A stretch of DNA of 34,218 bases, taken from the NCBI GenBank assembly GCA_003599395.1, contig QZJX01000082.1, forward strand, positions 1 to 34,218, in the 5' to 3' direction. The notes under the pieces were generated by a model. The model was not told the DNA's origin and made no database searches. It was given only the letters and a program-made list of their open reading frames with translations. Shown here piece after piece: positions 1 to 34,218 of the stretch. Within the stretch, counting starts at the first letter, position 1, and each line of letters begins with the position of its first letter. This stretch comes from Ignavibacteriales bacterium. GTDB lineage: Bacteria > Bacteroidota > Ignavibacteria > Ignavibacteriales > Melioribacteraceae. The position numbers were made by a program, and so were the translations under genes.

Positions 1-921
1 TCCGATCTTAATTACTGAAGCTATCTTCTCATTCTTCTCGGGTTCATCAATATCCCTGAGTTCACCTAAAAGCAGGTTAATGATCTTTACTCCATCTCCA
101 GTAAAGGCTGCGCTCATGCATAGCTCCACCAGATCATATTTTTCCTCACCCAATGTTACTTTGAGTAACCTTTGAAGATGCCACGGATCTAGCACCCCCA
201 TGGCCTCGGGGAAGTAGTCGTTCTTTATTCTTCTTATCCACCTGTCGCCATCAGCTACGAAGATGACCTTCTTGGCGCTTAGGACCCCTTGGCTTACGCA
301 ATCCAAGAAGAACTTCTGTCCGAAACTATCCACGTCCTCAATTGCAGCATAGCTCTTCTTATCCAAAAGTTTTATCCTGTTCTTTGAGACTCTCACCCTT
401 TGGCTGTAACTTGCTCCAACCTTGCATTCCATCCACTCTTTAGATCCCCTATCATTTATACCTGTACCATCCACCTGGACATAGAGCACATCAGGTGCTT
501 TGCTACTCATGCTGCTGGCAAATTTCCCCTCATCAAAAACAGATGCGCGCCTCTCCTCATGCCATCTCTCTATTGCTTTTCCTTCATCTATTATTTCTTT
601 GATTTTTGGCATTGCCCAATTGATAAAATCAAAAACCAATTTGGTTTTGCTTTCGGACAATTCCTCTTTTTCATAAATCGCTTTTTTATTCTCTAGATCA
701 AATCCAACCAGTTTGGAAGGAAGACTATCATGAAGTAGTGTTCTTCTGGTAACAATATCATTCAGTATCGAATATAATTTTATCAATTCTGCTAAATCAG
801 GATATAACATATTTTTATGTAAGGTCTCGCTGCTATTTTTAATAGCAGCCATAACTTTATATCGGCTTAATTCAATATCATCGGCAGCTTGTAAGAATAT
901 GTTTAATGATAAGGTTTCCAT
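1..921 (-). CDS. Transposase-like protein, UPF0236/ISLre2-like (C-terminus beyond window)
   Basis: An uninterrupted reading frame of 307 codons starts at ATG 921 and runs off the left edge, so the C-terminus is missing. It reads METLSLNIFLQAADDIEL at the start. The middle has an Asp in 'VQVDGTGINDRG' (near residue 150) and a later 'FVADGDRWIRRIKNDYFPEA' followed by 'GVLDPWHLQRLL'. This order (DGT..., then DGD.W...FP, then LD.(W/F)H) is typical of RNase H-fold DDE transposases of the UPF0236/ISLre2 type, and ISKra4 is a close alternative. The protein would bind and move its own element. The N-terminal 300 bases are about 33% G+C while parts of the DDE region reach about 50%, unlike the neighbours. 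The element's ends cannot be seen. Family placement is from motif memory only. Confidence 0.6.
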   Translation of the reverse strand, partial: METLSLNIFLQAADDIELSRYKVMAAIKNSSETLHKNMLYPDLAELIKLYSILNDIVTRRTLLHDSLPSKLVGFDLENKKAIYEKEELSESKTKLVFDFINWAMPKIKEIIDEGKAIERWHEERRASVFDEGKFASSMSSKAPDVLYVQVDGTGINDRGSKEWMECKVGASYSQRVRVSKNRIKLLDKKSYAAIEDVDSFGQKFFLDCVSQGVLSAKKVIFVADGDRWIRRIKNDYFPEAMGVLDPWHLQRLLKVTLGEEKYDLVELCMSAAFTGDGVKIINLLLGELRDIDEPEKNEKIASVIKIG

Positions 922-1150
922 AAATCCCTCATTTTTATTAAACATTATAAAAGATATTTTATGCTGTTTAATTATCTATTTTATTAGTAAAAAACGAATT
1001 GAAAATTTTTCTTTTATTTAATAATGTTGTGATTGCTTGTAAGATTACAATTATAATATTTATTTAATATATAAGATGCAATGTCTTTTCGCCGACCTTA
1101 ACTACCTTAATTTGTTTGATAGATTTTTATAAATATGAATCGGAGTTATT
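922..1150. other. AT-rich divergent intergenic region
   Basis: This 229-base spacer separates the leftward transposase-like gene from the rightward radical SAM gene, so it should hold both promoters and possibly one end of the mobile element. It is very AT-rich. I saw no convincing inverted repeat, tRNA or open reading frame. A GGAG motif just before ATG 1151 is the ribosome binding site of the radical SAM gene. Confidence 0.5.
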
Positions 1151-2371
1151 ATGGAAAACGTAATCGATCACAAGCAATTATTTCGTCTACCTTGGACTTT
1201 ACCCGATAATGCTATTTCTTGGTTGGAACCAACTTCAGCATGTAACCTTGCATGCGATGGATGTTATCGAGAAAATGTTAAAGACTCGCACAAAACAATG
1301 GAAGAAGTAAAGCGTGAATTGGATGTTTTTCAAAGACTAAGAAAATCAGATTGTATTTCTATCGCCGGTGGTGATCCTCTTCTTTATCCAAACATTGTTG
1401 AACTTGTTGCTGAAATTAAAGCACGTGGAATTAAGCCCATCATCAATACAAACGGTAAAGCGTTAACAAGAGAACTTTTACATGAATTAAAGTTAGCGGG
1501 AGTTTATGGTTTTACATTTCATGTTGACAGCAAGCAAGGAAGACCGGGCGAATGGAAAGGAAAAAACGAATTAGAACTGAATGATTTACGATTACAATAC
1601 GCACAAATGCTTGCCGATGAAGGCGGGATTGCATGTTCTTTTAATTCTACTGTTTATGATGACACACTTCAATACATACCGGGAATGATTGAGTGGGCGC
1701 ATAAACATATTGATATAGTCCACACTATGGTGTTCATTGCTTTTCGTCATGTTGTTCCGGAAATGCCGTTTGACTGGTATGCCGGCGGACAAAAAGTCGA
1801 TTGGCAGAAAATAATGTATCACTCCGATGAGAAACGAAAAGTTGATATAAAATCAACGGATATGCTGAAAATTGCAAGAGAGAAATTTCCCGAGTTTACA
1901 CCTGCAGCATATTTAAACGGAACAGAACAGCCCGATTCTTTCAAGTGGTTGTTGGCAAATAGAATCGGTAACAACCATAAAATATTCGGTTACTTCGGAC
2001 CAAAGATGCTTGAACTTGTTATGTTCTTTTATCACTTTACTCAAGGTACATATCTTTCTTATGCCGCTCCCAAAACAACCAAACTTGGAAGATCAACTTT
2101 GTTTTTCCTCTGGCCGCTGGATAAAGGCGTAAGAAATTCATTCAAAAAATATCTGGGATATGTTTTAAGAAATCCTCTTAGATTATTTAAGAAAGCTCAC
2201 ATGCAATCAATTTTGTTTATTCAACCGGTTGATTTTGATAAGTGGGGTAATCAAAATATGTGCGATGGTTGCCCGGATATCACCGTTCATGAAGACCGCT
2301 TGGTTTGGTCATGCCGTTTGGAGGAACCGAAACAATTTGGAACGTTTTTAAGATCTTTCCCTAAAAATTAA
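1151..2371 (+). CDS. Radical SAM protein with extra C-terminal cysteine cluster
   Basis: This 406-residue protein has the radical SAM signature CNLACDGC (Cys31, Cys35, Cys38), which binds the [4Fe-4S] cluster that cleaves S-adenosylmethionine. 'GGDPLLYP' (near residue 73) fits the SAM-binding GGEP-type motif. Near the C-terminus, Cys371, Cys374 and Cys388 ('MCDGCPD...SCRLEE') could bind an auxiliary iron-sulfur cluster, as in SPASM-like or HpnH-like enzymes. No transmembrane segment is obvious, though residues 285-345 are aromatic and hydrophobic. ATG 1151 has a good GGAG site 7 bases upstream. Neighbours do not reveal the substrate: no peptide precursor or hopanoid gene is adjacent. The radical SAM assignment is secure; the reaction is unknown. 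Confidence 0.85.
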   Translation: MENVIDHKQLFRLPWTLPDNAISWLEPTSACNLACDGCYRENVKDSHKTMEEVKRELDVFQRLRKSDCISIAGGDPLLYPNIVELVAEIKARGIKPIINTNGKALTRELLHELKLAGVYGFTFHVDSKQGRPGEWKGKNELELNDLRLQYAQMLADEGGIACSFNSTVYDDTLQYIPGMIEWAHKHIDIVHTMVFIAFRHVVPEMPFDWYAGGQKVDWQKIMYHSDEKRKVDIKSTDMLKIAREKFPEFTPAAYLNGTEQPDSFKWLLANRIGNNHKIFGYFGPKMLELVMFFYHFTQGTYLSYAAPKTTKLGRSTLFFLWPLDKGVRNSFKKYLGYVLRNPLRLFKKAHMQSILFIQPVDFDKWGNQNMCDGCPDITVHEDRLVWSCRLEEPKQFGTFLRSFPKN

Positions 2372-2377
2372 TAATTA

Positions 2378-2409
2378 CCGTAGAGAGACAAATCAACGTT
2401 TCTCTACGG
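2378..2409. terminator. Hairpin after radical SAM gene
   Basis: A perfect 9-bp inverted repeat, CCGTAGAGA (2378-2386) and TCTCTACGG (2401-2409), with a 14-base loop begins six bases after the radical SAM stop codon. There is no T-run after it, so it may be a weak terminator or an mRNA-stabilising hairpin. Confidence 0.5.
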
Positions 2410-2463
2410 AATCTCACGATCAATTTCGTTATTTTATTTTAAATAATAAACTTGGACTCGTAT

Positions 2464-3330
2464 ATGGAAATCAAGCCGGATCAATTTAAAGCAGAATACA
2501 AAAAATTCTCCTTAAAAAAATTCAAAACCGAAATGGATTTTGATCTTAAGAAAGACGACGGCAAAAAATTACTCGATCAAAACATTCAAAAGCTGACCGA
2601 ACTTCAAGATAAATTATATGCTTACGACAAATATGCTATGTTGTTAATTTTTCAAGGAATGGATGCCGCCGGAAAGGATGGAGCAATTAAACATGTTATG
2701 AGCGGTTTAAATCCGCAAGGAGTACAAGTATTCAGTTTCAAGCAACCTTCTTCTGAAGAAAAGGATCACGACTATCTTTGGCGAATAAATAAATCGTTGC
2801 CGGAGAGAGGAAGAATCGGAATCTTTAATCGATCACATTATGAAGACGTTTTAATTGTACGCGTTCATGACTTGCTTAAATATAGAAAGCTGCCTCAAAA
2901 ATTTGTAACCGAAAATATTTGGAAAAACAGATTTGAACAGATAAGAAATTTTGAAGAATATCTTTATAAAAACGGTATAGTGACGTTAAAGTTTTTCTTA
3001 CATATTTCAAAAGACGAACAAAAAGGAAGATTCATTAAACGGTTGGAAGATAAATCCAAGAATTGGAAATTTTCCGCTTCGGATTTAAAAGAAAGGAAAT
3101 ATTGGAATGATTATCAAAAGTGTTTTGAGGATGCGATTAATTTTACTTCTACAAAATATGCTCCGTGGTATATAATTCCCGCCGATAAAAAATGGTTTGC
3201 GCGTTATATTATTTCAGAAATAATCGTTGAGGAAATGCAAAAACTAAAACTCGCTTATCCAAAACTGAATCAAGAACAGCAAAAACAAATTGAGATTTAT
3301 AAAGAAGAGTTAAAGAAACAAGATGCTTAA
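2464..3330 (+). CDS. PPK2-family polyphosphate kinase
   Basis: Transfers phosphate between polyphosphate and nucleotides in the cytoplasm. The P-loop 'FQGMDAAGKDGAIKHV' lies near residues 63-78 and the Walker B/lid region 'RIGIFNRSHYEDVLIVRVH' near 117-135; both are hallmark PPK2 sequences. The single-domain length of about 288 residues fits the family. The wording of the second motif resembles the PPK2-related group (TIGR03709 type) that includes Bacteroidota enzymes able to phosphorylate AMP and/or ADP, but the nucleotide preference cannot be read from sequence. A TTG at 2452 would add four residues; ATG 2464 is preferred because it is the first ordinary start, although no strong ribosome binding site is visible. 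The stop codon interlocks with that of the opposing kinase gene. Confidence 0.9.
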   Translation: MEIKPDQFKAEYKKFSLKKFKTEMDFDLKKDDGKKLLDQNIQKLTELQDKLYAYDKYAMLLIFQGMDAAGKDGAIKHVMSGLNPQGVQVFSFKQPSSEEKDHDYLWRINKSLPERGRIGIFNRSHYEDVLIVRVHDLLKYRKLPQKFVTENIWKNRFEQIRNFEEYLYKNGIVTLKFFLHISKDEQKGRFIKRLEDKSKNWKFSASDLKERKYWNDYQKCFEDAINFTSTKYAPWYIIPADKKWFARYIISEIIVEEMQKLKLAYPKLNQEQQKQIEIYKEELKKQDA

Positions 3331-6300
3331 TTTTCTTTCAATGGAAAAATCAAAGTGAAGGTTGTACCGACATGTTTTTCGCTATCGACCGAAATTTGAA
3401 TCTTGTTTAATTCACAATATCTTTTAACTAGTGCAAGTCCCAGCCCGTTTCCTTCATACTTTCTAGTATATCCGTGTTCTTCTTGAGTAAACGGTGTAAA
3501 TACTTTTGGAAGGTATTCTTTTGAAATTCCAATCCCCGTATCCCTAATCTCAACAACAATATTTTCATTTTCGTTTTTAAATATCTCTATTGTGATTCTT
3601 CCTTTATGAGTATACTTAATTGCGTTGTGAATTAAGTTTTCAAAAATTTGTCGAACAGAAAATTCATCGGCGTAAATTTCAGTGCTTTCAATTCTATTAT
3701 TGATTTCCAGCTCTAACTTTTTCTCTTTTGCAAGTCGTGAAAATTCCGGATAAAGTTGAATGAAAACGGTCTGGTAAAGATCGAAATCATTCATTGTTGC
3801 TTGGTAAGACCCTGTTTGAAGCTGCGACATATTAAGAATCAAATCAATTGTACGAATAATTCTTCTTGATGCTCCGTCAACGATGCTAAAACTATTGTAA
3901 AGATCGTCACTTATAAATCCTCTTACTTCTTCTTTAATTAAATTGGAAAAACTAAGTATAACATTTATAGGTGTACGTATTTCATGCGACATCTGTGCAA
4001 GAAATTCGCTTTTTAATTTATCAGACTGTTCGGCGTTATCTTTTGCCTCAATAAGTTTTTCTTCAATATTTTTTTGAGTTGTTATATCTTCTATAATTCC
4101 TTCGTAGTATTGAACATTGCCGTTTTCATCCTTTACGGCTCTTGCACTTTCTCGTATAAAAAAGTTTGTGCCGTCTTTCTTTTTGGCTATAGTTTCGAAT
4201 CCATAAACTTCACTACGTTCGTCCATCAGTTCTTTAAATATTTTTCTTGTAGATGACTTTTCGTACAAAGCTTCGGAGGCAGGAATTTTTTTAAAATCTT
4301 CAAATGAATCATATCCCAGTAATTTACATAAAGCAGGGTTTGCCATGACAATCTCGCCCTGGGGTGATGTTCTGTAAATACCGAGTATTGCATTTTCATA
4401 TAAACCGCGGAATCGTTCTTCGCTTTCTTTTAATTTATTTTCGGCAATGATTTTTTCTGTTACGTTTCTAAGCGCTCCGGCAATTGCTGTAACTCTTCCT
4501 GATTCATCTAGAATTGGTGATTCCGCTGTTTGTACAAATATTTTTTTACCGTCTTTTCTTATCAACTCCAGTAAATATTCATCTTGCCTTTCGCCTGTTT
4601 TAATTGCTTTTTCTGTTAATTCAAATGCTGTCTTGTTGATGGGATTATCGCTTGCAAGTTGTGTCCAATTTATCATTAATTCATCTTCGGTATAACCAAG
4701 CATTTCATATGATTGTGGACTTACATATTTCAAAACATGGTTTGTATCATGTATGTAATACATTTCATTGCTGTGTTCAATAACGTTTCTGAGTTTTTCT
4801 TCACTTTCTCTTAATGCATTTTCAATATTTTTACTTTCGGTTACATCGTTTTTAATTGCTATAAAATATTCAATCCTTGCATCTTTTCCTCTAACAGGAG
4901 TGATAGTTTGTCTTTCTATGTAATCAGTTCCGTCTTTTTTCTTGTTTGTTATTTCACCTTGCCAAACATTTCCGGAATTTATTTTATCCCAAATGTTTTT
5001 ATAAAACAATTTATCGTGCTTTCCGGATTTGAAAATGTTTGGGTTCTTCCCTATCAATTCATCAAAAGTATAGCCGGTTAATTTTGTAACGGCCGGATTT
5101 ATATAAACTATTGTTCCTTTTGAATCAGTAATTACTATTCCGTTAGCGGCTGAACTTAAGGCTGTGCTTTGCAAATAAAGTTGATTTTCAATGTCCTTTC
5201 GTTCTGTAATATCCTGCAGCATCCCGATTATGGAAATTTTTCCGTCAAGTTCACTTCTTGAGCCGTGAACTTCGACTGTTATTTCTCTGCCGTTCTTTCT
5301 TATTCCTCTAAATTCGTAGTGAAGACTATTAACTTCGCCGCTTATTCTTTTTTCAATATTAGCAAGAACCAGATCTCTATCGTCGGGATGAATTAAATCT
5401 CTTGGAGTAAGTTTGTTTGTCATTTCATCTTGATCATACCCGAATATTTCCGCTAACTTAGGGTTAACATAGGTGAAGACATTATCGGTAATTATATAGA
5501 CACCGATAATTGATTGCTCAACGAGAGTAATATATTTGCTCTCAACTTTTGTTATTTCCGATTCGACCTTTTTCTTATCTGAGATATCTAGTTGAACAAC
5601 TTGCAATGCGGGTTTGCCGTTATAATTCATAAACGAAGCAAGAACTTCAATCCAGTATACTTGTCCGTTTTTTCGGATTCCTCTAAATTCTTGTTTGGGT
5701 GAAACTCGTTTTCCGTTAAAGCGCAGTTTCATTACCTCAAACATTCTTTCTCTATCTTCTGGATGAACCAACTGTTTCACGCCGTTGATATCAAGCTTAG
5801 TCAATTCTTTTATTGAATAACCCGATATTTCCGCGGCTCTTTGATTTGCAAAAACAATTTTAAAATCTTGGATTATAAGAATTGCCTGGAGAGAATTTTC
5901 TACAACATTCTTATATGCTTCTTTAAATTTTTCTTCTTCGGATCGATCTTGAAAAGTTATGTGAACAGCTTTCTTTATCTCGTCGTCATATTCAACAAGG
6001 CGCGCTTGAATTTCTAATATAATCTTACTTTTGGTTTTGCTTCTAAACTCTAATTTCTCTTTATAACTATCCAGTTCACCGGTAAATAATTTTTTTATAT
6101 TTGTCTGAATCTCTTCGAGTTTAAAATCGGCAAAAATTAAGTCTTTAAGTTTTTTTCCAACAATGTGTTGGACTTCTTCATCTATTAAATTTAGGAAAGC
6201 TTTGTTAGCAAAAAGAATCACGCAATTTATATCAATACTAATTAGAGGAATGGGCGCGTGAGTAAAAAAAGCTTCTAGCTTATTTCTGTTTAAGAAAGAT

Positions 6301-6404
6301 GATTTGAGTTGTTCAACTTCCTTTGATAAATTATCATATTTGTTTAATAATTCGGAAAGCGAGAAACTTTTATTGCCGGTTTTACCGGAAGATGATTCTG
6401 GCAT
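3327..6404 (-). CDS. Six-PAS soluble hybrid-less sensor histidine kinase
   Basis: A 1025-residue cytoplasmic sensor kinase. After a short coiled-coil start (about 15-45) come six PAS domains, near 45-155, 160-280, 290-405, 412-525, 540-655 and 665-780, several ending in a PAC-like 'DIT(E/Q)' link. A HisKA domain follows with the phospho-acceptor His807 in 'AQMSHEIRTP', then a HATPase domain with N box Asn927 ('FENLIHNAIKYT'), G1 'DTGIG' (955-959) and G2 'GNGLGLALV' (985-993). There are no transmembrane helices and no receiver domain, so the signal is probably internal (redox, oxygen, light or small ligand; no cofactor residue was verified). ATG 6404 is preceded by an AGG site. No response regulator gene is in the window, so its partner is elsewhere. 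It lies downstream of the GH13 gene on the same strand with a 110-base gap. Confidence 0.93.
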   Translation of the reverse strand: MPESSSGKTGNKSFSLSELLNKYDNLSKEVEQLKSSFLNRNKLEAFFTHAPIPLISIDINCVILFANKAFLNLIDEEVQHIVGKKLKDLIFADFKLEEIQTNIKKLFTGELDSYKEKLEFRSKTKSKIILEIQARLVEYDDEIKKAVHITFQDRSEEEKFKEAYKNVVENSLQAILIIQDFKIVFANQRAAEISGYSIKELTKLDINGVKQLVHPEDRERMFEVMKLRFNGKRVSPKQEFRGIRKNGQVYWIEVLASFMNYNGKPALQVVQLDISDKKKVESEITKVESKYITLVEQSIIGVYIITDNVFTYVNPKLAEIFGYDQDEMTNKLTPRDLIHPDDRDLVLANIEKRISGEVNSLHYEFRGIRKNGREITVEVHGSRSELDGKISIIGMLQDITERKDIENQLYLQSTALSSAANGIVITDSKGTIVYINPAVTKLTGYTFDELIGKNPNIFKSGKHDKLFYKNIWDKINSGNVWQGEITNKKKDGTDYIERQTITPVRGKDARIEYFIAIKNDVTESKNIENALRESEEKLRNVIEHSNEMYYIHDTNHVLKYVSPQSYEMLGYTEDELMINWTQLASDNPINKTAFELTEKAIKTGERQDEYLLELIRKDGKKIFVQTAESPILDESGRVTAIAGALRNVTEKIIAENKLKESEERFRGLYENAILGIYRTSPQGEIVMANPALCKLLGYDSFEDFKKIPASEALYEKSSTRKIFKELMDERSEVYGFETIAKKKDGTNFFIRESARAVKDENGNVQYYEGIIEDITTQKNIEEKLIEAKDNAEQSDKLKSEFLAQMSHEIRTPINVILSFSNLIKEEVRGFISDDLYNSFSIVDGASRRIIRTIDLILNMSQLQTGSYQATMNDFDLYQTVFIQLYPEFSRLAKEKKLELEINNRIESTEIYADEFSVRQIFENLIHNAIKYTHKGRITIEIFKNENENIVVEIRDTGIGISKEYLPKVFTPFTQEEHGYTRKYEGNGLGLALVKRYCELNKIQISVDSEKHVGTTFTLIFPLKEN

Positions 6405-6514
6405 TAACTAACCTCAAGCAGTAACCTGATTCAGAAAAATGAATTTAAGTATAACAGGTGCTAGATACAATTTTAATTAAACTATCTACAGATTTAATCT
6501 TGAAAATTTCTTAA

Positions 6515-7861
6515 TTACTTTGAATTACTTAGTACTTTATAATTCCACGGAGTTAAGTTAAATTCATCGCTTCCGGTTAAAGTAACTGTTTCTTCGCTAA
6601 TAACATTATTATATGAACCGCTTAAAGATCTATCGTTAATTTTAGCTGTTTGTGTTTCTGAGGAAAGATTAATTATAACGAAAATCTTATCTCCGTCTTT
6701 TTCTCTGGTAAATGAATAAATGTTTTCATCATTACCGTTTTTAATTTTTTTAATTTCTCCACCAAAATTTCCGTTCCAAAGAGCTTTATTTGTTTTCTTC
6801 AATTCAAAAAGTTTTTTATAAAGATCATAGAATTTGTGTTCTTTCCATTCGATAAGATCTTTTTCAAAGAAGTCTAGTCTTTTATTCATCCCAGCTTCTT
6901 GACCGCTATAAACCAAAGGCATTCCTTCTATGGTGCATGACAATATCAACATTGCCTCTGCTGCATCTCCCATTCTTTCGAAAACAGTACCATTCCATGA
7001 GTTTTCATCATGATTTGAAGTAAATACCATTCTATAAGCATTTTCGGGATATTCTTCCTTTTCTTGTTTCCAGTAATCATCTAAATGCAGTGCCGACTTT
7101 TCACCTTTTGCAATATCATTCATCAGGTGATGTAAATCCCATGCGTATGTCATATCAAATGCGTATTCATGAAGTTCCGGGGATTCCCATTCTGCCAACA
7201 TGAAAACCGGTTTAACTGCATCTAATTCTTTTCTAGCTTTGTTCCAAAATTCCGTCGGTACCATTCCAGCAACATCGCATCTATAACCGTCGATATTATA
7301 TTCTTCAACCCAAAATTTTAATGCCCCTATCATGTAATCCCACAATTCTTTGTTATCATAATCGAAATCAATTACATCGCTCCAATCAGGAACGGGTGGA
7401 ACAAAATTATTGAGAGAATCTTTTGTGAAAAATTCCGGATTAGTCTCAACAAGATTGTTATCCCATGCTGCGTGGTTTGCAACCCAATCTATGATAATAT
7501 ACATCCCCAACTCATGTGTTTTGTTAACAAGGGATTTAAAGTCATCAAATGTTCCGAACTCAGGATTAACTTTCATAAAATCTTTTACAGAATAATAACT
7601 TCCGAGTGTTCCTTTTCTGTTCAATTCACCAATTGGATGAATCGGCATTAACCAAAGAATATCAACTCCCATTTCTTTCAAACGAGGCAAATGTTCGGCA
7701 AATGAATTAAAAGTTCCCGCTTCGGTAAATTGACGTATGTTAACTTCATAAATGGTTGCGTTCTTGCTCCAATCAACATGTTCGACATTACTTTTTTGTG
7801 CAAATAATTTTATACCAAAGATAGATATCATAATAATCAATAGAATTATTTTGTTTTTCAC
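6515..7861 (-). CDS. Exported alpha-amylase family (GH13) glycoside hydrolase
   Basis: A GH13 enzyme acting on alpha-glucans, probably after export. The four conserved regions are visible: 'DWVANH' (near 125-130), 'GYRCDVA' with nucleophile Asp196, 'MLAEWE' with acid/base Glu224, and 'FTSNHDEN' with Asp285 (numbering from the GTG start). The N-terminus is a signal peptide, (V)KNKIILLIIMISIFGIKLFAQ, with likely cleavage after FAQ. The start is set at GTG 7861 because GGAGAAAA precedes it at the right distance and the signal peptide begins there; an in-frame TTG at 7888 would add nine charged residues before it. At 448 residues it is short for an amylase but fits small maltogenic or neopullulanase-like members. 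The exact specificity is not readable. Confidence 0.9.
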   Translation of the reverse strand: MKNKIILLIIMISIFGIKLFAQKSNVEHVDWSKNATIYEVNIRQFTEAGTFNSFAEHLPRLKEMGVDILWLMPIHPIGELNRKGTLGSYYSVKDFMKVNPEFGTFDDFKSLVNKTHELGMYIIIDWVANHAAWDNNLVETNPEFFTKDSLNNFVPPVPDWSDVIDFDYDNKELWDYMIGALKFWVEEYNIDGYRCDVAGMVPTEFWNKARKELDAVKPVFMLAEWESPELHEYAFDMTYAWDLHHLMNDIAKGEKSALHLDDYWKQEKEEYPENAYRMVFTSNHDENSWNGTVFERMGDAAEAMLILSCTIEGMPLVYSGQEAGMNKRLDFFEKDLIEWKEHKFYDLYKKLFELKKTNKALWNGNFGGEIKKIKNGNDENIYSFTREKDGDKIFVIINLSSETQTAKINDRSLSGSYNNVISEETVTLTGSDEFNLTPWNYKVLSNSK

Positions 7862-7967
7862 TTTTTCTCCACGATATAATTTATACAAAATGGGTTATAG
7901 AATTTCAAAAAATAATCAATATTTGATATATATTTATAATAAATTTGCATGAAAAGAAGATAAGAAA

Positions 7968-9095
7968 ATGAAAAAAGTTTTCAGTGACCCTACCGTAAAA
8001 TTTTTTATTAGCATTGTCGGTCTCGTAGTTATATTTACTGTGTTACGAGAACTTCAACACATTTTCATTCCACTGGTTATTTCTTATTTTCTGTTCTTTT
8101 TATTTGAACCTCTCAATAAGTTTTTAAATAATAAAAAAATCCCGTTTGCTCTGGCAATATTTGCAAATCTTATTATTATGATTGGGGTCATCTGGGGTAT
8201 TTCTAGAATTATTATAGAATCCTTCAGCCGTTTCGGAAGAGAATTAAATATCTATGAGCAGAAATTAAACAACATAGTAAGCACCACAGCCACTTCCTTT
8301 GGAATAGATGATCCGTTTTTTATTCAATTTAGTTTATCTGAAATTTTGGAAGGATTGGATTACGGTGGTATTGCCGGGACATTTTTTAGCTCGACCCTAT
8401 CAATATTTTCAACAACATTTTTTGTTCTTTTCTTTTTTATTTTTATTAGCATTGGTCACAAAAATCTTTATGAAGTTATTAAGAAAAGATTCGTTGAACG
8501 TCATGTAAAAGATTCTCTAAAACAAATTAAAAAGGAATTAAAGAAAGAAGAAGACAAAAAAAGCACGAACACTTTGGATAATTTAAAAGTAAGACGAGAA
8601 CAGCTGATAGAAAAAACTTTTAAGGACATCACGTCACAAGTACAGCGCTATATTGCAACAAAATTTATGCTAAGCCTGCTTACCGGTGTTCTATCCGGAT
8701 TTATACTATGGCTGTTTGATGTAGATTTTTTCATTGTTTGGGCAGTATTTGCTTTCTTGTTAAACTTCATTCCAAATATTGGATCTGCAATTGCGGTAAT
8801 CTTTCCTGCATTAATGACTCTGGTTCAATATGAATCTTTAGGTTATGCACTTTTGGTAACGGCTATTCTTGTTGTAATCCAAACAGTAATTGGCAATGGT
8901 TTAGAGCCGAAGATTTTTGGTGATCGGTTGGGTTTAAATCCGCTTGTTATTTTGCTTTCCTTACTGCTATGGGGTTATGTGTGGGGTATTGTTGGTATGT
9001 TTTTATCTGTTCCGCTAACTGCAGTAGCAAAAATTATTATGTCCAATTCAAATTCGCTAAATCTCAACTTCATGAGTGATCTTATGGGAAATTAG
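7968..9095 (+). CDS. AI-2E family transporter (PerM/UPF0118-like membrane protein)
   Basis: A 375-residue multi-pass inner membrane protein. Hydrophobic segments are visible near residues 10-30, 33-50, 55-85, 135-160, 225-250, 255-285, 295-310 and 330-355. A charged, lysine-rich cytoplasmic loop (about 165-210) sits in the middle. The C-terminal pattern 'NFIPNIGSAIAVIFPAL' followed by 'GNGLEPKIFGDRLGLNPLVI' is characteristic of the AI-2E/PerM family (formerly UPF0118). Family members have been linked to export of autoinducer-2 or to sodium/proton antiport, so the substrate is open. It is transcribed divergently from the amylase gene. A purine-rich AAGA stretch precedes ATG 7968. Confidence 0.9.
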   Translation: MKKVFSDPTVKFFISIVGLVVIFTVLRELQHIFIPLVISYFLFFLFEPLNKFLNNKKIPFALAIFANLIIMIGVIWGISRIIIESFSRFGRELNIYEQKLNNIVSTTATSFGIDDPFFIQFSLSEILEGLDYGGIAGTFFSSTLSIFSTTFFVLFFFIFISIGHKNLYEVIKKRFVERHVKDSLKQIKKELKKEEDKKSTNTLDNLKVRREQLIEKTFKDITSQVQRYIATKFMLSLLTGVLSGFILWLFDVDFFIVWAVFAFLLNFIPNIGSAIAVIFPALMTLVQYESLGYALLVTAILVVIQTVIGNGLEPKIFGDRLGLNPLVILLSLLLWGYVWGIVGMFLSVPLTAVAKIIMSNSNSLNLNFMSDLMGN

Positions 9096-9314
9096 CTCCT
9101 TGATTTATCTCCGTAAATTATTGTAATATAATTCTTTACAAAACATCCCGCGCACGACTTTTATTTCACCAAACAATAGAACTCCGCCTTAAAAGAAGAC
9201 AATAAATAATGCTTTACGAAAAAATATTTCTTATATTTCCGCTAATTGGAAAATTGTTTATTTAATTAATTAAGGATGGTTGAAGTTAAGCTGATGATCC
9301 AAGCATGGCAATTA

Positions 9315-9331
9315 CCCCGACTAAGTCGGGG
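9315..9331 (+). repeat. CCCGA palindrome 1 inside RNase P RNA
   Basis: CCCCGAC-TAA-GTCGGGG, a 7-bp stem with a 3-base loop directly before the P4 strand; it occupies the P3 position. It belongs to a set of four related palindromes in the RNA. Confidence 0.7.
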
Positions 9332-9512
9332 AGGAAAGTCCGAACTCCGAAGAGCAGGGTGCCGGGTAACTCCCGGGGTCCGTGTTGCGAAAGCAGCCGG
9401 AAACGGCTAGTACCACAGAGAAGAGACTACCAGTCAACTGACTGGCAAAGGTGAAAAGGCGGGTTAAGAGCCCACCGCTCTGCTAGTAATGGCAGAGGTC
9501 CCTTTAAAGGGA

Positions 9513-9530
9513 ATCCCGACTTGTCGGGAT
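9513..9530 (+). repeat. CCCGA palindrome 2 inside RNase P RNA
   Basis: ATCCCGA-CTTG-TCGGGAT, a 7-bp stem with a 4-base loop. It follows a second small hairpin (TCCCTTTAAAGGGA) and lies in the P13/P14 area. Confidence 0.7.
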
Positions 9531-9626
9531 CAAGGTAAACCCCACTCGGAGCAAGGTCAAGCAGAAGGTTCCTTCTTTATTGAAGTACGGGCTGCTCGTC
9601 CGTTTACCTTCGGGTAGACCGCTTGA

Positions 9627-9646
9627 CCCCGATAGTAATATCGGGG
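9627..9646 (+). repeat. CCCGA palindrome 3 inside RNase P RNA
   Basis: CCCCGATA-GTAA-TATCGGGG, an 8-bp stem capped by a GNRA-type GTAA tetraloop. It could form a tetraloop-receptor contact in the folded RNA. Confidence 0.7.
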
Positions 9647-9664
9647 CTAGATAAATAATTGCCG

Positions 9665-9681
9665 TCCCGATTTTATCGGGA
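9665..9681 (+). repeat. CCCGA palindrome 4 inside RNase P RNA
   Basis: TCCCGAT-TTT-ATCGGGA, a 7-bp stem with a 3-base loop just before the conserved ACAGAA...GGCTTA segment, i.e. the P18/P19 position. Confidence 0.7.
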
Positions 9682-9740
9682 TTACAGAATTCGGCTTATA
9701 TGCTTGGTCGTTTAGCTTTGCTTCTCCAGTGTTAAACAAA

Positions 9741-11471
9741 ATGTTAAAAAAACGCTGGAAAGTAAAAGAAGGCAATAACCAGACCGACGTTCTGGCTCTT
9801 GCCGATAGCTTAAACATATCCCCAATCTTAGCTAACCTATTAATTTCAAGAGGTATTACAAACTTTTATGAGGCAAAATCTTATTTCCGTCCCTCACTTG
9901 ACGGAATCTATGACCCCTTCTTAATGGATGGAATGGAAGAAGCTTCTATAAGAGTTATTAATGCAATTACCGGAAATCAAAAAATTGCTGTTTACGGTGA
10001 TTATGATGTTGACGGTACTTGCTCTGCCGCATTAATGTTTTTGTTCCTAAAAGAACTTGGTGCAAATGTTGAAATTTATATTCCGAACAGGCTAACGGAA
10101 GGATATGGTCTATCCAAAGATGGTATCGATTATCTTAAAGAACAAAAAATCGACTTAATAATTTCTGTCGACTGCGGAATCACTGCTGTTGAAGAAATTG
10201 ATTATGCAAATTCTTTCGGAATCGATACCATAATTTGTGATCATCATAAACCAAAGGAAATACTGCCAAACGCTGTTGCGGTATTAGATCCGTTAAAACC
10301 AGGGTGTAAATATCCATTCCCGTATTTATCGGGAGCCGGAGTTGCGTTTAAGCTAGCTCGCGCTGTTGGCGATAGAATCGGCCATAAAGATATGGCTTTA
10401 AAATATCTTGACCTTGTAGCTCTCGCTGGGGCAGCTGATATAGTTCCTCTTATTGATGAAAACAGAATTCTTGTTAGAGAGGGTCTCGATCTTATAAACC
10501 GAAATCCTAGACCAGGTATTCTTGCATTAATTAGAAGTGCTAGAATGGAGCCGGGTAATTTAAGTGCCGGACAAATTGTGTTTACAATCGCACCTCGTAT
10601 TAATGCAGTCGGAAGACTTGGTGATGCAATTCGAGCGGTTGATTTATTTACCACACAAGATCCGGAAGATGCGATTCGATTGGCAGAAGTTCTAGAAAGT
10701 GAAAATCAGCAGAGAAGAAAAATTGATGAGGTAACATTCTCTCATGCCGTTGAGCTTGTTGAAAAAGATGTTGACTTTGCACATAACTACGGAATCATTT
10801 TACATGACGACAATTGGCATCCCGGAGTAATCGGAATTGTTGCTTCTCGTTTAGTCGAAAAATATTATCGTCCATCTGTTATGCTTTCAACTATTGACGG
10901 AGTAGCAAAAGGTTCGGCAAGAAGCATTACCGGGTTTAATATTTATAAAGCATTAGAAGCTTCCGAAGATTTACTTCTTCAATTCGGCGGGCATGAAGCT
11001 GCTGCCGGACTAGCTATTGAGATTGATAAAATTCCCGAATTCAAAAAACGATTTAACGATTATTTAAAAGAACATCTTTCACAAGATGAAATTCTTCCTG
11101 AAATTCATATCGATACTAAAATTTCATTGTCGGAAATAACACCAAAATTTGTGAGAATACTGAATCAATTCTCACCATTTGGGCCGGGAAATATGCGTCC
11201 GGTTTTCTTAGCGGAAAATGTAAAGCTTGTTTATCCTCCAAGAGTGGTGGGAACGAATCACCTTCTAACTTGCGTAAAACAAAATGGAAATGACAAAATA
11301 TTCGATACAATAGGGTTTAATCTGGGCTTTTATGCCGATATGATTGACAAAGACAAAGACTTGGTTGATATCGCTTTTACTATTGAAACGGTTGTTAAAG
11401 ATGGCAAATCATATCCGCAGCTAAGAATAAAAGACTTAAAAATAAAAGAGAAAGAATTAGTAAGTAATTAG
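9741..11471 (+). CDS. recJ: Single-stranded-DNA-specific exonuclease RecJ
   Basis: A 5'-3' exonuclease for single-stranded DNA in recombination and mismatch or base excision repair. The DHH phosphoesterase core shows 'VYGDYDVDGTCSAA' (near residue 85) and 'SVDCGI' followed by 'IICDHHKP' (DHH near 167-169). The DHHA1 domain has 'GGHEAAAGLAI' (near 414), and a C-terminal OB domain follows ('FGPGNMRPVF...'). The length of about 576 residues is normal. The gene begins only 16 bases after the RNase P RNA helix. ATG 9741 is preferred over in-frame GTG 9729, because MLKKRWKV matches the usual RecJ start; neither has a strong ribosome binding site. It leads a run with yebC, ruvC and ruvA, with gaps of 6-16 bases, so they are probably one transcript. 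Confidence 0.96.
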   Translation: MLKKRWKVKEGNNQTDVLALADSLNISPILANLLISRGITNFYEAKSYFRPSLDGIYDPFLMDGMEEASIRVINAITGNQKIAVYGDYDVDGTCSAALMFLFLKELGANVEIYIPNRLTEGYGLSKDGIDYLKEQKIDLIISVDCGITAVEEIDYANSFGIDTIICDHHKPKEILPNAVAVLDPLKPGCKYPFPYLSGAGVAFKLARAVGDRIGHKDMALKYLDLVALAGAADIVPLIDENRILVREGLDLINRNPRPGILALIRSARMEPGNLSAGQIVFTIAPRINAVGRLGDAIRAVDLFTTQDPEDAIRLAEVLESENQQRRKIDEVTFSHAVELVEKDVDFAHNYGIILHDDNWHPGVIGIVASRLVEKYYRPSVMLSTIDGVAKGSARSITGFNIYKALEASEDLLLQFGGHEAAAGLAIEIDKIPEFKKRFNDYLKEHLSQDEILPEIHIDTKISLSEITPKFVRILNQFSPFGPGNMRPVFLAENVKLVYPPRVVGTNHLLTCVKQNGNDKIFDTIGFNLGFYADMIDKDKDLVDIAFTIETVVKDGKSYPQLRIKDLKIKEKELVSN

Positions 11472-11483
11472 GAGAAACATTTT

Positions 11484-12215
11484 ATGTCCGGTCACTCAAA
11501 ATGGTCGACGATCAAAAGAAAGAAAGCTGTAATTGATGCTAAACGTGGTAAAATTTTTACAAAGCTTATAAAAGAAATTACCGTTGCTGCAAGAAATGGC
11601 GGGGGTGATCCCGATGCTAATCCACGATTACGATTGGCGGTTGATAATGCTAAAGCGGCAAACATGCCGGCAGATAATATTGACCGTGCAATAAAAAAAG
11701 CAACCGGTGAACTTGAAGGTGTAAGTTATTCCGAAATGACATATGAAGGTTATGCTCCCGGCGGTATTGCCGTAATGATTGAAAGCGTTACAGATAATAA
11801 AAACAGAACGGTTGCCGAAGTTCGACATGCATTTAATAAATGCGGTGGAAGTATGGCAGAATCCGGAGCTGTTTCGTATGGTTTTGATAGAAAGGGTGTC
11901 ATAACTCTTCCAAATCAAGGAAAAACAGAAGATGATATTATGGAAATAGTATTAGACGCCGGAGCGGATGACATTTCAACAGAAGAAGATTATTTTGAAA
12001 TTACTACATCTGTTGAAAATTTTGAAAGCGTAAGAAAAGCACTGAGTGGTTTCGGACTTGAAATTGAAAACGCTTCTCTTCAATGGGTCGCTCAAAACAT
12101 GATTGAAGTAAAGGGAGAAGATAGCGAAAAGGTAATGAAACTTATCGATATGCTTGAAGATAATGACGATGTTCAAAATGTATATACAAACGCAGATTTT
12201 GTTGACGAAGAGTAA
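11484..12215 (+). CDS. yebC: YebC/PmpR-family regulator or ribosome-associated factor
   Basis: The N-terminus 'MSGHSKWSTIKRKKAVIDA' is diagnostic of the YebC/TACO1 family, as are 'GGDPDANPRLRLAVDNAKA' and 'MPADNIDRAIKKATGE'. The 243-residue length is typical. Family members have been described as DNA-binding transcriptional regulators (PmpR) and, more recently and for the mitochondrial relative TACO1, as factors that act on translating ribosomes. A strong AGGAGA site lies 9 bases before ATG 11484. Its position directly upstream of ruvC is a widely conserved gene order. It is 12 bases after recJ and 6 bases before ruvC. Confidence 0.96.
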   Translation: MSGHSKWSTIKRKKAVIDAKRGKIFTKLIKEITVAARNGGGDPDANPRLRLAVDNAKAANMPADNIDRAIKKATGELEGVSYSEMTYEGYAPGGIAVMIESVTDNKNRTVAEVRHAFNKCGGSMAESGAVSYGFDRKGVITLPNQGKTEDDIMEIVLDAGADDISTEEDYFEITTSVENFESVRKALSGFGLEIENASLQWVAQNMIEVKGEDSEKVMKLIDMLEDNDDVQNVYTNADFVDEE

Positions 12216-12221
12216 AATGAG

Positions 12222-12761
12222 ATGACAATAATCGGAATTGACCCCGGAACAATTTTTACAGGTTTCGGGGTAATTAAATATCACCGCAACCAACTTTCCT
12301 TAATAGATTCCGGTATAATAAAAACACCCGCAGTAAAAGAAATGGCGCCTCGTCTCGAAGCAATTTACAATGAATTATCTTTATTAATCAGAAAATATGA
12401 TCCGGATGCATTTGCTCTTGAAACAGCCTTTTACGGTAAGAATGTTCAATCAGCTTTAAAGATCGGTTATGCTCGCGGTGTTTCAATGCTTGCAGCCAAA
12501 CACAATAATTTGGATACGGCAGAATATAGTCCGCGCGAAGTTAAAAAATCTGTCGTAGGAAACGGTGCTGCTTCAAAAGAGCAAGTTCAGTATATGATTA
12601 AAAAACTTTTGAGTATTAGAAAAACTAAAATTAAATTTGATGAAACTGATGCGCTTGCAGTTGCTATTTGTCATGCATTTAAATTATCATCACCATTAAA
12701 AACTTCCGGAAGCTGGAAAAAATTTATAGAAGCAAATCCGGATAAAATAATCAGCAAGTAA
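12222..12761 (+). CDS. ruvC: Holliday junction endonuclease RuvC
   Basis: The resolvase that nicks Holliday junctions symmetrically during homologous recombination. The four acidic catalytic residues are in place: Asp7 in 'IIGIDPGT', Glu67 in 'FALETAFYGKN', and Asp140 and Asp143 in 'KFDETDALAVAICHAF'. The 179-residue length is normal. The start ATG 12222 follows the yebC stop by 6 bases with GAG nearby. It works with RuvAB; ruvA follows 16 bases downstream, while ruvB is not in this window. Confidence 0.97.
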   Translation: MTIIGIDPGTIFTGFGVIKYHRNQLSLIDSGIIKTPAVKEMAPRLEAIYNELSLLIRKYDPDAFALETAFYGKNVQSALKIGYARGVSMLAAKHNNLDTAEYSPREVKKSVVGNGAASKEQVQYMIKKLLSIRKTKIKFDETDALAVAICHAFKLSSPLKTSGSWKKFIEANPDKIISK

Positions 12762-12777
12762 TTTTTGAGTTAACTAT

Positions 12778-13371
12778 ATGATCGGATTCTTAACCGGAAA
12801 AATAATTTCAAAGAAACCAACAAAAATTTTACTTGATGTAAACGGAGTGGGTTATACCGTCAACATTTCTATTTCAACATTTGAAAAACTTCCCGAATTA
12901 AGTGAACCGGCTTCCCTTTTTATTTATACCGCCGTAAAGGAAGATGCAATAGATTTATACGGATTTTCATTTCCGGCAGAAAAAGAAATGTTTGAGTTGT
13001 TAATCAGTGTAAGCGGGATCGGACCGAAGCTAGCTCAAAGTTTGCTTTCCGGAATTCAAGTTGATGAATTGAAATATGCTATCGATGAAGGTAATCTTTC
13101 AAGAATCATCGCTGTACCTGGAATTGGAAGAAAAACAGCGGAAAGATTGTTGGTGGAGTTACGAGATAAGATGAGTAAACTTTCTGAAAAATTTGAACCC
13201 GCCGAAGCGGGGGCACCCTCATCTGTAAGATCGGATGCCATCGCAGCTCTTGTCAATTTGGGGTATAACATTAAAACTGCTGAAAAAGTTGTTCGCGATA
13301 TTATGAACAGTAAAGCTCCTGTTACAATAGAAGATGTAATTAAGGCAGCACTTGCCGAACTAAATAATTAA
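12778..13371 (+). CDS. ruvA: Holliday junction DNA helicase subunit RuvA
   Basis: Binds Holliday junctions as a tetramer and loads the RuvB motor. The 197-residue chain has the N-terminal OB domain ('MIGFLTGKI...LDVNGVGYTV'), two helix-hairpin-helix motifs ('VSGIGPKLAQSLLSGI' near 80 and 'VPGIGRKTAERLLVEL' near 115), and the C-terminal RuvB-contact domain ('DAIAALVNLGYNIKTAEKVV' near 155). It is the last gene of the recJ-yebC-ruvC-ruvA run. The usual partner ruvB does not follow; the next gene is on the other strand. Confidence 0.97.
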   Translation: MIGFLTGKIISKKPTKILLDVNGVGYTVNISISTFEKLPELSEPASLFIYTAVKEDAIDLYGFSFPAEKEMFELLISVSGIGPKLAQSLLSGIQVDELKYAIDEGNLSRIIAVPGIGRKTAERLLVELRDKMSKLSEKFEPAEAGAPSSVRSDAIAALVNLGYNIKTAEKVVRDIMNSKAPVTIEDVIKAALAELNN

Positions 13372-13382
13372 CAACTGACTGA

Positions 13383-13595
13383 TTAAACGATCATCGTAAA
13401 AGCAATATCATTCCATTCAATTTCGCTGAGTTTTAATTTCACTTTTTTTCTATCATCAAAATCCTCAATGCTATCAGTTGTAAAATGAATAATATTTTTT
13501 GAAGAGGGCTCGCCTTCTAAGTTTAATTTTGTTTGATAAATAAGAGAAGTACTGTGTATTTGATATTGACCCTCTTTACCGATGAATATAGTCAT
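13383..13595 (-). CDS. Small hypothetical protein
   Basis: A 70-residue protein, MTIFIGKEGQYQIHSTSL..., ending in 'LSEIEWNDIAFTMIV'. I do not recognise a family. ATG 13595 is chosen because AAAGAGG lies a suitable distance before it; the open frame extends to 13688 but without a good start. The composition is acidic and lysine-rich with no signal peptide or membrane segment. It ends 11 bases from the ruvA stop (convergent) and lies downstream of the toxin-antitoxin pair on the same strand, with about 150 bases between. Confidence 0.5.
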   Translation of the reverse strand: MTIFIGKEGQYQIHSTSLIYQTKLNLEGEPSSKNIIHFTTDSIEDFDDRKKVKLKLSEIEWNDIAFTMIV

Positions 13596-13749
13596 GATTT
13601 CCTCTTTATTAAAATCAGGACAAGAGGTGCATTTTGCGTGCCGATATGAAAGATTGTGATTTGGGGAAATTTTGGGGATTATTGACAAAAGGAATGTTAC
13701 AAAATAAGATGGGCTGTCTCAGTTTTTGATTATCTGTGTAACTATATTC

Positions 13750-14016
13750 TTATTCGTAATGTGTCCACATTCGTAAGATTTTAACCGTTTTTTCTTTATC
13801 ATAGATTTGATAAACGACTCTGTGCTGAATATTTATTCTGCGTGAATATGCCCCTATTAAATCACCGACTAATTTCTCAACTCGCGGAGGAATTTTTCGA
13901 GGGTTTTGCTCGAGTATTTTCAGAACATCTAAAGCTTTTTCTTTTAAACCTACCGAAGCAATTTTCTTTGCGTCTTTTTGAGCTTGCTTTGTATAAACAA
14001 TCGTCCAATTTACCAT
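13750..14016 (-). CDS. YoeB/Txe-family mRNA interferase toxin
   Basis: An 88-residue RelE/ParE-superfamily toxin of the YoeB/Txe type, expected to cleave mRNA at the ribosome. The start 'MVNWTIVYTKQAQKDAKKI' and the central 'GAYSRRINIQHRVVYQI' match the family. The Arg-Arg-Ile-Asn...His-Arg-Val-Val-Tyr block holds the catalytic Arg, and the C-terminal 'MWTHYE' has the conserved His-Tyr pair. Its start overlaps the antitoxin's end (shared 14010-14016), so translation is coupled. Intact length and residues suggest an active toxin; no test is possible here. Confidence 0.92.
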   Translation of the reverse strand: MVNWTIVYTKQAQKDAKKIASVGLKEKALDVLKILEQNPRKIPPRVEKLVGDLIGAYSRRINIQHRVVYQIYDKEKTVKILRMWTHYE

Positions 14017-14252
14017 TTTAATTTTTCGGAACTTTTTTCAAGAGGTTCTTTCATTCCTTTTATAATAGAATCTCTCATTCCGGGAATGGAAACAAGATAA
14101 AGCGTTTCTTGAATTGCTCGCCAATCATCTTCGGATAGCAAAATTGCGTTAGATCGCTTACCTGTTATTTGAATTGGTTCATTCTCCGTCGACACCGTAT
14201 CTATAAGTTTATAAATGTTTGCTCTTGCCTCTGTCGCAGTTATAGTTTTCAT
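14010..14252 (-). CDS. Phd/YefM-family antitoxin
   Basis: An 80-residue antitoxin that should bind the promoter with its N-terminal Phd/YefM fold and neutralise the YoeB-like toxin with its C-terminal half. 'MKTITATEARANIYKLIDTV' and 'ITGKRSNAILLSEDDWRAIQ' are typical of the family. ATG 14252 is favoured by a GGAGGA site directly upstream; an earlier in-frame start at 14297 would overlap the promoter. The stop TAA overlaps the toxin ATG in the usual antitoxin-first order. Confidence 0.92.
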   Translation of the reverse strand: MKTITATEARANIYKLIDTVSTENEPIQITGKRSNAILLSEDDWRAIQETLYLVSIPGMRDSIIKGMKEPLEKSSEKLKW

Positions 14253-14268
14253 TTTTTCCTCCGCCACC

Positions 14269-14297
14269 AACGTACGCAATCCCGCACGCAATGTCAA
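14269..14297 (-). promoter_or_regulatory. Probable promoter and operator of the toxin-antitoxin operon
   Basis: On the minus strand TTGACA (14297-14292) and TACGTT (14274-14269) are separated by 17 bases, a sigma-70-like spacing. Two direct copies of ATTGCGT lie between and partly over these boxes, 11 bases apart, as expected of an antitoxin operator. The -35 box starts just after the uvrB stop codon. Confidence 0.5.
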
Positions 14298-14298
14298 G

Positions 14299-16317
14299 TT
14301 ATGATTTAATCATCTTCTCCAACTTAGAAATCTCATCTCTAAGTGAAGCGGCTTTTTCAAATTCCAAATCTTTTGCGGCATTGTGCATTTCTTCACGCAT
14401 CTGTTCTATTAATTCTTTTCTTTGATCTTGCGTCATGTATCTAATGACCGGTTCGGCAACTCTTGTGAACGATGCTTCTTCTTTTTCTTTATCTTTTTTG
14501 CGAATGTCGGCTATTGATGTGCCGGACATAATTTGTTCACGACTCTTTAAAATTGTTTGGGGTGTAATACCGTGTTCTTCGTTGTATTCTAACTGTATTT
14601 TTCTTCTTCGTTCGGTTTCATCAATTGTTTTTTTCATTGAATTGGTAATTACGTCGGCATACATAATTACCTTTCCGTTAACGTTACGCGCGGTTCTTCC
14701 GGCAGTTTGCATTAATGATCTCTCGCTTCGTAAAAATCCTTCTTTGTCGGCATCAATAATTGCAACTAGAGAAACTTCGGGGAGATCGAGTCCTTCTCTT
14801 AATAAGTTAACACCGACAAGCACATCAAAATCACCGATGCGTAAATCACGAATGATTTCAACGCGTTCGAGTGCATCTATATCACTGTGAATATATCGTA
14901 CATTTATATTCAGTTTATCAAGATAGTCTGTTAAATCCTCCGCCATTTTTTTTGTTAACGTTGTAACTAAAATTCTTTCCTTTAGAACAACTCTTTTTCT
15001 TATTTCGCCGATAAGATCATCAATCTGTCCCTTAATTGGGCGAACTTCAATTTGCGGATCGAGCAAACCGGTTGGGCGAATTATTTGTTCAACATAAGTT
15101 CCTTTCGATTGCTCAAATTCATAATCGCCGGGTGTAGCGCTAACATAAATTACCTGGTTTGTAAGTCCTTGAAATTCCTCAAACTTAAGAGGTCGATTAT
15201 CCATCGCAGATGGAAGTCTGAATCCGTGTTCAACCAAGACTTCTTTTCTCGATCGGTCTCCGAGATACATTCCTCTAATTTGCGGAATTGTAACGTGTGA
15301 TTCGTCGACAATTAATAAATAATCTTTGGGAAAGTAATCAAATAAACATGATGGACGAGATCCAGCAGGTCTGCCATCCATATGACGCGAATAATTTTCG
15401 ATACCGGAACAATAACCGAGTTCTTTTATCATTTCAATATCATAACGTGTTCTTTGCTCTAAACGTTGTGCTTCTAAATATTTTTCTTGCGACCAGAAAT
15501 ATTCCAATCGTTCTTTTAATTCTGCTTCAATATCAACAATTGCTCGCCTTACCTGATCTTTATTTGTCACGAAATATTTAGCCGGATAGATTGGAATTGA
15601 GTCAACTTCTTTGAGTACCTCTCCGGTAATTGAATCAATAATAGAAAGTTTTTCTATTTCGTCTCCCCAGAGTTCTATTCTTACTGCTTCTTCGTTTTGA
15701 TAAGCCGGAATAACTTCTATTACATCGCCTCGGGCTCGAAACGTTCCTCTTGTAAACTCGGCATCGTTTCTTGTATAATAAATATCAATTAGCTTTCTTA
15801 AAAGTTTTTTTCGTTCAATCGACTCTCCTTTTTTAAGAAATAGAATTTGTCTTGCGTATTCATCCGGCGCTCCGATTCCATAAATTGAACTAACGCTAGC
15901 TATGATTATTACATCATTTCTTCCTTCAATTAAAGAAGTAGTTGCTTTTAATCTGAGTCGGTCGATTTCTTCGTTTATTGAAAAATCTTTTTCTATATAT
16001 AAATCTTTCTTAACCACATACGCTTCTGGCTGATAGTAATCATAGTAACTAATAAAAAACTCTACAGCATTATTGGGGAAGAATGCTTTGAATTCGGAAT
16101 ACAGCTGAGCAGCTAATGTTTTATTGTGAGAAATTATCAGGGTAGGTCGATTAATATTCCTAATAACATTGGACATTGTAAACGTTTTACCGCTTCCGGT
16201 TACACCTAACAAGACCTGATGTTTATCACCACGCAATAAACCTTGCGATAACTCGGCAATTGCTCTTGGTTGATCGCCTGTTGGTTTATAATCTGAAGAA
16301 AGTTCGAAGTTATTCAT
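14299..16317 (-). CDS. uvrB: Excinuclease ABC subunit B
   Basis: The damage-verifying subunit of nucleotide excision repair; it receives DNA from UvrA and recruits UvrC. Walker A '[12 protein letters not shown]', the beta-hairpin region '[10 protein letters not shown]', the DEAD-type '[18 protein letters not shown]', helicase motifs 'VSATPGDYE' and '[10 protein letters not shown]', and the C-terminal UVR domain ('[12 protein letters not shown]...[12 protein letters not shown]') are all present. ATG 16317 ([17 protein letters not shown]) is preferred, as it fits the family's start; an in-frame GTG at 16353 would add 12 hydrophobic residues. At 672 residues the length is normal. The CcmE-like gene lies just upstream on the same strand. 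Confidence 0.97.
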
Positions 16318-16370
16318 AGATTTATTAAGAAAGAGCAAGATAATATATCTCACTCTTTCCCGTGTCTGAT

Positions 16371-16724
16371 TTAATTCCTGAGTCTAACATCATGTGCGTG
16401 AAAACTGTTGCGTCCCGAAAGATGTCCAACTAAAATAATAGAAGGATAAGCATCCATTCCCGGCGGAAGAGAAGCCGGTCCGTTTACTAACATTTCTACT
16501 CCGTCGCCATCAACAACATAGAAAACCGAAGAGCCTGCTTGTCTATCTAATGTAATTCCTTTCTCGTCAAGATACTTAACAACTATCTCTTGAGATGCAT
16601 GACTATTCGGGTCAAAATTCGAAAATGATCCCAAACCATCTCTTGGGGCAAAATATCCAAAGTACATTATGGCGATCGCCGCCACAATTAATGCAGGCAA
16701 AATAAATTTCTGAAGTTTTTTCAT
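16371..16724 (-). CDS. Membrane-anchored CcmE-like OB-fold protein
   Basis: A 117-residue protein with one N-terminal membrane anchor (about residues 7-25) and an exported domain. The pattern '[20 protein letters not shown]' then '[21 protein letters not shown]' follows the order seen in cytochrome c maturation protein CcmE (OB fold ending in 'F.A..VLAKH'). The chain stops where CcmE would carry its heme-binding His and Tyr, so heme handling as in CcmE is not supported. No other ccm gene is nearby. The position before uvrB with a 53-base gap suggests co-transcription only. ATG 16724 is preceded by GGAAACG. The family call is tentative. Confidence 0.5.
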
Positions 16725-16912
16725 TATCGTTTCCTTTATTTATTTGAAAAGAAATTTTTCGTTCAAAGTGAACCTGAAATATACAGAATGAACGTGGTCT
16801 TATTCAAAAAAATGAAACCGATTTACACCATCGTTTGTTTCCAATTCAATGCGATTAATGATCAATTTTTTATTTAAGTTTGCATAAATATTTATCAAAT
16901 ACGGAGTTAAAC

Positions 16913-17761
16913 ATGAAAAGAATTTACCTTTTATTATTTTTTATATTATTTATTTCAAAAATATCCGCTCAGGATGCGCCGGATTCTACACTAAATAAAT
17001 GGACCCCCTCTATAGTTTCCGGGTTAAACATTTCTCAAATAGCATTTAGTAATTGGACTAAGGGCGGAGAGAACTCATTGGCTTGGACTTTAACCGGAAG
17101 GTTTTTAGCAAATTACAAAACACTTGATTGGACTTTCAAAAACGATCTTAAAGCTGCATATGGGCAAACAAAGCTTGGCAGTGCAGAAACAAAACTCACC
17201 GACAATGAACTCTTCATGGAATCAGTTTTTTCATATCATATTGGTTGGGTTGTTGATCCATATATAAGCAATACAATTTTAACTCAGATTACAACCGGTT
17301 ATGATTACACCGATCTTGGAAAGGTTGAAATATCAAACTTCTTTGACCCAGGCTATATAACACAATCAATCGGTTTTACTTATGATCATAATCCCAATGT
17401 ACAAACAAGACTTGGTTTTGCATTCAAAGAAACAATTACGGATCAATTCCGAGGATATTCGGATGATCCGGAAACACCAAACGAATTGGAATCTTTCAAG
17501 TTCGAAACCGGTATTGAAAGTGTAACAGATCTTAAATTACAGTTAGATGAAAATGTTGGTTATGTTTCAAAGTTGAGTTTGTTTTCTGCTTTCGATCGCT
17601 TCGATACTTGGGATGTAAGATGGGATAATTTGATTACGGCCAAAGTTAATAATTGGCTAAACGTGAACTTAACTTATCTTTTAATATATGATAGAATTCA
17701 ATCACCTACCGCGCAGATGAGACAGGGGTTACAATTAGGAATTACTTATACGTTTTTATAA
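16913..17761 (+). CDS. DUF3078 family outer membrane protein
   Basis: A 282-residue exported protein whose body matches the DUF3078 pattern: 'WTPSIVSGLNISQIAFSNW' then 'KGGENSLAWTLTGRF', followed by alternating beta-strand sequence, consistent with an outer membrane barrel. The signal peptide is MKRIYLLLFFILFISKISAQ. ATG 16913 is chosen because GGAG precedes it by six bases and the signal peptide starts there; a TTG at 16880 lies in frame upstream. The C-terminus ends in an aromatic 'TYTFL', as barrels often do. Function of the family is unknown. A strong terminator follows immediately. Confidence 0.85.
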   Translation: MKRIYLLLFFILFISKISAQDAPDSTLNKWTPSIVSGLNISQIAFSNWTKGGENSLAWTLTGRFLANYKTLDWTFKNDLKAAYGQTKLGSAETKLTDNELFMESVFSYHIGWVVDPYISNTILTQITTGYDYTDLGKVEISNFFDPGYITQSIGFTYDHNPNVQTRLGFAFKETITDQFRGYSDDPETPNELESFKFETGIESVTDLKLQLDENVGYVSKLSLFSAFDRFDTWDVRWDNLITAKVNNWLNVNLTYLLIYDRIQSPTAQMRQGLQLGITYTFL

Positions 17762-17769
17762 AAAAATTG

Positions 17770-17800
17770 TGAAGTGAATACAACCTGTGTATTCACTTCA
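17770..17800 (+). terminator. Rho-independent-type terminator
   Basis: A perfect 13-bp stem, TGAAGTGAATACA (17770-17782) and TGTATTCACTTCA (17788-17800), with loop ACCTG, followed by TTTTAT. It lies nine bases after the DUF3078 stop codon and should end that transcript. Confidence 0.85.
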
Positions 17801-17863
17801 TTTTATAATTGCTTTCTAACCTCAAATAAAATAATTTAGTTAGTTATTTAAACAGAGACCTTA

Positions 17864-18589
17864 ATGCACAGAGAAATCCACAAGTGGTACAGTCGATCAT
17901 TATACAAAGAAATGGAAATCGCTGTTTATGGTCATTACGGTTACACGCTTCTACTTTTTCCCACTGCCGCTGCGGATTTTCTGGAATACGAAAGATTTCA
18001 CCTGATTGATTCCATTGCCCAACATATTAACACCGGTAAAATAAAAGTTGTCTGTGTTAATACTGTTAACAACGAATGTCTTCTAAACAACAAGATTGAG
18101 TCAGGACATCGCTCGATTCGTCACGGACAATTTAATAACTATATTATTTCAGAAGTTATTCCGTTCATTCAAACACACGCAAACGGATTAGTTCCCATCG
18201 TAACAGCCGGTGCTTCCGTTGGTGCGTACCACGCTGCAAATTTCTTTTTCAGAAGACCTGATATTTTTAGCGGTGTTATTGCTATGAGCGGTGTTTATGA
18301 TATCAAATATTATATAAGAGATTATTACGACGATCATTGTTACTACAATTCTCCAGTAGATTTTTTACCAAAGATCAGTAATCACACAATGCTTGAACAA
18401 ATGAGAAAAAGTACAATTGTGATTGCATCCGGACAAGGTGCGTACGAAGATCCGGAATCTTCAAAGCAATTATCAAATATACTTAACGCAAAAAGTATCC
18501 CGCATTGGTTGGATTTGTGGGGAACCGATATGCGTCACGATTGGCCTACTTGGCGAGTAATGCTGCCTTATTTTATTGATAAAATTTGA
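17864..18589 (+). CDS. Esterase of the alpha/beta hydrolase fold (esterase D-like)
   Basis: A 241-residue cytoplasmic protein of the putative esterase (PF00756-like) family. The nucleophile elbow is 'TAGASVGAYHAANFF' with Ser118, and the catalytic His is probably His225 in 'WGTDMRHDWPTW'. The acid is probably among the Asp/Glu near 195-200 ('GAYEDPESS'). No signal peptide is present. The ATG at 17864 has only a weak purine-rich site. It sits alone between two terminator-like regions. Physiological substrate unknown; homologs are often annotated simply as esterase. Confidence 0.8.
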   Translation: MHREIHKWYSRSLYKEMEIAVYGHYGYTLLLFPTAAADFLEYERFHLIDSIAQHINTGKIKVVCVNTVNNECLLNNKIESGHRSIRHGQFNNYIISEVIPFIQTHANGLVPIVTAGASVGAYHAANFFFRRPDIFSGVIAMSGVYDIKYYIRDYYDDHCYYNSPVDFLPKISNHTMLEQMRKSTIVIASGQGAYEDPESSKQLSNILNAKSIPHWLDLWGTDMRHDWPTWRVMLPYFIDKI

Positions 18590-18867
18590 TTTCTAAAGAA
18601 TCAACCACTGAATTGTACCTTCAAAAAATTTTCGTGTTGATGAAATTTGTTACCATCAAAATTTAACTGCATGGATGTGGGTTTGTAATCGCTGACCTTT
18701 ATCATTGTGGTTGCGTTAGTGCACAAAAAAACAGACACAATGTCCAACAACTTCAATTAAAAACAATGCGATATAAAGAAATTAACTTGACAGTAATTTA
18801 ATATTGTTGCATTTTACTCTTGTCGTGGGACAGACAATTACAATATTAATAACTAGGGAGATGTAAG
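18590..18867. other. Intergenic region upstream of the poly-G T9SS gene
   Basis: This 278-base spacer holds no open reading frame or RNA that I can support. TTGACA (about 18786-18791) is a possible -35 element, but no good -10 box was found at the usual distance. AGGGAG before ATG 18868 is a clear ribosome binding site. Confidence 0.35.
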
Positions 18868-19987
18868 ATGAAAAAGTACTTAGCATTGTTACTATTAATT
18901 CTTTTATGGGGGGGGTAATTTCTCTTCGGTAAAAGCTCAATCAATTCCATTGGAGGCAGGAGAATTAATATTTTATATTACTGATAATTCTTCGAATTCC
19001 AATATCACAATCACACTTGAATTAGTTCCCAATACTCTTTGCTGGGATGCTCATTCATACCCGAATTATGATTTGCATAACCTGACTACTTCTTATAACG
19101 GATCTTCTCAAACAAGTAATTTTAAAGTTCTTTGGTCATCGGTGTGGGTTAATCCATCCGGTCAGCATGTATACGCACTTGGTCAGTATAAAGTAATAGC
19201 AAAAATTGGCTCTACTTTAAAGAAATTCTTTTATCTTGATTATCGAACCTCAACATTGCCGGAAAATTTCCAGGCAGATTTAATACTAGATTATAGTGTA
19301 GACGATAATAAATTTTATAGAAGAAGTACAAAAAATGAAGTGCCCCTTGATGCGAAAATTTGGTCATTGCAGCCAGGAACTGGTTATAGCAGCGAAGAGT
19401 TTGAACCACTTCAACCAGATAATTTTGATCTGAGCATATATAATAATCATCCAAAATTAACATGGGGTCATTCTGCCAGTCCGTATGATTTTGTTACTGG
19501 ATATGCTATTTATAGAGGGACTTCTAGTTTCGGCCCTTTTTCTAAAGTTGCTACAATAAGTGCTGGAGCAACTAATTGGATAGATTGGGAGTTTGCTTCT
19601 GGCAATATGTTAACACTATATTATAAGATGGTCGCTGTTAATGGTGTTCGTGAATCCCAGTTTACCCAAACAGCATCAATAAAGGTTGTCCCTGCAAAGG
19701 AGGGGAATCAGGAAAAGACTGATTATAACTTTACTTTATTACAGAATTATCCAAATCCATTCAATCCAACGACAACCATATCTTATTCGATTCCAAGCGA
19801 TGAACATGTAACTCTGAAGGTGTTTAATACTTTAGGGGAAGAGGTTGCAGAATTGGTAAATGAGATTGAACCTGCAGGTATTTACAGAACGAACTTCAAT
19901 GCTGAAAATCTACCGAGCGGAATTTATATATATAGAATAAGCGCAGGTAAATATACCGAGTCAAGAAAACTTATATTAATAAAATAA
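18868..19987 (+). CDS. T9SS cargo protein, signal peptide out of frame at an 8-G tract
   Basis: ATG 18868, with an AGGGAG site, starts a signal peptide (MKKYLALLLLILLWGG) that meets TAA right after eight Gs (18908-18915). The rest of the protein is open in the next frame from there to 19987. With seven Gs the frames join as ...LLWGGNFSSVKAQSIPLEAG, restoring a normal signal peptide and cleavage site. The joined protein would be about 372 residues. It has an uncharacterised beta-rich half, a fibronectin III-like domain ('PKLTWGHSASP...VTGYAIYRG...YYKMVAVNG') and a T9SS type A sorting domain ('LLQNYPNPFNPTTTISYSI' to 'SRKLILIK'). The shift may be real, a phase switch, or a sequencing or assembly error. 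Without the shift, only the part from TTG 18950 would be called (345 residues, no signal peptide). Confidence 0.8.
18908..18915 (+). repeat. Homopolymer of eight Gs in a signal peptide
   Basis: Eight Gs in a very AT-rich genome, located at codons 14-16 of the T9SS cargo gene. Changing to seven restores the frame. Such tracts are the classic substrate for slipped-strand mispairing. Confidence 0.8.
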
Positions 19988-19998
19988 TATTGGTAAAA

Positions 19999-20026
19999 TG
20001 GGCATGCAGGTAAAACTGCGTGCCCA
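19999..20026 (+). terminator. Hairpin after poly-G T9SS gene
   Basis: An 11-bp stem with one G-T pair: TGGGCATGCAG (19999-20009) and CTGCGTGCCCA (20016-20026), loop GTAAAA. It starts 12 bases after the stop codon. No T-run follows on the plus strand, but TTTTACC follows it on the minus strand. Confidence 0.6.
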
Positions 20027-20047
20027 AATAAATATTGGGGTTGTATA

Positions 20048-21610
20048 ATGATAAAAATATTTATGATGACTTTTATGTTCTTCGTGATAAACACATGTTT
20101 TTCCCAAACTCAGGAGAAAATTCCTTGGCCTTCGCTGGCAGATTCGCCCTGGCCCATTTTACGAGGAGATGCACAAGGTACAGGCAGATCTGAATTTGTT
20201 GGACCAAAAACGGCGAATGTAATATGGCGCAAAGATATACCCTTAGGCGTTTTGTATGGCCCGGTAATTGGATATAATGATATGCTTTACGTTGGAACAC
20301 GTGCGGCCACTTTTGATAGTTCAAATGCTTTTTATTCAGTAACGCCCACCGGGGAACTCCATTGGAAATATCGTACTGGACATAGTGGACCGACAAATCT
20401 TGGCCCTACCGTTGGATATGATAGCACTGTATATTTTGGCTCTGCTGCTGGGTATTCGCTTTATGCTTTAAGTTATGATGGCTTATTGAAATGGAAAAGA
20501 CCAATCACTTCAGGCTTTCAATATAATATATCGATTAGCAAGAGCGGAAAAATATTCTATGCTGGAAAAGATACGCTACATATAATAAATGCTTCTAATG
20601 GGGTTACAATTTCCAAGCATTATTATGATGGAATGGTAGATCACTTAATATCGTTTTCACCAGAAGGAGATGTATTATATGTAAATACCGGCATCATCAA
20701 TCAACCCAATATGTACAATTATTTAAATGCGATCGATACGCTTGGAAATTTAATTTGGCGAAAGAAATTTAACAACTTACCCTTTGAAGTGCCATTGGTG
20801 GATAATGAAGGCAATATATATGTTTTGGGACGTGATACTCTTGATAACTACAGCTTGTTTAGTTTTTACACTGATGGTTCACTTCGGTGGAGTTATCCGG
20901 TTAGAACTCATTTTAATTTTTCAGCACCCACAATAGATTTTGAAGGAAATATTATTTTTTACTCATTAGAGTATGATTTTGAGATAGGGAAAGATATTAG
21001 TGTAATATTATCATTAGATTATTCTGGCAATTTAAATTGGAAATATGTGATCGATCCTGAATTTTTATGGCCGGACACTCACATAAACCATGGCTTAGTT
21101 TGCGACGCGGAGGGCAAAATTTATTTTGGTTCTGCATCGGGCAAATATTTTTACTGTTTAGACAAGAGTGGTGAACCACTATGGAAATTTGATTTGGGGG
21201 GGTATGAGTATGATTCTTGTCCCGCTATAGGTTCAGATGGGACGCTATATATTGGCACACACCTTCAGTCCTTGTCAGCAAATAATCAAAAAAATCTAAT
21301 TGCAATAAAAGACAACCCAAATTCAGTAAAAGAAGAAGAACTACCTAGTGAATATAAGCTAGAACAAAACTACCCAAACCCGTTTAACCCAAGCACAACA
21401 ATTAAATTCAGTCTGCCGGAAAAAAGCAAAGCAAAACTTTCTATTTATAACTTACTAGGACAAGAGATAGAGATCCTCTTTTACGGAGAAAAAGAAGCGG
21501 GAAGTTATGAGTATGTATTTGATAATAAAAGCATAAGTACAGGAGTATATTTTTACATTTTAGAAACACCACAAACAAAATTGAGCCGTAAGATGATGTT
21601 GATAAAATAA
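20048..21610 (+). CDS. PQQ-like beta-propeller T9SS cargo protein
   Basis: A 520-residue secreted protein. A signal peptide (MIKIFMMTFMFFVINTCFSQ) is followed by repeated blades of the PQQ/BamB type, each with 'G.(L/I).W(K/R)' and 'G.(I/L)Y.G' elements, e.g. 'TGELHWKYRTG', 'DGLLKWKRPI', 'LGNLIWRKKF', 'DGSLRWSYPV', 'SGNLNWKYVI', 'SGEPLWKFDLGG' and 'DGTLYIGT'. The last 80 residues are a T9SS type A sorting domain ('LEQNYPNPFNPSTTIKFSL' to 'SRKMMLIK'). It is probably exported by the T9SS and fixed at or released from the cell surface; ligand unknown. GGGG precedes ATG 20048. A run of seven Gs (21196-21202) lies in frame within 'FDLGGYE'. Confidence 0.88.
   Translation: MIKIFMMTFMFFVINTCFSQTQEKIPWPSLADSPWPILRGDAQGTGRSEFVGPKTANVIWRKDIPLGVLYGPVIGYNDMLYVGTRAATFDSSNAFYSVTPTGELHWKYRTGHSGPTNLGPTVGYDSTVYFGSAAGYSLYALSYDGLLKWKRPITSGFQYNISISKSGKIFYAGKDTLHIINASNGVTISKHYYDGMVDHLISFSPEGDVLYVNTGIINQPNMYNYLNAIDTLGNLIWRKKFNNLPFEVPLVDNEGNIYVLGRDTLDNYSLFSFYTDGSLRWSYPVRTHFNFSAPTIDFEGNIIFYSLEYDFEIGKDISVILSLDYSGNLNWKYVIDPEFLWPDTHINHGLVCDAEGKIYFGSASGKYFYCLDKSGEPLWKFDLGGYEYDSCPAIGSDGTLYIGTHLQSLSANNQKNLIAIKDNPNSVKEEELPSEYKLEQNYPNPFNPSTTIKFSLPEKSKAKLSIYNLLGQEIEILFYGEKEAGSYEYVFDNKSISTGVYFYILETPQTKLSRKMMLIK
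21196..21202 (+). repeat. Homopolymer of seven Gs in the PQQ-propeller gene
   Basis: Seven Gs encode part of Leu-Gly-Gly in the last propeller blade. The gene is in frame here; a single-base change would remove the T9SS sorting domain. Confidence 0.75.
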
Positions 21611-21628
21611 GAAGCCGCACAAAAGCGA

Positions 21629-21664
21629 AACGTTGAAGGTCACTTGCTTTTAACCTTCAACGTT
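21629..21664 (+). terminator. Hairpin after PQQ-propeller gene
   Basis: A perfect 12-bp stem: AACGTTGAAGGT (21629-21640) and ACCTTCAACGTT (21653-21664), 12-base loop. GCCGC (21613-21617) and GCGGC (21666-21670) can lengthen it. No T-run follows. Confidence 0.6.
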
Positions 21665-21744
21665 GGCGGCAATTGCTATTTGATATTCACCCCATCTTTC
21701 AAGAAATTTAGAATCTTAATCCCACACGCATAAAGGAAAACTAA

Positions 21745-24657
21745 ATGAGCCGATTTTTTATTCTATTATTTGTAACCATAATTTTGTTTGCACAAAATAC
21801 AAACCCCATTCCCCCAACATCTGCCGAGGCACGATTAAGCGGATATGAAAAAAGATTAGAGTTACAGGAAAATTCTCCATTTAAAAATGTTGAGTTCCGA
21901 AATGTCGGTCCCGTTGTTCAAAGCGGACGCGTTACTGATATTGAAGGAAACCCCGATGATCCGACACAATTTTATGTTTCTTATGCTTCGGGTGGTTTGT
22001 GGAAAACAACAACTAACGGAATTTCTTTCAAACCATTATTCGATAATCAGGCTTCTATGACAATTGGGGATATTGCCGTCGATTGGAAAAACAATATCGT
22101 TTATGTTGGAACAGGCGAAAACAATTCAAGCCGATCTTCTTATGCCGGAACAGGACTTTACAAAACAACGAACGATGGCGAAACGTGGGAGCATCTTGGT
22201 TTAGAAGGAACACATCGTACGGGAAGAATAATTCTTCATCCCGATAATCAAAATATTTTCTGGGTTGCAGCCGCCGGTGCTTTGTATTCTCCTTCGGAAG
22301 ATCGTGGAATTTATAAGACTACTGATGGCGGAAAAACTTGGAATAAAACTTTGTACATTGACGCTGAAACCGGAATAATTGATTTATCCATCAATCCCAA
22401 AAATCCCGATGTGCTTTATGTAGCTTCGTGGCATCGTACTCGACGAGCTTGGAATTTTGTCGAAGGTGGAAAAACTTCTGGAATTTATAAAAGTATTGAT
22501 GGTGGAAATAGCTGGTCATTAATTTCAACAGAAGAAAGCGGATTTCCAACCGGTGAGGGTATAGGCAGAATCGGATTGGCTGTCTATCCAAAGAATCCAA
22601 ATATAATTTATGCTTTACTCGACAATCAATTTCACCGCGATGAAGAAAAAGATGAATATCCAGTTACAAAAGATTTATTAAGAACTATAGAAAAAAATGA
22701 TTTTCTAAAACTTGATCCGAAAGAACTGAATGATTTCTTGGATCGACATAATTTTCCGCAAGAATATTATGCCGATATGATTTTTGAAAAAGTTAAAAAC
22801 GATGAAATTGTCGCTTCCGATTTGGTCGCATATTTAGAAGATGCAAACAGCATGTTGTTTGATACCCCCGTCATCGGAGCAGAAGTTTACAGATCGGACG
22901 ATGCGGGCAAAACATGGAAGAAGACAAACTTAGATTACATTGAAAACATGTATTATACTTATGGATATTACTTTGGTGAAATTAGAATCGCTCCCGACAA
23001 TCCCTATCAAATTTATATACTTGGTGTTCCTTTCTTATATTCTTCCGATGGCGGTGAAACTTTCAAAACTGTTAATCAAGAAAATGTACATGCTGACCAT
23101 CAAGCATTGTGGATCAATCCGAAAAAACCTTCTCACATGATTGACGGAAACGATGGCGGTATAAACATTACTTATGATTACGGCAAAACTTGGTTCAAAG
23201 CAAACACTCCACCGGTCGGACAATTTTATTCCGTTAATGTTGATATGGCTGAACCATACAATGTTTACGGCGGAACTCAAGATAACGGAGTTTGGTTCGG
23301 ACCTTCAACCAACAAAGATGATTACTCTTGGTATGCTTCCGGTCAGTATGCATTCAAGAATATTATGGGTGGTGACGGAATGCAAGTTGCGATTGATACA
23401 AGAGATAATGTTACGGTTTATACCGGTTATCAATTCGGGAATTATTTTAGGCTGAATACTGCAACAGAAGATTCAAAATACATTACCCCGAAACATACAC
23501 TTGGTGAAAGACCACATAGATTTAATTGGCAGAGTCCCGTTCATTTATCAATTCACAACCAAGACATAGTTTACTTTGGCGGACAAAAACTTTTCCGTTC
23601 ACTTGATAAAGGTGAAAATTGGGATACTATTTCCGAAGACTTAACCAAAGGCGGAATAAAAGGCGATGTTCCTTATGGAACCTTGACAACTATTGATGAA
23701 TCTCCATTGAAGTTTGGTTTAATTTATGTCGGAACAGATGACGGATACATCTGGATTACCAAAGACGGCGGTAATAACTGGGAAAAAATTTCCGATTCGC
23801 TTCCTCAAAATTATTGGGTAAGCAGAGTTGATGCATCTAATCACGATGAAGCAACTGTTTATGCATCCTTAAATGGTTATCGCTGGGATAACTTTGATGC
23901 GCTTGTTTATAGATCAACAGATTACGGCAAGACTTGGGAAAAAATTGGAAATGATCTTCCCGCAGAAACCGTTAATGTTATTAAAGAAGATCCGAAAAAA
24001 TCCAACATTCTTTATGTCGGAACAGATCATGCGGCTTATATTTCAACCGATTACGGAAAAACATTCTCGGCATTCTCGAAAGGTTTGCCGGCCGTTGCGG
24101 TTCATGATCTTGTCATTCATCCTCGCGATAATGACTTGGTGTTGGGAACTCACGGACGATCTATTTTCATTGCTGATGTTTCTTATTTACAAAAACTTGA
24201 TGAATCGATTACCGAAAAGGATTTACATTTTTTCCCGATTGAAAAAGATGTTAAACATTCGGATTACTGGGGAAGTTTAAACTGGGATTGGACTTTAAGA
24301 TTACCAACTGAAATTGATTTTGTGTTCTATTCAAAATCCGTCGGGAAAAGTACGATTACTATTAAAACAGAGAGTGGTCTTGTAATAAAAAAATTAGATG
24401 ATGATTCTGATCATGGACTAAACTTTGTAGAATATGATTTCACAATTGATTCTGAAATTGTGGGCAAATACAAAAACGAGTTAAACAAAAACTCTAAAGA
24501 AGAGATTAAGCTGGAAAAAGCCGACAATGATTTATATTACATTCAACCGGGAACATATACCGTTGAAATTACTTTAAATGATGTAACCGAAACTCAATCA
24601 CTGGTAATAAAAGCTCCGGAGAAAAAAGAGCGCGGTAAACAAAAGAAAACTCCTTAA
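21745..24657 (+). CDS. Large exported Asp-box (BNR/sortilin-like) propeller protein
   Basis: A 970-residue exported protein. After a signal peptide (MSRFFILLFVTIILFAQ) come at least ten Asp-box motifs of the S.DGG.TW type, e.g. 'TTNDGETWEHL', 'TTDGGKTWNKT', 'SIDGGNSWSLI', 'SDDAGKTWKKT', 'SSDGGETFKTV', 'TKDGGNNWEKI' and 'STDYGKTWEKI', which form one or two large beta-propellers of the VPS10/sortilin or xyloglucanase type. An acidic helical insert (about residues 300-375) interrupts the first propeller. A beta-sandwich-like tail ends in a lysine-rich stretch; no T9SS sorting domain is present. AAAGGAAAA precedes ATG 21745. Homologs are often called glycosyl hydrolases, but no catalytic residues could be shown. 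Confidence 0.85.
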   Translation: MSRFFILLFVTIILFAQNTNPIPPTSAEARLSGYEKRLELQENSPFKNVEFRNVGPVVQSGRVTDIEGNPDDPTQFYVSYASGGLWKTTTNGISFKPLFDNQASMTIGDIAVDWKNNIVYVGTGENNSSRSSYAGTGLYKTTNDGETWEHLGLEGTHRTGRIILHPDNQNIFWVAAAGALYSPSEDRGIYKTTDGGKTWNKTLYIDAETGIIDLSINPKNPDVLYVASWHRTRRAWNFVEGGKTSGIYKSIDGGNSWSLISTEESGFPTGEGIGRIGLAVYPKNPNIIYALLDNQFHRDEEKDEYPVTKDLLRTIEKNDFLKLDPKELNDFLDRHNFPQEYYADMIFEKVKNDEIVASDLVAYLEDANSMLFDTPVIGAEVYRSDDAGKTWKKTNLDYIENMYYTYGYYFGEIRIAPDNPYQIYILGVPFLYSSDGGETFKTVNQENVHADHQALWINPKKPSHMIDGNDGGINITYDYGKTWFKANTPPVGQFYSVNVDMAEPYNVYGGTQDNGVWFGPSTNKDDYSWYASGQYAFKNIMGGDGMQVAIDTRDNVTVYTGYQFGNYFRLNTATEDSKYITPKHTLGERPHRFNWQSPVHLSIHNQDIVYFGGQKLFRSLDKGENWDTISEDLTKGGIKGDVPYGTLTTIDESPLKFGLIYVGTDDGYIWITKDGGNNWEKISDSLPQNYWVSRVDASNHDEATVYASLNGYRWDNFDALVYRSTDYGKTWEKIGNDLPAETVNVIKEDPKKSNILYVGTDHAAYISTDYGKTFSAFSKGLPAVAVHDLVIHPRDNDLVLGTHGRSIFIADVSYLQKLDESITEKDLHFFPIEKDVKHSDYWGSLNWDWTLRLPTEIDFVFYSKSVGKSTITIKTESGLVIKKLDDDSDHGLNFVEYDFTIDSEIVGKYKNELNKNSKEEIKLEKADNDLYYIQPGTYTVEITLNDVTETQSLVIKAPEKKERGKQKKTP

Positions 24658-24699
24658 TTTTTATTAATGTTGACTATTGGAAATGCAAAAGGAAAAATA

Positions 24700-25122
24700 A
24701 TGTCTGTAAAAGAAGTACAAAAAGAAATAGTAGAAGAATTTCAATTTTTACCTGATTGGGAAGAAAAATACAGTGAGATAATTCGTCTTGGTAGAAAGCT
24801 TCCTGAATACCCAGATGAATATAGAGAAGAGAAGTATAAAGTTAAGGGATGCCAGTCGCAAGTTTGGCTGCATCCCGAATTTAAGAACGGGAAAATTCAT
24901 TTCGATGCCGATAGCGATGCAATGATTGTAAAGGGACTAATCGCATTACTTATGCGAGTTTATAACGAAAGAACTCCACAAGAAATTATAGATAACCCGC
25001 CAAACTTTTTAAGTGAAATTGGAATAGATAATCATCTTTCCCCAACAAGAAAAAACGGTCTCGGTGCAATGATGAAACAAATACAAATGTATGCGGTTGC
25101 TTTTAAATCGATGAGTGAATAG
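24700..25122 (+). CDS. sufE: SufE-family Fe-S cluster assembly protein
   Basis: Accepts sulfur from the cysteine desulfurase SufS and stimulates it during iron-sulfur cluster building. The 'YKVKGCQSQVWLHPEF' block carries the acceptor cysteine (about Cys48), and 'DSDAMIVKGLIALLMRVYN' and 'LSPTRKNGLGAMMKQI' are typical of the family. Start ATG 24700 is favoured by AAAGGAAAA upstream and gives 140 residues, the usual size; an ATG at 24667 would add 11. It follows the propeller gene by 42 bases. No sufS, sufB, sufC or sufD gene is in the window. Confidence 0.93.
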   Translation: MSVKEVQKEIVEEFQFLPDWEEKYSEIIRLGRKLPEYPDEYREEKYKVKGCQSQVWLHPEFKNGKIHFDADSDAMIVKGLIALLMRVYNERTPQEIIDNPPNFLSEIGIDNHLSPTRKNGLGAMMKQIQMYAVAFKSMSE

Positions 25123-25171
25123 ATAATTGATTTTATCTTTCTGACAATAGATAAATTGCGAGCTGCAGAAC

Positions 25172-25882
25172 TTAAAAAATTTTAAACAAAGTTGTAGTAA
25201 ATCCAACATGAAATTGCCAATCAATTGCGTGATCATTTAACCCGGTGTAATAAGCCGCATCTATAACAAATGTCGGTGTTATTTTGTAAGATATTCCGGC
25301 ATCAAATGTAAGTGGTGTATAATCTTTAACGTTTTCGCCAAAAACTTCTACATAAAAATTAAAAGGATTTTCAAAATTAGATCCGAGCGCAACTGCCCAT
25401 AAAAACCCGGTATCGAGTGCATCGGCATTTATTCCAAAGAATCCCCCAAGAGTTGCATCAACTTGAAAATTATTACGCGGAAAAGAAAACGCCGAATAAA
25501 TTGTCCCTCTAGTTATTGATTCTGGCAGAAAGTCCGCTCTGCCAACAAGAGCAATTGCCATTTCAGGAACGTTTAGTAATTGCCCTTTTAGTTGAACTCC
25601 AAAATCGCCAACACTTGTCTCGCTATTTCCAAAAAACTCGGAATGATTTACAATTCCCGACATAATAAATCCAAGTTCCACTTTTTTAATAGGAGTAATT
25701 TTTAAAAGAGCAGGAACACTCCAATAATCTTCTTGAGCGAACCAACCTAATTCAATTTCGGTGTAGCCATATTCTGTTATGTAAGCGTTATCCGCTGCCG
25801 AGGGACGCGTTGGGTTTGATGAAATTTCTTGTGAATATAAATATGTTGACATTAATGCCAAAAAGACAAAAAATTTTTTCAT
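25172..25882 (-). CDS. Outer membrane beta-barrel protein, transporter-like
   Basis: A 236-residue exported protein. A signal peptide (MKKFFVFLALMSTYLYSQ) is followed by alternating hydrophobic and polar strands with many Gly and aromatic residues. 'RPSAADNAYITEYGYTEIEL' near the start and the repeated 'G.(I/V)..(L/V)G' strands fit the MetA-degradation/putative transporter group of outer membrane barrels (PF13557-like). The C-terminus 'FHVGFTTTLFKIF' is aromatic, as expected for barrel insertion. Substrate unknown. It stands alone between sufE (convergent) and the divergent CoA ligase gene. Confidence 0.7.
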   Translation of the reverse strand: MKKFFVFLALMSTYLYSQEISSNPTRPSAADNAYITEYGYTEIELGWFAQEDYWSVPALLKITPIKKVELGFIMSGIVNHSEFFGNSETSVGDFGVQLKGQLLNVPEMAIALVGRADFLPESITRGTIYSAFSFPRNNFQVDATLGGFFGINADALDTGFLWAVALGSNFENPFNFYVEVFGENVKDYTPLTFDAGISYKITPTFVIDAAYYTGLNDHAIDWQFHVGFTTTLFKIF

Positions 25883-26017
25883 AATTCATTTCTAATGTTT
25901 GTTAATAAATATAACTATATATAAATACGATTTCTTTCTCAACTGCTGTATATCCATTTAACTTTTCTTATTTTTTAGGATATGTTTGTTTTATTTTAGC
26001 AATCTTTTAAGGTAACT

Positions 26018-28090
26018 ATGGATTCGATTAAAAACTTCTTCTATCCCAAATCAATTTGTGTTGTTGGTGCATCGACTAAAGAGAAAAGTATTGGTTACGA
26101 ATTGCTTCACACGATTAGTAATTATGGTTACAAAGGAATCATCTATCCTGTTAATCCAAAAGCAGAAAGCGTTCTCGGTTATAAGTGTTATAAAACAATT
26201 GAAGAAATTGACGGTAAGATTGATCTCGGAATAGTAGTCGTTCCCAAACAATTTGCTGAGGAATCTATAGATTCTCTTTTAGCAAAAGAGGTAAAATCTA
26301 TTGTTTTAATCACAGCTGGATTTAAAGAAGTCGGAAAAGAAGGCGAAGAAGTTGAAAAACGAATCACAAAAAAAATTAAAGAAGCTGGTGCTCGTTTAGT
26401 CGGTCCGAATTGCATGGGAGTTATAAACACTCTTGATTCGACAAAACTTAACGCAACATTCGTAGCGGAAAAACCGGAAACAGGCGGAACAGGATTCCTT
26501 TCACAGAGCGGTGCGCTTGGCGCTGCGGTTTTAAACTCTCTTCGCGAAACCGATATAAAGTTCGCCCATTTTATAAGTGTCGGTAATAAAGCCGACATAA
26601 ATGAAAATGATTTGCTTAACTTCTGGCAATCGGACGAAAACATAAAAACCATTACCACCTATTTAGAAAGTTTTGTTGATGGTGAAAATTTTATAAAGCC
26701 ATTAATAACGGGTGAAGTAACCAAGCCTGTTATAGTTTTAAAAGCGGGCAAAACATCAAGCGGCATGAAAGCTGCATCATCACATACCGGTGCATTAAGC
26801 AGCCGCGATCAAGTTGTAGAATCGTTACTTCGTCAATTTGGAATTTTAAGAGTCGACAACATTAATGAGCTTTTTAATACCGCAAAAGGATTTGAAAATT
26901 TTCCGTTTCCTAAAGGGAACAAAATTGCCGTAATTACCAATGCGGGCGGGCCTGCAATTTTAACGGTCGATTCACTTGAAAAAGAAAACTTAGTACTTGC
27001 AGAATTTTCTAAATCAACAAAAGATAAATTGAGAGAAGTTGTTAATCCGGAAGGAAGTGTCGATAACCCCGTTGATTTATTGCCCGGCGCGACCGATGAA
27101 GTTTATAGACGAGTAAATGAAATCGTTGTTGAAGATGAAAATGTTGATGCGGTGATTTCTATTTTTGTTCAGCCTGTTATGGTAGAGCCTATGGCGGTTG
27201 TTGAATCGGTTAACGAAATTAAATCCGACAAACCGATTTTTCAAATTGATATGCCTCTTCCGGAATTTTGGGATGATTACAGAAAATTTTCAAAAAGGAA
27301 AATGCCTCTTTATCGCAATCCCGAAGATCCCGCTCCGGTTATTTATAATATGCTTTATTATTCTTTGGCTCAAGCCGGTCTAAAAGATCATCGTAAAGAA
27401 TATGCTGATCAATTCGCTTTGCGTGGTAAAGGAAAGTTTAATTTTAAAAAAGGATTTATCTCACAAGAAGAAGTGATTGATATAACTAGTTACTACGAAC
27501 TTCCGATTATTAAAAATATTTTGATCAAACCAAGTGAAATAGATAACATAAAAGATGGCGCTTTTCCTCTGGTATTGAAAGGAATTAACCACGAAGTTAT
27601 TCATAAATCAGAACTTGATGCAGTTAAGCTGAATATTAAAACAAAAGATGAACTAAAAGAAAAAGCTCAAGAGATAATTAATAATTTTAACAAGTATAAA
27701 TTTGATGTAGAGCAATTTTTAATTCAGCCCTTTGTTGAAATTAAACATGAAGTTTTACTCGGCGGTTTTCGTGATCCCTCATTCGGACCGATAATAATGT
27801 TCGGTACCGGCGGAAAATATGTTGAAGTAATTTGCGATACAGCAATACGCTCAGCGTACATGTCCGATAATGATTTAAATGAAATAATTGAAGAAACTGT
27901 TATCGGGAAAATATTAAAAGGTGTTCGCGGTGAAAAAGGAATTGACATTGACGAACTTAAACGAGTTATCCGCGCTTCGTCAAGAATGATGATAGAAAAC
28001 GAAAACATTCTTGAGTTTGATTTAAATCCATTGATAATCTCAAATGATAATTCAATTCACGCGGTTGATGTTAGGATAAAGATTGGCTGA
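26018..28090 (+). CDS. Acetate--CoA ligase (ADP-forming), alpha and beta parts fused
   Basis: Converts acyl-CoA, ADP and phosphate to acid, CoA and ATP, giving ATP by substrate-level phosphorylation. The 690-residue chain has an N-terminal CoA-binding Rossmann domain ('SICVVGASTKEKSIGYELL', 'VGPNCMGVIN'), a ligase-CoA domain with the phospho-histidine His256 in 'KAASSHTGALSSRDQ', a second ligase-type domain ('AVITNAGGPAILTVDSLE', near 305) and a C-terminal ATP-grasp domain ('PLVLKGINHEVIHKSELDAV' near 510; 'GFRDPSFGPIIMFGTGGKYV' near 585). This is the fused alpha-beta form of Acd enzymes. Specificity (acetate, propionate or aryl acids) cannot be read. The protein-lysine acetyltransferase Pat has a related layout but adds a GNAT domain, absent here. 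Confidence 0.9.
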   Translation: MDSIKNFFYPKSICVVGASTKEKSIGYELLHTISNYGYKGIIYPVNPKAESVLGYKCYKTIEEIDGKIDLGIVVVPKQFAEESIDSLLAKEVKSIVLITAGFKEVGKEGEEVEKRITKKIKEAGARLVGPNCMGVINTLDSTKLNATFVAEKPETGGTGFLSQSGALGAAVLNSLRETDIKFAHFISVGNKADINENDLLNFWQSDENIKTITTYLESFVDGENFIKPLITGEVTKPVIVLKAGKTSSGMKAASSHTGALSSRDQVVESLLRQFGILRVDNINELFNTAKGFENFPFPKGNKIAVITNAGGPAILTVDSLEKENLVLAEFSKSTKDKLREVVNPEGSVDNPVDLLPGATDEVYRRVNEIVVEDENVDAVISIFVQPVMVEPMAVVESVNEIKSDKPIFQIDMPLPEFWDDYRKFSKRKMPLYRNPEDPAPVIYNMLYYSLAQAGLKDHRKEYADQFALRGKGKFNFKKGFISQEEVIDITSYYELPIIKNILIKPSEIDNIKDGAFPLVLKGINHEVIHKSELDAVKLNIKTKDELKEKAQEIINNFNKYKFDVEQFLIQPFVEIKHEVLLGGFRDPSFGPIIMFGTGGKYVEVICDTAIRSAYMSDNDLNEIIEETVIGKILKGVRGEKGIDIDELKRVIRASSRMMIENENILEFDLNPLIISNDNSIHAVDVRIKIG

Positions 28091-28191
28091 TAATCAAAAT
28101 AAATTCATTAACTAGTTTGCTGAAAAAAATATTTGTTAATTCGCTTTTTATTTTATCTTACTATTCAATTTACTAACAACTTATTAACCTC

Positions 28192-29655
28192 ATGAAAATA
28201 GCATTTGCTGCAAGTGAAGTTGTTCCTTTTGCAAAGACCGGTGGTTTGGCTGATGTATCCGGCGCGCTTCCGGTTGAACTTGAAAAACTTGGTCATGATG
28301 TAAAAGTGTTTATGCCGAAGTATTATTCGGTTGACGAACACAAGTTTCATTTGGAATATCAATCATGGGCAAGTCCTATGCCCATACGTGTTGCGGGAAT
28401 TGTTCACGAGGTCCATCTCCATAAAAGCTATTTACCCGATTCAAAAGTTGAAATATATTTTATTGATTGTCCGTATTTTTTTCATCGGCATAATCTTTAT
28501 ACAAACGATCATGATGAAGATCAACGTTTTATTTGTTTTTCGAAAAGTGTAATTGAGGCATTACAAAGATTGCATTGGTCACCGGATATAGTTCACTGCA
28601 ATGATTGGCAAACCGGATTGATTCCGCTTTATATAAAAGACAATTACAGTTGGGATAAAATGTTTGCAAACACAGCAACTGTGTTTACCGTTCATAACAT
28701 TGGTTATCAAGGTAAGTTTCCTCAAAAGACTTTGTTCAATGCAGAAATAAAAGAAGATTTATTTTATCATGGCGGAAGAATTGAACACGACGGTCTCGTT
28801 AATTTTCTAAAAACCGGTTTATCCTTTACCGATGTTATAAACACAGTAAGTGAAACCTATGCAAAAGAACTAATGACGCCCGAGTATTCCGCGGGAATGC
28901 ATCATTTACTCCAATACAGAGAAAAAGATTTTTACGGAATTATTAATGGAATTGACTACTCAGTCTGGAATCCCGAAACTGATACACTGATTCCCTTCCA
29001 TTATTCAAAAGATGATCTTTCAGGTAAAGAGAAAAACAAGGAGGCTTTATTAAAAAAATTTAATATGCCTTACCAGGAAGGGATTCCGCTTATCGGAATC
29101 GTTTCTCGTTTGGCGATTCAAAAAGGATTTGATTTAATAGAAAAATCTCTTGCTGAATTAATGAGCTTCAAAGCACAATGGATAATACTGGGAAGCGGCG
29201 AACAAAAATATGAAAATATGTTTCAAGCTCTTCATCAACAAATACCGAATAAAGTCGGAGTTTACATCGGTTATAATAATGACCTTGCTCATTTAATTGA
29301 AGCCGGCGCCGATATATTTCTAATGCCTTCGCATTATGAACCTTGTGGACTCAATCAAATTTATTCTCTTAAATACGGAACCGTCCCCGTCGTCAGAAAA
29401 ACCGGTGGACTTGCCGATACCGTTCAAGATTGGAATGAGTATAATACTTACGGACTTGATACCGGAAATGGATTTTCATTCGACGATTATAAACCAGCAG
29501 CGATGGTACACGCCATCCAAAGAGCCTTGGGAGATTATCACAACAAACCCATCTGGAAAAAAATCCAGCAAAACGGAATGAACAAAGATTATTCATGGAG
29601 ACATTCCGCAATCCAATACGAAGAACTCTATAAGAAGGCGCGTTCAAAACGTTAA
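28192..29655 (+). CDS. glgA: Glycogen synthase (ADP-glucose type, GT5)
   Basis: Extends alpha-1,4-glucan chains from ADP-glucose in the cytoplasm. The 487-residue length fits. The N-terminal 'FAKTGGLADVSGALP' is the ADP-glucose binding motif (Lys15), and the C-terminal 'MPSHYEPCGLNQIYSLKYGT' followed by 'RKTGGLADTV' is the GT5 signature. 'HCNDWQTGLIPLYI' and 'FTVHNIGYQGKFP' are further family landmarks. ATG 28192 has no good ribosome binding site. Other glg genes are absent from the window; the GH13 gene at 6515-7861 may act on related glucans but is far away. Confidence 0.96.
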   Translation: MKIAFAASEVVPFAKTGGLADVSGALPVELEKLGHDVKVFMPKYYSVDEHKFHLEYQSWASPMPIRVAGIVHEVHLHKSYLPDSKVEIYFIDCPYFFHRHNLYTNDHDEDQRFICFSKSVIEALQRLHWSPDIVHCNDWQTGLIPLYIKDNYSWDKMFANTATVFTVHNIGYQGKFPQKTLFNAEIKEDLFYHGGRIEHDGLVNFLKTGLSFTDVINTVSETYAKELMTPEYSAGMHHLLQYREKDFYGIINGIDYSVWNPETDTLIPFHYSKDDLSGKEKNKEALLKKFNMPYQEGIPLIGIVSRLAIQKGFDLIEKSLAELMSFKAQWIILGSGEQKYENMFQALHQQIPNKVGVYIGYNNDLAHLIEAGADIFLMPSHYEPCGLNQIYSLKYGTVPVVRKTGGLADTVQDWNEYNTYGLDTGNGFSFDDYKPAAMVHAIQRALGDYHNKPIWKKIQQNGMNKDYSWRHSAIQYEELYKKARSKR

Positions 29656-29710
29656 CTAATTCGCGATTAACAACCTCTTTGGACCAATCAAAAAAGATAT
29701 TCGGGCGTAG

Positions 29711-29723
29711 TATCCTTTACATT
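29711..29723 (+). promoter_or_regulatory. Shared TATCCTTTACATT element, copy 1
   Basis: TATCCTTTACATT lies 71 bases before the start of the first T9SS paralog and recurs 74 bases before the second. The shared position suggests a promoter or regulator site, or relic similarity from duplication. Confidence 0.4.
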
Positions 29724-29781
29724 CCTTCATAAAATTACTATCATTAATAAAAGAGACATTATTAACAAATAGAGGAGATTC

Positions 29782-30861
29782 ATGAAGAAGGTAGTAATTT
29801 CGTTCACTTTTTTGCTTTTTTCTTTAACTATTCAGTCTCAAATCGTAGTTACGCAAACCGATATAGAAAACCACTTACAAATCGGTAACGGAATTTTAAA
29901 TTATTCTGATACGATCGGAATAGACGTTGACATTGGAACACCCGGTGAAAATTCTTGGGATTTTGAAAATCACCCTTTCCATCTAGAGTTCGATGTAGAT
30001 GTTGTTGATCCGGGGTCTACTCCGAAGGCTGATTTATTTTCGTCTGCAACACATGCGTTAATTACCAATTATGATGTTGGACAAAATGAGGCTACATCAT
30101 ATACCTACCTGATCATCGAAGATGGTAACTATGGTGAAGATGGTCTTTATTTCATAGCCGGGGTGTCCAGTTCTACGTCAGAAGTTACAATTGAAAATGA
30201 TCCTCCTGGTAATATTTTACAGTTTCCGGTTAATTATCAAGATTCTTGGACGACCTCCCACGCAAAAATCACCACCACAGAACTAAACGGTGTTCCGATT
30301 TCAAATACAGAGGCAGAAGAAACCTCGTCAAAATTGGTGGATGGTTATGGCACAATCGTGCTGCCGGACGGAACCACCGAAGAAACCCTGAGAATAAAGA
30401 TTGAGGGAGAAAGAACCGTTAATGGTGATACCGAGGAAATCCTTTCGTTTATGTTTATTACACGCTCAGGCGCAAGTTTAACAGCGGTTGCCGACGATCC
30501 AAACGGATCGGATAACGGTGTAATTCAAACAGAACAAGTAAATTGGAATTATGGTAACGGTTCACCTTCTTCTGTTGATAAAATTGAAGAGCTTGCAAAT
30601 GATTTTGTATTATCACAAAACTATCCGAATCCATTCAATCCAACAACAAATATTCAATACTCTATTCCAAAAGCTTCTCATGTTTCGCTAAAAGTATATG
30701 ATGTTTTGGGCAACGAGGTTGCCACATTAGTAAATGAAAAACTTTCTTCGGGTGTTTATAACAGTAAGTTTGATGCATCAACTCTATCAAGCGGAATTTA
30801 TTTTTATACTTTGGAAGCCGGAAACTTTGTTACCACAAAAAAGCTCTCTTTAATTAAGTAA
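29782..30861 (+). CDS. T9SS cargo protein, tandem paralog 1
   Basis: A 359-residue secreted protein. A signal peptide (MKKVVISFTFLLFSLTIQSQ) is followed by a beta-rich domain of about 250 residues that I do not recognise, with 'ENSWDFENHPFHLEFD' near 55-70 and 'YGTIVLPDGTTEETLRIKIE' near 195-215, and then a T9SS type A sorting domain ('LSQNYPNPFNPTTNIQYSI' to 'TTKKLSLIK'). The fragment 'WDFENHP' matches 'WDFSGHP' of the downstream paralog. GAGGAG lies close before ATG 29782. It is probably exported through the T9SS and anchored at the surface; function unknown. Confidence 0.85.
   Translation: MKKVVISFTFLLFSLTIQSQIVVTQTDIENHLQIGNGILNYSDTIGIDVDIGTPGENSWDFENHPFHLEFDVDVVDPGSTPKADLFSSATHALITNYDVGQNEATSYTYLIIEDGNYGEDGLYFIAGVSSSTSEVTIENDPPGNILQFPVNYQDSWTTSHAKITTTELNGVPISNTEAEETSSKLVDGYGTIVLPDGTTEETLRIKIEGERTVNGDTEEILSFMFITRSGASLTAVADDPNGSDNGVIQTEQVNWNYGNGSPSSVDKIEELANDFVLSQNYPNPFNPTTNIQYSIPKASHVSLKVYDVLGNEVATLVNEKLSSGVYNSKFDASTLSSGIYFYTLEAGNFVTTKKLSLIK
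30586..30809 (+). repeat. T9SS sorting-domain DNA repeat, copy 1
   Basis: 224 bases that match 31912-32135 without gaps; by eye 12 positions differ (about 95% identity). The flanking cargo halves are far less similar. Confidence 0.85.
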
Positions 30862-30873
30862 ATCACCCCATTC

Positions 30874-30926
30874 GTGCGAAGTGAACATTAACGGCACTGA
30901 CATTTAAACACAGTGTCACTTCGCAC
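30874..30926 (+). terminator. Long hairpin between the tandem T9SS paralogs
   Basis: An outer 11-bp stem, GTGCGAAGTGA (30874-30884) and TCACTTCGCAC (30916-30926), encloses a second short stem CACTG/CAGTG (30895-30899 with 30911-30915). It begins 12 bases after the stop codon. No T-run follows, so it may be a terminator, an RNA-stabilising structure or a mobile palindrome. Confidence 0.5.
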
Positions 30927-31021
30927 AGCTTGATTTATCAGTTCTGTTTAGAGCAGTACTTAATGTCGGAATTTGTGCCCAATATCATTGAGGTATTCTC
31001 AAAAGAGATAATTAGATAAAA

Positions 31022-31034
31022 TATCCTTTACATT
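31022..31034 (+). promoter_or_regulatory. Shared TATCCTTTACATT element, copy 2
   Basis: The same 13 bases as at 29711-29723, here 74 bases before the GTG start of the second T9SS paralog. Confidence 0.4.
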
Positions 31035-31095
31035 TTGATTGAGATTACTTAAAATTGCTCATTCACTAATAATTAATCAAAAACGGAGGGCAACC

Positions 31096-32187
31096 GTGAA
31101 GAAATTTACATTTCTAATGTTTCTTATAGTTCTATTTCTTTCAACTCAAGCACAAGTCACAATTACTCAAGCTGATGTAGCCTCAACTCTTACTCTTGGC
31201 AAAACCGTTAAGACATATGCCGATACATTAAATACCAATGTAAATATCGGTGCAACCGGTCAAAGCAGCTGGGATTTCAGCGGGCATCCGCACCAATTAG
31301 AATTTGATGCCGAAAGCGTTAATCCGGGCTCATCTCCGGTCTCAGGAACATTTGGCTCAGCTAATTATGTAACTTATTCTCAGCCGACATTTGCGGGAGT
31401 TACATCAAACACCTGGGTACACCTTGGTCTAAGTGGAAACGCATACTCAGATTTGGGAACCTACACAGAGGCGGCTGCGGCTGGATTTACAACTAAAACG
31501 ACCATTCAAATGAATCCTGCGGAAGTAATAATGCAGTTGCCATTAACTTTTGGAGCAAGTTGGTCACACACCGGGACAAGAGATGTTGATGTTGAGATTG
31601 TCGGGATTCCTTTCCCTCAGTCTTATACAGTTGATGTTTCAGTTACCAGAACCGTTGACGCATGGGGTACATTAATTATGCCCGATGGCAGATCGGTTAA
31701 TGTTCTCAGAATTAAAATAGTAACCGAGCTAACGTCTAACGCAGGTGGAGTTCCGTCTTCTTCAACTGATCTGTCTTTTACATTTATTTCTCCTGACGGA
31801 AGCTCTCTTCATGTAAATGCCGTTGATGCAAATCAAGCTGATAACGGTGTTATATCGGCTAACCAAGTTTCGTGGAATTATGGAAGTGGCGCAACAAGTG
31901 TTGAACAGCTAGAAGAGCTTGCAAATGATTTTGTATTATCACAAAACTATCCGAATCCATTCAATCCAACAACAAACATTCAATACTCTATTCCAAAAGC
32001 TTCTCATGTTTCGTTAAAGGTATATGATGTTTTGGGCAACGAGGTTGCAACTTTAGTAAACGAAGAACTTTCATCGGGTGTTTATAATAGCAAGTTCGAC
32101 GCATCAACTCTATCAAGCGGAATTTATTTTTATACCTTAAAGGCGGATAATTTTACCGCAACGAAAAAATTAATGCTGGTTAAATAG
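31096..32187 (+). CDS. T9SS cargo protein, tandem paralog 2
   Basis: A 363-residue secreted protein. The start is set at GTG 31096 because GGAGGG precedes it and the signal peptide KKFTFLMFLIVLFLSTQAQ starts there; a TTG at 31039 would add 19 residues unlike a signal peptide. The body resembles the upstream paralog: 'QSSWDFSGHPHQLEFD', 'WGTLIMPDGRSVNVLRIKI' and 'DNGVISANQVSWNYGSG' line up with its counterparts. The C-terminus is a T9SS type A sorting domain ('LSQNYPNPFNPTTNIQYSI' to 'TKKLMLVK'), almost identical to that of paralog 1. Function unknown; probably a surface or secreted beta-rich protein. Confidence 0.85.
   Translation: MKKFTFLMFLIVLFLSTQAQVTITQADVASTLTLGKTVKTYADTLNTNVNIGATGQSSWDFSGHPHQLEFDAESVNPGSSPVSGTFGSANYVTYSQPTFAGVTSNTWVHLGLSGNAYSDLGTYTEAAAAGFTTKTTIQMNPAEVIMQLPLTFGASWSHTGTRDVDVEIVGIPFPQSYTVDVSVTRTVDAWGTLIMPDGRSVNVLRIKIVTELTSNAGGVPSSSTDLSFTFISPDGSSLHVNAVDANQADNGVISANQVSWNYGSGATSVEQLEELANDFVLSQNYPNPFNPTTNIQYSIPKASHVSLKVYDVLGNEVATLVNEELSSGVYNSKFDASTLSSGIYFYTLKADNFTATKKLMLVK
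31912..32135 (+). repeat. T9SS sorting-domain DNA repeat, copy 2
   Basis: Gap-free match to 30586-30809, offset 1326 bases, about 95% identical. Confidence 0.85.
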
Positions 32188-32202
32188 TCTTCTGAATTTT
32201 TT

Positions 32203-32235
32203 AGAGAATCCATCTTTCTTAAAGATGGATTCTCT
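32203..32235 (+). terminator. Strong hairpin terminator
   Basis: A perfect 15-bp stem, AGAGAATCCATCTTT (32203-32217) and AAAGATGGATTCTCT (32221-32235), loop CTT. It begins 16 bases after the second T9SS paralog's stop, with TTTTTT on its 5' side (active on the minus strand as well) and TTAATT on the 3' side. Confidence 0.75.
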
Positions 32236-32294
32236 TAATTCGATACATCTCTCAAAAACCTTTCTTATTTTTATCCGAATAATTTGAACAAAAT

Positions 32295-32993
32295 ATGAAC
32301 CTTCTGAACAAAACAAAAACTCTTATAAAAAAATACTATCCGGGTGAAATTTCTTTTTTATTTATTCTTTTCGGAATGCTTCTCTCTCTTTTTTTATTTA
32401 TTCAAATTGCTGATGCTGTTCATGATAAAGAAACACTTTCGATCGACAATAAAATTTTATTAATGTTCCGAGATTCGGATGATATTGCCAAACCAATTGG
32501 CCACGAAAGGGTTCAATATGTTGTTCGTGATATTACAGCTCTCGGAAGTTCAACTTTACTAACAATTATTACATTGATAGTTGTTATTTATCTTGGATTA
32601 AAGAGAGAACTACGCTCTATCATTTATGTGCTTTCTGCGGCAATTGGCGGCGGAATACTTGTACAAATTTTGAAAGTTCTTTTCGCTCGTCCACGCCCGG
32701 AAATAGTGGGGCAACTTGTTACTGAGATCACGATGAGTTTTCCAAGCGGACATTCCGCAATGTCTGCTGTCGTTTATCTTTCTATTGCTGTATTAATTTC
32801 ACGAATTGAGTCGTCATACAAGACCCGTGTTTTTATCATTACAACCGCGCTTACAATTTCTTTTATTGTCGGGCTAAGCAGAATCTATCTCGGAGTTCAT
32901 TATCCAACAGATGTGCTTGCCGGATGGATGATCGGTTTGTTTTGGGCATTGCTGTGCTGGTTTGTTGCGGCAATTATAGAAAAAAGAAATTGA
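32295..32993 (+). CDS. PAP2-family membrane phosphatase
   Basis: A 232-residue inner membrane protein with about six hydrophobic segments. The three phosphatase motifs are clear: 'KVLFARPRPE' (near 130-140), 'SFPSGHSA' (near 149-156) and 'GLSRIYLGVHYPTDVLAG' (near 195-212), which hold the catalytic His of the second and third motifs. Members remove phosphate from phosphatidic acid, phosphatidylglycerol phosphate or undecaprenyl pyrophosphate; the last is a common role for such stand-alone enzymes, but this is not decided. It has no clear ribosome binding site and is followed after 49 bases by the metallophosphoesterase gene. Confidence 0.9.
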   Translation: MNLLNKTKTLIKKYYPGEISFLFILFGMLLSLFLFIQIADAVHDKETLSIDNKILLMFRDSDDIAKPIGHERVQYVVRDITALGSSTLLTIITLIVVIYLGLKRELRSIIYVLSAAIGGGILVQILKVLFARPRPEIVGQLVTEITMSFPSGHSAMSAVVYLSIAVLISRIESSYKTRVFIITTALTISFIVGLSRIYLGVHYPTDVLAGWMIGLFWALLCWFVAAIIEKRN

Positions 32994-33042
32994 ATTTATT
33001 GTCGGCATATTATGTTACAATAATGACACAAAAAGGAAGGTT

Positions 33043-34200
33043 ATGAAATTGCTGAATTTTCTAATTTTTATTTCGATTGTTCTCTTGGTTTATGTTTCTG
33101 TTAACTACTATATTTTTTCGCGCGGTTTGCAAGCTATTCCAAAAGATTCTCAGTTAAGAACATACTATATAATTCTGTTTATCCTTACTGCACTTACTTT
33201 TTGGGCAGGAAGAATACTTGAAAATTTTATGCTAAACTGGTTTACCGAGACTTTGGTTTGGATCGGCTCTTTCTGGCTTGCATTTATACTTTACTATTTT
33301 CTGTTTGCAGCTCTATTTGACCTATTGCGTTTACTAAATCATTTTATCGGAATTTTTCCTTCCGTTATTGTTCAAAATTATGAAAAAGTAAAACTGTTTA
33401 GTTTACTTGGAGTAATAATAATTGCTTCAATCACAATTGTGTATGGGCATATAAACTTTCTTAACCCCGGCATTAGAAAATTTGAAATAACTCTTCCGAA
33501 AAAAGATGCGAAAATAAATTCATTGAATATCGTAATGGCTTCCGATATTCATCTCGGGACAATCGTTGGGAAAAAACAACTTGATAAGTTTGTTGAAATG
33601 GCAAATTCACTAAACCCTGATATAATTCTATTACCCGGCGATATTTTTGATGAAGATATTGGACCAATTATTAAAAACAATTTAGGCGATGATCTCAAAA
33701 GATTAAAAGCTAAGTACGGAGTTTATGCGGCAACCGGAAACCACGAATATATCGGTGGTGTTGAAGTTGCGGTTAAATACATGCAAGATCATGGCATAGA
33801 TGTTATCAGAGATACCGCTGTTTTTATAGACAACAGCTTCTATATAGTTGGTAGGGAGGACAGAGACATAACTAGGTTTGCCGAAAAAAACAGAAAAGAT
33901 TTGCTTGAAATTACAAACGGGCTCGATAAAAATTATCCGACAATCCTTTTAGAGCATCAACCCCGAGAGCTTATCGAATCACAAGAAAACGGAATTGACT
34001 TACAGCTTTCGGGACACACCCATCACGGGCAGCTTTGGCCGTTAAACTATATCACATCAATGATTTATGAGATAAGTTGGGGATATAAAAAGATTGGCAA
34101 TACTCATTATTATGTCTCGAGTGGTTTTGCCGGATGGGGTCCGCCGGTTAGAACGGGAAGCAACACTGAACTAGTAAATATTTTAGTGCGCTTTGAATAG
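33043..34200 (+). CDS. Membrane-anchored metallophosphoesterase
   Basis: A 385-residue protein with four or so N-terminal transmembrane helices (about 3-22, 40-60, 65-100, 122-140) followed by a calcineurin-like phosphoesterase domain on one side of the membrane. Metal-binding motifs are in order: 'MASDIHLG' (Asp and His, near 166-172), 'LPGDIFDED' (near 198), 'ATGNHEYIGG' (near 230), 'LLEHQP' (near 306) and 'LSGHTHHGQLWP' (near 326). The layout matches YkuE/YaeI-type membrane phosphoesterases. Substrate unknown; lipid or cyclic nucleotide substrates are possible. AGGAAGG precedes ATG 33043. It is complete, with its stop 18 bases before the window end. Confidence 0.9.
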   Translation: MKLLNFLIFISIVLLVYVSVNYYIFSRGLQAIPKDSQLRTYYIILFILTALTFWAGRILENFMLNWFTETLVWIGSFWLAFILYYFLFAALFDLLRLLNHFIGIFPSVIVQNYEKVKLFSLLGVIIIASITIVYGHINFLNPGIRKFEITLPKKDAKINSLNIVMASDIHLGTIVGKKQLDKFVEMANSLNPDIILLPGDIFDEDIGPIIKNNLGDDLKRLKAKYGVYAATGNHEYIGGVEVAVKYMQDHGIDVIRDTAVFIDNSFYIVGREDRDITRFAEKNRKDLLEITNGLDKNYPTILLEHQPRELIESQENGIDLQLSGHTHHGQLWPLNYITSMIYEISWGYKKIGNTHYYVSSGFAGWGPPVRTGSNTELVNILVRFE

Positions 34201-34218
34201 ATAAAAACCTTCGGGATT

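Follow-up and report, generated by a model that had tools for sequence, protein, structure and literature searches.

CCCGA hairpins in the RNase P RNA of Melioribacteraceae: a natural case that suggests homogenisation between helices

Small palindromes and repeats occur inside functional RNA genes, among them the Rickettsia palindromic elements and the STRR repeats of cyanobacterial rnpB, and these are insertions. Covariation across the two sides of an RNA stem is commonly read as selection on pairing. If stem tips were copied from one stem to another, many compensatory changes could arise at once, the helices of one RNA would no longer count as separate lines of evidence, and both structure inference and phylogenies built on RNA could be biased. 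Template switching, according to one report, both creates RNA stems and repairs them (Monttinen and Loytynoja 2022, PMC8794818). Among the titles and abstract openings surveyed, none concerned palindrome spread or concerted evolution in the stems of bacterial RNase P RNA.

The stretch of DNA analysed here (the window, 34218 bases) comes from a genome of 2.45 Mb (G000), whose near relatives include a MAG called Melioribacter roseus and other Melioribacteraceae and Ignavibacteria MAGs. Its rnpB gene carries one short palindrome in four stems, and we consider how these stems may have come to be alike. Elsewhere in the window two adjoining ORFs (29782-30861 and 31039-32187) have closely similar C-terminal ends and both contain NYPNPFNPTT, a motif from which we presume them to be paralogous secreted proteins.

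The RNase P RNA gene and its CCCGA stems

The gene lies at 9295..9714 on the plus strand, as do all the hairpins described below, and the class A covariance model RF00010 matches it at full length (model 1-367, 246.1 bits against a gathering threshold of 100, E 3.7e-79). Helices were named (P3, P12, P14, P18, P19-like) from the Rfam structure and what we take to be the usual nomenclature. The CCCGA/TCGGG palindromes fall at 9316-9330 in the P3 hairpin (9315..9331, CCCCGAC-TAA-GTCGGGG), at 9515-9528 in the second of two extra hairpins after P14 (14b, 9513..9530, ATCCCGA-CTTG-TCGGGAT), at 9628-9645 in P18 (9627..9646, CCCCGATA-GTAA-TATCGGGG) and at 9666-9680 in a P19-like hairpin between P18 and the 3' strand of P2/P1 (9664..9682, GTCCCGAT-TTT-ATCGGGAT). 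A first-pass annotation had pointed to these four stems, and a search for CCCGA-N3..10-TCGGG confirms that they are the only matches in the window. Of the loops that it gave, GTAA is indeed the tetraloop of P18, but TAA, CTTG and TTT sit inside further pairs. The P12 hairpin (9430..9445, CCAGTC-AACT-GACTGG) is without CCCGA in the window, and the remaining neighbours are P14 (9478..9497), with a GTAA loop, and the first extra hairpin, 14a, immediately 3' of it (9499..9512, TCCCT-TTAA-AGGGA).

As helices, the four palindromic stems are ordinary for a class A RNase P RNA. In an alignment of 26 sequences, one per genus, P14 covaries and 14a has a consensus helix of four pairs with double changes at two of them. 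Stems of at least 6 bp form for 14b in 26 of the 29 genera and for P19 in 22 of 31, whereas shuffles reach this length in 11% and 7% of cases, respectively. RNAalifold did not predict 14b in the 26-sequence alignment and, run on 30 of 31 segments (the long P19 of G006 being omitted), gave no pair by which the covariation of 14b and P19 could be seen, because loop lengths vary. Both 14a and 14b are missing in several genera of the family, and neither was seen in relatives from other classes in which a script could delimit the region.

Shuffles of the window contained a mean of 0.05 palindromes and none of 100 reached four. The palindromes are RNA stems, however, and such stems are common in the rnpB of the family, which makes the surprise smaller: among 79 family genomes, that of the window counted, rnpB was matched in 73 and 69 genes were used, and 28 of these 69 have at least one CCCGA hairpin, with 42 in total. 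Left out were G172, which equals the window sequence over the compared part, G248, truncated near a contig end, and the fragments G247 and G254. Of the 69, the window's gene alone has four CCCGA hairpins in one molecule, a number reached in 1.8% of draws from a column-shuffled null for the family. A wider set of 54 genes, made up of the window's and those of 53 of 57 relatives, holds two further molecules with four (L029, which is G055, and L048, which is G042, both outside the family), giving 3 of 54. In this set, where gene ends were placed by text pattern and some slices extend beyond the gene, 27 genes together hold 45 occurrences of a CCCGA arm whose complement lies 3-10 bases off; no other ordering of the same five letters exceeds nine occurrences. 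The only commoner arms are the overlapping TCCCG (51) and CCGGG (49), the latter from a helix that almost every gene has. CCCGA is thus favoured in the RNase P RNA of this group, and the four of the window are a mild excess beyond that.

Likeness of stems within molecules and between species

Comparison of three species of the genus separates the four stems. The P3 hairpin has the same sequence in all three. P18 keeps its GTAA tetraloop throughout; its arm is CCCCGATA in the species of the window, the other two having (T)TCCAATA-GTAA-TATTGGA(A). Hairpins 14b and P19 are both of CCCGA type in G000 and in G002, the rnpB of which equals that of the Melioribacter roseus MAG, and both of TCCGTC type in G001, in which the arms differ although stem length is about constant among congeners. 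Three of the window's four stems are also present in G002, whose own 14b and P19 hairpins are identical over 18 bases, loop included. A second concerted case is found in genus g19, where G241 and G242 have TTCCA in both 14b and P19 and G020, G239 and G240 have CCCG in both. Since 14b and P19 differ together in two genera they look homogenised, on a comparison of tips, that is, of present-day sequences. P12 is closely like P19 in 9 of 30 genera, one of which (G024) is doubtful. Further likenesses are the GTCCGGC arms common to P12, 14b and P19 in G243, the GCCCTGA arms in P12 and P19 of G276 and the GTCCCGC arms in P12 and P19 of G269.

Other resemblances were noticed in passing. In G192 (L208), from another class of the phylum, the P19 hairpin TGCTGATG-GCAA-CATCGGCA is one base off the P18 hairpin TGCTGATG-GCAA-CATCAGCA of the same rnpB. 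The P14 of G271 (L257), TCCCGC-GTAA-GCGGGA, resembles its own P19, ATCCCGCT-TTT-AGCGGGAT; its congener G272 has a similar P14 and four other congeners have unrelated P14 arms.

The within-molecule Smith-Waterman (SW) similarity of hairpins was compared with that of pairings permuted across genera. A script chose the best-pairing hairpin of each region, so that some, P12 in long forms and P3 especially, may be misassigned; hairpins were obtained for P3 in 62 of 69 genes, for 14b in 53, for P18 in 62 and for P19 in 67, and P12 and 14 were not extracted from G265 and G249. Two pairs exceeded the permuted value, namely 14b-P19 (5.91 against 4.96, 28 genera) and P12-P19 (6.64 against 5.32, 30 genera), each with p=0.0002. 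None of the remaining 13 of the 15 pairs, all those with P18 and P14 among them, was significant after correction in the genus permutation, and P12-14b showed no excess (p=0.24). Both signals persisted when pairings were permuted within genera, which removes genus-level composition (p=0.013 for 14b-P19 and 0.039 for P12-P19), and when they were stratified by the GC content of P19, without L026 and L045 (p=0.0007 and 0.0001). With arms alone they held within genus (p=0.0026 and 0.0014) and weaker by genus (p=0.08 and 0.035). Near-identity (SW of at least 11) was found for P12-P19 in nine of 30 genera against 1.7 expected, the doubtful hairpin pick of G024 included, and for 14b-P19 in five of 28 against 1.25 expected (p=0.004). 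On whole hairpins, therefore, 14b-P19 and P12-P19 behave as paralogous stems under concerted evolution, being more alike within than between genomes. This much of the earlier proposal that gene conversion keeps the stems alike has stood, through the genus differences and the permutations, for 14b and P19; it has not for P3 and P18, which show no clear signal of being kept alike.

The signals for P3 were unstable. A P3-P19 link appeared in an earlier test (p=0.003) and was gone in the 69-gene family permutation (p=0.085), and was set aside; P3-14b gave p=0.016 in the family genus permutation and 0.0047 at one near-identity threshold. Outside the family P12-P19 fell short of significance in the order and class samples (n=18 each; p=0.33 and 0.31), and in the phylum sample its p=0.019 was no stronger than that of control pairs (0.031 and 0.003); the control pair P12-P18 gave p=0.016 in the class sample. 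Fixed-register identity of the 5' arms was weak for 14b-P19 (p=0.32 by genus, 0.028 within genus), and for P12-P19 it gave p=0.04 by genus and 0.51 within genus.

Copying, convergence and mobile palindromes

The reading that we tentatively prefer, and which we regard as nearly an even call, is that 14b and P19 are kept alike by recurrent short hairpin-to-hairpin copying, with P12 drawn in elsewhere and P3 and P18 not demonstrably copied. The route could be a template switch during replication or a short gene conversion (microconversion) between hairpins, and the microhomology could be supplied by a shared (G)TCC...GGA(T)-type hairpin base. This base is frequent in P12, 14b and P19 and as a rule missing in P3, P14 and P18, the exceptions being the P18 of genus g2, which has it, and the window's own P12, which does not. 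As a shared base is what copying by short homology needs, template switching or microconversion is favoured, though both this DNA-level mechanism and its direction are inferences. A copied tip would persist, because any perfect hairpin is tolerated at that place, with selection keeping the RNA folded, and in other genera P12 may be drawn into the same process. P3 and P18 would carry CCCGA because the word is frequent in the stems of this AT-rich family, not by demonstrable copying. What the sequences show directly is that stems are more similar than expected, that they differ in concert and that hairpins recur as exact copies; that a stem is copied onto another stem is our own reading of them.

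The main and strong rival is convergence, possible though the less probable, by which stems with a TCC/GGA-type base independently settle, with no copying, on a stable and AT-tolerant tip (CCCGA, with CTTG or TTTA loops). In agreement with it, CCCGA exceeds the column-independent expectation 2.2- to 3.3-fold in P12, 14b and P19, each separately, and PMC8794818 names CUUG as one of the stable loop families. Exact cross-helix identities of at least 16 bases join one of 558 same-molecule pairs, three of 1416 same-genus pairs and four of 36405 pairs from different genera; same-molecule and same-genus identities pooled give a Fisher p=0.0004, on pairs that are not independent, in favour of copying, and the four between genera are what convergence would produce. 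Loops within molecules are uncorrelated by genus (p=0.35 for 14b-P19 and 0.25 for P12-P19), and arms alone are weak by genus; because of the loops, whole-hairpin copying would be occasional at best. Convergence is the better account of the uncorrelated loops and the cross-genus identities. Copying is the better account of the within-molecule excess with unusual arms (CCGTC, CCGGC, TTCCA, CCCTGA) and of a hairpin in a decayed tRNA copy, neither of which convergence predicts; nor does it predict the weakness of control pairs, and CCCGA arms were seen in none of 30 tmRNA loci of relatives (27 placed exactly, three short ones sliced by guess).

The decayed tRNA copy lies in G002 (L264:570-650), between an intact tRNA-Gly and tRNA-Thr. 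It is a relic of tRNA-Gly in which a perfect palindrome, ATCCCGACTTGTCGGGAT, replaces the anticodon arm, and 17 bases, TCCCGACTTGTCGGGAT, are common to it and to the 14b and P19 of the same genome. The relic of G001 (L292:1-60, cut by the contig start) carries ATCCGTTAGCCAACGGAT, an echo of the TCCGTC arms of its own rnpB, so that TCCGT-type arms stand at 14b, P19 and the relic. Those of G020 and G028 (L290 and L291, near 1500) have CCCG arms and 5' halves that are no longer tRNA-like. The pattern is matched in four of 79 family genomes; G000 and G172 gave no match and have tRNA-Gly directly followed by tRNA-Thr in the cluster. The relics sit in a tRNA-Tyr/Gly/Thr/Trp cluster. They may point to hairpin swapping, in which short palindromes would move as DNA hairpins between RNA helices, both within rnpB and between genes, a reading that we hold to be unlikely; if true, it would be a genome-wide process of replacement type acting on RNA stems. 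Alternatively, the relics are putative attachment-site remnants, the palindrome having been brought by an integrated element.

Several insertions into rnpB of a small mobile palindrome, of the REP or the Rickettsia palindrome kind, are improbable, although palindromes are indeed plentiful elsewhere. CCCGA palindromes number 15 in G000 and 34 in the complete genome of the window's species, against three each for a reversed-letter control, and they exceed the control in 55 of 58 genomes, own included, the exceptions being G036, G038 and G040, all of family f2, with G011 nearly equal (12 against 11). In G002, exact matches of 17-18 bases to the window's 14b hairpin, edge included, occur at five places outside rnpB. 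In a 400-kb sample of G019 there is a REP-like intergenic family around CCCGA with the longer arms ATCCCGAA..TTCGGGAT, and in G239 (L268-L272) the exact core CCCGACTTGTCGGG lies within a REP-like repeat whose ends resemble GTCATTCCC and GGGAATCTT. Exact hairpin cores occur outside rnpB in G002, G020 and G239, but the 400-kb sample of G000 has two copies and no dispersed family or family-sized set. By eye, the 11 non-rnpB copies of G000 are five terminator-like hairpins, which would also suit convergence, two within long ORFs and four other or uncertain. Queries of 61 and 66 bases around P19 and 14b gave, outside rnpB, only matches of 14-28 bases in four genomes (E up to 10). Stems give way to others of much the same length that bring no extra flank, congeners keeping theirs at about one length, and a classical inserted element is unsupported because the stems are swapped, not lengthened. 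A dispersed mobile element is disfavoured as the main cause, on conserved stem length and the short outside matches. Of the initial suggestion that one palindrome had spread, the genomic excess and the exact recurrences in G002 hold up, while the terminator-like copies, the lack of a dispersed family in the 400-kb sample of G000 and the missing insertion footprint tell against it. With three of the four stems present in G002 and the palindrome in excess elsewhere, the suggestion is not refuted on its own terms.

In the G019 family (L126, L136, L139, L144, L145) GTCAT or ATGAC flanks are frequent. The genome-wide palindrome repertoire was also considered as a driver of rnpB arms, with mixed results: CCGTC:CCCGA counts in genus g1, rnpB included, are 30:12 in G001, 15:28 in G002, 26:34 in G172 and 20:15 in G000, and G241 has 37 CCCGA palindromes yet TTCCA in 14b and P19.

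Chance, in which four stems with C-rich 5' arms simply happen to share five base pairs, draws on the commonness of CCCGA hairpins and the column-shuffled null, stands for P3 and P18, and is disfavoured for 14b and P19 by their concerted difference in two genera and the permutation tests, so that as a full account it is very improbable. The further worry that identical stems risk mispairing is fair in that such pairing is possible, but it is not favoured, as isolated 14b and P19 arms give -21.9 when swapped against -23.7 when native, 1.8 kcal/mol weaker in sum.

Comparison with known systems

Taken as copying between helices, the stems of this family suggest a good natural case for inter-helix homogenisation, short of proof, with several instances (g1, g18, g19, g29, g52) in an essential ribozyme. 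The Rickettsia palindromic elements and STRR repeats are insertions, whereas none was seen in the window's rnpB. With class A RNase P RNA (RF00010) the gene shares a full-length match and differs in the extra hairpins 14a and 14b after P14. REP and other short dispersed bacterial palindromes, as described in the RepRanger paper (PMC12306157), are short palindromes in many copies, and such families occur in the relatives G019 and G239; here, by contrast, the palindrome occupies RNA helices and length is unchanged. Like the template-switch mutations of PMC8794818, copying at this locus would alter several bases of a stem, with compensation, in a single event; those mutations concern stems of rRNA and microRNA, whereas here helices that are distinct within one RNA come to resemble one another.
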